This document shows, piece by piece, positions 1 to 64,000 of a stretch of 64,000 nt of DNA. Location of the stretch: assembly GCF_949987515.2 (NCBI RefSeq), contig NC_082683.1, positions 123,404,582-123,468,581 on the forward strand, in the 5' to 3' direction. The notes beneath the pieces are model-generated. The model did not search any database, was not told the DNA's origin, and saw only the letters and a program-made list of their open reading frames with translations. Within the stretch, counting starts at the first letter, position 1. Every line of letters begins with the position of its first letter. Source of the stretch: Delphinus delphis (Eukaryota > Chordata > Mammalia > Artiodactyla > Delphinidae). The position numbers and the translations under genes are program-made.

Positions 1-1668
1 TGAGACGTCCAGCACTGGAGCTTGCTGGCCGTTGGGTGATGCTGGGTCTTAGCGTTGAGACGGAGGTCTCTGTAAGAGCTCTTGCTGATTGATATTACGT
101 GGAGCTGGGAGGTCTCTGGTGGTCCAATGTCCTGAACTCGGCTCTCCCACTTCAGAAGCTCAGGCCTAACACCAGGCCGGAGCACCAAGACCCTATCAGC
201 CACACGTCTCAGAGGAAAAGGGAGAAAAAAGAAAGAAAAAATAATAATTAAAAAAATAAAGTAATTTAAAAAATTAAAAAGTAATTAAAAAAAAAGAAGA
301 GAACAAGCAAACCAGTAAACAAATCCACAAGTGATAACAAGCACTAAAAGCTATGCTAAGATAAACATAAAAATCAGAAACAAGTCAGTCGCAGACAGGA
401 AACCCAAAGTCTACAGTTGCTCCCAAGGAACACCACCTCAATATTGGGATGATTCATTGTCTATTCAGGTATTCCACAGATGCAGGGTACATCAAGTTGG
501 TTGTGGGAATGTAACCTGCTGCTCCTGAGGCTGCTGGGAGAAATTTCCCTTTCTCTTCCTTGTTTTCACAGCTCCTGGGGTTCAGCTTTGGTTTTTGCCC
601 CACCTCTGTGTGTAGGTTGCCCTCAGGCTACTTTCCCCACCCAGACAGGACAGGGTTAAAGCAGCGGCTGATTAGGGAGCTCTGGCTCACTCAGGTTGGG
701 GCGGGGGGTATGGTAGTTATAATTGGAGTGCGGGGTGAGCCTCAAGCAGCAGAGGCCAGCGTGATATTGCAGCAGTCTGAGGCACTCTGTGTGTTCTCCC
801 GGGGAGGTTGTCACTAGATCACGGGACCCTGGCAGTGGCGGGCTGCACAGGCTCCCGGGAGGGGAGGTGTGGAGAGTGACCTGTGCTGGCACACAGGCTC
901 CTTGGTGGCTGCAGCAGCAGCATTAGCGTTTCATGACCATCTCTGGTGTCCGAGCTGATAGCCGTGGCTCATGCCCATATCTGGAGCTCATTTAGGCGGT
1001 GTTCTGCCTTCTGTGGGCAGACAGGAAAGGAATGCCCTCTCCTCGGGCACCCTGAAACAATGGTCTCTTGCCTCTTAGGCAGATCTAGAGTTTTTCCCAG
1101 ACTCCCTCCCAGCTAGCTGTGGCGCACTAGCCCCCTGCAGGCTGTGTTCATGCAGCCAACCCCAGTCCTCTCCCTGGGATACGACCTCTGAAGCCCGAGC
1201 CTCAGCTCCCAGCCCCCGCCCACCCTTTGCTCACCTAGCCGGCGAGCAGACAAGCCTCTCAGGCTGGTGAGCTGGTCGGCACCGATCCTCTGTGGGAATC
1301 TCTCTGCTTTGCCCTCTGCGCCCCTGTTGCTGGGCTCTCCTCCGTGGCTCCGAAGCCACCCACCCATCCCCCCATCTCCACCAGTTAATGGGCTTCCTAG
1401 TGTGTGGAAACTTTTCCTCCTTCACTGCTCCCTCCCAGAGGTGCAGGTCCTGTCCCTATTCTTTTGTCTCTGTTTTTTCTTTTTTCTTTCGCCCCACCCA
1501 GGTACGTGGGGATTTTCTTGCCTTTGAGGAAGGCTGAGTTCTTCTGCCAGCGTTTAGTAGGTGTTCTGTAGGAGTTGTTCCACACGTAGATGTATTTTTG
1601 ATGTATTTATGGGGAGGAAGGTGATCTCCACGTCTTACTCTTCCGCTATCTTGGAGGTACCCCCACCC
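1..1668 (-). mobile_element. 5' UTR of an L1, minus strand, cut by window edge
   Basis: Read on the minus strand, the element starts near 1668 with 'tacctccaagatagcggaag' and 'gtaagacgtggagatcacct', the 5' start of cetartiodactyl L1, and continues as a GC-rich 5' UTR to the left edge. ORF1 and ORF2, if present, lie before base 1. The 1113-1585 minus-strand frames are UTR frames, not genes. A preserved 5' end is uncommon among L1 copies and marks a possibly full-length insertion. The orientation is opposite to POU2F1. Confidence 0.8.
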
Positions 1669-2424
1669 TTTTTTTAAGGTAGAGAAATGGGAGAGTGAAG
1701 GAGTTAAAGATAAGTTATAGATAATGGATATAGATAATAAATTTTTAGGTAGAAGGGAAGGTAAGAAAGCACTCTAGATAGGGTTAAGAACAGAGGCAAT
1801 TAAGGATGTCCTTGTGATATTGGGAAAATGAAACCAGGGAATAGAATGCAATAAAGAAGTCTGGGAGTAGATAGTTCATCCATATAAATAAACAATGTAA
1901 GAAGGATTGGTAGCAAAGGGTCATAATTCAAACCAGGAACGCTGACATCAGATAAAATCAGGATAATGAGTTTTCCTGCAGCTTTCCAGGGAATTTTTGT
2001 GTTTCCAAAGAAGGCAGGAAACTGCCACCATTTACCTGGCTCACATCTTAAAGACGAGTAAGGAACATTTGACTAGATTACGAGGAAGGTGAAAGGTGGA
2101 ACAGAGCAAATGTTTGCTAGATTTTTGTAAACAACCTTGTTACTATGATATTAGAATTTTAGAATAAGGACTTTCCTTCTGGTTTTCTTGGTCCTCAGAG
2201 TATTCCTGTTATGTAACATGTTTAAATTATTTGAAAAAGACTTGATCTCAGTAGTTGGTAGATCACAAATCATTTTTCAACAATTAAGAATAAAACTAAT
2301 AAAAATCTGTTTAAATAGAACCTTTCATCCTGATCAACTTAATTCAACAAACATCAACCATTTATAGAAATCTTATCATGCATCACTCATGTGCAGTCAT
2401 CTACGTAAAAACAACAGAAAAGTA
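1669..2424. other. Unassigned intronic sequence
   Basis: This is unique-looking AT-rich sequence with no recognised repeat, exon or motif. Confidence 0.5.
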
Positions 2425-2439
2425 AAACATATACCATTT

Positions 2440-2746
2440 GTTTCTTTCCTTTTTTTTAAATTTCTTTGGCTGCATTGGGTCTTAGTTGTGGCACTGGGGT
2501 CTTTGTTGAGGCATGCGGGATCTTTCGTTGCGATGCGCAGGCTTCTCTCTAGTTGTGGCCTGTGGGTTTTCTCTCTAGTTGAGGAGCGCAGGCTCTCTAG
2601 TTGAGGCACGTGAGCTTAGTAGTTGTGGCACGCAGGCTTAGTTGCCCCGCGGCCTGGGGGATCTTTGTTCCCCGACCAAGAATCAAACCCTCATCGCCTG
2701 CATTGGAAGGCGGATTCTTTACCACTGGACCACCAGGGAAGTCCCC
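2440..2746 (-). mobile_element. Long CHR-type SINE, minus strand
   Basis: It has 'ggctgcattgggtcttagtt' after a T run, repeated 'agttgtggcacgcaggctta'-type units, and the tRNA-like 'accactggaccaccagggaa' at the right, so it lies on the minus strand. The 15-base duplication aaacatataccattt at 2425-2439 and 2747-2761 fixes the borders. Confidence 0.92.
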
Positions 2747-2761
2747 AAACATATACCATTT

Positions 2762-2999
2762 CTTAGGAGATGAAGAATATACAATAGCAGTGGAAGTTTT
2801 TAGCAGATATGTAATAATCATCCATCCCGTGGATGACCTGTAGCATCAGTTCTGATTATGCATCTTGTTTTGTAGTAACATAGAATTTTTCTATAGCCAT
2901 AAGTGATGCTCATTCTGGATTTCCATTATCCCAGGTTCTTCCCATTTTATGGTGACTCACTTTGAAGAAACCACCTACACGAACACACACACATGCGTG

Positions 3000-3031
<32 letters not shown>

Positions 3032-3590
3032 AGCTAATTTTTCCTTGAAGATCTTTTAGCTGTGATTTGTGTTAGTTATGCCCAGTGGTTGCCCGACTTT
3101 CTGTGAACTTCATTTGGAATTTGTGCTACTTATCAAGGTAATGTAGTGACAGGCACAGATACTGTCCTTATTTCCTATAGGACATCTGTAATTTAACTGT
3201 TGTTAAATTTCACTTTGACTGCCTTAAATTTACTGACAAATAAAAATCTGAAAAATATACTTTTTTCTTTATTGTATACGTTTAATTGAAGTAGTAGTAT
3301 ATAATATGATTTTCATTACAGATTATAATATAGTAGATATTACACAAAATACAGCTGCTTAGTGATGAAAAATAGCTTTCACAAACCCCATGTTCCAGAA
3401 TCTCTCATTCAAGAAATTGTTATTCATATTTTCATAAACAATTCCATTAGAGGTGGTAACTCTCTTGTTACTTGGCCTGTAGCAGAGTGTAAGTGACCAA
3501 TTAGTTAGATGACACTGGCTGCTATAGGCAAGGGAACTGATACGGCAGTAAGATTTGTACTGTCAGATTTGTCCTACAGCTGCAGATTCA
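2762..3590. other. Unassigned intronic sequence with a microsatellite
   Basis: Apart from the alternating purine-pyrimidine run at 2983-3030, I recognise no element here. Confidence 0.5.
2983..3030. repeat. Alternating purine-pyrimidine tract (CA/CG)
   Basis: There are 48 bases of perfect purine-pyrimidine alternation: (AC)n, then a centre of TGCGTGCGCGCGC, then (AC)n. The CG-rich centre makes it a good candidate for Z-DNA. Confidence 0.9.
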
Positions 3591-4285
3591 GTTTTGGTTT
3601 TGTTTAATTGAGGTGAAATACATATAACATAAAATTAACCATTAAAAGTGAACAATTCTGTGACATGCAGTACATTCACAGTGTTGCAACCATCACTTGT
3701 ATCTAGTTCTAAAATGTTTTCATTGCCCCAAAAGGAAACCATTAAGCAGTTGCTCTCCATTTTCCCCTCCCCCCAGCCCCTGGCAACCATCAATCTGTGT
3801 TCTGTCTCTGTGGATTTACCTCTTCTGGAGATTTCGTATAAATGGAGTCATACAGTATGTGACTTTCTGTGCCTGGCTTCCATCACTTAGAAAAATGTTT
3901 TCGAGGTTCATCCATGTTGTAGCGTGTATCAGTACTTCATTGCTTTTTGTGGTTGAATAATAATATTCCATTGTATGGATATAGCATGATTTGTTTATCC
4001 AGTCATCTATTGATGGACATTTGGGTTGTTTCCACTTTTTGGTTATTGTGAATAGTGCCGCTGTGAACATTCATGTTCAAGGATTTGTTTTGAGTACCTG
4101 TTTTCAATTCTTTTGGGTATATACCTACAGTGGAATTGATGGATCATATAGTAATTCTGTGTTTATCTTTTTGAAGACCCACCAGACTCTTCCACAGCAG
4201 CTGAACCATTTTACATTTCCACAGTCAATGTACAAGGATTCCAGTTTCTCCACATCCTTGTTACACTTGTTATTTTCCTTTTTTT
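3590..4285 (-). mobile_element. Old L1 3' portion, minus strand
   Basis: The plus strand reads reverse-complement L1 phrases: 'aattgaggtgaaatacatat', 'gatggacatttgggttgttt', 'attcttttgggtatatacct' and 'tccacatccttgttacactt'. It is an ancient L1M-type copy with broken frames. The reading frame at 3816-4070 is an ORF2 fragment. Confidence 0.85.
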
Positions 4286-4337
4286 TTTTTCCTATTAGAG
4301 CCTGCTAATGAGTTGAATAGTATACTTTTTACCTGTT

Positions 4338-4534
4338 CCTTTTTTTTTTTTTTTTTTTTTTGTGGTACGCGGGCCTCTCACTGCTGCGGCCTCTCCCACT
4401 GTGGAGCACGGGCTCCGGACGCACAGGCTCAGCGGCCATGGCTCACGGGCCCAGCCGCTCCACGGTATGTGGAATCTTCCCGGACGGGGGCACGAACCCG
4501 CGGACTCCCAACCACTGCGCCACCAGGGAAGCCC
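4338..4534 (-). mobile_element. CHR-2 SINE, minus strand
   Basis: A poly-T start is followed by 'ggtacgcgggcctctcactg' and ends 'gcgccaccagggaagccc'. The 15-base duplication tgaata(g/a)tatacttt at 4314-4328 and 4535-4549 has one mismatch. Confidence 0.92.
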
Positions 4535-4549
4535 TGAATAATATACTTT

Positions 4550-5152
4550 GAAAGTAGCAACTCTGCATTCATTTTTCCTCACGAAATAATGTTACAAACC
4601 GAATCCTTCCTTTCCCCCACTCTGCCCAACAGTGTCTTTTTGCATCTCCCTCTGTATTATGGTCAGAATGTCTTGTAATAATGAGATGAGTAGAGGGTAG
4701 TAATAAGGTGTGTTTACATCTGAACCCTTCGAATTTTACTTTCCTCACTTTGGTGGTTCAGGCCTCACTCTGTAACGCCAGACCCCCTTTAAAACCTGCT
4801 CTCTTTCTCTTAGCCACAATAGAACTCTCAAAGCACGTTGTACCTTTCTTAGAGCAAATACCATATCCTGCCTCACTTTGCTTGAGGGCAGTGACAGTAC
4901 TTTATTCTTACGTGTTCTACCATTCAAATCAATGCATTTAGCAAAAAAAAATCTGAGGTCACTGACATTAGAAAAAAAGAGATTTTTATTTCCTTTTTAA
5001 AGTATCATGGTTTCCTTCAGATATAACTAGATCCTGAAGAGATAATTAAAGTGTAATATTACTGTAAGTTTTAATTTTGAGGCCTCAAAGGGTTGATCTG
5101 TTTGGAAAGTATTAAATGTTATCTCTTAAGTAAGGATTAAATGTACTTACTT
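4550..5152. other. Unassigned intronic sequence
   Basis: It is AT-rich unique sequence with no recognised feature. Confidence 0.5.
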
Positions 5153-5167
5153 AAAAACTAGGTTGTA

Positions 5168-5675
5168 CTCTGTAATGACCTATATGGGAATAGGATCTAA
5201 AAAAGAGTGGATATATGTATATGTATAACTGATTCACTTTGCTGTACAACAGAAACTAACACAACATTGTAAATCAACTATACTCCGATAAAAATTAATT
5301 TTAAAAATAAAGAAGAAAAGGTACATACATTTTTAAATTGCTTTAAGCATTAAGGACTCAATATATATGGGATTCATATATACAAACTACTATACATAAA
5401 ATAGATACGCAACAAGGATTTACTATATAGCACAAGGAAGGAATCATACCTAATACCTTGTAATAACCTATAATGGAATATAATCTGCAAAAACTCTGAA
5501 TCATTATGCTGTACACCTGAAACTAACACAATATTGTAAATCAACTATACTTCAATTTAAAAAAAGGACTCAATTTTATAGTTTGTGATAGTTTAATATT
5601 ATCTTTAGATAACCAGCCCTTAGTAAACCAGGAGTGGTTTACTAAGCAAATTAAAGCTGTAAACAGTTAAAAAAA
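5168..5675 (+). mobile_element. L1 3' end with possible 3'-transduced tail, plus strand
   Basis: 5168-5320 is an L1 3' terminus ('cactttgctgtacaacagaa', 'aatcaactatactccgataa'). It is followed by about 350 bases that end in ATTAAA (5650-5655) and a poly-A run. A near-perfect 15-base duplication, aaaaact(a/g)ggttgta, flanks the whole block at 5153-5167 and 5676-5690. This fits one retroposed unit with read-through sequence; poly-A adjacency makes part of the duplication uninformative. Confidence 0.6.
5363..5563 (+). mobile_element. Second L1 3' end nested inside, plus strand
   Basis: It contains 'acgcaacaaggatttactat', 'ataacctataatggaatata' and 'aatcaactatacttcaattt'. The exact 11-base duplication aaggactcaat at 5352-5362 and 5564-5574 shows a separate insertion. 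Confidence 0.8.
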
Positions 5676-6088
5676 AAAAACTGGGTTGTATAGGAGTTAT
5701 AATATGGGAAGGATTATAGTTAGGTTGACCCTTAAAGTCCTCCTAAAGAAAGTAGATTCTGGGCTGGATGTTGAATAATAACTTAGACTTTCAGAGATAA
5801 AGAGGATGGTGGAGAGTGTCTGCATTTTGATCCTATTGTGAGGGTATAACCTTAGTTTTCTCTCTGACACCTCCTCTCTTCCTGTCTTTGTCCTTCCTTC
5901 ACTAGTATGTTGTATTTCATCCCTCATTTATACATTTTAAAATAAGTGTTCATAAGGCATAGATATCCACTCTCATTCGTGGAGAAATGACAACAGGTTT
6001 AGGATAATGAGAAGACTGTCCTCCCTCTACCAAAAAAAATAAAGGCACTCCTGGATAGAATTTTGAAAAGCAGAAGTCAGTCTTTTTT

Positions 6089-6333
6089 TTTAAGTGTTTA
6101 TTTTTATTTGCTCATTTATTTATTTTGTTTGGTTGGTTTTTACATTCCACATACAAATGAAATCATACAGTATTTGTCTTTCTCTGTCTGACTTATTTCA
6201 CTTAGCATAGTACCTTCAAGGACCATCCATGTCACAAATGGCAAGATTTCCTCTTTTTAATGGCTGAGTCATATTCCATTTTTCTTGTGGGTATATGTGT
6301 GTGTGTGTATGTATATATATACACACACACATG

Positions 6334-6364
<31 letters not shown>

Positions 6365-9094
6365 CACATCTTCTTTACCCATTCATCCATTTTTTTCACA
6401 ACTCACACACACACACTGTATTTTATTTTTACAAGAGATAAATAAACTGATACCAAGCATTGTAAATGGATGACCACAACAAAAGCAACAATGATTGCAA
6501 TTACCAAACACGAAACACACTCACACTATGTCATAATATTGACATTCAGTCCAGTAATCCTCCACTGTAACAGCTCCTTTACTTTGCAGTGAAAACTGAA
6601 TTGTATATTTTTTGCCTCTGAGTCCTTGTGAGATTTTTTTTATTATTACTCAAACAGAAAGTCACAAAAATTATAATCATCCTCATCAGTTCACTCAGTC
6701 CCATGTAATTTTTTTTTTCATCTTGATCTTTTGTTAGCACTTTTATGAATTCATCAGTTTTCCATTAGAGTTCTGAAAATGCTTATTCATTCAGTTCAGC
6801 AGTATAGTCAGTTACCAGAAACCTGTACTTGTCCAAGTCTTTTCCATGAATTCCTTGAAGATGAAACCCTTTTATAGGAACATTTTTGCAAAAGCATCAG
6901 AGTACACCCAGAACTGTAGGTAAATGACAAAAGACTTAAAAATGACCACGGTTAAAGATTTGATGAAAGTTCATAATAATGCACTTGACAAGGAAATTTA
7001 GTTATTTCTGAGATATACATTTTAAAGTAATTACTAGAATTATGACTTATAACATTATACCAGAACATACAAGATTTTTAGAAATTTCATGTAATGTCTG
7101 AAACATTTATATTAACATATTTCCATACAAATAACCCAAAGAAAGTTTAGTATTAGTTGTTTCTTTGTTTTTTTATACTGCAGGTTCTTATTAGTCATCA
7201 GTTTTATACACATCAGTGTATACACGTCAATCCCAATCACCCAATTCAGCACACCACCATTCCCACCCCACCGTGGTTTTCCCCCTTGGTGTCCATACAT
7301 TTGTTCTCTACATCTGTGTCTCAACTTCTGCCCTGCAAACCGGTTCATCTATACCATTTTTCTAGGTTCCACATACATGCGTTAATATACGATATTTGTT
7401 TTTCTCTTTCTGACTTACTTCACTCTGTATGACAGTCTCTAGATCCATCCACGTCTCAACAAAGGACTCAATTTCATTCCTTTTATGGCTGAGTAATGTT
7501 CCATTGTATATATGTACCACAACTTCTTTATCCATTCGTCTGTCGATGGGCATTTAGGTTGCTTCCATGACCTGGCTATTGTAAATAGTGCTGCAATGAA
7601 CATTGGGGTGCATGTGTCCTTTTGAATTATGGTTTTCTCTGGGTATATGCCCAGTAGTGGGATTGCTGGATCATATAGTAATTCTATTTTTAGTTTTTTA
7701 AGGAACCTCCCTACTGTTCTCCCTAGCAGCTGTATCAATTTACATTCCCACCAACAGTGCAAGAGGGTTCCCTTTTCTCCACACTCTCTCCAGCATTTGT
7801 TGTTTGTAGATTTTCTGATGATGCCCATTCTAACTGGTGTGAGGTGGTACCTCATTGTAATTTTGATTTGCATTTCTCTAATAATTAGTGATGTTGAGCA
7901 GCTTTTCATGTGCCTCTTGGCCATCTGTATGTCTTCTTTGGAGAAATGTCTGTTTAGGTCTTCTGCCCATTTTTGGATTGGGTTGTTTGTTTCTTTAATA
8001 TTGAGCTGCATGAGCAGTTTTTATATTTTGGAGATTAATCCTTTGTCCATTGATTCGTTGGCAGATATTTTCTCCCATTCTGAGGGTTGTCTTTTCGTCT
8101 TGTTTACGGTTTCCTTTGCTGTGCGAAAGCTTTAAACTTTCACTAGGTCCCATTTGTTTATTTTTGTTTTTATTTCCATTACTCTAGGAGGTGGATCAAA
8201 AAAGATCTTGCTGTGATTTATGTCAAAGAGTGTTCTTCCTATGTTTTCCTCTAAGAATTTTATAGTGTCCAGTCTTATATTTAGGTCTCGAATCCATTTT
8301 GAGTTTATTTTTGTGTATGGTGTTAGGGAGTGTTCTGATTTCATTCTTTTCCATGTAGCTGTCCAGTTTTCCCAGCACCACTTATTGAAGAGACTGTCTT
8401 TTCTCCATTATATATCTTTGCCTCCTTTGTCATAGATTAGTTGACCACAGGTGCGTGGGTTTATCTCTGGGCTTTCTATGTTGTTCCATTGATCTATGTT
8501 TCTGTTTTTGTGCCAGTACCATACTGTCTTGATTACTGTAGCTTTGTAGTATAGTCTGAAGTCAGGGAGTCTGATTCCTCCAGCTTCGTTTTTTTCCCTC
8601 AAGACTGCTTTGGCTATTCGGGGTCTTTTGTGTCTCCATACAAATTTTAAGATGATCTAGTTCCGTAAAAAATGCCATTGGTAATTTGATAGGGATTGCA
8701 TTGAATCTGTAGATTGCTTTGGGTAGTGTAGTCATTTTCACAATATTGATTCTTCCAATCCAAGACCATGGTATATCTCTCCATCTGTTGGTATCATCTT
8801 TAATTTCTTTCATCAGTGTCTTATAGTTTTCTGCATACAGGGCTTTTGTCTCCCTAGGTAGGTTTATTCCTAGGTATTTTATTCTTTTTGTTGTAATGGT
8901 AAATGGGAGTGTTTCCATAATTTCTCCTTCAGATTTTTCATCATTAGTGTATAGGAATGCAGGAGATTTCTGTGCATTAATTTTGTATCCTGCAACTTTA
9001 CCAAATTCATTGATTAGCTCTAGTAGTTTTCTGGTGGCATTTTTAGGATTCTCTATGTATAGTATCATGTCGTCTGCAAACAGTTACAGTTTAG
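6089..9094 (-). mobile_element. L1 insertion, 5'-truncated, with about 1 kb extra 3' sequence, minus strand
   Basis: A 16-base exact duplication, gaagtcagtctttttt, lies at 6073-6088 and 9095-9110. Within it, 7165-9094 is L1 on the minus strand: the ORF2 C-terminal half starting at the reverse transcriptase box (ADDM, about 9075), then the 3' UTR. ORF2 frames at 8562-9068 and 7439-8011 are separated by frameshifts, so it is inactive. 6465-7160 is not recognisable L1 3' UTR, and 6095-6455 is an older L1 3' end. The whole looks like one retroposed transcript with transduced flank. Confidence 0.75.
6291..6364. repeat. TG/TA/CA alternating tract
   Basis: There are 74 bases of perfect purine-pyrimidine alternation running TG, then TA, then CA. 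It is self-complementary around the TA centre at about 6313-6320, so it could form a cruciform or Z-DNA. Confidence 0.9.
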
Positions 9095-9110
9095 GAAGTC
9101 AGTCTTTTTT

Positions 9111-10424
9111 AAGAGACAGATCACATTAGAGACTGCTTTGGGGACAACACTGAAGGATAAATTGAAAGGAAGCTTATTTTAGGAAAAGTGAAATTGAACA
9201 AAAATTTATCACTAATTGTAATACTCATGATAGCGAATTTGAAAAATACAGATTCATGTATCTGTTAACATTTGATGTGTTTTGGAGACATATTTTTCCA
9301 AAAATTGTCTTTATTCAATGTAGTATTATTTCTCATGAACTGTAAATTTGATTTGGTACGTTTAAAAATTTTTTTATTGTAAAGTTAAATAGCTGGAGTA
9401 ACAAGCTGTGAGGTGGAAACCAAAGGTTCAAAATTCTTACACCTCATCATCTCCTGTCTCTTTATGAGCCTGACCTTGGTGCAATTACTGGTTAGTCACT
9501 TAGTTAATAATCTTCACCAGTCAGGGTTGAGTTGGACTCCTTGGTCATAGATTTTCTCCTATGAGTTGGACTCCTTGGTGTAGTAGAACGAGCAATGGGA
9601 AGAGAGGCAAGGAGGTCTGTGTTTCAATCTGGGCCCAGTTACTGTCCAGCTCAGTTATTTCAGTAGAAGTGATTTTGTATATTTTTTATTTTTCTCATTT
9701 GTAAATCAGGGAGGTTTGTTCATTCTTTTTGATGGTCCCTTTCAGTTTTACCTTTTCTAAAATGTTGTATAAATGAAATCATACAGATGTACCCTTTGAG
9801 TCTGATTTCTTTCCCTTAGCATGGTATGTTTGTGTGTATTGTAGCTTAGTTTTATCTCTTTCCTCCTTCCTACAAAATGTTGATGAAGTATCAAATGTGT
9901 TGCAGTAGTAAATAGAAGTTATAGATTATTCCTTTTGTGTTTTGAGAGGTGGGAAACATAAAGAAAGGTAGCATATGATCTGAGCACTGAAAGGAGTTGA
10001 AAAGCCTGAAACCTCTGCAAATCTGGGAAGTAAGAACTATTTGTCAAGAGAGGAAACCTTTGCATATTTCATCCTTGACTGCTGACTACCAAGAAAGAAA
10101 CAGAACTTCCTGGGAGATGAGGACTTGCCAATTCTTAAACTTCATGTAAATTTCACCTATCTCTCAGCTGGGCCTTCACTGTAACTGGTGTCCTTGGATT
10201 CACTTCTAATGATTCTCTGTCACATTCCTCATTACGTATTCCCAAATCTTTTCTCTTGTCCAGAACTTCCCTATCTTATTTCTGTTTTGCTGTTTTTGTT
10301 TTCTGAAAATGGCTACCTTTTGATTACTTAGAAAGTTTAGCTATCTGATTTAGCCCCACCACCTTTCTCCTCATCACTTTACATTTTTTCTGTTTTCACC
10401 ACCTCCTCCTTTTCTTTTGCTTCT
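9111..10424. other. Unassigned intronic sequence with possible MIR
   Basis: A weak plus-strand MIR-like stretch lies at about 9580-9720 ('gtgtttcaatctgggcccag', 'ctcatttgtaaatcagggag'). Otherwise it is unique AT-rich sequence. Confidence 0.45.
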
Positions 10425-10437
10425 AAGAAAGAAATGT

Positions 10438-10561
10438 CAGGAATTCCCTGGCTTTACAGTGGTTAGGACCCCACGCTTCCACTGCCGGGGGGCCCGGGTT
10501 CAATCCCTGGTTGAGGAACTAAGATCCCACAAGCCACGTGATGTGGCCAAAAAAAAAAAAA
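10438..10561 (+). mobile_element. Short CHR-type tRNA-derived SINE, plus strand
   Basis: It starts 'gaattccctggctttacagt', carries the B-box-like 'gggttcaatccctggtt', and ends in a poly-A run. Flanking copies of aagaaagaaat(g/a)tc at about 10425-10437 and 10562-10575 are a likely duplication. Confidence 0.88.
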
Positions 10562-10919
10562 GAAAGAAAGAAATATCCTTCTTCTTCTTCTCCATTATTA
10601 TAATCCTCTACATTTTCCTCTTAATTCGGTCTCTTCTCATATCCTTCAGGTTCCTGCCCCTTTTTGTTCTTAACATCTTCAGTGTATCTCTTCCTATAGA
10701 ATCTTTCCTCTCAATCTTTCAATAGACTCAGGTTTCATCTGTCTATAAACCTTTCCTTCCACCCTGTCTACCCCTTTGAACTACCATCCTCTCTCGCTCC
10801 CACCACTGCTAGACTTACTGGAATAAATGAGCCCGACTTAGCACCTTGACTTCATTACCACCTGCTTTTTTCTTTGCTTCTTGCTATCTGGATGTGACCC
10901 CAAAACTTTTTGTAACTCT

Positions 10920-13900
10920 TTGGTCATTGTTGATGTTTTTCTTTTACTGTTTTAATATAAAAGCAGTAATTGTAAAAACCTATATGTAAACATGTATGTA
11001 TGGTTTAAGCACTCATGTGTCTACCACTCTGGCCACAAAACAGTTACCATGTCCCAGAAGGCCACTGTAGGTCCACTCTGATCATATGCTTCTACCACAG
11101 AGGTTACCATCATCCTGAATTTAGTGTTAATGATCACATTGCTTTTCTTTCCATTTTTTTCATCTATGTATTTATTATCCTCAAATGATATATTACTTAG
11201 ATTTACCTGTTTCCATTTTGTAAGTTGAATCATACTATATATATTCTATGACTGGTTTCTTTTGTTCAACATGATGTTTTGGGGATTCATCCAAGTTGGT
11301 ATGTATATCTATAATTCATTTTCACTGGATATATAATCCCATTATATGAATGTATCACAATTTTTCTATCCATTCTATTACTGATGGACATTTTCATTGT
11401 TTTTAGGCTTTTGCTGTTATAAACATTACTGCTATAAATAATTTTGTACTTATCTCTTGATGCATATGTGTGAAAAAGTCTCTAGAGTATTTACTTAATA
11501 GTGTAGTTGCCGAACTTTTTCCAGTGTTATTCAGTACTGCCAGCCACAACCAATTTTCCAAAGCGTTAGTACTGATTTATACTGGTACCAACAACAGACG
11601 AGAATTTCACAGTCTCGCCAAAACTTGCTATTAACCAACTTTGTAGTTTTAGCCAATCTAGTGGGTGTAAAATGCTATCTCATTGGGATTTTATTGTATT
11701 TCCCTAGTTTCCAAGGATGTTGAATAGCCTTTCTTGCGTTTGTGGGCCATTTATGTTTCTTCTTTTGTGAAATTCTTATTCATTTCTTTTTCCTGTTTTA
11801 TTTTCCTATTGGGTTTCTTTTTAATTGATTCATAGGAGTTCTTTGTGTGTTCTGATACTAATCCTTTGTTGTTTGTATGTATTGCAAATATTTTCTCTTT
11901 TTCATTAATTTTACATAGTCCTTTAATGAACAAAGCTTGTAAGTAGTTAAATTTATGTCTTTTCAAGTTTGCGGTCATGTAAAGAAATCCTCCCCTTTAA
12001 CAAGGTTATAATGATATTCTCTTACATTGTCTTCTAAAAATGTAATAGTTTTGCACTTCACACTTAGGTCTTTAATCCTCCTGAAATGTTCTTTTTCTTT
12101 TAATTTTTATTTATTTATTTATTTTTGGTATGGTATGCATTGATCTATAATAATTTCATTTTTTCCCCAAACTGATACCTAGTTATCCATTTATTGAAAA
12201 CTGCATCCTTTCCTCACTGAGTTGCAGTACCACCTCTGTCACGTTTCAAGTGTCCAAAGATATGTGCTTTGTTTCCAGACTCTCTTTTCTGATCTGTTTG
12301 TTTATCCCTGCACTGATATCACACTCTTCTAATTATTATAGCCTTGTGATGAGTCTTGATATCTTGATAGTGCAAGTCCCTCTACTTTTTGTTTTATAGA
12401 ACATGTTGGCTCTTTGCCTTTCTATTTAAATTTTAGATTCAGCCTGTCAATTATACACACGCCGCCCTGAGAAAGACAATGAAAGAAAAGAAGAAAGAAA
12501 ATAACTTGTTGAGATTTTGATATGAAATTGCTTTGAATCCATAGATGAATCTGGGAAGAACTGATTTCTTTACAATGTTGTCTTTCAATAAGTGAGCCTT
12601 TATTTATTTCTTCTTTATTATTTTAAAATAAAGTTTTATAATTTTCTGCTTATAGGACTTGCTGTAGTTTGAGAGATTTATTCCCAGGACTTTATATTTT
12701 CTAAGTGCTATAAATAAAATTGTTTAAATTTTTTTCATTTGGTGTATAACAAAGGCAATTTTTTTATTTTTTATTTTTTTCGGTACATGGGTCTCTCACT
12801 GTTGTGGCCTCTCCCGGTGTGGAGCACAGGCTCTGGACACGCAGGCTCAGCGGCCATGGCTCACAGGCCCAGCCGCTCCGCGGCATGTGGGATCTTCCCT
12901 GACCGGGGCACGAACCCGTGTCCCCTGCATCGGCAGGCGGACTCTCAACCACTGCACCACCAGGGAAGCCCACAAAGGCAATTTTTAAATAGATTTTGTG
13001 TGTTGCAACCTTATTAAACTGTCTTATTCTGATAATATATTGTTACATTCCTTAGGATATTCTATATTCATAATCAGATTATCTAAGAAGAAAGTTTTAT
13101 TTCTTTTTCCCAACTTACCTGTTTTCTTGCCTTATTTTGCTGGCTAAGCCTTCCAATAGCTAACACCCTTATCTTGTTCTTAATCTTAAAGGAAGTGCAT
13201 TTAATGTTCTCTTTGTCAAGTTAGAGAAGCTTCTTTCTGTTCCTACACCTAGAATTTTTATCATAAGTGGATATTGAATTTTATGTAAGCATTTTTCTGC
13301 ATCCTTTGAGATGATTGTATGATTTTCCCCCTTCAATGAATGTAGGTAATCATATTATGTGAATTTCTTTTAACCCCAAACCAATCTTGCATTCTTGGAA
13401 TAAATGCATCTTAGTCACAATATTTTATCTTACTAGATTATTTTTGTTATTATTATTTAGGATATTTCCATATATTTAATGAGTACAGCTGGCTTGTTTT
13501 TTGCTTTTTCTTTTTTCTTTTTCATACTTATCTTTGTCAGGTTTTGGTATCAAGGTTATGCTGGCCTCATAAAATGTTTGGAAGTGTTTCCTTTTTTTTA
13601 ACCCCATTCTGGAAAAGGTATATAGGATTGGAATTATTTTTTCCTTGAATTTTTGGAAGCAAGCAGAGTAAAATTGTCTGAGCTTTTCATTTTCTTTTTG
13701 GGGTGATTTTTATCTACTAATTCAGTTTCTTCAAATGCTGTGGGACTCTTTGGCTTTTTTTTTTTTTTTTTTCCTTCTTGAGTCAATCTTGATAAGTTTA
13801 GTTTCTAGAGAGTTATCTGTTTCTAAGTTTTAATTTTATTGGTTCACAATATCTTTTTTGGTTTCTGTGACATTTTTTGATTGTGCCCTTTCTGTTATCC

Positions 13901-14065
13901 TTAAATTATTTGCTCCTTCTCTTTTATTTTATTTTAACTTACCAGATGTTTGTAAGTTATATGATTCTTTTGAAAGAACCGAAGTGATGTTTCTGTTATG
14001 TGTTTTTCCCCATTTCATTAATTTTTAGTCTTACCTTTATTAATGCCTTTCTTCTGTTCTCTTTA
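10920..14065 (-). mobile_element. Long ancient L1, minus strand, interrupted by a SINE
   Basis: Reverse-complement L1 landmarks appear in order from 3' to 5' of the element: 'gattcatccaagttggtatg', 'ctattactgatggacatttt', 'cagtctcgccaaaacttgct', 'gagagatttattcccaggac', and 'ttggtatcaaggttatgctg'. It covers most of ORF2 at high divergence with frames destroyed, and it is split by the SINE at 12764-12971. Confidence 0.8.
12764..12971 (-). mobile_element. CHR-2 SINE, minus strand, inside the old L1
   Basis: It has 'ggtacatgggtctctcactg' to 'accaccagggaagccc'. The exact duplication acaaaggcaattttt lies at 12749-12763 and 12972-12986. Confidence 0.95.
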
Positions 14066-14301
14066 GATTAATTTCTTTCTTCTTTCTCAGTACTTAATCC
14101 TTATCTTTTACCATTTGATCATAGTACTAAACTACCCTGTCCTTGCAACTCTGTCTTCTCTGGCTCCTGAGGCACACTGGTCTTGAGGGGGTTGTTTCCT
14201 ACTTTTCTAACTGCTTCCTCTGACTCTTTGTCTTTACATCTCCAATGTAGGTGCCCTCTTATCTTCAGCCTTCTTTTCTCTATATGTGGTCTCCAGTCTA
14301 C

Positions 14302-14712
14302 CATGATTCGAACTTAGGATTTTTCAACTTTATGATGGTGCAAAAACCATATGCACTCAGTAGAAACCATACTTCGAATCTTGAATTTTGATCTTTTCCT
14401 GGGCTAGATGCTGGGCGGCAGCAGCAGCCACAGCTCCCAGTCAGCCACGTGATCAGGAGGGGAAACAGCCAATATACTTACAACCATGCTGCACCTATGC
14501 AGCCATTCGTTTTTCACTTTCAGTACATTATTTGGTAAGTTACATGAGATAGTCAACATTAAGTGTTCTGAGCACATTTAAGGTGGGTCAGGCTAAGCTA
14601 TGATGTTCTGTAGATTAGGTGTGTTAAATGCATTTTTGACTCATGATATTTTCAATTTAGGAAGGGCTTATCAGAATGTAACCCCATCGTTAGTTAAGGA
14701 AGATCTATACAT
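14302..14712. mobile_element. DNA transposon-like element (MER group, possibly Tigger-related)
   Basis: It starts 'gattcgaacttaggattttt' and ends 'ggaagatctatac', with internal 'ggctaagctatgatgttctg' and 'aaccccatcgttagttaagg'. I remember similar sequences as a medium-reiteration mammalian element with long inverted ends, but I cannot name it with certainty. Confidence 0.5.
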
Positions 14713-17221
14713 ATATCCATTCTTATTTAATAGACATTTTTACTCTCCTAATATCAACTACCACTTATCTGTGAGTGGATTTAGGTACAATCAGGGACCC
14801 ATTCCTTGTCTTAGCTCTTCCACTAACTAGCTATGACATCTTGAGCAATTGATTTAATATCCCTTAATCTCTGTTTCTTCACCAAGGAGGTGTTGTATAC
14901 AAGACCTGTGAAGTTTACCTCAGTAATACTGTTCCGGAGACAACCTTATAAACTCTTCAGCTCTGGCCTCTGTCATTTCTAAATTCCTCTGGATCACCTT
15001 TCTTAGATGTTTTATTAGGGTTTCTCAAACTCTATACTATATCTTATGTTAAACTTCTTATGTAATTCACCCTCTCCCCCAACCTTTTAATTTCCCTGGT
15101 TACTCCTTTGGATGTTGCTGTTTTCTCAGGCTCGCATTTGGTTTTGGCTCCCAGCATCCCTGTCTCTCCATACTGTCTTCATACTCAAGTCTGATTAGGG
15201 TGCATGTGTGTATGTATCTGTTCCCCTCTTCTTTCTTTAGCCCAGATTATGTCGTGATGTTCTACAAGAATGATTTCTATGTAATGTCTACTTTCTTCTA
15301 CCTCTCACCTCCCAGTGGAGCCTCAGCACCTTAATTTTTTAAAAAATACCTGCCTTAGACCTCTGCTTATCTGAGTTGTTGTCTAAGTATTTTTTTCACC
15401 AAACCATGCTTTGGATACCATACCTTTATGCCACCCCTCCCCAACCCCAAGAGGCTGAGCCAGGGCACTTAAATAGTATTACCTGTAGGACACTGGAGTA
15501 GGCTTTGTATCAGGGATACCAGAAATGAGTCAGTCTTGCATTATATAGTTCTTTGTGATTTACAAGAAGCTTGTTATCATTTTTATGAGAACTTGAAAAT
15601 GGAACCAGTGTGTGGAATTTTTATGGTCTCCATGAGAGTGAAATATTTGGTTCTGGAAGACATCTTCATTTGGTGATATGTTAATCTCTAAGTGCTTGTC
15701 TCTGTTTTTCAAAATCTTATCTTCTTTTAGCGTTGTTGATTTATTTAATATATCTTGAGCATGTTTCTCTAATGGTGCACAATCTTAAAATCTTGATGTT
15801 TAAGTAATGATTTCTTACATCAAGATAGAGACAGCAGCTAATGACAAAATGTGCAACTTTAGAATAGTGAAACTTCTCTATGTGGCTTATGGAAGTGACC
15901 CTAGTTACCTTAAATTTTATTTCTTACTAGTTTCTCACTACTTGACACAAGCATGTACTCTTTTAATTCCATTAGCTGTATATGTCTAAGTAGTTCTATA
16001 TTTCCTATCTATGAGAAATTTTAGGAAAAACCATAAGAGAACAGTCACTATGGGATTTTTCAAGGAGGTGAAATATATGTACACTTTTTTAATAATTATC
16101 TCAAAGAAACCTTAAATAGCTCTGTGAGTCATGTGATCTACCTAATTATTCTATTAAAGTGATACATTTGCTAGCAGTTAGCTAGGATATATAATGGCAG
16201 CAGTTAGCACCCTTTTAGAAATACTGCCTGAGGTTTCTAACTTGTACTCTTTTAACTGGTCTGCTCTATGTGTACACACGGGTGAGTATGAGAAGATGAG
16301 GTGTTCCAGTGGTAGGAAATGGAAGCTCAGTACCATGTTCACATGACTCAATGATTCTTGCAGGTTTCCATAGTCTGTTATATTTTATTCAGTACAAAGT
16401 ATTCTGGTTATTTCTAAGTAAGAGCTGGATATAGTAATTTTAAAACAATGAATTATATCACTTAGAAAATATTTCTGGGTATTAGGGTGGTATGTCTTTC
16501 CATAGATTAGTCCTATCCTAACATTAGATTGCAGTATATGTGGTTAAAGGCACTGGCATAACATTTAGAAAATTATAATGATAGCAGAGCCCTTGCTAAT
16601 TAGATGCACGCCACAATCTATACTTTGGGATTGAAGAAATTAGTAAAACCATTTTGTTTATCTTGTAAATGATTGCTTTTACTGTCAGATTGTCATTTAT
16701 TAAGGCATTTTAAGTGAAGAGTAAATTCATCTCGGTCTTGGCAAAGTCACCTGTGAATTTCTTCTGTCCAAGCCAAGTACTGAGAAGGGAGAGACTAGAA
16801 GAGAGCCTTGGTACCCCCCTTAGAACTCTGTCTCTACCAGTCTTCACGACAGTATAATAATGATAATCTCTTCTTCAAGCCACCTTAGGTTTCATGCTTG
16901 TTCTGACCCCACTTGCTCTCCAGTCACTGCTTTCCCTTCTAAACTAACACAATCTTATGATTGTAATTCATTATTTATAATTTTGTTTCTGTTTCTTAAG
17001 CTTTATCTGTGTTCATGTACTTGTCCTACAGTACTACCTTTAGAAGAAAAATCATTTTACTGTATTTCCTTGTTCTTTTGAATCTCTTCTCCTCCTTGGA
17101 GGTACTTAGAAAAATGCTTATACAAAATAGGTGCTTGATAAATGCACCTCTTTAAGAAAAGTCTGGTGCTTATTTCAGTTTTTGTATTTTTAATAGTTAT
17201 ATTATTTTGCTTGCTTTCTAG
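14713..17221. other. Unassigned intronic sequence before the first exon
   Basis: A MIR-like piece (plus strand) is at about 14765-14880 ('ttccactaactagctatgac', 'aatctctgtttcttcaccaa'). The remainder, including about 15000-17200, is unique AT-rich DNA with no recognised repeat. The preceding POU2F1 coding exon is not in it. Confidence 0.5.
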
Positions 17222-17322
17222 GCACACAAACCAATGGTCTGGACTTTCAGAAGCAGCCTGTGCCTGTTGGAGGAGCAATCTCAACAGCCCAGGCCCAGGC
17301 TTTCCTTGGACATCTCCATCAG
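17222..17322 (+). CDS. POU2F1: POU2F1 coding exon: N-terminal segment, about residues 20-53
   Basis: This is the first POU2F1 exon in the window, 101 bases. It begins with the last two bases of a split Gly codon (phase 1 intron upstream) and reads [17 protein letters not shown] before ending ...FLGHLHQ at a codon boundary. The acceptor is ttgctttctag and the donor is gtagaatg, a weaker match than gtaagt. It starts the Gln/Ala-rich activation region. The preceding coding exon, with the initiator Met, was searched for in 1-17221 and not found, so it must lie upstream. Confidence 0.96.
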
Positions 17323-20300
17323 GTAGAATGTTCTGCTCAACCATATGTGAGAGTAAAAAACGGAGGCATGGAATGCTAGGGCCTGGGGAAGCGATTTCAG
17401 AATGTGGGACTGTTTAAGTTGATTAAAGCCTGGTGCTATCAGCATCTAATCATGTCATTCTGAATGGTTAGTATGGAATCCTATAGCTTAGTTGACTGTA
17501 TAGCTATTGACCCCACAGCTGTGTGAACAAAAGAGTTCCTTGTTACAAACAGAATATATTTATGACAACTGGGTTACTGTTTTTGTGAGTGTGGTCTGTG
17601 GTGGCTGACTGAAGGTAGTAAATGACAAAGTCATCCAAAATGATGTAGCTCCCATTGCCTGAGACCTGCTCTGTAAGGCTCTGAGCTCACAGCTCATAGC
17701 CCTTCTTTAAAACAGCTTCAGACCATTTTGATTTGGACTACTCAGAGCCTTTGCTTGACTGTGAACCCCCTGGTTTGGGGTTCAACTTTATTACCCTTAT
17801 GTTACATGAATTTCTCCCAAGTCTAAAACAGGCTGTGGATTCTGTTCATCCACATTTTAGCTTTAAGGTATAGGGAAGGAGAATATAAAAACAAACATTG
17901 ACTCCCCAAGAGTTTTGGGATGTGGGAACTGGTTGAAAATGGAAAGTAAATAAAACAATGAAAACATTTGGGAGATAGATTATCAGAGTGTCTCAACCCC
18001 TTGATTTATATTAACATAAATCAAGATTTATTTATGATAAATTTATTTATCACTTATTAGAGCAATACTTTGTGTAACTTGGTGATCTTTACCTCAGATA
18101 AACCCTAGAACCAATTTAGTGTTCAAATTGTGTTGGTCAGCAGTGTTGGTGGTAGTGACTTTAGTGATGATAGTGCCTGATGGTATTAGTGGTAGAGGTT
18201 CAATGGAAAGCACATATGGACATAAAATAGTAGATATTCAATAATTATTTGTTGAACAAATGAATGAATGAATGAATGGTAAAATATATGGGAACACAGA
18301 GGAAGAAATGATTAACTCATCCTGTGTAGTCTCTAAGACATTATCGTAGAGAGGATGATTTTTGAGCCAAGTTTTAAAGGTTGTTGGGAGCTAGCTAAAT
18401 GGAGTTGTAAAGGGATGCTCTCACTTTTTATTTTCAACTTTCTATTTTGAAAACTTTCAAATCTATAGAAAAGTTATAACCGTAGAACAATTTTCAACCA
18501 AAAGCTCTTCATCTGGCATCACTAATTGTTACTTTATTACCATATATTCTTAATCTGTGTGTGTTTGTACACATACATTTTGTGTGTTTATATATATGTC
18601 AACTTGTCCCATTATTGTGATACTGAATTTGATCATTTGATTAAGGTAGAGTCTCAGATTTGTCTACTGTAAAGGTAACTTTCTTCCTGATAATTAGTAA
18701 ATAATGAGGAGATACTTTAAGACTTGTAAATATCTTGTTCCTCAACAGACTTTTACCCAGAAACATCATGATTTAAATAAAATTACAAAGAAACTTTATC
18801 TCCTTTAAATCTTTGTACCTGAAACTCTTTCCTCTGGCTCTTTGACTTCTTAGCCTTTAATCTTAAACATACTATCTTTTCATATAATTCTCCCTTGGTT
18901 ATACTATGTCTAAAGTGTGTTCTCCAGAAATCTCTGGATTTTGTTCTGTTTTAGGTGCTTTTTTCTCTTTTCTCTCTCTTTTTTGTTTTTTATTTGGGGG
19001 GAGGGTTCTTATTTCAACTCACAGGACTTTCAGTTTAAATAAAGGACACCGCACTCAGTTAATTTTAGTTAGCTCTGAACTCTATACTGATCTCCATACC
19101 AACACTTATATTTAAGTTCAGGAAATCTTGATGCTGTGTGATAAATCCAAAATGGAATTCTTATCTTCATGTTAATGACACTACCATTTTCTGAGTCTTC
19201 CAAATTTGAACCTGGAATAATACATGACTTTTTTTTTCTTCATCTATATCCAGTCAGTTGCCATGATCCTATGTAGCACCTTGAAATACTGTTCATGTTT
19301 CCTACTTCTAATTCCCACTGCTGCCATTCTAGGGTTGGTTTCCATGTATTCTATCCTAGTTTATATAACAATCCAGTTATTTTGTACAATGTTGCTCAAT
19401 TTGGATTTGTCTGATGTTTCATCACAATTAGATCAGGTTATATACTTTGGGAAGGAATACACTATAAATAACGCTTGGTTCTAACTCAGTAAAACATACA
19501 TTTGTAGAGGCTTGTTGATGACCACCTCTAATGATGGATGTCAACAGTATTAGACTAGAACTTCCCCGATTTCTTTACTTAATAGGTCCAGCTCGCTGGA
19601 ACAAGTTTACAGGCTGCTGCTCAGTCTTTAAATGTACAGGTAAGCTGGGATATGGGATTATGGATCAATTTTTCTATTCATTTTTACCATATTTTTCTAA
19701 TTTTCTGCAATGAGTATACAATAATTTTATAATGAAAATACTTAGAATTATTACTTTTTTTCTTACTGAATCTCATAAAGATTTAAATAATGATAATAGT
19801 TGCCATTAATGAAAATCCATTTTATATTATTCCACTGTGAATGTCCAAAGGTAAACAAGAAAAGTCTACTTTTAAAGTTTTATATGTAAGTTCGGTAAAA
19901 ATGTTTCTCAGTTGTACAGCCATAACACATGCCTAAACACAAAGCAAAAGAATACCTTAAATGTCCTTTTGTTTCCAAATATATTTTTATTTATCATTTT
20001 TCATATCTTAGGAAAACACTATAGTATAGGAAAGAGCACTGGAATGAAAGACAGAGGTCCTAGGTTTGAATTCTCATTCTGCCACTAACTAGCTGTTTGA
20101 ACTTTGGCAAGTCACTTAACCTCCTGGGGCGCATTTTTTTCTTATACGGTTGGCCCTCCCCTCCCCAGGTTCCACATCTGCTGGTACAGAGGGCTGGCTG
20201 ACTGTGAGGGACTTTAGCATCCACAGATTTTGGTGTCCATGGGGGGTCCTGGGACTAATCCTCTGTGGATACCAAGGGGCAACTGCGTGTATTTAAGTGG

Positions 20301-23300
20301 GGAAATTTAGAAGATTGCCAGAGGTCCTCTCTGCTCTAAAATGTTGTGAGTTTGCAATTAAACATATTTATAAACATTAATGGGCTTCATACAGTCAAAA
20401 TTTTGAAGATAACACTTAAATCTGGGTGCTTTGTTTCTATGAACCATATGGTAAAACGTGCAAAGTTCAAGTATTATGCATGACTCCATAATATTTCAAT
20501 CAACCTGCTGCTTCCTTTCATTATAGTGTTTAGGTAACTAACAGTCAAGAGGAAAAAACAGTATTCTGGAAGGTTGATTTCAGTGTTGCTAATGACTAAA
20601 GACCTTGGGTTGAGCATTCCATGAAACCGAGTAGAGTATGGACCTAGTAACACATGGAGACAAGAAGAGAAAAGAAAAGGAGATAATGTGACCTTCCTTT
20701 CTGAGAGAGAGGAGGCGGAAAATTGCCTTGGTTTCCATGGTAAACTTTCATCCCTTAGAGAGATGTTGGCAAACAGGCTGAATCTCCAGTGCGGAATGTT
20801 TACAGTCTTGCACTGTAATTATCTCTCAATGACTGGCAGAATTAATCAGAGCCTTTATGTTAATTAGCCTTGCTGCAGTCCCCAAAACAGGTGGTGGGAA
20901 ATATGCAAATCTATGCAGAATTTTCATGCTCTGCATAACCAGTTTTAATTACCATAAAATTTTCTCTCAGTGCCCCTTTCCAGGAGTATGTTCTCTTTCC
21001 CTCTTGACTGCAGCATTTTCTCTCTAAGTTTGTGTGTTACTTGATGGGGGATGCTAAATTTATAGTTCTTCAAAATATTAGATGAAAAGTTCTGTGGGTC
21101 AAGTAATCAATTTATAAGATGGTATATAAGGAAGTTTTAGACTGACCACCAAAGACATGTCAAAATGTTGGAATGGAGGGTCTGTCTAATGTAAACATAG
21201 GTTGAAATTGTATTCTTCACGTACTCCTTACTTCCAGAGTTGAGGATTTGGGTTTGTGAAAAATTCTGTTGACTTGTGGAGGACCAAATTATTTTTTCTT
21301 CTTAAAAATTATAATTGCAGCTTTGCTGATATTAGAACAAAAAGTCTGAAAACTTAATACATAAAATTAGGAAAATACAAAGGTTTAGAAGAAAGGAAAA
21401 GAGTGAAATCAGAAAACTCATGATTAGATAAGTCTGTATTGTAAATAATTCTTAAAACATGGAATTGTGAGTACATTTTTTTAAAATCAACTATTTTAAA
21501 TCTTTTATTCCCCCCGCCCCACCTCAGTCTAAATCTAATGAAGAATCGGGGGATTCACAGCAGCCAAGCCAGCCTTCCCAGCAGCCTTCAGTGCAGGCAG
21601 CCATTCCCCAGACCCAGCTCATGCTGGCTGGAGGACAGATAACTGGGGTAAGTTTTCACTGAGAAATTTGTAACAAACTTTCTCTGTGTCAGAACTGCCA
21701 TTGGGGGACTTCCCTGACAGTCCAGTGGTTGAGACTTTGCCTTCCAGTGCAGGGGGTGTGGATTTGATCCCTGGTCAGGGAGCTAAGGTCCCACATGCCT
21801 CACTGCCAAAAAACCAAAACATAAAACAGAAACAATATTGTAACAAATTCAATAAAGACTTTAAAAAAATGGTCCACATCCAAAACTTTCAAAAAAAAAA
21901 ACTGCCATTGGTCAATATCTGATTAGATCTGTTGGCTGTAGCAGACAGTAGTAACATGGCTATGCCTGGCACTGTTATGTCTTTAAAGGAACTTCCTGCA
22001 CCGTAAGCAGCTCTGAGAAAGGAACTATCTTTGTCACGAGTTTTCAGGGTATTTTTTCTTACTATTGCAGATATGCTCTGGGTAAACTAAGGACTTTTTA
22101 AAATTCACGTTTCAACCGTTGCTTCATCATGCAGTGGCGTCACGATCCCATGGTTGAGACAGTTACAGTGATGAAATTGTAGTTGTCAGTTTGGAGTTAT
22201 AACATCACTGCAGAGTAATGGATTAGTACCTACAAAAGAAAAACATTTTAAGTTACCGTATAGTGTTCTAAAATGAAACTTCTGATCTCATATCCTGGCT
22301 CTGTAGTTTACTGTATTGGCTAATTACTTCATCTCTCTGTGCCTCAGTTTTCCTTCAGTTAAATGAAGATGTAATAATACTTATCTAACAGTATTGTTTT
22401 AAAGATTAAGAGTAATAACATACATAAAACTCATAGAACAGTGCTTGGCATGTAGTAGCATTCAATAAATGTCATCTGTTTTTATCAATAGTAAATTGGC
22501 CTGTGCAAATATATTAAGCTTTTAACTTTTGAGCTGTCTTCGCTCTGAGACATCATTAAAAATATTTTTCCAATGTTGACAATTTGTCTATTAAGTTATC
22601 TTTTTTGGGGGGGTCAAGAGGAGTGGTAAGTTATTTGTTATTCGATTCACATCACGTCAACCCACAAAATTTTTTATTTCCTTCATTTCAGTTAAGTTTG
22701 TTTTGGCAGTGATGGAAGGCCAAGGCTCTTTTAAGAACTGTTGCAAACTTGTTTACGAAATCCCATCAGTAGAGATTAATATATGTTTACATGTTATATA
22801 AAATATTTATAAACGTGTATCTCGAAGCGTATTGGGTTTTTGAATGATTTGATTTTGATTCTTATATCTCTAATGCACAAACTGTATCAGACCCTTTTTG
22901 AAAGAGGATTGTGCCATTAAGTGACTGTACATGCGCTTCAGAATATTCCTTCTTGGTTTGATCAGAACATGTCACCAAAAAGAAGGTAGAACATACTTAT
23001 CACTTTAAGTGTGTTTGAAATAAGTTGCACTATGAAAGCAAGTTTAAATCTTCAAATACATTTCCTGTTTTCTTTGGGGTTTGTTTTGAGTGACTAGTGT
23101 TTACAATAGTTGGAGACACTTGGGATTCCAGGTTCAGAATGGCTGGAGCTTCTATTAAACTTGGGCATTAGGATTCATTTGCATGTAAAGAGAGCGGCTG
23201 TCACCACCTGTTTCACAGAGATAATGTGTTGGAAAGAGGATGTAAAGTTGCAGAGACCCAATGCTTTCAATAACAGAAAAGGCTGTTGGGGAGGAGGCTG

Positions 23301-26300
23301 TAGGGACTTGGAAAAGAAACAAATGGACCTCATATTCTTTAGTCATATCTTAGGACATAATGAAATGATGGAATATGGCAGGGATTCATGCTAATGGGAA
23401 GCAGCTGGGCCTTATCAGTTCTTTCCTGGTCAGATCCAGCATCCTTGTTCCTCATTCATCTGACTAATCACTTGCTGTTCTGTTGGGTATAAATTTCTTT
23501 TCATATCCTGTCAGCATTGATTCTTTTTTTTCTTGCTTACTAGTTAATTACTTTTTTGCCTGAACCCTAGGGCCTTGGACAAGCTTGAATGATTAAGTCC
23601 AGAGTGAGGACCACCATTTTAATTTAAATGGTCTGCTAGTCCTGGTAGCTTGATGGCTAATGAACATTTTATTTTAGCCTCATGCTAACCATGTGAAGTT
23701 GGGTAGCTAAGGTTTAATACCACTTGAGTTGCTTACTTCAAAACAGTGGCCTTGCATTAGAGGCCAGTCTCCTTCAACCCTTTCCGACTGTTTGTCCTGA
23801 TTTTGTTTAGCTGACTTTGACGCCAGCCCAGCAACAGTTATTACTACAGCAGGCACAGGCACAGGCACAGCTGCTGGCTGCTGCAGTGCAACAGCATTCC
23901 GCCAGCCAACAGCACAGTGCTGCTGGGGCCACCATCTCAGCCTCCGCCGCCACGCCCATGACTCAGATCCCCCTGTCTCAGCCCATCCAGATCGCACAGG
24001 TGAGTGAGTAACTCTCATAGCTGGGGCAGGAAGGGAGGAATAAAATGGCAGGTTTTCTTTGGTATTAAGCTTACTTTCTGATTGTTAGTGTGAGGTAAGT
24101 GGTGTAGCCTTCTTTACCACTGAACTAGAAATAATACATTTGTTTGCTTATTTGAGTTGATATTATAAACACATAACTGATTATTTGAATAACTGACTGT
24201 TTAAGTGACAATTCTTGAATAATTGGCTGGCATATTTCTGAAGCAGGGGATTACTGTATTTATTTTAATTAGCTAATTACAGCAGGCATGGGTTCTTTCA
24301 TGTGCTCTGCAGTGAATGTTGCCACCCATGTGTGAGAGAAACTGCACGTCATCTTTCTGCTAGAGTGATTAGCTCTGTGCAGAATTGCATTAGAGTGTTG
24401 TTTGGCTTTAATTTTCGCATTTTAGGGCAAAGTATCCAGAGATAATAAAAATTTATTTAAGAGGCATAGACAGTTCTACCAAGGAGGAAAAAAGCTAAAT
24501 GAAATCCTTTATCTTAAGGAGAGGAAAAAAGTATAAGTAGTCATATCAGTGAAATGTATGAAGAGTTATTATGAGTCTAGTGCAGATAATTATCTTTATC
24601 CCCCCAGAGAAGGCTCAGAAATAGACTTAAATTGTAGCTAGAGTTTGACTAAACATTAAAAAAGAACCAATTAACTAAAAGTGTACAGAATAGATGTCAG
24701 GCTAATCTTTATGACTGTTATATACAATCTTTATCAAGATCATGTTTTTATTTTGGCCATTTTTTCCATCACCAAATAAATGTTTTTAGTGCCTAAGCTG
24801 TGAGACTATGTTGACATTATTCTAATAAGATAATATACATGAAAGTATGTTGAAAATTATAAAATACTAGGCCAATATAAGCAAGTTTAATATGTTGTAG
24901 ATCAGATTTTTATATGGATAGCTATTTTTTTTCAAATTTTTACACTGATTTCTCAGTTGAGTTACATAGGCTGGTGCCACATTTCATGAATCATTATAAA
25001 TCTTTTAATTTATTGATGCAAGTTCAGACGTAGCACTCTCAATTTTTGCTTAACAAGAGAAAACTCTAATCAAACACTTAAAAACTCAACCTGTTCTTTT
25101 CTCACTTGAGAGAAAAACCCATATTGGTCTCTACATGTTAAAAACACAACCATAAGCATTTGTTCTGAGGGAATTTTAAATAACTGTTGAAAATTAGATA
25201 CAGCATAAGTCACGACACAATATATGCCCACAGAAATAACAAGTCCTTGTAGCAGCTCCAGGTTTCTTCACATGCTTTGTGAATGCACCCAGAGCACATC
25301 CTTGTTGGGAGTTTATAAGAACGTCAAATATTAACTCTTCTTTATTTGGATGACAGAATTCATCATCTGGGAACCTTAAGATTAAGCAAGCTTTTATTTC
25401 AGAGTCTCCAATCCATGTTTTAATCCTAATTTTTTAGGATCTGCAACAACTGCAACAACTTCAGCAGCAGAATCTCAACCTGCAACAGTTTGTGTTGGTA
25501 CATCCAACCACCAACCTGCAACCAGCGCAGTTTATCATCTCACAGACGCCCCAGGGCCAGCAGGGTGAGCGCCTCCTTAGAGCTTATTAGTGGTACGGTA
25601 CACCAAGGCTGTCCACTTGTGTGACATACATGCTGACTACTGTCATTTTGGCCCAGAAGCTGTCCATTAGAACAGTGTTTTTATTAAATTTTATTTAACT
25701 TTAAGCTCAGTATTCATGTTGAGAAAAATTTTTTTTTTGTCATGCATACCTAATTATTGAAGGTCATCCTTCACTGCCTTTCATCTGTTTAATCAGTAAG
25801 GAGGACCATGGGTTTGGCCAAAATTCTAAATTAAATCCTTCAACATGCTGAACATACATTGGATAAATTGCTTTTATGTTTTGATAGTTTTTCATGGGAA
25901 TGTGTTCAAAGAATGGGCTGAGCATTGTAAGTATACGCTTCTAACAATCATTTGTTTTCTTTTAAAGTTTAAGAAGGAGAGAGTGTCATGTTAGAAATTG
26001 TGCAAATTTTGTGAATTATAAAAAACATCTTCAAGGCCTTTTAGTGCTGAATATTGTTGTGTTACTGCTGTATAAAGTTCAATCATGTTTGTAATGGAAT
26101 CAGTATAGACAGTATCAGAGTATCAAGGCTTCAACTCAAGGAACATTAGTGCATCTCTATTGATTCCTCATTATTTCTGTTTTTTAGCCTTTTTTCTTCT
26201 TGATCATTCATTCCAAAATCTTTTGTTGTATAAATAACCTATTCCACTTTTAATGGATAGGATAGCCTGCACCTTTAATGAACTAGATAGTTCTCTGTCC

Positions 26301-29300
26301 CAGCATATACTAACTGTTTCTAATGGCTTCTGGGTTAAGAAGTTGAGCTTTTTTTTTTTTTTGGAGTTTCAAGCTGCTTCCATTTAGAATGCTTCTTCAC
26401 TTTCATCCATTCCTTGGTAAAATAAAGAATTGGCCAATCAGAGAGGTTATTCAGGTTACGCTAAAGACATCTACCAGTTTTAGTTTGTTCTATATCTTAT
26501 TGCCCAAATTGTATTTAACAAGACTGAATTTTAGGCAAATAAGACATTAAGAGTTTTAAGACCAGTAAGCCTAGCTGGGGATCAGTTGGAAATTTTCACT
26601 TCACTTTCTCATTTTTTCTTTTGCCATTTGTTCAAGGTAATCTTTAATGTTTGACATAACATGTTTGTGTTTTACAGGTCTCCTGCAAGCGCAAAATCTT
26701 TTAACGCAACTACCTCAGCAAAGCCAAGCCAACCTCCTACAGTCGCAGCCAAGCATCACCCTCACCTCCCAGGTCGGTTTTCTTCCATGAGGGTTGCTTT
26801 CTTTTATCCTGTTGTCTTGAGACTCTGTGGGGATTTGTTTAACTTAAAACCACAACCCCTTAATAAAAATAATTCAAATAGTTTTAAAAAACTCACCAAA
26901 ATTTCAAAGCTAGGCTTATCAGCTTGATAAAGCAGTGCTACCAAATTGATGTAGTCTTTGAAAATCTTCAAGGAGTCCCTATTTTCTTATATTTTCATAA
27001 AGAATAACTGTGTTAGCACCAAATGATTAATGAGTTCTGGCTGTTTGACCACCCTCCCCACCCTGATATTTGGCAGTAGAGATTACCACTTGAGCTAGAC
27101 CTAGAGCCTGAGTTAAAACCTATCATTGCCCTTTGCTGCTTCTCAGAAACTGCAAAGAAGCTCTTATCTCTGTGTTTTATTCCATCTCAACTTTTAGATG
27201 TTGCTTTAGCTAATTTTTACCAGAGTTTAAGGCATCTAGAGGGTCTAGGCAGGTCTAGGCGTCTAGAGGTTTAAGCTTTAGATCTAGTTCTGTTTCTTTC
27301 CTAGCTGTGACTTTGAGCATGTCATTTCACCTCTCTGCACCTCTGTTTCCTCATAGGTAAATTAGGTGATTGAACTAGCTGATCCTGAATTCCCCTTCCA
27401 TCTCTGATTCTCTTTGTCCATAATCGTGGAAGTTATCAGTTAATGCTAACAAATTACTAGATTTGACAAAATTCAACAACTTTATGATAACAACTCTTCT
27501 AGGAATTAGGAGGTAACTTTCCCAGCCTGCTAAAAGGCATCTACAAATAAACCATCATAAAGACTGAATACCTTCTCCCTAAGATCAGGAACAAGGATGT
27601 CCACTGTTACCACTTTTATTCAGCATTGCACTGAAGGGCCTAGCAAGGCAATAAGACAAGAAAAATAAATAAAGGACATATAGATTAGAAAGGAAGAAGT
27701 AAACTGTCTTAATTGGTAGATGACATGATTGTCTATGTAGAAAATCCAAATCCAAGGAATCCAAATCCAAGGAATCTACAAAAAAGTTGCTGGAATTAAT
27801 AGTTGAGTTTAGCAAGTATGTAGGATACAAAGTCAATATACAAAAATCTGTATACTAACAACAGGCATTTGGAAATTTAAATTAAGAAGAAAAATATTTA
27901 CGGTAATTAGGGATAAATTTAACAGAACATTTGTAAAACCTATATATTGAAAACTACAAAATCTTGCTGAGTGAAATTGAAGAAGACCTAAATAAATGGA
28001 GAGATATAATGTGTTCATGAAGACTTTGGTTGTTAAAATGTGAGTTCTCTCCAAACTGATCTATAAATTCAACACAGTCCCAATTAATATCTACAGGCTT
28101 TCTTTGTAGAAGTTTGCATGGTGTTTCTAACATTTGTACAGGATTGTAGAGGACATAGAATAGCCAAACAATTTTGAAAATTAAGAAAGTTGATGTCAAG
28201 AATTATTATGAAATACAGTAATAAAGACAGTGTGGTAATGACATATGAATAGAAATGGAACAGAAGTCCAGTACACTCACACACATAGAGCCAACTGATT
28301 TCCCACTAAGGTGCCTAAGGATTTCAGTGGGAAAAGGAAAGTCTTGTTTCAGGTGCTGAAACAATTTGCTAGCCATAGGCAAAAAAAAAAAAAAAAAATG
28401 AACCTTACTCCTTATTTCACAATGATACACAAAGATTAATTTGAAAAGGGTTGCAGACCTAAATTCTAGAAGAAAACTTAGGGGAAAATCTTTGTATCCT
28501 CATGTAAGATAGTGATTTCTTAAGTGGGACACAAAAAGCGCTAACTGTAAAAGAAAACAAATGATAAATTAAATTTCATAAAAATTAAAAGCTTCTGTTG
28601 AAAAAACAAAAAGAAAAGCCACAGACTGGAAGAAAATATTCTTAAAACTTTTATCTAATAAAAGACTTGTATCCAGAATATATAAAGAACTCATACAACT
28701 CAATAAGACAACGTGGTTTTTTTTAAAAGGGAGTGTATGCAAAATATTTGAAGATACTTCACCAAAGAAGGCACGTAAATACCCAATAAGCATATGAAAA
28801 GATGCTCAAAATTATTAGTCGTCAGGAAAATGCAAAAGAAATATCACTACACACCCATTAGAATGGCAAAATTAAAAAGACTATAATAATACCAAGTGTT
28901 GATGAGAAAATAAAGCAACTACAGCTCTTATATATTGCCTGTGGGGTTGCAAATTGGTACAGACACTTTGGAAAACATCTTGGCAGTTTCTTATAAAGTT
29001 AAATATACATGTACCTTATGACTCAGCAGTTCTACTCTTAGAAATGAATGCATCTGTCCACACAAAGACCTGTGTATGACTGACTGTTCATAGCAGTTTT
29101 ATTCGTAATCACCCCAAAGTGGAAACAGCCTAAACATTCATCAGCTGGTGAATAGATAACATGAATTTTGGCATATCTATATGATGGAACGCTACTCAGC
29201 CATAGAAGGAAATGTACTTCTGATACATTCAACGTCATGTATGAATTTCAGAAGCATTATGCTGAGTGAAAGAAGCCAAACATAAAAGACTGTATACTCT

Positions 29301-32300
29301 ATGATTCAATTTATATGGCATTTTACAGCAGACAAAACTATAGGGACAGAAATCATGTCAGTGGTTGCCAGGGGATGGGGGCTAGGGGTGGGGATTGACA
29401 GCAAAGGACACAATGAAACTTTTGGGGGTGATGGAAATTTTCTGAATCTTAATTGTGGTAGCAGTTATATGACTATATAGTTGTCAAAACACATCAAACT
29501 GTACACTTTTAAATGGTGCACTTAACTGTGAATAAGCTGAATTATAAAAATGATGTTGGAAAAAAGCCTATACCAGCAATTCCTTCCTGGCCTACGAGCT
29601 TTGTAAACAGTGGCAGGGCTGTTGTAGCTTCATCTGGACTCCTGCTCACTGAATTTTACTCTACTATTTCTAGCTCTGGCCCAGTCCAGCCTGAGGTTTC
29701 TGGAGTTGGGGTAACTTATGTGTAACCACCCCACCAAAAGATACCCAAGCTATTTTTAGTCCTATATTATTTGAGAACGGGCCTACTTCAAGCCTAGAAA
29801 TGAAGCAACCATCTGATAGTTGAGACTCACCTCTACTTATCAACCAGTTTCAGTGGGAAATTACAACCACATAGGACTCTAATATGGTTGGTACAGTTTT
29901 GGGCTCCTCCAGATGGTCATATTAAAGTTTTCTCACTGTCAACATGCCAGAGAGATAAATTTTGTTGTCTTCATTGAAGCAGGATGATAGAGAGGAGCTT
30001 ACCCGAGGTGTAGGCCTGTGTAATTCCTCTTGTGCAGTTTTCAGGGCCAGTTAGTTCAGTTGGAGAAAGCATATTACTAATGGGGTCAGAGTTAGGGGTA
30101 TATGACCCATTTAAATTACAAGAGAAAAGCACATAGCCATGGACTTCATCTGTAATCTTGTCCTGTAATCTCTCACCTGGGCTTCTGTTCACAGGAAGGG
30201 TTAACTGAGCAGTTATGATGCAGAGTCAGGGCAGCACGTCCCAGTAGTGAATACTCAGAAGGGTGGGTTCTACTCAGGGGTTGTGAGTAGAACAGTGTAG
30301 CCTTGTGTTTGTGTAATAAGGAGATTTAATATTTTCTTTAAAAAAAAATAGATTTTACCCTCATATCTGCAAATAAACTTTAGATGGATTTCAATAATTA
30401 AATATTTTAAAAGACATAGAAGAAGCTAGCAGAATATTAAAAGGAATTTTATCCAAGTTAGAAATAAAGCTTTCTCAGACTTGAAGCAACAGAAGATATT
30501 GGAAAGGAAAAAAACAAAAGTTCACCCAAATTATAATTTAAGACTTATGTATACTGAAAAATAAAAGGAAAAAAGCAGATTGGGAAAATTACTTGTATTA
30601 ATACAACAGACAAAGGCTTTATCTATAACATTTGATTGAGCTCTTTAAGGATAAGGGTGAGAGTAAGGATGTCATTACAAATGGGTTACAGATGTGAGTT
30701 CAATTCACATGAAACGAAATACAGATAATAATTAACATGTGGGGAAAATTTGGCTTTAAGTAATAAGAGAAATATGAATTAAGGAAACAGCAAAGTACAA
30801 TTTACTCCCTGAGTTAGCAAAACATTTTTTAAAACTGCTAAAACAAATCATGTGGAGAACATGGTATAGTGAGAACCAGCATTATGTATGATGTATACCA
30901 AAAGCCATGAAATTGTTTATGGTGTACTCTTTATCCAGTTATAGAAAATCCTTTGTAAATTTATCTCAAAGAACTAATTACAAAGGTGGAAAACAGAACT
31001 GTATGCACAAGAGTTTTTCATTGTGGTGTTGCCTGTTAGTGAAAACAAATGAAAAAGTGCCTAGCAATGAAGAAATTGTTAAATAAATTATGATAATATT
31101 GCCTTTCAGTCAGCCTTTGAAAATGATAATTACAATGATTGAAACAACATAGGGAAAAAAATTAAAACATAATGTTAAGTGAGAAAAGCAGAGTATAAAA
31201 TTATGTTACCATAATTACAGTTAAGGTTAAGAACGTAGATCTGAGGGAGGATGAAAACTTCTAGGGGTAATGGATAAATTTAGGGCATTGTATATGGTGA
31301 TGGTATATATTCATGGATGTTTATTTAATCTTCAAACTCATCAAGATGTATACATTATACGTGTACAACTTTTTTGTATGTCAGTCATACCTCAATTAAA
31401 TAAAAAAAGTTCACTCTTCGATTTTATGCCCTATGGTCCATTCCAATGTATTAATCATATTTTAAAAATTACTCCGATCTGTGGGATGTAAGCCTTGTTA
31501 GTAGAGATTTGAAAATTGTAATTTGTGAGAAACATTTACAGATTAAATTTAGTGCAACAAATTAAAAACAGCATAAAAAATGTAGCTCTATGGATGAAAA
31601 CTTGAACAAGTAGACTGAAGTGAAGCTATTGTTATTTAAACTGTAGGTGATTTACTTTTCCCCCTTAAAATAGTTTTAATAATCTTATATGTTTTTTATA
31701 ATATTGTGTTACAAGTTGGAGATATGATAGTGATAAGATGGGTATGGTCTCTGCTGTTTTGAAACTTATAGTTTAAGTGGCATGTTTATTATGATATAGA
31801 TTCTTAAAAATAAAGACTGATTTATTAAATGGCATGAGATGCATGTATTCAAGCCATTTGAAAACCCAAAGACAATGGATTTCATTTTTGTGTATTCAAG
31901 TCTTTTCCATAGACTTACATGTTTAACCTTAACTGTAACTGTAGTGTATATAGCATCACACTCTGCTTTTCTCACTGGGTATTATGTTGTACCTTCTACA
32001 GTGACACATGGTCTTCATAGTTCTTGAATACAGCCATTTCCTTAAATTGTTTACTTGCAGCCATTCCGGATATAAACTTAAATATCTTGGTGTATGTTTG
32101 TTCTTATTCTTTTGTTCCTTCTCTAGCAGCCAGCCACCCCAACACGCACAATAGCAGCAACCCCAATTCAGACACTTCCACAGAGCCAGTCAACACCAAA
32201 GCGAATTGATACTCCCAGCTTGGAGGAGCCCAGTGACCTTGAGGAGCTTGAGCAATTTGCCAAGACCTTCAAACAAAGACGAATCAAACTTGGATTCACT

Positions 32301-35300
32301 CAGGTAAGATGAACCCACCTTTAACTTAGATTTCCCTCCTTGGCTGGGTCCAAATATTTGCTTTCCATGTCCAAAGAGACTTCTAAGGAGCAATATATTT
32401 CTCAGCCTTCTTTTTCAGTTTTAGACTGTAACTTGTTGTTAGCCATTTTCTGCATTTATAAGTTTAGACTTTCATCGTATGTATTCATTTATAAATTTAT
32501 AATTTATTGTTAGGTTAAAATCGTTAAGATTTCTCTCAGAACACAGGCCTCTGAAATTAGAATAATACCAATACATGGTGAGAATTTAAAAGATTATGTT
32601 GGAGGATGATATAACTATACTGAGGGCTTTGTTATTTGAAAAACATCTGGTTCTAGACCTTCGTGCTACATATGTGTAAGATTGAGAGGAGTAAAGATTA
32701 CAAGGTCTTTTATAGTAGCTGAAAGGGGAAATGTTTGAAAGACTTGTTTAAAACCATTTTTTGGAAGAGAGAAAGGGGTGGTGGAAACACACACACACAC
32801 ACACACACAATAAGCCCGAACTGAGACTGATTAATCAAATGGGAATCTGTTGAAGATGAAAATTCCAAATTAATTTTTTAAAATGTCACCTAGCAGACGG
32901 CTTTTAAAGTATAATAAGCTTAATGGTTTAAACAGGTGTTGGGGTATATGGGTTTTGCCCAAGCACTCCTACTGACTCACTCTTTAATTAACCTGTCACA
33001 AGTAATACTTTTTAAAGCAGGAAAAGAATTAAACTGAATGACATTTATGTAAAATGATATAGGATCATTAGGTGAAATAAAATTACTGAAGTATAGATTG
33101 GATTGGGCATTTTAATGGAATCAGGAGAAACATGATGGTTTTTTCCCAGAGAATATAATTACTGTTTGAAATTTAAGCCACCACTTAAATACTATCCAAA
33201 TTATTTTATGTTGAAAGTACAGTAGTGTGCCACCTACTCACTAGTGAGCCTAGTGCGGTCACCGGGCTCCTCCAAAATGACATCCCTGTGTTTTTAAGAA
33301 CAGGCTTTTATTCCTTATATTTCTTTGGTAATTTATTTTTGCTCAAAGAAACTATTTATTGAGAACATAAAATGTTTTTTTTTAATAGATGTAATTTTAG
33401 AGAAAATGCACTTATATTTGTGAGGAGTCTCAGTTGTGAAGGAACAAATTACAATTCAGAAAGATTTTAGTACTTTTTAAACATCTAAACCATGTGGCTT
33501 GTTTTCAAAAAAGAAAGCTAAAAGATACAACTAGATCAATAGGGGTAAATTAATAAGCTTAAATAAGTATAAGGTTGGCATGTTTAGCAATGCTTCAGCT
33601 CTTAGGCTATTAGCACAGCATACTCTTACGTTTCCTAGGAGATTGTTGCCTGAGTGATATGCCAGGGATGTTAAGGCCTTTAAAAATCTTTAACTTTTAC
33701 CCAGATAGTGGTTTGCCTTTTTGTGGCATTTGACCCAACATACTGCCAGGGTTGTTGCTCTTTCTCTCTCTCTCTCTCTCCTTTTTCTATAAAAGAGCTT
33801 CCCTATGGTCTGGTGTTCTGCTGTATGGTTTTATTCTATTATTTGGCACAGCTCTTCCTTATTTTTCAAAATGACTTTGACTTTAGCAGTGGCAACATTT
33901 CACAGACCTTGACTGTGTGGACTAAGGCACATAATTACTGGTGCAGAATGGGAAGATCAACGTTTTTTTTTAAGTCAGATACCTCAACTATAGTTTTTTA
34001 AACATTGCTTTGTATCTAATTTATTTATACACACACACAGAGGGTAAGTTAGACATTCCAGTCATTAGTTGAAACAAACAAACAAACAAATCTCTATTCT
34101 CTGAGTAAATATACATGTTATTAGGTGTTTTAAACAGTAGTTGTTTTCTAACTTTATAATTGGTTATTAAGGATTACTGTAGATGTCATTACATAATTAG
34201 AAGGCATGCCATAGTCTAACACCATCCATCACATGTGATACATTAATTATATCCTAATCCCAGTCTTTGTTTCTTTTTTCCTTTGCTTTTTAAAATATAT
34301 ACATGTAATATAGTTCAGATACAGTATAGTTCAGATTAGGGATATAATATAGTTCAGATTAGGTATGAGTCAACTGCTTCAAACATTTACTTTTGTGAGG
34401 GGGAGAACCTAAGATGGTTGTGAGTTATAAAAGCACTAAACCAAGCTTATATCAAATTAGTGAAAATTAGTATATTAACTGAGGTACCTGTTGATTTTTA
34501 GTCAATGAAATCCTTTAAATGTGAAGTACAATTGTATTATAAATCTCAGTTAAGTGGATTTGTCATTTATTGCCATAGTTTGCGTTAGTTGATGGCCTAG
34601 CTTTATTTCCAGCCACCAACTGAAGGCATTGTTTCTTATTTTGATGTGATTTTTGAATAGGTATTTCATTTTTTTATATTGTCATTATTGTTACTTTTCA
34701 TAGAAAGGTATTACAGAAGTTTGTGAACAATTTTTAGTGAATTATGCAATTATAATGTCAGAAAACATTTATTACCATCTGACTTCTACAGCAGGTCTTA
34801 CATTCAAAGAGTTACAGGGTTTAGTTGGCCTTAGTTTTCTAGAAAGCTGTAATCCAAACAAAGTGACCAAGACATGAATATATGTGGCACACAAAGCATA
34901 GTTCAATGCCTGACGTGTAGTAGGCACCTAGTGAATATTTGTTCACTAAATGAAGTCAGCTTTAATAAATGTATAGAGATAACACTGTAGATAAAATCTA
35001 TAAATATATTTATAGATATATTTGTATATAGAGAAAATGGATAACACTTATGCTCTACTCACACTGTCCTGGTTCTTTGGGTTTTACTACAATTGGAAGG
35101 AAATCAATAAGCAGTCTACTTTTGCTCTACTTCTGTGAGATAGTATATTTAGAGGTGTCAGTAAAACTTTCTGTGATGATGGAAATGTTCTGTATTTGTG
35201 CCATCCAGTACAATAGCCACTATCCACATGTGGCTGTTGAGTACTTGAAAGGTGGCTAGTAGTGCTAAGGAACTAAATTTTTAATTTATCTGATTTTGAA

Positions 35301-38300
35301 TTAATTTAAATTTAAATAACCACATGTGGCTGGTGGTTATTTAAATGCCCATCTATCCTATGGGAAAGATTAGAATATAGATCAGTTGGAGTTCAGGTAT
35401 TCTCAATGTCTCATTTTATCGTACAGTTCTAACATTTCTCCTCTATTAAACTTTTTATCAGAAGTTGCTCCCCAGTAAGAAATTGGAGTTTAAAAAGAAA
35501 TGTTTTCTTTTCCCTGACTAACCCCTAATGCAGGTGCTAATAAACAATGTACTATCCAAAAGATGGATTGTAGGGGAGAGAAATCAAAGGACTGGGATAA
35601 TCCTAATTCAAAATGAGTGTTGTCAGGATAGTTGGGAGTTGGCTGTCTCTAGTGGAATTAGCTATGTCGTATTTTGGACCAGAAATGTTGCTTTTCTGCC
35701 CTGTCACTGAACTAACTGAAATGAGAGCGTGAATTATTTCCACCCCATGAGCTTCTATTATCTATATATACAATAACTATTCAGATATGCCTTTTTCAGC
35801 TTTAACAAGAGAGATTCAGCTGGAGGAAAAGCACTCTATACATTTCAAAGGTTATAGGCTTATAGAGAAAGATATTTTTTGTAATATATTCAGGGGATCA
35901 TTGTTCTATTGCTGTAAGGTTACCAAGTTTCCAGTGCCCATAAAGGTTTGACTAAATGGGTCAAACCTCTCTACTGTGAATTTCTATCTCTATAATGGTT
36001 ACAAAAGTAGTCTTTTTAGAATACCTGGTTTTTGTAACAAACTTTGAAATCCAAACTAAGGGTGGAAAGGAGATTTTTTTCACTGCTTCCAGAAATGCTT
36101 TACAGGAAAAAAATAAAAGAATGAGGCATTATTTCTAAATTTTAAAGTGATTTATGGGAAGTTTGGTTAGTTCAGAAATACCTAAGGTTATCCAGACAGT
36201 TACATCTATTAACCCTGTAGGTGATACAGGTTAACTGATTTTTAAAGATTACTTAGATCACTTTGGTTGCATCAATTAAGGGACTTGGTAGAATTTCAGC
36301 ACTACCTTTTCAGAGTTAGTAGAAACACTTGATATCTCAATTATTACATAAGGTAGCAAGAAGAGATTCAAGATGGAGGGAATATGGAACAGTTTCGAAT
36401 GTTGTCACAGTCAAGACCTAACTAACAGAGTCCTCACTGGAATACTGTGCTCAGCTTAGGAATGGATGTTTTTGTAGGACCCAGTAAATGGAATGATTGT
36501 TGGTTCTTTGTCTGGAACAGTTATTGGAGCAGCACCCTCGAGTGAAGACCATAACATTAGATGAACCTTTTCTCCCTCTCTTTCTCTCCCCTCTCCTCTT
36601 CTGTATTACTCTGCAGGGCGATGTTGGGCTCGCTATGGGTAAACTGTATGGAAATGACTTCAGCCAAACTACCATCTCTCGTTTTGAAGCCTTGAACCTC
36701 AGCTTTAAGAACATGTGCAAGTTAAAGCCACTTTTGGAGAAGTGGCTAAATGATGCAGGTGGGTGAATGTATAAAACATTTCCTCATTGTTCATTGAAAT
36801 TGTATAGGAGGGATTGTTGTATTAATTGGGGTTTATATTTCTTATTACATTATTGGTACTACAGAACCTTGAAGCTCACAATCTTTGGAGGAGCAATATA
36901 AATTATGACTACATAAATCAGAGAGCTAATTCATTTAAGTAGGCTAGTAATTACAAGGTACATAATCAGCAATAATTTTTAGCTTTGGAATATTTCTTGT
37001 ATTTGAGCCCAGGGTGAGAGACAGTTGAAGGAAGTTGAAGAGGGGACCTAGAGAATATTAAATTTAGTAAGTCAAAGACATATACTATATGATATCACTT
37101 ATATGTGGAATCTAAAAGATAATACAAATGAGTCTATATACATTTAGAAACAGACTCAGACATAGAAACAAACTTACGGTTACCAAAATGGGAGAGGGAG
37201 GGAGGGACATATTAGGAGTATGAGTTTAATAAATGCAAACTACTAGTATACATAAAATAGATAAGCAACAAGGATCTGCTGTATTGCACAGGGAATTATA
37301 TTCAGTATCTTATAATAGCCTATAATGGAATATAATCTGAAAAAATATATGTAACTGAATCACTTTGCTGTATACGTGAAACTAACACAATATTGTAAAT
37401 CAACTATACTTCAATTTTAAAAAAATGACCACCAATTTTATACACAAATTGAGCTGTTAGTTTTAACTTAATGTGTTTTGTGCTGAAGTTTCCCTTTGGA
37501 AATTTTGAATTTTGAGTCACGGAATCATAGACTATGAGAGCCATAAGAAACCCTGGAGATCCCCTAGACTATGGTTCTCATTGTAGATATGAACAAAATT
37601 CAGGTCTTTGGAAAAGGCAAACCTGTAACTCCCAACCTTGGACAGTCTGATTTCGTAGTTCTGGGTATGGCCTCAGCATCTGGAATCTTTCTGAGTTCCA
37701 CAGGTGAGAACCACTGGTCTGCCCCCTCCATCTCATTTTATATAGAGAGTGGAAAGAAACTCAGAGATGTCTGTAACATGCTCAGGGTCATTAAACTGTT
37801 AAATGACAGAACCTTGTTTAAAGTTTAAATAGTTTAAAAATGTTTCATTATTTGTTTGGTTTGGGGGGAAGGGGAGGAATACCAGTGAAATAAAATGAGA
37901 GGTCATTTGCAAGATAAATGTTAAACATTTGATAATTTCCAAAAAGCTTTCTTTCTTTTATCCCTAGAGCTAATAAATAAATAAGCAAACAAAACCAAAA
38001 CATAAGAGCACAACTCAGAAGAGGTAGAGCTGAGAGTAAGGATAGGAATAGTAAACTGCTTTCTCAGAAACGAATCAAAGAATAGCAATGACAGTATGGT
38101 CAACCATCCTGAGACAAAGAATGCCAATAAGAACAGCAGAAAGATCCATGGTAGTGAACAATATTTTAATGTAGGTTATGAAAACCTTTCATGCTTGCTT
38201 TTAGCCTAAAATACTTTGGTCAGTTTTATTGTTGTTGTTAATACATGTATTGTGCGCATGAATCATGCTCAGCTGATTTGATTTATGTGTTTTCTTCTTT

Positions 38301-41300
38301 CTTACAGAGAACCTCTCATCTGATTCGGCTCTCTCCAGCCCAAGTGCCCTGAATTCTCCAGGGATGGGAATTGAGGGCTTGAACCGTAGGAGGAAGAAAC
38401 GCACCAGCATAGAGACCAACATCCGTGTGGCCTTAGAGAAGAGTTTCTTGGAGGTTAGTGAGGTTTTTACTTTTCATATACATGGGATTGTCTGTATAAT
38501 ACTATTGTTAAGTGCCGTAGACCAGGCGTCCCCAAGAGGTCCCTGGTTCCCTGTTAGGAACCGGGCCGCACAGCAGGAGGTGAGTGGCGGTCGAGTGAGC
38601 AAAGCTTCACCTGCCGCTCCCCATCGTTTGCATCACCACCTGAGCCATCCACACACACACACACACACACCCTCCACCCCTGTCCATGGAGAGATTGTCT
38701 TCCATGAAGCTGGTCCCTGGTGCCATAAAGGTTGGGAACCACTGCCGTAGACCATAAAATATGGACTTATAAGCTTCAGCCCTAATGGATGCTTATAAAC
38801 GTATTGGAGACAATGAGAACAAGTAAGTTACTGAACATAAGGAAACAAAACCAGAGTGCTTCAGGGTTCAGGAGAGACCAGGCTTAGAGATCCATGTGAG
38901 CACTCAAAGTGGGAGAGGCAGGCAGCAGCTGTAGGATACATAGGAATTCCACAGGTAGGGAGAGGTGGGGGGAAAGCGCTTCAAGCAGAGGCATCCAGAG
39001 AGAAAAGCCATGACATGCATCAGGGGAAACAAAAGTAGTTTGGTTTGGCTAAACTGTAGTGTTTGGAACCAGAACCCTGAAGGCCTTGATGAGCTATAGA
39101 GTTCAAGTTATTTCAACAGGTCTTTGGTGTGGTTTTTTTTGTTTGTTTTTCTGGTACCAGAGAATATCACAATCAAAGCTTCCAACAAAATTTTGACTTC
39201 TCTAATTCAGAAAAGCCTTGAGCACCATGGAAGGAGCGTTGAAACAGGAGTCTTTATCTGCTCTGCCACTTATGAACTGTGTGATTGGTCAAGTTACGTG
39301 GTTTCCTAAGCTGAAGTCCCTTTATCTGTAAAATAACTGCCTTTCATGCCCCGCAGGGCTGCCTCACATTGTCCAAGTGAGGTTATGTGCATGAAGCACT
39401 GGGGAAGTTCCTAAATTCCCACTAATAAATAAGGTATTGGTTTCATTCACGATTAATTGCCCTTAAAATAAAAAATATATAAATATTCAATAATAACTTA
39501 TTCTAAGTTAATATGACTGCATTTAATGAATACATGTTCATTAGAATGTGTCTATAGAAGTTCTTTGTTGAAAGTGGAATAATATGGCCTTGTATATCCC
39601 AATTTCATTCTCTTATTGTTCCTCCTCCCCATTTGTTTATTCATTTAATGACATGGTTATGTCAGTAGTTCAAAAAGTTTTTCCAAAAGGTGATTTATTT
39701 TTTCCCTCTTCAGAATCAAAAGCCTACCTCGGAAGAGATCACCATGATTGCTGATCAACTTAATATGGAAAAGGAGGTGATACGTGTTTGGTTTTGTAAC
39801 CGCCGCCAGAAAGAAAAAAGAATCAACCCACCGAGCAGTGGTGGGACCAGCAGCTCACCTATCAAAGCAATTTTCCCCAGCCCGACCTCACTGGTAAGGA
39901 TGAAAAATAGGGAGGCATGCTCAAGGGTTAATTTTTACAATTTTACAAATACCCTATCAAATGAATTTATTTCATTATAGGAATTTATTGTGTATATTCA
40001 TGTTGAATAAAGATATATAAATTTATATTTTAAATGTTACAAAAGTAATTAAATGTCATTATTAACCCAAGAACTTACTGATCTTTCTTTTTTAAAGGAA
40101 ACAGTTTTAATCCTTTCCTGTTTCTCTGCAGTTCTATTATTCTCTTCTCTGATGTAGTTTATTAGGTTACTCTGTAACTGGGAGTAAATTTGTGGCAAAT
40201 TCCAGTTATCTAAAAAAATCTTTAGTTGCACTTTATTCATGTTGGGTTCTAAAGCCCAATTTATTAAACTTACACATACATGATTAAGTGACAGTAAATT
40301 CCCAGATAACCTTTAGCTCTGAACTTGTATTAAAACAATTGTCTCAGATTTTCACAAACATGTGGGCCTTTTATTTATAACCTCACTGAGTAAAGTATTG
40401 CTAGACTGAAGGAACATATAGTGGTCATGTGACTCCCTTGATCTTTAGGACAACTGTAAATATGATGCCACATTTCCAACCAGGATTCCAAAGATGGGAA
40501 TATCGTTGAGTTTGCATTTCTGATACTTTCTTGTTAATTGATTTTTAATTTATTTGAATATTATTCTATACTGGCAGGCTTTTCAAACTAAGGTCATCAT
40601 TAATAGCACTTACTAGTTTATCAAGTGAAGCCTATGGTTGTTAAATGGTGAGGCTTTAATCATAAAGTTCATGAGATAGTAGTTATGAAAAAGATAGTCA
40701 TTAGGTACAGTTTTGTTTTATGGAGGTGACTATTTTGTGTTTGGGATTTATTCTAGAAGGAGGGAAGGATAGAAGGAAGGCAGTGTTTCTTACAAAAATG
40801 TAGAAATATTTATCTTATTTCAAAAACAAACTGTCAGTTTTTAAAAATTTGTTTTACATTCTTTCCTTAATATCATTTCATTAAAAACAAAACCAAGACA
40901 GTCTTGTCCCCACATAGTTGAAAACAGAAGCAATACAAGAACCCCAGATCCCATGATCTCCTTGAATAGTTTTCTTGTTTAGATTAAGTTTATAACTGGT
41001 GTAATATTTCTGTCTTGCTAAACACTATTGAAATATGGAAATTTGTTTTTATTAATTTCTTTTTAAAACTTGGGCAAAGCCATTAGTAACATCAGTGAAA
41101 AACCATCTATTCAAAAGGAACCTTTCAACATAAGCCAGTTTTCTCAATTCCAAGATCAAAGAGTAATTAATAAAATCACTTCTTTTTAGGCCCTTTTATT
41201 TTATTCTATTGTATCTGGAATTTTAAAAATTTTATAGGAAAAATAAATCTACAATATGGACTTAAATTTTTTAATTTTGATTTTTAAATGCTTCTGCATA

Positions 41301-44300
41301 TTTTCACTTCTGACCTCTAGGTGGCAACCACGCCAAGCCTTGTGACAAGCAGCGCAGCAACTACCCTCACAGTCAATCCAGTCCTTCCTTTAACCAGTGC
41401 TGCGGTAACTAATCTCTCTGTTACAGGTAAGCAGCAGCCAGGCGGTGCAGCTGTTAGGCAAATGATAGGCCCATGCTAAGTTTCTATGAGAATCTGCCAT
41501 TAAGTTGTAAATTAAGGTTTTAACTAAAAATATGTATTGCTTTTTTTAAGAAAGTTATATATGAAAACCTGAACTCTAAAAAGAAATCAGGCATAATACA
41601 TTTTTCCAGAAAGAATACTTTCACATAAAGATTTTATCTTTTTTCTTTCCCACATTAGTCTGTCTTCTACGTTGCTTCCTGAGTTACTTTTTTTTTTTTT
41701 TTTTGGCCGCACTGCATGGCATGCAGGATCTTAGTTCTCCATCCAGGGATCGAACTCACACCCCCTGCAGTAGAAGCATGGAGTCTTAACCACTGGATCA
41801 CCAGGGAAGTCCCAGAGTTACTTTTTTTCAATTAACTCCTCCTCTCCTTAAAAACATTTAATAGCTGCAGGTTTTTGCAATCAGGAAAACGTCCAAATGT
41901 ATCATGAATTCATAGACTGTATCCAGCCTGGACCTTATCTTTCACTAGTCTTTTCTCCATCCCATCCTCAACACAAAAGAGGATTCCTACTACCTTTGTA
42001 AACATGCCCATAGCGTAAAATGTTGTCCATCCCAGCCTCCACTTCTTTCTGTTAGTGATGAAACTACTCCAGCTTAGATATCAATTCTTCCTGGGTATAC
42101 TCTTCAGCTTCTTCAGGAAACTATTTGTTTCTACCTGCCTATATTATAAACAATTATATTTTATACTTCTCTCTTTTCCAGTAGACCTTGTACTTCTCAA
42201 AAGATCTGAATATTCCTTTTGAAATATCAGTGCTTGGCACATTCACAATAAAATGAATAAATAAATGTTTTCCCTTTACGTGGCACATTTTCCAGATACA
42301 TCTAAAATAAATTAGTGTTGTCATCAGAAGTTATCTAGTGATACATAAAGCAGAAGACATTCTGTAATTATTCACCAGGTTGATATATGCTAGTAAATCA
42401 TTGGACAGATTTTTGATCTTTCATATTCAAGCTTAAATTTAACCTAGAGTTGGGGAATTTGGTTTTTTTCACTCATATTTTAAGTGACCTAACCATGATA
42501 TAAAAATTGAATAAATGGCTTTATGTAGTTACTAAATTTCTAAGTCATTAGAAATTTTCATAATATTGTTTGTTTATTCAGAACAGTACTTTTGACCTCT
42601 TTTGGGTCTTTGACCTCTTTGAAACTTTGGTGACAGCTATAAACTTTTCCCCTCACAAAGTAGACATACCCACAATTTTTAGTAAGATTACAAGGAGGTT
42701 TATAAATCACAAACCTCATCAGTCCCCACCTTACCAAGCCTTGCCATTTCTGGATGCCTTAGAGGCAAATTAAAAACCTCTGTTCAAGAGTGTATAGTAT
42801 TCAGCACCTCAGCTTAAAAAGCAAACTGTTGGTGATCGGTTGCCGCTGTGTTGGGCACCAGGAACATGAAATTCCTGTCTTTGAGGAACTTACTGTCTAC
42901 CCTGACTGCCACTGGCTGGTAAATTGTGTACTTTACCTTCCAAACAAATCATAAGTCATATTACATTAGGTTTAAAGATACCCATCTTTTGCCAAAAAAA
43001 AATTCCTAATGGTTCAGGCATTAAGAGCAATAGCTTTGCAGATTTCTTAAAAAATGGCACAAATCTGAGGCAGAAGGTAATTTTAAGAAGATATACATGC
43101 TCAAAACTAGCTAAAATTTTTTTTATTTTTTGGTGATCTTAACTGCCTAGTCAGATTTTCTTAAACTCAATTACTTGGCCCATTTATTTAGATTTAATTA
43201 TGACAGTTTTCTGAAATGTTAGTAACTTTTGGAATGAAATTTTTCTTTAATCATTAAAATATTTAACATAGGAAATTCAAATAGGAAAGACACAATCACC
43301 GTGAGTACTATTTTTATTTTGTCTTTATATCTGTTTTTATATGTACATAGATGTACAATTCTAATAGTATTTATACTGTATCCTTTATTTTTAGCTTAAC
43401 ATCTAATAATAAGTATCTTCCTCTGTTATTATAGTTTTTACTTTTCTACTCTTGCCCTTATATCAAATGGTTGTACTGTAATTTCATAACCATTTCCATA
43501 TGTTACCATCATGGTTAAGTTCAACCGAGGGTGACCAACTCTTCCAGTTTGAGCCCTGCAAATATTACATCCCAGGAAACCTCTCAATCTCTAAGCCACG
43601 TAACTGGTCTTGCTTGTTCGCTATTGTATTCCTCGTGTCCAGCACACTACGTAGAGTGTAAGATACCCAGTAATTATTAAATGAATGAAGTTTTCACTGT
43701 TATAAATAATGCTATAATGAACACCTTCGTACATATAGCTTTTTCTTAAATTTTTTATTTTAACATAATTTCAGACTTACAGAAAAGTTATAAGAATAGT
43801 TCAGAGAAATCCTAAATCTCTTCCTCACATTCTCCAAATATTAAAATCTTACTATGTTTGCTTTCTCCTTTTTCTCTTTGTGTTTCTGTATGTGATTTTT
43901 TTTCTGAACTGTTGTAAGAGCAAGTTACAGATAAGCCCTTTTCCCCTGAATACTTTACTGTCTATTTTTTAATAAACAAGAAATATAGGGGAAAAGGAAA
44001 AGTTCATCCTTACAGTTGAAAGCCAACTAATAAATGTAGAAGAAATGATGGAATTATATGAGTAATAACAGTTCCAGGCTATCTGTATCAATATGGACTC
44101 AGAAATCATTCTGTATTCAGTAGGTTAGAATCCTACTATCACTTTTTATTGTAGTATTCAGATTGTCCCAGATTTAGCCAATGGGAACTACTTCAAGGTG
44201 GCTCCTGTGCCCTTTTGACATGTCCCTAGCATTCTTTGAGTGCTTCCTTATTTTTTAGCACACGAGATGTTCAGCTTCATCTTGAAGTTTCTCTGCCTCT

Positions 44301-47300
44301 GGCCTAGAATCAGCCTCCTTCAAATCCATGAGCTCATACTGATATCTCCAATTCCAATCCAATATCCTGTAGTTCGTTCTTTTCTATCCTAACCTCTTTC
44401 CATATTTTAACTCCCTTCTCCGTGACAATGTGTAACCTGGCTCCCATTATCAACAATAACAAGTTACTTAACTGTTCAATCCTATAGTGAAAAGAAAGTG
44501 GTTTCAAAATTGCTAACCCATGCCTCTGAAAAGAAAAGACCTACTAATTCAGTTCAATTTAGAGTTCTCGTCTTAAGCCTAAAGGCATAAAGCCCAAATA
44601 CTGTGTTCAAAAGTTATTTTGGTTAGTACTTTTTATATCCTCTTCAGCGTAGTAACATTATTCATTTGAAATTCAGGTCAGTTTATTTGTTTTGTTTGTA
44701 TTCAGTGTTAGTGTTTCTCCTCCTATCCTTGTGATTTTTTTAAGAATATGAGATATTAACATGGTTTTAAAAGGTAAGACTATACAAAAAGTTCTCCTCA
44801 GAAAAATGTCGTTCCCTTCTATCATAATTCTCTGTATCCTTTCCATCCCATTCCTATCTATGCCCTTCCTGTGTTTCTTTTGAACTATTGAGGAGAGATT
44901 TTTTTCTTTTTTAATTTACCCTTGTTTGTTACTTTAAAGGTATCATATTTAGGTGATCATCTGCACTTCAGTTTTTTCACTTAACAAAGTATGCTGACAA
45001 TCACTCCACATTAGTTCATAGAAATCTTAATTATTCTGTTTCATTGTTGTAGACTATTATGTGGATGTACTACAGTTTATTTAATCACATTCCTGTTGTA
45101 TGGACATTGAGTTTGTTTCTAGTATTTTGTAATTATAGACTATGCTTTAGGAATAACCTTGTGGATATGTATTTTTGTACTGTTGGAAATGTGTCTTGAG
45201 GGTAAATTTCGAGAAGTAGAATTGCTGGGTCAAAAAGTACACACCTGTGTGTTGTTGGATACTGTTGTTTTGTTGGATACTATCGAATTGCCTTCCAAAA
45301 AGATAGTACTTATTTTCATTCCCACTAACAATACATGAGAGGGCCAGTTTCCCCATAGCCTCCACAACAGAATGTTACACTTTTTAATTTTTACCAACCT
45401 GGTATGTTAGAAATTGTATCTCAATGTACTTTAAATTTCAATTTTCTAATCGTGTGAAGTTGAACATCACTTCATATACTTCAGGGCTATTTTTCATCGC
45501 TTATAACAGTGAAATAGGTTTTGTTTCACCTTGATTGATAAATATTGCATAGACTAGAAATTCCAGCTGAGGGAAGTGGTAAGAGCAGACACTGTTGTCT
45601 TCTTTCCAAGCATATTAGTTTTCTGTTGGTGTGTAACAAATTACCACAAACTTAGTGGCCTAAACCAATATTCATTTACTATCCCACAGTTCTGTAGGCT
45701 GGAAGTTTAGGCATGGGTTAGAGCTGGGTCCTCTACTCAGGGACTTACCAGGCTGAAATCAAGATGTTGGCTGGGGCTGTGACCTCATATGACACCCAAG
45801 ATCTTCCAAGTTCATTAGTTGGCAGAATTCTGTTCCTTGTGGTTATAGGACTGAAGTCCCCATTTTTTTCTGCTGGCTGTCAGCTAGATCACTCTCAGCT
45901 CCTACAGGCTAACCCCAAGTCCTAGCCTCATGACCTTCTCACGACATGGCAGCTTCTTCAAAGGCAACATGAGACTCTCTCTCCAGTCGGCTGCTATGGA
46001 GGGTCTTATGCAATATAAGGTAGTCAGTCCTCTCGCCTTTGTCATATGATAGAACCCAATTAAAGGAGTGGCTACCACATCTCCCGTCGTATTCACAGAT
46101 CTGCCTATACTCAAGAGAAGGGGATTACACATCTGGATTTTGATGTCTTCCTTTAAAGAGTTTTTGAGTTTGCTTTGGCAGACAGATAGGTTACTACAGA
46201 TCAGCTTGATCCTTTCAAGGCTTATTTTTTAAGCTTTATTAGATTGGCCCTAGAGTAGCCTTCACTAGTTTAAGGTGTGACTCTTCTGGGGTCTCTAATA
46301 AATGCCCAGATATTCAATAGTCTCTACTGTCTGTGTAGCTGGAACTGGACTATCTCCCTGTCCTGCATGAATTCCAAGGATCATTCAGTTTACAGCCTCC
46401 CTGCCTGGACTCATGGGGTTTCCCTGTGCGTGTGCAATTTAGTATTCAACCAAAGATTCTAGGAAACCCCTATGCACATTTCTAGAGTTCTTTCTCTATT
46501 AGTTTCTTCCTTTCCAGTACTCTCTCCTGCAAATTCCAGCCATTTCAGCATCCAGCGGCGGTCTTTGTCTCCTCAAATGATTGAAATTGCTGCGTTCTAC
46601 TTAGTTTCCTCTTCTGGTGCAGCAGTTTAGAAAGTGCTTCCAAGTAAAGTCCAGGTGATTATAGGGCTCACATCATTTGTTTCCTTTTCTTCAGGGATCA
46701 CAGCCCTGTGCTGCCTATTTTCTCATATCTAAAACATTTTCTCATATATTTCTCTATTCTTATTATAGTGTAAGGGTAAGTTTGCTATCATTTACTCTTA
46801 TGGTCAAAGGCAGAAGTCTCTAAAAATGTTAAATTAATGATCAGCACTTATAGGTATAGATGATCTTGTTTGCAAAGCAGAAGTAGAGACACAGACGTAG
46901 AGAACAAATGTATGGATACCAAGGGGGAAGGAAGGGGGCAATATGAATTGGGAGAGTGGGATTGACATATATACACTACTGATACTATGTATAAAATAGG
47001 TAACTAACGAGAACCTATGTGTGTATAGCACAGAGAACTCTCCTCCATGCTCTATGGTGACCTAAATGAGAAGGAAATCCGAAAAGGATGGGATATGTGT
47101 ATACGTATAGCTGATTCACTTTGTTGTACAGTGGAAACTAACACAACATTGTAAAGCAACTATACTCCAATAAAATTTTTTAAAATAAATTTAAAAAAAT
47201 AAAATAATTTATATACACACAAAAAGTAAGTTGCAAAATGAAAAATGTTTAGATCAGACGCAAATAAGTTTCAACACTTGAAAAATCTAAATTAAGAGAA

Positions 47301-50300
47301 AAAAATAATCAGCCTTTATAATTGTAACAGACAAAGTCTAAGGTGGCCCTCCCCCACCATGGTGTCTACCTCCTAGTGTTCAAGCCTTTGTGTAATCCTT
47401 TCCCCTTGAGTGTGGGCTGAGCCTTTAGTTTGCTTCTCATCAATAAAATGTGGCAAAGGTGATAGGATGTCACTCCATGATTATATTACATTTTGTAAGA
47501 CTCCGTCTTGTTCCCAGACTTACTCTAGAGACCCTCCTCACCAGTTTGATGAAGTAAGAAATAAACAACCATGTTAGGAAGCTCACAAATCAGGGTACTG
47601 AGGATGACCTCTAGGCGCTGAGGGTGGCCTTCAGCCAACAGCCAAAAAGAAGCTGGGCACTTAGTCTAGAGCAGCAAGCAGATTCTGCCGAATGATTTCT
47701 GCCAGCAACCCAAGTGAGCCTGGCAACATATTCTTCCCCAGTCATGCTTCCAGACTGGAACTGTCTGGCTGACCCCTTGATTGTGGCCTTGCAGAGCACC
47801 AGCTAGGCTGTGCCTGCACACCTGACCCACAGAAACTGTGAGATAGTAAATGTGTGGGGTTTTTTTTTTCTTTTTATTTATTTTTTAAATAGATCTTTAT
47901 TGGAGTGTAATTGCTTCACAATACTGTGTTAGTTTCTGTTGTACAACAAAGTTGAATCAATTGTTTTACGCTGCTAAATTTGTAGTACTTTGTTAAATAG
48001 CGATAGAAAATGAGTACAATAATATTACATTTGTATAAATATCGTTCAGGGACAGCTCATATGATTAGGGTGAAAAATGTAATCTTATGACACTTAAACC
48101 TTGCTCCTTGAAAGAGAAGGTTAAAGAGTCAGTGTCAAATGGATTTTCTTTTCTTCCTCTTGTCAGCAGTTGCTGAAAATCATGCCTCATTTTAATTTTT
48201 TTCCTATTTGGACCATAAGTTTCTTATTATAGCCTCTTTTCCTCTGACATTTCTATGTTGCTTTTTTTTTTTTTCAGTTGACAGAAGTAGCATATTCTTT
48301 CACTCATATTATTTATGAAAGACATCCAGTATCTTGATCATACAGCTTATCTAATGCAATCTACTTTCTTCCTGAAGACTTTCTCCTTGGAATCCCTATA
48401 ATTGCTTATTTTAACTTCTTTTCACTGTGTTCCTGAGTTAGATCCAATATTTCTGAGAGCCCATGTCTCCCTCTACCTTTTTCTTTTTTTTTTTTTCCCT
48501 CTACCTTTGATTCCTTTTTGTTTTGCCTGGTGCACACTCTCAAGTAATTTTTTTCTTTATTTGGAAAGATTATGTGGGAGGGAAAATTTCCAAGTACATG
48601 CATATCTGAAAAGTATTTTGCCCTCACAGTATTTGTAGTTTGTACAGTAATAGAATTTTAGGTACAAAATTACTTTTCCTTTGAACTTAGAAGGTATTGC
48701 TCTGTTGTATTTTAGCATCCAGTGTTGCCAATGAAAAGTCTGATTTCAGTCTAACTCCGATTTGTTGATCATTTGTTTTTCCCTCTATCAACTTTAAGGA
48801 TCTTGTTATCCTTTGAGTTCTGAAATTTCACTAGAAGGTATCAAGGCATGGGCCTTTTAAATTTCTCCTCCTTGGCCTTCAGTGGGCGTTTTCAATTTGA
48901 ATTAATGTCTTTCTTTAACTCTGGTAATTTGTCTTTCTTCCTTATTTCTGGAACATATTTTAAACAGACTTTAAACTCTCTAAATTGGCCCTATATATCT
49001 CTAACTTTTCTCTTGTGTTTTTCATTTTTTAACTTTTTATACTTCATTCTTGGAAATATATCCTGAATTTTATCTAACTGTTCCTGTGTTCTCATTTTTT
49101 ATTGTTGTCATTTGTATGTTTTTCCAAAATCATATTTTTAATTTCTAAGAATGTTTCTTTGTTCTGATTCCACCTTTTTATAGCAATCTATTTTTAATTT
49201 GTAGATACAGTACAAATTAGAATTTTATTTAAGTTGCTTCTTCTGGCCTCAATTCTGCTTATTTATTTTGTTCCATTTCTTTTGTGCTGTGGATTTTTTC
49301 ATTGTCTGTTAATTTTTGATTATTTAGTCATACCGATGAATGCAAGGCCTTAGTACTTAATATCAGTAGCTTGTAAGATTTTTTCTGCCCTTGTGTAGCT
49401 TCTGTTACTCAGCATCCTTTCCCCTGATTGGAAGGGAGCTATGAGCTGTGAATGTGGGGAGAGAACTGCCAGACTTTGCTCAGGGCCTGTGGGTGGAAAG
49501 CAGACAGGCAGACCAGGCTCTACCCTACACCTTCCTCAAATGAGAGGGATGCCAGCACTTACACTAAAGTTCGTAACCTTCCATACTCAGATTTTTATTT
49601 TCTTTGAAGAGTAGTAGGTGACATTAGTTAATGCTTAGGTGATAAGTCTGGTGGGGGGAGGAAAAGTCCCACTGACAGAGCTGGTGTGTGAAGTCTGGTC
49701 ACCCTGTTCTCTGCCCTTGTTTCCTACTCCTGCCTCAGTACTGACAACGCGGAGCTTGAAATCCCCTCAGGGCTCCACTGGGGTAAATAATTCCCACCTC
49801 TATCGTAGTCTTCTACTGTGCCCTTCTGGACTATGGTTGGTTTCTCTACCACCCAATTTTAACCTCTTTCTCATTTCTGCAAATATATCAAATTCTCAAG
49901 TTCTCTGAAATCTCACTCCCAGAGCTGTCACTCCCTTTTTTATTACTTTACCATCTTTTGGGATAGCATTTTAGAAATGAAGGAATAAACATACCCTTAG
50001 TCTGCCCTCCTCTAAGAGAAATGTTGTGTGATTGCCATGGTCCTTTTTATTTTCCCAGAGTATCTGTCATAGTGCTTGGGACATAATAGGTCCTTGGTAA
50101 AACTTTTCCCTTTTTTAATTTTTTTAAATCTTTTTTTATTATAGCATAGTTGATTTACAACGTTGTGCCAATCTGCTGTACAGCAAAGTGACTCAGTTAT
50201 ACACATAGAGACATGCTTTTTTTTTTTTTTTTTTTTTTTGCGGTACGCGGGCCTCTCACTGTTGTGGCCTCTCCCGTTGTGGAGCACAGGCCCCGGACGC

Positions 50301-53300
50301 GCAGGCCCAGTGACCATGGCTCACGGGCCCAGCCGCTCCATGGCATGTGGGAATCTTCCCGGACCGGGGCACGAACCCGTGTCCCCTGCATCGGCAGGTG
50401 GACTCTCAACCACTGCGCCACCAGGGAAGCCCGAGACATGCTTTTTTTATATTCTTTTTCATTATGGTTTATCACAGGATATTCAGTATAGTTCCCTGTG
50501 CTCTACATTAGGACCTTGTTGTTTATCCATCCTAAATGTAATAGTTTGCATCTACCAACCCCAAACTCCCAGTCTATCCCTCTCCCTCCCCCCTCCCCCT
50601 CAGCAACCACAAGTCTGTTCTCTGTGTCTATGAGTCAGTTTCTGTTCTGTAGATAGGTTCATTTGTGCCAAATTTTAGATTCCACATGTAAGTGATATCA
50701 TATGGTATTTGTCTTTCTCTTTCTGACTTACTTCACTTAGTATGGTAATTTCTGGTTACATCTATGTTGCTGCACATGGCGTTATTTCATTCTTTTTTAT
50801 GGCTGAGTAGTATTCTATTGTGTATATGTACCACATCTTCTTTATCCAGTAATCTGTCAATGGACATTTAGGTTGTTTCCATGTTTTAGCTATTGTGAAC
50901 AGTGCTGCTATCTATGAACACAGGGGTGCATGTATCTTTTTTTTTTTTTTTTTGGCTGCGTTGGATCCTTGTTGCTGCACGCGGGCTCTCTAGTTGCAGT
51001 GAGCAGGGGCCACTCCTCATTGCGGTGCGCAGGCTTCTCATTGCGGTGGCCTCTCTTGTTGTGGATCATGGGCTCTAGGTGTGCGGGCCTCAAGTTGTGG
51101 AACGCGGGCTCAGTAGTTGTGGCTCATGGGCTCTAGAGCGCAGGCTCAGCAGCCATGGTGCACAGGCTTAGTTGCTTCGCGGCATGCAGGATCCTCCCCG
51201 ACCTGGGCTCGAACCCATGTCCCCGCATTGGCAGGCAGACTCCCAACCACTGCGCCACCAGGGAAGCCTATGTATCTTTTTGAATTATAGTTTTCTCTAG
51301 GTATATTCCCAGGAGTGGATTGCTGGATCATATGGTATTTTAGTTTTCTGAGGAACCTCCATACTGTTTTCCATAGTGGCTGTACCTGGTAAACTTTTCT
51401 ACGATAGAAAATGAATGATCAAGACTGTACTGCTCCAGAAAGATATGTATTCTTCTGTGTCTTAAGAACTTGCAAAAATTCCACAGCCTTTAATAATCTC
51501 AACTAGGGCTTCCCTGGTGACGCAGTGGTTGAGAGTCCGCCTGCCAGTGCAGGGGACGCGGGTTCGTGCCCTGGTCCGAGAGGATCCCACATGCCGTGGA
51601 GCGGCTGGGCCCGTGAGCCATGGCCACTGAGCCTGCGCGTCCGGAGCCTGTGCTCCGCAACGGGAGAGGCCACGACAGTGAGATGCCCGCGTACCGCAAA
51701 AAAAAAAAAAAAAAAACCTCAACTAAACAAGCTCTGCCTCCAGTTCTTTTTCCAAAGTAGTGTTTCACAATGAACTGTATGCAATCCCATAACCATTATC
51801 AGTCTCTCCCCATTCACTTCTCCCCTTACTTACTCTGTCTCTATGAATCTACCTGTCTCAGACATTTCATATAAATGGAATCATGTAATATATGACCCTC
51901 TGTGTCTGGCTTCTTACATTTAGCATATTTCCAAGGTTTATCCATGTTGCAGAGTATATTGGAACTTCATTCCTTTTAATAGTTGAGTGATATTTCATTC
52001 CATGGATATACCGTACTTTGTTTATTATTCCGGAGTTGATGGACATTTGAGTTGCTTCCAGTTTGGGGCCATTTTGAATACTGTTGCTATGAGTATGCAT
52101 GTATCAATACAAGTTTGTTTGTTTTTTTGTATCTTTATTGGAGTATAATTGCTTTACAGTGTTGTGTTAGTTTCTGCTGTACAACAAAGTGAATCAGCTG
52201 TATGTATACATATATCCCCATATCCCCTCCCTCTGGAGCCTCCCTCCCACCCTCCCTATCCCACCCTCTAGGTCATCACAAAGCTCAATACAAGTTTTTA
52301 TGTGGTTATTTGTTTTCAGTTCTCTTGGGTATATATTTAAGAATGGAATTGCTACCTCATGCAGCATTCTGGAATATTATGAACAAGTTTTTGCCCCCCA
52401 AAATTAGGCAACTTAGGTGAAATGGACAAATTCTGAGACTCAAATTACCAAAACTGACTCAGAAAGAAATAGAAAACCTTTAAAAGACCTAAAACAAGTA
52501 AAGTAAGTGAATCAAAAAGAAATGCCTGGACTCAGAGGGCTTTAGCAGTGAACTCTTAGCAGATATTTCACAAAGAAATAAGAATTAACCTTAGCAGTCT
52601 CTTCCAGAAGATAGAGGAGGAGGAACAACTCATTGTATGAAGTCAATATTACCTTGATTCTAAAGCCAGACAAAGTTATCACAAGAAAAAGATTATGAAC
52701 CCATATCCCTCATGAAAATGTACACAAAAATCCTCAACAAAATCTTAGCAAATCAAATCCAGCAACATATAAAAAAGATTATACATTATGACCAAGGGAT
52801 TATCCCAGGAATGTAAAGTTGATTTAATAACTGAACATAAATTAATGTAGTACACCATAGTAATAGAAGAAAGGACCAAAACCTCATGATCATCTCACTA
52901 GATATAGAAAAAGCATTTGACAAAATCCAACACCCATTCATGATAAAAACCTGGAATAGAAGGGGACTTCCTAACCTGATAAAGAGCATCTACTAAAAAG
53001 CCTCCAGGTAACAGCATACTAAATGGAGAAAGACTGAATGCTTTCCCCCCACTAAGATTGGGAATAAAGCAAGAATGTTTGCTCTAGCAGACTTCTAATT
53101 AGCATTGTAGTAGAGGTTATAGTCAACTTAATAATGGAAAAAAATTTTAAACATCCAGTTTGGAAGGGGAGAAGTTAAAACTGTCTTTGTTTTCATTATC
53201 CTATATGTATAAAATTCTCAAGGAATTCACACACCCAAAAGCCTACTAGAACTAGTAATGAATTCAGTGTTGTTGCAAGATACAAAATAAATATACTCTC

Positions 53301-56300
53301 TCAAACTCTCTAGAAAAATGAATGGAGAGATATTCCATTTGTAAATCATATATCTGATAAAGGAATTATATCTAGAACATATAAAGAATTCTTAAAATTC
53401 AATAGTAAGAATACAGGCAACTTAGTATTGTAAAGGGGCAAAAGATTTTAATATACATTATACCAAAGAAGATATAGGAATGACTAATAAGCACATGAAA
53501 AGATGTTCAACATTATTGCTCAGCAGAGTGCTGTCACTGTATAGCTACAGAGATGACTACTGCAGAATCTTGTTTTAATCATAAAGAAAAATCATTACAT
53601 TGTTCAGACAGACAGAAGCTTATACTATAAAATGTTGTACATTCATAGTAATTTTAAATTACCTTTATGCTCTAAGAAGCTGTCCTACATAGGAGCTTTG
53701 TAGGTTTTTCATGTGTAACATATTATAAATTTATCTTTTGAATATAATAAATGTTTTCATATAAAAAAAATAAAATCATAATGAGATACTACTTCATACT
53801 CAATAGAATAGCTATAATCAAGAAGACCAAAAATAATAAGTCTTGGCAAGGATGTGGAGAAACTGAAACCTTCATGCTTCGCTGGTGGGAATGTAAAATG
53901 ATACAGCCACTTTGGAAGACACTTCGGCATTGTCTTTAAACTTTACACATAAAATTACCATCCCACCCGACATTTCCCCCAAGAGAAATGAAAACATTTC
54001 CACAAAAACTTTTACACAAATTATCATAACAGCATTATTCATAATAATCAAAAACTGGAGAGACTTCCCTGGTGGTGCAGTGGTTAAGAATCCACCTGCC
54101 AATGCACGGGACACCGGTTCGAGCCCTGGTCCAGGAAGATCCCACATGCCGTGGAGCAACTAAGCCCGTGCGCCACAACTACTGAGCCTGTGCTCTAGAG
54201 CCCATGAGCCACAGCTACTGAGCCCGTGCACCACAACGGTACCAACGGTACCACATGTACTGAGCTACCGCAACTACTGAAGCCCACGCACCTAGAGCCT
54301 GTGCTCCACAATAAGAGAAGCCACTGCAATGAGAAGCCCGTGCACCGCAATGAAGAGTAGCCCCCGCTCGCCGCAACTAGAGAAAGCCTGAACAATGAAG
54401 ACCCAATACAGGCAAAAATTAATTATTTAATTAACTAATTAAAAAAAAAAAAACCACAAAACTGGAAACAAGCCATTGCCCATCAATTGATGAATGAATT
54501 AAACACCATGTGGTCTATCCATGTAGTGTAACACTTTTCAGCCGGAAGGAAGTATTGGTTCATGCTACAACATGGATAAACCTTGAAAGCAGTATGCTAA
54601 CTGAAGAAAGCTAGATGCAAAAGACTGCAAATTGTATGATTCCATTTATGTGACATGTCTGGGAAAGGTAAATCTACAGATACAAAAAGCAGGTGACTGG
54701 AGGCTGTAGGTGGGAACAGGTGTGACTGCAAATAGGCACAAGGGATCTTTTTTAGTCATACACTAGATTGGGGTGGTGGGTGTACCACTCTGTCAATATA
54801 TTAAAAATCATTGAATTTTACACTTAAATTGGGTGAATTTTATGGCATACAGATTGTTCCTCACTAAATCTATTTTTTAAAAAGGGTGAGGTGGGTGCTC
54901 ACTTTGGCAGCACATACACTAAAATTGGAACGATACAGAGAAAAGGATTGGCAGATACAAGCCAATGTAGGATAGATAAACAACAACAATTTACTGTCTA
55001 GCCCAGGGAACTATGTTCAATATCTTGTAATAAACTATAATGGAAAAGAATCTGGAAAAGAATATATATATATACACACACACATACAACTAAGTCACTT
55101 TGCTGTACACCTGAAACTAACACAGTACTGTAAATCAACTATACTTCAATAATTAAAAAAAAATTTTTTTCAATTAAAAAGGATGAGGTGGGAAACAGGA
55201 GGTTGTGCCACACACTATATTCTTGCACGTAACTTCCTACTAACCTTGTGAGGTGGTGATGGCGTCTAATTCTGTTGCTGAGGACGCGAAAGCTCAGGAG
55301 GCATCACTTCCCTGATCAAAGTTGCCCAAGTAATTAAGTTGCCAAGAATATAGATAAAAGATATATATTGATTAAGAGGTGATTCACTGGGAGAATTCAT
55401 TTGAAAATCCCATTATTATACTCTAGTGCTCATATGACTTTCATATTGAAGACACCTAGAATGTGGTTGGAGGATAACAACCAGAAAGAGCTACTTTGAA
55501 TGGTTTCTGGAGTCATCATCTCTTAGCCCAGGTTAAATTCACTGATGAAATTAATGGGATTTTCTTTGTATATATGCGGGAATTTAAGAAAGTGATACCG
55601 AATGGTCTGAAAATGGCAGTGGAGAGTGAAGAAAAGGCTACTTGAAGCCTTTGACCTCAAGTTCATTTCAGAAGTTTGAAAAGAAAGTAGTGCCCGTAAG
55701 TGAAATCAGGTTAGATAAGCTGAAAAATTGGTCAAGAAAAGATTGAAATTATATTGAAATTTACTAGCAGTAGAAGAGAAATGAGAGAAGATATATACCT
55801 TTCTATAGAACAGGGGGCAGGTCTTAGGAAAAGAGTGTCAAAGTGAAAAAGTATGTATGAATCTGCCAAACATATAGGACCCAACACAGCATCAATAGCT
55901 CAGTGATATAAATTGGTCTGATAGATTTAGAACTGAATAATGAAACTATGATTAATAATATCCACAAAGATGTAATTGTACTTTGGAACAGCAGCAGTCA
56001 AGAGGGAATCATCTTATTTATATTTTTGAGAGGGACAGAAAAAGGAGTAAATCCTCCCTTTTCACTTAACAGTAAGAAAGATATGTTTACCTGATTAATT
56101 CAGAGACCACATAACCCTTTTGTGTAGCATGATAGGAGGTGGGAAAAGTAGAGTCAGTACTGAAATAGATGGTGTCTAATTTTCTCCCAGCTCTGCAATA
56201 TGTGAAAGAAACATTTCCTTAACAGTTAAAATGAGAGATGAATTCTAGGTATTCTTAGTATAGACCAGAAGAAGGCTTCAAAATAGATTTTAAAAGAACA

Positions 56301-59300
56301 AAACTGCCTGAATTTTTAATACAACTATTATGAGAGAAGAGAATCTTCTACGCCTTAGCGTTAGATTTTATCACAAAGAAGGTTCTTTTACATAGATCTT
56401 TTTTCCAATATGCTTATAGGTTTGAAATACTTATTTTGATTGGTCTAGTTCTTCTTTCATCTCTGAAGTCTTTTATACCTCATAGAAGTATTATACTGAA
56501 AATTTATAGATGTTTTTGGTCTTTTTCAGTTCTCTATCTTGAGAAAATACCACTTAGGTTCTGCTCTACACATATATGTGGTTGATTATATCCTAGAACA
56601 TAGTGACTTTCGCTAAATGAAGTTCCAGCTAGTTTAGGCAACCGGTTTTTTTGTATGTAGCATTTACTGATTACTGAAGTAAGAGGGCCTGTTCTGTACT
56701 TTGATGATGTTAGATAGCATCAAAATTACAGCTCATTGGGAATAGTTGGCATCTTCTTTATCTATCCTATGCCTTATCAGTTATTTCTGCTTTAGGCAAA
56801 GGGACTTGATATTCTTTTTTTTTTTTTTTTTGCGGTACGCGGGCCTCTCACCGTTGTGACCTCTCCCGTTGCGGAGCACAGGTTCCGCGGCCATGGCTCA
56901 CGGGCCCAGCCATTTCGCGGCATGTGGGATCTTCCTGGACCGGGGCACGAACCCCTGTCCCCTGAATTGGCAGGCAGACTCTCAACCATTGCGCCACCAG
57001 GGAAGCCCGACTTGATATTCTTTAAGTAGCACTAGGCCTAACTTCTAGAGATATTTTAGACCTGTGCCATACAATATGGTAAGCACTAGCCTCATGGCTT
57101 TTATACATGTAAGATGCGGCTAGTTCAAATTGAGATTTCCTTTTCAAAGCTTAGTATGAGAAAAACTCATTAAATTTTTAAAATATTGATTTTATGTTGA
57201 AATATATTTGGAATATACTGGGTTAAATAGAGCATAATATTAAAACTAATTTCACCTCTTTCTTTTTACTATTTTCAATGGGACTACTAGAAAATTTAAT
57301 TACATATGTACTGTATTTCTGTTGGACAATATTCATCTATAATAGTAAACCATTTCAGTGAATGTGTTTTAGCTGTCAGTGATATTTTTAATGTCAGTTA
57401 GTTATTTGTATTCAAATGTTTGTTCTCCTTACAACAAAAAGAAATTTTGGCATTTTGATTTTTTTTTAGGCCTCTCAAAGAACAATTTTCTAGATCTTCA
57501 TTTTTCATACTAAATTTTATGAGAATCATAATATCATTGTATGTTTTTGTTTCCTCAAATAAGAAAATGTTGGGAATTCTCTGGTGGTCCAGTGGTTAGG
57601 ACTTGGTGCTTTCACTGCTGGGGCCCCGGATTCAATCCCTGATTGGGGAACTAAGATCCCGCAAGGTGTGTGGCACGGCCAAAAAAAAAAGAAGAAGAAA
57701 ATGTTTACCACAATAGACTTTTTGAGAGCTGATTTTCATTACCCAATAGCCACTTAAATTTTTTAATGCAAAGAAGGCATCTGACCCTTAGAATGGGAGA
57801 AGGTATTTGCAAACGAATCAACGGACAAAGGATTAATCTCCAAAATATATAAACAGTTCATGCAGCTCAATATTAAAAAAACAAATAACCCAATCCAAAA
57901 ATGGGCAGAAGACCTAAACAGACATTTCTCCAAAGGAGATATACAGATGGTCAAGAAGCACATGAAAAGCTGCTCAACATCACTAATTATTAGAGAAATG
58001 CAAATCAAAATTACAATGAGGTACCACCTCACACCAGTTAGAATGGGCATCATCAGAAAATCTACAAACAACAAATGCTGGAGAGGGTGTGGAGAAAAGG
58101 AACCCTCTTGCACTGTTGGTGGGAATGTAAATTGATACAGCCGCTAGGGAGAACAGTATGGAGGTTCCTTAAAAAACTAAAAATAGAATTACCATATGAT
58201 CCAGCAGTCCCACTACTGGGCATATACCCAGAGAAAACCATAATTCAAAAAGACACATGCACCCCAATGTTCATTGCAGCACTATTTACAATAGCCAGGT
58301 CATGGAAGCAACCTAAATGCCCATTGACAGATGAATGGGTAAAGAAGATGTGGTACATATATACAATGGAATATTACTCAGCCATAAAAAGGAATGAAAT
58401 TGGGTCATTTGTTGAGACGTAGATGGATCTACAGACTGTCATACAGAGTGAAGTAAGTCAGAAAGAGAAAAACAAATATCGTATATTAATGCATATATGT
58501 GGAACCTAGAAAAATGGTAGAGATGAACCGGTTTGCAGGGCAGAAATTGAGACACAGATGTAGAGAACAAACGTAGGAACACCAAGGGGGGAAAGCAGCG
58601 GCGGGGGTGGGGTGGGGTGTGATGAATTGGGCGATTGGGATTGACATGTACACACTGATGTGTATAAAATTGATGACTAATAAGAACCTGCTGTATAAAA
58701 AAAATTAGAGAAAACCTATTTATTAGGTTTATAGACATGTGTGCAATTAAAAAAAAAAACACTACTGTTACCTTGGAAAAAAAAAGACTATACATTTTCC
58801 TGTAAGCACAGGTTTAGTCACATCCAAGTTTGGTATGTAATAGTTTTATTATCATTCAGTTCAAATTATTTTCTAACTCCAATTGTGATTTGTTTTTTGG
58901 GGGGTTACTTAGAAGTAGTGTATTTCATAACTTCTAGTTACTTTTTTGTTACTGATTTGTAGCTTAACTGCAAGTCAAGAAACACAGTTTGTATAACTTT
59001 AATACTTTGAAATTTGTTAAAATTTGCCTTATAGCACAGTATGGTCAGTTTTAAAAATGTTCCAAGCGTGCTTGAAAATCATTTGTAATTTAAAGTTTTG
59101 GAGTATAGTGACTATATATCTGCGTGTTGAATCAAATTTGCTGCTCACGTTATTTAAGTTTTTTATATCCTTACTAATTTTTGGGGGGGGGGTGGTCTAC
59201 TGGTTCTGAAAGAGTTATCCTCTATCAGTGAATGACAGCAGTATGTTAAATCTCCTATTATGATAGTGAATTTGTCTATTTTTTCCTTGTAGCTCTGTTG

Positions 59301-61278
59301 CTCTATATAATTTGAAGTTAAGTACATACAAATTTAAAACTTCCTGGTAAATTGGTCTTGTTGATATGAAGTGCCCTTGTTTATTTCTAGTAATGCTTTT
59401 GCTTTCAAGTCTACTGTATCTGTTATTATATAATTTCCTTTTAGTTTATATTTGCACAGTATATCTTTTCCAGTTCTTTTACTTTCAACCTTTTGTACCA
59501 TTATGTTTTGTTTTTTAATAAACTTTTAAAAATTAAAAAAAAAAGGCATCTGGACATATGCCTTTAGTTATTTTCGTACTGTTTCTGTACATGTTATTGA
59601 CACTTATTTGAGAAAAATGTGTAACTTTTAGTTTTTCTTGATTTCATTGCTTTGTTTTGATTTTTCTGTAGAGACTACTAAGGAGATTTCTGAATGAAAA
59701 TCCTTTCAGAAGCTTGGATTTTTTTGCTTGTACATTTCTTCCCCAGAGCAGTTGTGTTCTGTAGTTAGAGCTTCTGTGTTTTTTTAATTTTTAATAGGAA
59801 ATTGGAAATGGAAAGCTGTGTTCCCTGTTTGTTTTATGGTTACTTTATTGCTCTTGCCTCTTAAAGTAGGTTCATGGCTTTGGTTCTTAAAATGTTTGTT
59901 TTTGTGGTTAATTTCCCTAGAAACACTAAACTCGGTTAATAAAAAAGGACATGTTTAGAGGTTACTGGATGGTAAATTAATTATTCAGTTGATTCTAGAT
60001 TATGGTTGAATAAAGCAGCCATTCTTCCAAAAACATTTACAGAAGGTCACTTTCTAATATGATTCCCTTTTCAGGCACTACAGACACCACCTCCAACAAC
60101 ACCGCAGCCGTGATTTCCACAGCGCCTCCAGCTTCCTCAGCAGTCACTTCCCCTTCTCTGAGTCCCTCCCCCTCTGCCTCAGCCTCCACCTCTGAGGCAT
60201 CCAGTGCCAGTGAGACCAGCACAACACACACCACCTCCACTCCTTTGTCCTCTCCTCTTGGGACCAGCCAGGTGATGGTGACAGCATCAGGGTTGCAGAC
60301 AGCAGCAGCTGCTGCCCTCCAAGGAGCTGCACAGTTGCCAGCAAATGCCAGTCTTGCTGCCATGGCTGCGGCTGCAGGACTAAACCCAGGCCTGATGGCA
60401 CCCTCACAGTTTGCAGCTGGGTAAGGTGCTTTCTCATCTTGTTTACATCTGAGAAACAGCTAGGAGGTCATCCCTGGAGTAACCTATAGCGAATACTTTT
60501 TCATCACTATCTTAAGTGCAAAAAAAGACAAAAAACAAAAACAAAAAATCCTTTAAAGCCATAATCTCTTTGAAATGGGTTGCTCTATAGTAGTAGCACA
60601 AGGATTTTGATTATGGTTGGAATTAAGTTTCTTAACACTCTGGAAGGACAGTAGTCATACCTTTATTTCTAGATGAAGATACAGAACACCAGGCCACTGA
60701 TTATACCTGAGTGATGGGACCAGGAAGAAAGCCCAGGATTCCTGACTCTTTATTCTTATGCTTTCTCCATTAATCTCTGAACTGTCTGCTTTCTAATTCT
60801 CAAACATAAATAAGAGATACAGTCATAGGATTCCTAATTTTATATTACCATGAAACAAATAAGAATTACTTCGTAAATATATTCCTTTCTCTGGCATTTT
60901 TTCCCTTTTGTTTTGGAAAAAAGGAGAATGAAGTAATTCAAAGAGTCAAAATGACTGCAAGTTTTACATTCTGTGTGGACCATAACCTCGTTTTGCTTTG
61001 TACAAGTGAGCGTCAAAGAAAGCAGTAACTTGGAAGTACTAACCACACCATGTAAGAGTGTAAAGAGAGTAACATATTTCCATATACTTCCCCAGTTGTA
61101 TTTTCCTTTTTCTTATCCATTTGAGTATGTTGTCAAACTGACACAGGCATCTACATTGTAATAAAGTGACTGTTCTTTTGTACTTTCAGAGGTGCCTTAC
61201 TCAGTCTCAATCCAGGGACCCTGGGTGGTGCTCTCAGCCCAGCTCTGATGAGCAACAGTACACTGGCAACTATTCAAG
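17222..61278 (+). CDS. POU2F1: POU2F1 (Oct-1) gene, 13 internal coding exons, both ends outside window
   Basis: This is the octamer-binding transcription factor Oct-1, a nuclear protein that binds ATGCAAAT through a bipartite POU domain and controls histone H2B, snRNA and many other promoters. The exons encode, in order, a Gln-rich activation region, the POU-specific domain, a Ser-rich linker, the POU homeodomain ending in the recognition helix WFCNRR, and a Ser/Thr/Ala-rich C-terminal region. The 13 exons total 1869 bases (623 codons) against about 743 residues in the human protein as I recall it. The missing parts fit about 19 N-terminal and about 100 C-terminal residues. Phases join without a shift at all 12 junctions. 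POU2F2 and POU2F3 were considered, but the N- and C-terminal sequences match Oct-1 specifically. No start codon, promoter, stop codon or polyadenylation site of the gene is in the window. Confidence 0.97.
17323..19585 (+). other. Intron with few recognisable repeats
   Basis: This is a 2263-base phase 0 intron. It is mostly unique AT-rich sequence. A short (GAAT)n run after 'ttgttgaacaaatg' near 18250-18280 resembles the tail of an old MIR or L2 element. An old LINE-like stretch lies near 18430-18540. I see no extra exon. Confidence 0.6.
19586..19639 (+). CDS. POU2F1: POU2F1 coding exon: 18-codon microexon-like segment, about residues 54-71
   Basis: This exon has exactly 18 codons (54 bases) and reads [18 protein letters not shown]. 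Both borders fall between codons, so skipping it would keep the frame, and it is a natural candidate for a cassette exon. The acceptor is tacttaatag and the donor gtaagctg. Human Oct-1 carries this segment in the same place, from memory. Confidence 0.95.
20020..20140 (+). repeat. MIR SINE
   Basis: The stretch reads like a MIR core: 'gcactggaatgaaagacag', a tRNA-like 'ggtttgaattc', then 'tgccactaactagctgt' and 'caagtcacttaacctc'. This matches the plus-strand MIR consensus as I remember it. It is an ancient mammalian SINE with no obvious role here. Confidence 0.8.
20147..20292. mobile_element. Short non-autonomous DNA transposon (Tigger-like)
   Basis: The ends are imperfect inverted repeats: 'ggttggccct' at the left, and the reverse complement of the right end reads 'cagttgcccct'. 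The interior (gactgtgagggacttt, tggataccaa) resembles small MER elements of the Tigger/pogo group. TA lies at the left border, fitting a TA target. The family name is from memory and unsure. Confidence 0.6.
20690..21000. promoter_or_regulatory. Candidate intronic enhancer with a perfect octamer site
   Basis: This is a repeat-free block of about 300 bases, richer in recognisable factor sites than its surroundings. It holds ATGCAAAT at 20903-20910, near-octamers at 20913-20920 and around 20932, a CAGGTG E-box at about 20888-20893, and several TAATTA/TTAATTA homeodomain-type sites between 20815 and 20960. ATGCAAAT is the binding site of Oct-1, the product of this gene. That it is an enhancer is inference from site density and lack of repeats; conservation was not tested. 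Confidence 0.4.
21528..21647 (+). CDS. POU2F1: POU2F1 coding exon: Gln/Ser-rich segment, about residues 72-111
   Basis: This exon has 40 codons with both borders in phase 0. It starts [18 protein letters not shown] and ends [10 protein letters not shown]. The low-complexity Gln/Pro/Ser content is typical of the Oct-1 activation region. The acceptor follows a strong C-rich tract (ccccacctcag) and the donor is the consensus gtaagt. Confidence 0.96.
21705..21899 (+). mobile_element. CHR-type tRNA-derived SINE, plus strand
   Basis: The head reads 'gacttccctgacagtccagt' and the tail has 'aataaagactttaaaaaaat' followed by a run of A. The 12-base target duplication aactgccattgg occurs at 21693-21704 and 21900-21911, giving exact borders. 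The element sits close behind the exon ending at 21647. Confidence 0.9.
22285..22485 (+). repeat. MIR SINE
   Basis: It contains 'ctctctgtgcctcagtttt' and, near the end, 'cagtgcttggcatgtagtag' with 'caataaatg'. These are hallmarks of a plus-strand MIR. Confidence 0.8.
23090..23480. promoter_or_regulatory. Repeat-free intronic block with octamer, E-box and GATA-type sites
   Basis: Visible sites are ATTTGCAT (the octamer on the opposite strand) at 23177-23184, CACCTG near 23204, and GATA cores in 'gagataatg' and 'cttatcag'. No repeat family was recognised in the block. An open reading frame of 94 codons here looks fortuitous. A regulatory role is inference only. Confidence 0.3.
23811..23999 (+). 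CDS. POU2F1: POU2F1 coding exon: glutamine-rich activation segment, about residues 112-174
   Basis: This exon has 63 codons, phase 0 on both sides. It begins [20 protein letters not shown] and ends [11 protein letters not shown]. This is the heart of the Gln-rich activation region. A perfect hexamer run (CAGGCA, three units plus CAG) at 23850-23870 encodes the alternating Gln-Ala stretch. The acceptor is ttttgtttag and the donor gtgagtga. Confidence 0.97.
24000..25437 (+). other. Intron, repeat-poor, with a homeobox-type palindrome
   Basis: This is a 1438-base phase 0 intron with no recognised interspersed repeat. The sequence 24250-24430 looks gene-regulatory (see the palindrome at 24266). 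The remainder is AT-rich unique sequence. Confidence 0.55.
24266..24279. promoter_or_regulatory. Perfect palindrome TAATTAGCTAATTA
   Basis: This 14-base sequence equals its own reverse complement and carries two TAATTA cores, the classic site for paired-type and Antp-type homeodomains. It lies in a repeat-free part of the intron. Binding is inferred from the motif only. Confidence 0.4.
25438..25564 (+). CDS. POU2F1: POU2F1 coding exon: Gln/Leu-rich segment, about residues 175-217
   Basis: This exon has 42 codons plus one base. It starts [18 protein letters not shown] and ends ISQTPQGQQ with the first G of a Gly codon. The acceptor is taatttttttag and the donor gtgagcgc. It continues the activation region. 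Confidence 0.97.
25565..26677 (+). other. Intron, mostly unique sequence
   Basis: This is a 1113-base phase 1 intron. A run of 17 T at about 26350 is the only striking simple repeat. No recognised mobile element or regulatory motif was found. Confidence 0.5.
26678..26772 (+). CDS. POU2F1: POU2F1 coding exon: Gln-rich segment, about residues 217-248
   Basis: This exon is 95 bases: two bases that complete the split Gly, then 31 codons reading [16 protein letters not shown] up to SITLTSQ. The acceptor is gtgttttacag. The donor is gtcggttt, which lacks the usual purine at position +3, so the exon may be spliced inefficiently. An in-frame read-through beyond the donor would add non-Oct-1 residues and then stop. 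Confidence 0.95.
27280..27430 (+). repeat. Degenerate MIR-like SINE
   Basis: The order of motifs is MIR-like: 'tcctagctgtgactttga', 'catgtcatttcacctctctg' and 'cctctgtttcctcataggta'. It is diverged, so the borders are approximate. Confidence 0.6.
27560..29560 (+). mobile_element. Old L1, plus strand, ORF2 3' half and 3' UTR, inactive
   Basis: Sequence phrases of L1 ORF2 are readable in order: 'gatgtccactgttaccactt', 'gatgacatgattgtctatgt' (the RT box region), 'atgaaaagatgctcaaaatt' and 'gaaatgtacttctgatacat', ending with 'aaactgtacacttttaaatg'. Frames are broken throughout, so no product is expected. The divergence suggests an early mammalian L1M family. Confidence 0.8.
30340..31420 (+). mobile_element. 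Ancient LINE remnant (L1M or HAL1-like)
   Basis: The A-rich sense strand has weak L1 3'-half character ('caaaggctttatctataaca', 'aacagaactgtatgcacaag', 'gcagagtataaaattatgtt') and ends near 'tcatacctcaattaaataaa'. It is too diverged for a firm family name. Confidence 0.5.
32127..32303 (+). CDS. POU2F1: POU2F1 coding exon: start of POU-specific domain, about residues 249-306
   Basis: Two acceptors three bases apart are present (ctctagcag): exon start at 32127 adds a CAG codon (Gln), while start at 32130 gives the 58-codon form [14 protein letters not shown] that matches the Oct-1 sequence I know. The exon then reads [20 protein letters not shown] and ends RRIKLGFTQ, the first helix and a half of the POU-specific domain. 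The donor is consensus gtaaga. Phase 0 on both sides. Confidence 0.96.
32787..32811. repeat. (AC)n microsatellite
   Basis: This is an uninterrupted run of about 12 AC units inside the intron. Confidence 0.9.
33757..33781. repeat. (TC)n microsatellite
   Basis: This is a run of about 11 TC units in an otherwise unique stretch. Confidence 0.85.
35203..35345. mobile_element. Short hAT-like (Charlie group) DNA element
   Basis: Two inverted copies of a 'ccacatgtggct' core, near the two ends (about 35224 and 35321), flank an AT-rich centre with 'aatttaaatttaaataa'. This architecture matches a mammalian non-autonomous hAT element. A longer relative lies at 57059-57340. The exact family name was not assigned. 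Confidence 0.6.
36617..36758 (+). CDS. POU2F1: POU2F1 coding exon: rest of POU-specific domain, about residues 307-354
   Basis: This exon has 47 codons plus one base. It starts [20 protein letters not shown] and ends [11 protein letters not shown]. It encodes the DNA-reading helices of the POU-specific domain; the QTTISRFE segment makes base contacts with ATGC in the octamer, as established for Oct-1. A very long pyrimidine tract (about 36565-36610) precedes the acceptor ctctgcag. The donor is gtgggtga. Confidence 0.98.
36759..38307 (+). other. Intron with an L1 3' end
   Basis: This is a 1549-base phase 1 intron. A 5'-truncated L1 3' end occupies about 37070-37428. The rest is unique, with nothing further recognised. 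Confidence 0.55.
37070..37428 (+). mobile_element. L1 3' end, 5'-truncated, plus strand
   Basis: It reads the cetartiodactyl L1 3' UTR: 'gatatcacttatatgtggaa', 'ataagcaacaaggatctgct', 'tcactttgctgtatacgtga' and 'aatcaactatacttcaattt', followed by an A run. It is non-coding and inactive. Confidence 0.85.
38308..38453 (+). CDS. POU2F1: POU2F1 coding exon: linker and first part of POU homeodomain, about residues 354-402
   Basis: This exon has two bases completing Glu, then 48 codons. It starts [17 protein letters not shown], passes GMGIEGLN, then reads [20 protein letters not shown] and FLE. The Ser-rich linker joins the two DNA-binding subdomains; RRRKKR is the basic N-terminal arm of the homeodomain and its nuclear localisation signal. 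The GMGIEG part appears two residues longer than the human form I remember. The acceptor is cttcttacag and the donor gttagtga, a weaker site. Confidence 0.97.
38523..38744. mobile_element. hAT-type non-autonomous DNA transposon with 8-bp target duplication
   Basis: The element begins caggcgtccccaag and ends ttgggaaccactg, imperfect inverted ends with CAG/CTG tips. The 8-base duplication ccgtagac lies at 38515-38522 and 38745-38752, diagnostic of hAT transposition. The interior 'aggaaccgggccgcacagca' resembles an abundant mammalian MER element. A short (CA)n run lies near 38650-38669. It starts 69 bases after the homeodomain exon. Confidence 0.8.
38753..39713 (+). other. Remainder of intron, mostly unique, with a MIR
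   Basis: A MIR-like stretch (plus strand) spans about 39225-39400: 'tgctctgccacttatgaact', 'ggtcaagttacgtggtttcc'. The rest is unassigned. Confidence 0.55.
39714..39893 (+). CDS. POU2F1: POU2F1 coding exon: homeodomain helices 1-3 and start of C-terminal region, about residues 403-462
   Basis: This exon has 60 codons, phase 0 on both sides. It starts [20 protein letters not shown], contains the recognition helix [16 protein letters not shown] with the POU-class Cys followed by the invariant Asn, and ends [14 protein letters not shown]. The helix reads the AAAT half of the octamer. The acceptor is ccctcttcag and the donor gtaaggat. Confidence 0.98.
39894..41320 (+). other. Intron, AT-rich, no recognised element
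   Basis: This is a 1427-base phase 0 intron. It is AT-rich unique sequence in which I recognise no repeat family, exon or clear regulatory site. Confidence 0.5.
41321..41426 (+). CDS. POU2F1: POU2F1 coding exon: Thr/Ser/Val-rich C-terminal segment, about residues 463-498
   Basis: This exon has 35 codons plus one base. It reads [20 protein letters not shown] and ends AAVTNLSVT with the first G of a Gly codon. The acceptor is tgacctctag and the donor gtaagcag. It opens the C-terminal Ser/Thr-rich activation region. Confidence 0.96.
41695..41814 (-). mobile_element. Short CHR-type SINE, minus strand
   Basis: A poly-T run is followed by 'ggccgcactgcatggcatgc', 'agggatcgaactcacacccc' and 'ggatcaccagggaagtccc'. 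The 14-base duplication gagttacttttttt lies at about 41681-41694 and 41815-41828. Confidence 0.9.
41829..43240. other. Unassigned part of the large intron
   Basis: It is AT-rich unique-looking sequence. Near 42230-42265 'cagtgcttggcacattcaca' and 'aataaataaatg' look like the tail of an L2 or MIR. Nothing else was recognised. Confidence 0.45.
43240..45480 (-). mobile_element. Ancient LINE fragments, mostly minus strand
   Basis: 43290-43770 and 44900-45480 carry reverse-complement LINE phrases ('ctgttataaataatgctata', 'agaagtagaattgctgggtc', 'gaattgccttccaaaaagat', 'tcattcccactaacaataca'). 43740-44230 contains another old repeat with 'cagacttacagaaaagttat'. The copies are very diverged; the boundaries and the number of events are unsure. 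Confidence 0.55.
45612..46140 (+). mobile_element. Solitary LTR, MaLR/MLT1-like (old endogenous retroviral copy)
   Basis: It begins 'tttctgttggtgtgtaacaa', continues 'attaccacaaacttagtggc' and 'ccacagttctgtaggctgga', and ends with 'ctcaagagaaggggattaca'. This matches the layout of a mammalian MaLR (ERVL-related) LTR. No internal retroviral genes are attached and nothing in it can encode protein. Confidence 0.7.
46141..46854. other. Unassigned part of the large intron
   Basis: It is unique-looking sequence; I recognise nothing specific in it. Confidence 0.4.
46855..47215 (+). mobile_element. L1 3' end, plus strand
   Basis: It reads 'gcagaagtagagacacagac', 'ccaagggggaaggaaggggg', 'tagctgattcactttgttgt' and 'gcaactatactccaataaaa', with an A-rich tail. 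This is a truncated, moderately young L1. Confidence 0.88.
47310..48019 (+). mobile_element. MaLR/MLT1-like LTR split by an L1 3' end
   Basis: The body ends 'cacagaaactgtgagatagt' and 'aaatgtgtg', then resumes after 47961 with 'tacgctgctaaatttgtagt' and 'gatagaaaatgagtacaa', the normal end of such an LTR. 47855-47960 is an inserted minus-strand L1 3' end ('ctttattggagtgtaattgc', 'gtttctgttgtacaacaaag'). It is an old non-coding retroviral LTR. Confidence 0.65.
48020..50100. other. Unassigned AT-rich part of the large intron
   Basis: Parts (about 48660-49350) have the feel of an ancient minus-strand LINE, but I cannot assign a family. No exon or clear motif was found. Confidence 0.4.
50223..50432 (-). 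mobile_element. CHR-2 SINE, minus strand
   Basis: It has 'gcggtacgcgggcctctcac' to 'gcgccaccagggaagccc'. The exact 15-base duplication gagacatgctttttt lies at 50208-50222 and 50433-50447. Confidence 0.95.
50942..51269 (-). mobile_element. Long CHR-type SINE, minus strand
   Basis: It reads 'ggctgcgttggatccttgtt', repeated 'gtgcgggcctcaagttgtgg'-like units and 'gcgccaccagggaagcct'. The duplication atgtatcttttt lies at 50930-50941 and 51270-51281. Confidence 0.93.
51506..51714 (+). mobile_element. CHR-2 SINE, plus strand
   Basis: It starts 'gggcttccctggtgacgcag' and ends 'gcccgcgtaccgc' plus about 18 A. The duplication aa(t/c)ctcaacta lies at 51495-51505 and 51715-51725. Confidence 0.94.
51745..52400 (-). 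mobile_element. Old L1, minus strand, split by a younger L1 3' end
   Basis: It reads 'catttcatataaatggaatc', 'gagttgatggacatttgagt' and, after the interruption, 'cagttctcttgggtatatat'. It resembles the old L1 at 3590-4285. Confidence 0.75.
52117..52284 (-). mobile_element. Young L1 3' end, minus strand, nested
   Basis: It has 'atctttattggagtataatt', 'gctgtacaacaaagtgaatc' and the C-rich 'cctcccaccctccctatccc'. The exact 13-base duplication tcaatacaagttt lies at 52104-52116 and 52285-52297. Confidence 0.9.
53530..53768 (+). pseudogene. Retrocopy of an unidentified mRNA 3' end
   Basis: Inside the old L1 the sequence switches to about 230 bases of unrelated DNA that ends with AATAAA (53746-53751), a further 11 bases and then A8. 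L1 resumes directly after ('catcatgagat'-like context near 53775). A polyadenylation signal plus A tail in the middle of an L1 is what a 5'-truncated processed pseudogene looks like. No reading frame is present, so it is probably 3' UTR only. I do not recognise the parent gene, and clear target duplications were not found. Confidence 0.55.
54058..54459 (+). mobile_element. Long CHR-type SINE, plus strand
   Basis: It starts 'gacttccctggtggtgcagt', has 'gttcgagccctggtccagga' and repeated 'ccacaactactgagcctgtg' units, and ends in a poly-A run. Short flanking copies of aaaactgga (about 54050-54058 and 54460) fit a target duplication. A small internal tandem (aacggtacc twice) lies near 54236-54250. 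Confidence 0.88.
54895..54942 (+). pseudogene. U6 snRNA 5' fragment (first 48 nt), pseudogene
   Basis: It reads gtgctcactttggcagcac, then 'atacactaaaattggaacga' and 'tacagagaa'. That is the first 48 nucleotides of U6, the spliceosomal RNA, with three differences from human U6 as I know it. It stops just at the ACAGAGA box, so it lacks the U2-pairing and stem-loop region and cannot be functional. It is joined directly to an L1 3' end. Confidence 0.92.
54943..55175 (+). mobile_element. L1 3' end joined to the U6 fragment
   Basis: It contains 'gatagataaacaacaacaat', 'cagggaactatgttcaatat', 'tcactttgctgtacacctga' and 'aatcaactatacttcaataa', then an A/T-rich tail. The duplication aaaaagg(g/a)tgaggtggg at 54879-54895 and 55176-55192 encloses U6 and L1 together, so they integrated as one molecule. 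Confidence 0.9.
55193..56802. other. Unassigned part of the large intron
   Basis: It is unique-looking AT-rich sequence. I recognise no repeat, exon or convincing motif. Confidence 0.45.
56818..57008 (-). mobile_element. CHR-2 SINE, minus strand
   Basis: It has 'gcggtacgcgggcctctcac' to 'gcgccaccagggaagccc', with a small internal deletion compared with the other copies. The exact 15-base duplication gacttgatattcttt lies at 56803-56817 and 57009-57023. Confidence 0.95.
57059..57340. mobile_element. hAT-like (Charlie group) non-autonomous element
   Basis: One end reads 'gtgccatacaatatggtaag' and the other 'tttctgttggacaatattc', imperfect inverted ends. The interior has 'ctaatttcacctctttcttt' and 'ttacatatgtactgtatttc'. 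It is related to the shorter element at 35203-35345. Confidence 0.65.
57572..57694 (+). mobile_element. Short CHR-type SINE, plus strand
   Basis: It starts 'gggaattctctggtggtcca' and has 'gattcaatccctgattgggg'. The exact duplication aagaaaatgtt lies at 57561-57571 and 57695-57705. Confidence 0.92.
57784..59542 (+). mobile_element. L1 (5'-truncated) with probable 3' transduction, plus strand
   Basis: 57784-58700 is a 5'-truncated L1: the last part of ORF2 (frames at 57860-58135 and 58075-58422, broken) and a 3' UTR ending 'aagaacctgctgtataaaaa'. About 830 further bases follow, ending with AATAAA (59516-59521) and poly-A. The flanking duplication aaggcatctg lies at 57774-57783 and 59543-59552, outside the extra sequence. 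This is the structure of read-through past the L1 poly-A signal. The ORF2 part covers the same region as 7439-8011. Confidence 0.72.
60075..60420 (+). CDS. POU2F1: POU2F1 coding exon: Ser/Thr- and Ala-rich C-terminal region, about residues 498-613
   Basis: This is the longest exon here, 346 bases: two bases of a split Gly, 114 codons and two bases of the next Gly. It begins [15 protein letters not shown], runs through a Ser-rich tract ([13 protein letters not shown]), and ends with Ala-rich sequence ([16 protein letters not shown], then QFAAG). The acceptor is ccttttcag and the donor gtaaggtg. Antisense reading frames over it are shadows of the Ser/Ala-rich code. Confidence 0.97.
60421..61189 (+). 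other. Intron, unique
   Basis: This is a 769-base phase 2 intron. Apart from a short A-rich patch at about 60520-60550 I recognise no repeat. Confidence 0.55.
61190..61278 (+). CDS. POU2F1: POU2F1 coding exon: C-terminal segment, about residues 613-642
   Basis: This is the last exon in the window, 89 bases. One base completes a Gly, then 29 codons read [20 protein letters not shown] and SNSTLATIQ, and one base opens the next codon. The acceptor is gtactttcag and the donor gtcagtag. The final exon, with about 100 residues and the 3' UTR, is not present in 61279-64000. Confidence 0.96.
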
Positions 61279-61512
61279 GTCAGTAGAATTTTTTTCCTTA
61301 CTTAGCCTTTTTTTTTTTTTTTTTTTTTTTTTAATGGTGGAAGTCTGCTTTGCTAGAGGTGAAAGTGATGGGAAGAGATAGTTGAATTGATAATGCTCGC
61401 TAACCTGAGGACCAAGAATGTGTCCTTGTAAACAGCTTTGTAAGAGAAATATAGGTGTCGGTCTGTAAGAACAGGAAATATACTTAGTTTGGTGTATTAA
61501 GAAACCAGGACT

Positions 61513-61638
61513 GAGACTTCCCTGGCAGGCCAGCGGTTACGACTCCGAGCTTCCACTATAGGGGGTGCGGGTGTCCTATCCCTGGTCAGGGAACTAAGAT
61601 CCCACATGCTGCATGGTGTGGCCAAAAAGAAAGAAAGA
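61513..61638 (+). mobile_element. Short CHR-type SINE, plus strand
   Basis: It starts 'gagacttccctggcaggcca' and has 'tcctatccctggtcagggaa' and a (GAAA)n tail. The duplication aagaaac(c/a)aggact lies at 61499-61512 and 61639-61652, one mismatch. Confidence 0.9.
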
Positions 61639-62210
61639 AAGAAACAAGGACTTTAATGCTGATATTTATCTTCTTATGTAAATAGACTTGGAGGCAGAAT
61701 TTCCTCCTACATTTATCTAAATAGTCATCCAAGACCCATCCCCAGGCAAACTTGACCAAGAAAAATTCTCCAGTCCCCACCCCCGCCCCTAAGAGAGCCT
61801 TATACAAGAAGGCCCTATAACGAATTAACATTGGAGCACATCGTGCAGACTTAAGGAGTACTTTTAATTCTTGTTAGGTTCTTCCCTTTGTATATCCCCA
61901 TCATTATAGAGCATATATTCTCTTGGATTTTAATGTCTCTTTTCCAAGCCCAGATGGGTCCCTTTTGGCCTTAGCATGCTATCCAGTCCAAAATGAGTCT
62001 AAATCCACTCATTCTATGTATTGAAGGGTTTGATTTGTTTAACGTCTGAGCTTTGTGTTTGAAGATGCTTGCTGTTACGTGATTCAAGGAAACACTTTGA
62101 GATATCACTATATTGATCTGAGAAATTTTTCTTAAAATAATTTGGGCTTAAATGAGAGTTCTTGGGGCCAAAAATAAGCTGTTAGCAAACTTCAATTAAG
62201 ATTAGTGTTT

Positions 62211-62291
62211 CAATGAAAAATAAATAAATAAAAGAAGAAATTAATTAAGAAATGAAAAAAATAAATAAATTAAGAAACGAAAAAAAAAAAG
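62211..62291 (+). repeat. A-rich block between two copies of a target duplication
   Basis: These 81 bases are made of (AAAT)n-like and poly-A sequence. They lie between attagtgttt at 62201-62210 and 62292-62301. This resembles a retroposed poly-A tail with almost no body, expanded afterwards. Confidence 0.6.
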
Positions 62292-62301
62292 ATTAGTGTT
62301 T

Positions 62302-62510
62302 TGGCCTTCCCTGGTAGCGCAGTGGCTGAGAGTCCGCCTGCTGATGCAGGGGTCACGGGTTCATGCCCCGGTCCGGGAAGATCCCACATGCCGCGGAGCG
62401 GCTGGGCCCGTGAGCCATGGCCGCTGAGTCTGTGCGTCCGGAGCCTGTGCTTCGCAACAGGAGAGGCCACACAGTGAGAGGCCTGCGTACCGCAAAAAAA
62501 AAAAAAAAAA
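62302..62510 (+). mobile_element. CHR-2 SINE, plus strand
   Basis: It starts 'ggccttccctggtagcgcag', has 'gttcatgccccggtccggga' and ends with about 18 A. The flanking copies attagtgttt lie at 62292-62301 and 62511-62520. Confidence 0.94.
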
Positions 62511-63626
62511 ATTAGTGTTTCATGGATGATATCTCTACAGTATACTGTAGACAATATTAGTTCCGGACAAATCTAAAACATGACCTAGATTACCTTACAT
62601 TATATTGACTTTCTCATTGACTAAATCATATGTGAAATTGATGGTTAGATCTGTAAAGCTTTTATTATAAAAGGATTTCTTTTTGGAGTAAGATTTGTGA
62701 TAAATCACGTTTTCTCTTGCATTTCGGTGTACCTCTGGTGTACCTCTGTAGTGATACTAAAAAGGCAAGATGCCTTCCATAGGGCATAACTGAGTACAGA
62801 ACAGGTACTCTCTGGGAAGATCTAGAACTGGACTGTGACCCTAAGCCTGGAATCTCAGAAAACGTCAAGCTGCACCAAGACTCACTGTTCTGTACTCTTT
62901 GTATCATCATGTTCAAAGTCAAGGACATTCCCTCAGCTCCTCTCTCTTTCTTTATATATTATGTAAGAAATCAATCATTTTTAATGCCACTAGGAAATAC
63001 ATGTGCCTCAAATATACATGTGAGGATGTGGTTATGTGAGTGAGGGGATTGTGGGGGGTTGTCAGATACAGGAAAAGATATTAGAGTGCCCAATTATTTT
63101 AATGAAAATTTTGATGATGAAGGAGAAGCAACAGCATCACAGAAAAATTCTTACATATTAAAGCAAGTCCTAAGCTTAGAACCCACCTGCATCGGTATAG
63201 CTCTGCTTTCCTCCTACAGAGACTCATCATTCTCCTTTGTGCAGGTCATAGAAATGAAATGTTTTGAAGTAAGAAATGAATCACACCTTATACTTTATTT
63301 GTTAATATATAACTTATTTTAGAACTAAAGTCTTTTCGAAAGACAGTTTTTATCTTGTATATCACACTATGAAGTACTCAAATTTATCAGTAATGCCAGT
63401 TGGTTTGATAAAAGCTAACTATATTTTAACGCCTTAATCTCTGTAGCTAGTTTGTTTTTTGAATGGAGGTAATCTAAAGGCAGTGATCTTCATTAAAAAC
63501 AAAATTATTGGATTTAACAAATATTTCTAGGTAGATGGAATAAAGTTGAGATTTCAAGATAGGAACGTGACTCTTTGATTCTCCTCTCACCTATCCTGAT
63601 CATGCGCATTAAATTAGAGTTTTCAG

Positions 63627-63835
63627 GGGGCTTCCCTGGTGGCGCAGTGGTTGGGGGTCCGCCTGCCGATGCGGGGGGCGCGGGTTCATGCCCCTGTCCG
63701 GGAGGATCCCGCGTGCTGCGGAGCGGCTGGGCCCGTGGGCCACGGCCGCTGGGCCTGCGCATCCAGAGCCTGTGCTCCACGGCGGGAGGGGCCGCAGCGG
63801 TGAGGGGCCCGCGTACCGCAGGAAAAAAAAAAAAA
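63627..63835 (+). mobile_element. CHR-2 SINE, plus strand, very GC-rich
   Basis: It starts 'gggcttccctggtggcgcag' and ends 'gcccgcgtaccgcagg' plus poly-A. The exact 15-base duplication aattagagttttcag lies at 63612-63626 and 63836-63850. Low decay and many CpG suggest a young copy or GC-biased conversion. Confidence 0.95.
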
Positions 63836-64000
63836 AATTAGAGTTTTCAGCCCTTTAGGCTCTTTCAAAATTATAAATAAACTTTAGTTGGTGACAATAT
63901 AGTGCTGTAATTAAGGGTAAAAAGCTCAGTTAAGGGATGCGCTTTCTCCATCTGGGTTGTGGGAAAACTCAGTACATTTGATGTGTTGTTTGGCTTCTCT

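Follow-up and report, generated by a model that had tools for sequence, protein, structure and literature searches.

The first 48 bases of U6 small nuclear RNA (snRNA) are joined to an L1 3' end in an intron of POU2F1, within a window (the whole analysed stretch of Delphinus delphis DNA) of 64,000 nucleotides. Did this pair arrive in one insertion, or in two that came to lie one inside the other, and how could a joint form inside U6? The best answer is a single L1-driven chimeric insertion, during which the L1 reverse transcriptase would have left the L1 RNA and continued on an internal part of U6. We put the probability of a single event at roughly 0.8, which is a judgement and not a computed figure.

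Structure and position of the element

With a human Oct-1 protein as query, 13 exon-like stretches of POU2F1 were found on the + strand. The element lies in sense orientation in a large intron, between two coding exons, which agrees with its initial placement inside this gene. The features are:

41321..41428, + strand: POU2F1 coding exon upstream of the element (Oct-1 protein match)
54879..54895, + strand: 5' copy of the target-site duplication, AAAAAGGGTGAGGTGGG; its last G doubles as U6 base 1
54895..54942, + strand: U6 snRNA bases 1-48, 45/48 identical, ending in ...ACAGAGAA (BLAST, Rfam)
54941..54948, + strand: AAAAGGAT, eight bases of the 3' duplication from its second A
54943..54944, + strand: junction bases AA, a clean match to neither U6 (GA) nor L1
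54945..55151, + strand: 5'-truncated L1 3' end (own-genome L1 relatives)
54946..54953, + strand: L1 side of the joint, GATTGGCA; U6 49-56 and 4/18 L1 relatives read GATTAGCA
55152..55175, + strand: A-rich L1 tail, oddly with a T run and CAATT past the A run
55176..55192, + strand: 3' copy of the target-site duplication, AAAAAGGATGAGGTGGG
60071..60421, + strand: POU2F1 coding exon downstream of the element (Oct-1 protein match)

The U6 part was identified by BLAST with a human U6 sequence (54895-54942, 45/48 identical, E 2e-14), and by the Rfam model RF00026 (54895-54944, 34.8 bits, E 7e-7, 801 bases searched). The Rfam score stays below the 44-bit gathering score because the U6 is partial, covering 48 of 105 positions, and a scan of the whole window with Rfam gave nothing reaching the gathering threshold. 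U6 differs from the query by G7A, C11T and T23C. The first two are both in CpG, so that two of the three changes represent CpG decay.

U6 and L1 lie head to tail, in one orientation, and are enclosed by one duplication. Its two copies agree at 16/17 positions, or 18/19 if the preceding TT is counted, and the insertion site, TTTTTT/AAAAAGG, resembles that of the L1 endonuclease. In the genome-wide survey of U6 copies, duplications of at least 12 bases were found at 48/99 real loci (window locus included) versus 2/297 swapped-flank trials. The initial annotation had described a U6 that is not full length but cut after its first 48 nt, an L1 3' end in the same orientation and a 17-base duplication with one mismatch, and all of these were confirmed.

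The target site is presumably the A-rich end of an older repeat at about 54400-54877, which looks to us like an old L1 3' end. Stretches related to this repeat were also seen at 4047-3800 and 51952-51836. Elsewhere in the same intron, at about 50211-50441, a SINE has inserted into the A-rich part of a different L1 3' end (minus strand). It has the duplication AAAAAAAGCATGTCTC, and ten more pieces of the window match it.

The L1 tail at 55152-55175, AATTAAAAAAAAATTTTTTTCAATTA, forms an inverted repeat with imperfections, and in this differs from the A-rich tails that most relatives have. Perhaps it reflects a short 3' transduction, or decay of the tail. The RNA fold of the A-rich tail was not significant (z -0.94). 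The element is probably a dead retrocopy, for which no function is expected.

Where L1 begins

The L1 part was compared with its own genome (G000, 2.66 Gb). Among the 40 of 4643 candidates that were scored, 39 other places match, one of them with two pieces, all in the L1 part, and no place but the locus itself aligns along its full length. Within the same 40 scored candidates, 11 of the 39 places begin at query positions 66-73; in eight, the start is precisely position 67, equivalent to window position 54945. A scan of IMG/VR for stray mammalian L1 gave 0 matches.

We fetched 20 of the 39 L1 relatives. Eighteen span the joint; L015 and L025 do not, and were excluded. Immediately before GG, 14 of the spanning relatives read TG, three TA, one CA and none AA, and the bases 54943-54944 are therefore not L1. 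L1 had initially been drawn from 54943 to 55175. The end holds, but the start moves to 54945. The AA possibly represents U6 49-50 with the change G49A, or is untemplated.

Divergence does not separate the ages of the two parts. U6 differs at 3/48 positions, and L1 at 22/186 from the majority of 20 relatives (17 sites without the five changes common to at least five other copies). These values agree within error (Fisher p 0.43), and dating by divergence was therefore rejected. The insertion is probably old and may predate Cetacea.

Two clues at the joint

One order of events, with L1 first and U6 later, was rejected, since the letters in front of U6 are the original flank's 17-mer and do not derive from L1.

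The opposite order leaves a less simple picture. A tailless U6 could have inserted first, primed at an internal purine box by the nicked T-rich strand and flanked by the 17-bp duplication, and a 5'-truncated L1 could later have entered the downstream duplication copy with an 8-bp duplication of its own, AAAAGGAT. The predecessor would then have been U6 1-46/48 followed directly by AAAAGGATGAGGTGGG, without L1. A single outer duplication is insufficient evidence for one event, because an L1 inserted into the 3' duplication of an older U6 leaves an identical outer repeat. We consider this nested history distinctly unlikely, yet it makes good use of the junction letters. AAAAGGAT, at 54941-54948 and again at 55177-55184, brackets L1 and accounts for all four A's, and the middle and 3' duplication copies agree where the 5' copy differs. 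In the initial annotation, a separate duplication for U6 was named as evidence against one event. The outer 17-mer encloses both parts, but AAAAGGAT could be the 8-bp duplication of L1.

Repeats as short as this one also arise by chance, as indicated by two unrelated exact 8-nt repeats that a search at 8 nt found within the element. At least eight duplication bases are expected at a random joint in 0.11% of cases with a random U6 end and window DNA, in 0.26% with the U6 end fixed at 48 and window DNA, and in 1.1% with L1 positions. Furthermore, only 8 of the 17 duplication bases follow U6 before L1 sets in, which is not the layout of tailless (Group III) copies. The L1 nick would have been CAGAG/AAAA instead of TT/AAAA.

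The second clue is a word common to both parents. The eight bases GATTAGCA stand at the joint in 4/18 spanning L1 relatives (L009, L011, L014 and L019) as well as in U6, where we take them to adjoin the ACAGAGA box. The chance of a shared 8-base word at a random joint is 0.2-0.8% (with relative L009 as the L1 side), and under the nested history this word would be a coincidence. For a single insertion it offers a guide. The L1 family's GATTAGCA, about 210 nt from the 3' end, may have paired, with slippage, to let the enzyme enter U6. This pairing-guided switch is a tentative proposal, and on balance a doubtful one. The full 8-mer is present in just those four relatives, and the window copy itself reads GATTGGCA. 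The element is also three bases (AAG) longer than the perfect shared-word product which, together with GATTGGCA, means that the switch was not clean. In its own genome, the shared-word joint pattern matched only the window locus, and the perfect-homology product, with at most three mismatches, occurred at 3 places versus 154 and 158 in the reversed control. The shared word marks no visible hotspot, and old diverged joints could escape both patterns. If the pairing-guided reading is true, internal U6/L1 switches would constitute a small but regular class, determined by whatever homology the local L1 family happens to have with U6.

A third reading of the junction letters keeps a single insertion and adds a short stretch templated by the target. 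The end of the L1 cDNA, ATCC, would pair with the target GGAT, copy AAAA, and then proceed to the A-rich box of U6. This accounts for both the common GGAT and the junction AAAA at the price of two switches, and we regard it as highly improbable.

Altogether, the repeat of the duplication (AAAAGGAT) and the shared word (GATTAGCA) have about the same weight. Base rates must therefore decide between the histories.

U6 copies across the genome

Other U6 copies were collected with two exact seeds, a procedure which misses diverged copies. The first seed (U6 28-48) hit 99 places, and the 98 others were fetched with flanks. The second (U6 19-40) hit 97 places, of which 67 were already in the first set and the other 30 were fetched. 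Both seeds can reveal cuts at U6 48-56, but only the second those at 40-47.

In the first set, U6 is at least 100 nt long in 93/98 copies, the other five end at 59-96, and 0/98 end at 44-56. In the second set, 27/30 reach at least 100 and three end at 70-94. None of the 128 other copies from both exact-seed sets ends at 40-56, where the nested history would place the cut of a tailless U6. U6 runs directly into L1-like sequence in 54/98 copies of the first set, and in 52 of these 54 it is at least 100 nt long. A flank was labeled L1-like when it resembled known L1 ends or a minimum of two other downstream flanks, and some other repeats may be among those so labeled. The label was applied to the first set; L151 and L157 were assigned to L1 by visual inspection of their sequence.

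The initial annotation had proposed a search for other U6-L1 junctions. In this genome, 4/128 other copies have a 3'-cut U6 joined to L1, three of them with a candidate outer duplication. These four, and three further 3'-cut copies, are:

L104: U6 1-59 and L1; no duplication found
L151: U6 1-83 and L1 of the window element's L1 family; duplication 9/10
L038: U6 to about 90-94 and L1; 14-nt duplication, 13/14
L157: U6 1-94 and L1; repeat 12/13 by local alignment, none by the duplication-survey rule
L091: looks tailless, U6 end at 96; repeat 14/16 by local alignment
L144: looks tailless, U6 end at 70; repeat 13/15 by local alignment
L059: U6 to 90, then an A-rich tail; 17-nt duplication

The repeat of L151 is weak alone, since repeats of at least 10 occur in 30/297 swapped trials, yet it lies right at the L1 end. 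This copy (G000 C15:66498560-66499581) is joined near the L1 position used by the window element, with AAATT in common near the joint. In L038, L074 and L157, the U6 match stops at or near 94, and two of the three continue into L1, although the end of L038 may be at about 90. L074, with a match to 94, was placed in neither the L1-joined nor the tailless group. These three copies possibly result from cuts that recur close to the 3' end of U6. Another pair, L136 and L137 (G000 C6:20235971-20240171), lies in opposite orientation about 3.7 kb apart, with the same 5' flank and a near-identical 3' flank. Judged by these flanks, the pair is best read as an older U6/L1-like chimera that was duplicated in inverted orientation.

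In the surveyed genome, where just two copies (L091 and L144) look tailless, tailless U6 is no commoner than internal U6/L1 joints.

One insertion or two

The nested history draws on known processes. Small nuclear RNA copies cut at the 3' end and primed at purine-rich segments are a class described in PMC4476161 and PMC5322556, and PMC2912911 describes cases of 5'-truncated L1 with duplications of at most 9 bp. The same intron also provides the SINE inside the A-rich stretch of another L1 (about 50211-50441). On the other side, Doucet 2015 (PMC4476161) lists 0/31 3'-truncated U6 copies for dolphin.

A single event is favored, at the probability given above, because tailless U6 copies do not outnumber internal U6/L1 joints in this genome, and because the nested route would additionally require an L1 to have landed at one given place, with a duplication of 8 bp and at an unfavorable nick site. 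Some observations speak against one event. AAAAGGAT repeats the duplication at the joint, the AA fits neither parent, and a U6 cut at 48 is atypical beside the 52/54 copies joined to L1-like sequence in which U6 has at least 100 nt. The like events have weaknesses of their own, as L104 is without a duplication and that of L151 is weak.

For the single insertion, we propose the following course. The endonuclease would have nicked the A-rich end of the older repeat, and the nicked strand would have primed on the L1 A-tail (target-primed). Reverse transcription would have proceeded about 210 nt into the L1 RNA, until the enzyme jumped to an internal position of a U6 RNA, near U6 48-50, and followed this RNA to its 5' end. 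The move was probably eased by a short word common to L1 RNA and U6 (GATT, up to GATTAGCA), and two or three extra bases would have remained at the joint. A second-strand nick 17 bp away would have produced the duplication, and the empty site before the insertion would have been a single AAAAAGGRTGAGGTGGG.

The chimera could also have formed at the RNA level. A 5' fragment cut from U6 would have been ligated (e.g., by RtcB, which has been proposed for full-length U6/L1) or otherwise joined to L1 RNA, and the product copied in one pass. This is a sub-case of the single event, and its probability is contained in that of the latter; taken by itself we think it unlikely. Ligation is a published route for U6/L1 (Moldovan 2019, via Law and Burns, PMC13174262), needs no pairing at the joint and allows extra bases. 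However, it requires a U6 cut near base 48, and leaves the word in common at the joint to chance. The initial annotation had proposed a single chimeric integration by template switching. One event is still the best reading, but the switch itself is inferred, and a fusion at the RNA level looks alike.

The full-length U6 of most chimeras fits a joint at the free U6 3' end, by either end-to-end switching or ligation. Joints inside U6, as in the window locus and the four candidates from one genome, are impossible that way from an intact U6. They call for either switching onto the inside of the RNA, or fragments of U6. The window locus also demonstrates that one outer duplication alone is not enough to exclude a nested insertion.

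Comparison with known U6/L1 chimeras

U6/L1 chimeras had initially been presented as a primate matter. This does not hold, as Doucet 2015 (PMC4476161) tabulates U6 joined to a retrotransposon in 38/39 placental genomes. For dolphin, this table gives 10 retrotransposon-joined and 0 3'-truncated among 31 U6 copies analysed, and it was limited to copies with 97.5% or more identity to U6, a threshold that the window locus would not reach. The same paper states that internal initiation was never observed for U6/L1. In humans, Law and Burns 2026 (PMC13174262) report 180 U6/L1 loci and describe U6/L1 as the commonest L1 chimeras, with 70.9% of 253 curated chimeras. U6 is there 'consistently' full length in one place, and 'most' in a figure legend. 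We found no internal U6/L1 joints in the literature searched, and the supplementary table of Law and Burns may contain some.

The window element shares with the U6/L1 chimeras (Group IV, Doucet 2015) an intact U6 5' end followed by a 5'-truncated L1 in the same orientation, as well as one outer duplication at an L1-endonuclease-like site. It differs in its U6, which stops at 48, whereas the published ones are described as full length. Chimeras of 3'-truncated U5 or U3 with L1, described by Doucet 2015 and by Law and Burns 2026, are similar in that their joint also falls within a small nuclear or nucleolar RNA, but the RNA is another one, and the U5 cases are antisense in 80% (Law and Burns 2026, PMC13174262). 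With the tailless snRNA retropseudogenes (Group III), the element has in common a U6 cut in a purine-rich segment and a T-rich nick. In contrast to them, its U6 is followed by L1 and an A-rich tail, and not directly by the whole duplication. The element is of the U6/L1 kind already known, in a host that is not news, and its internal U6 cut is a rare variant of that kind.
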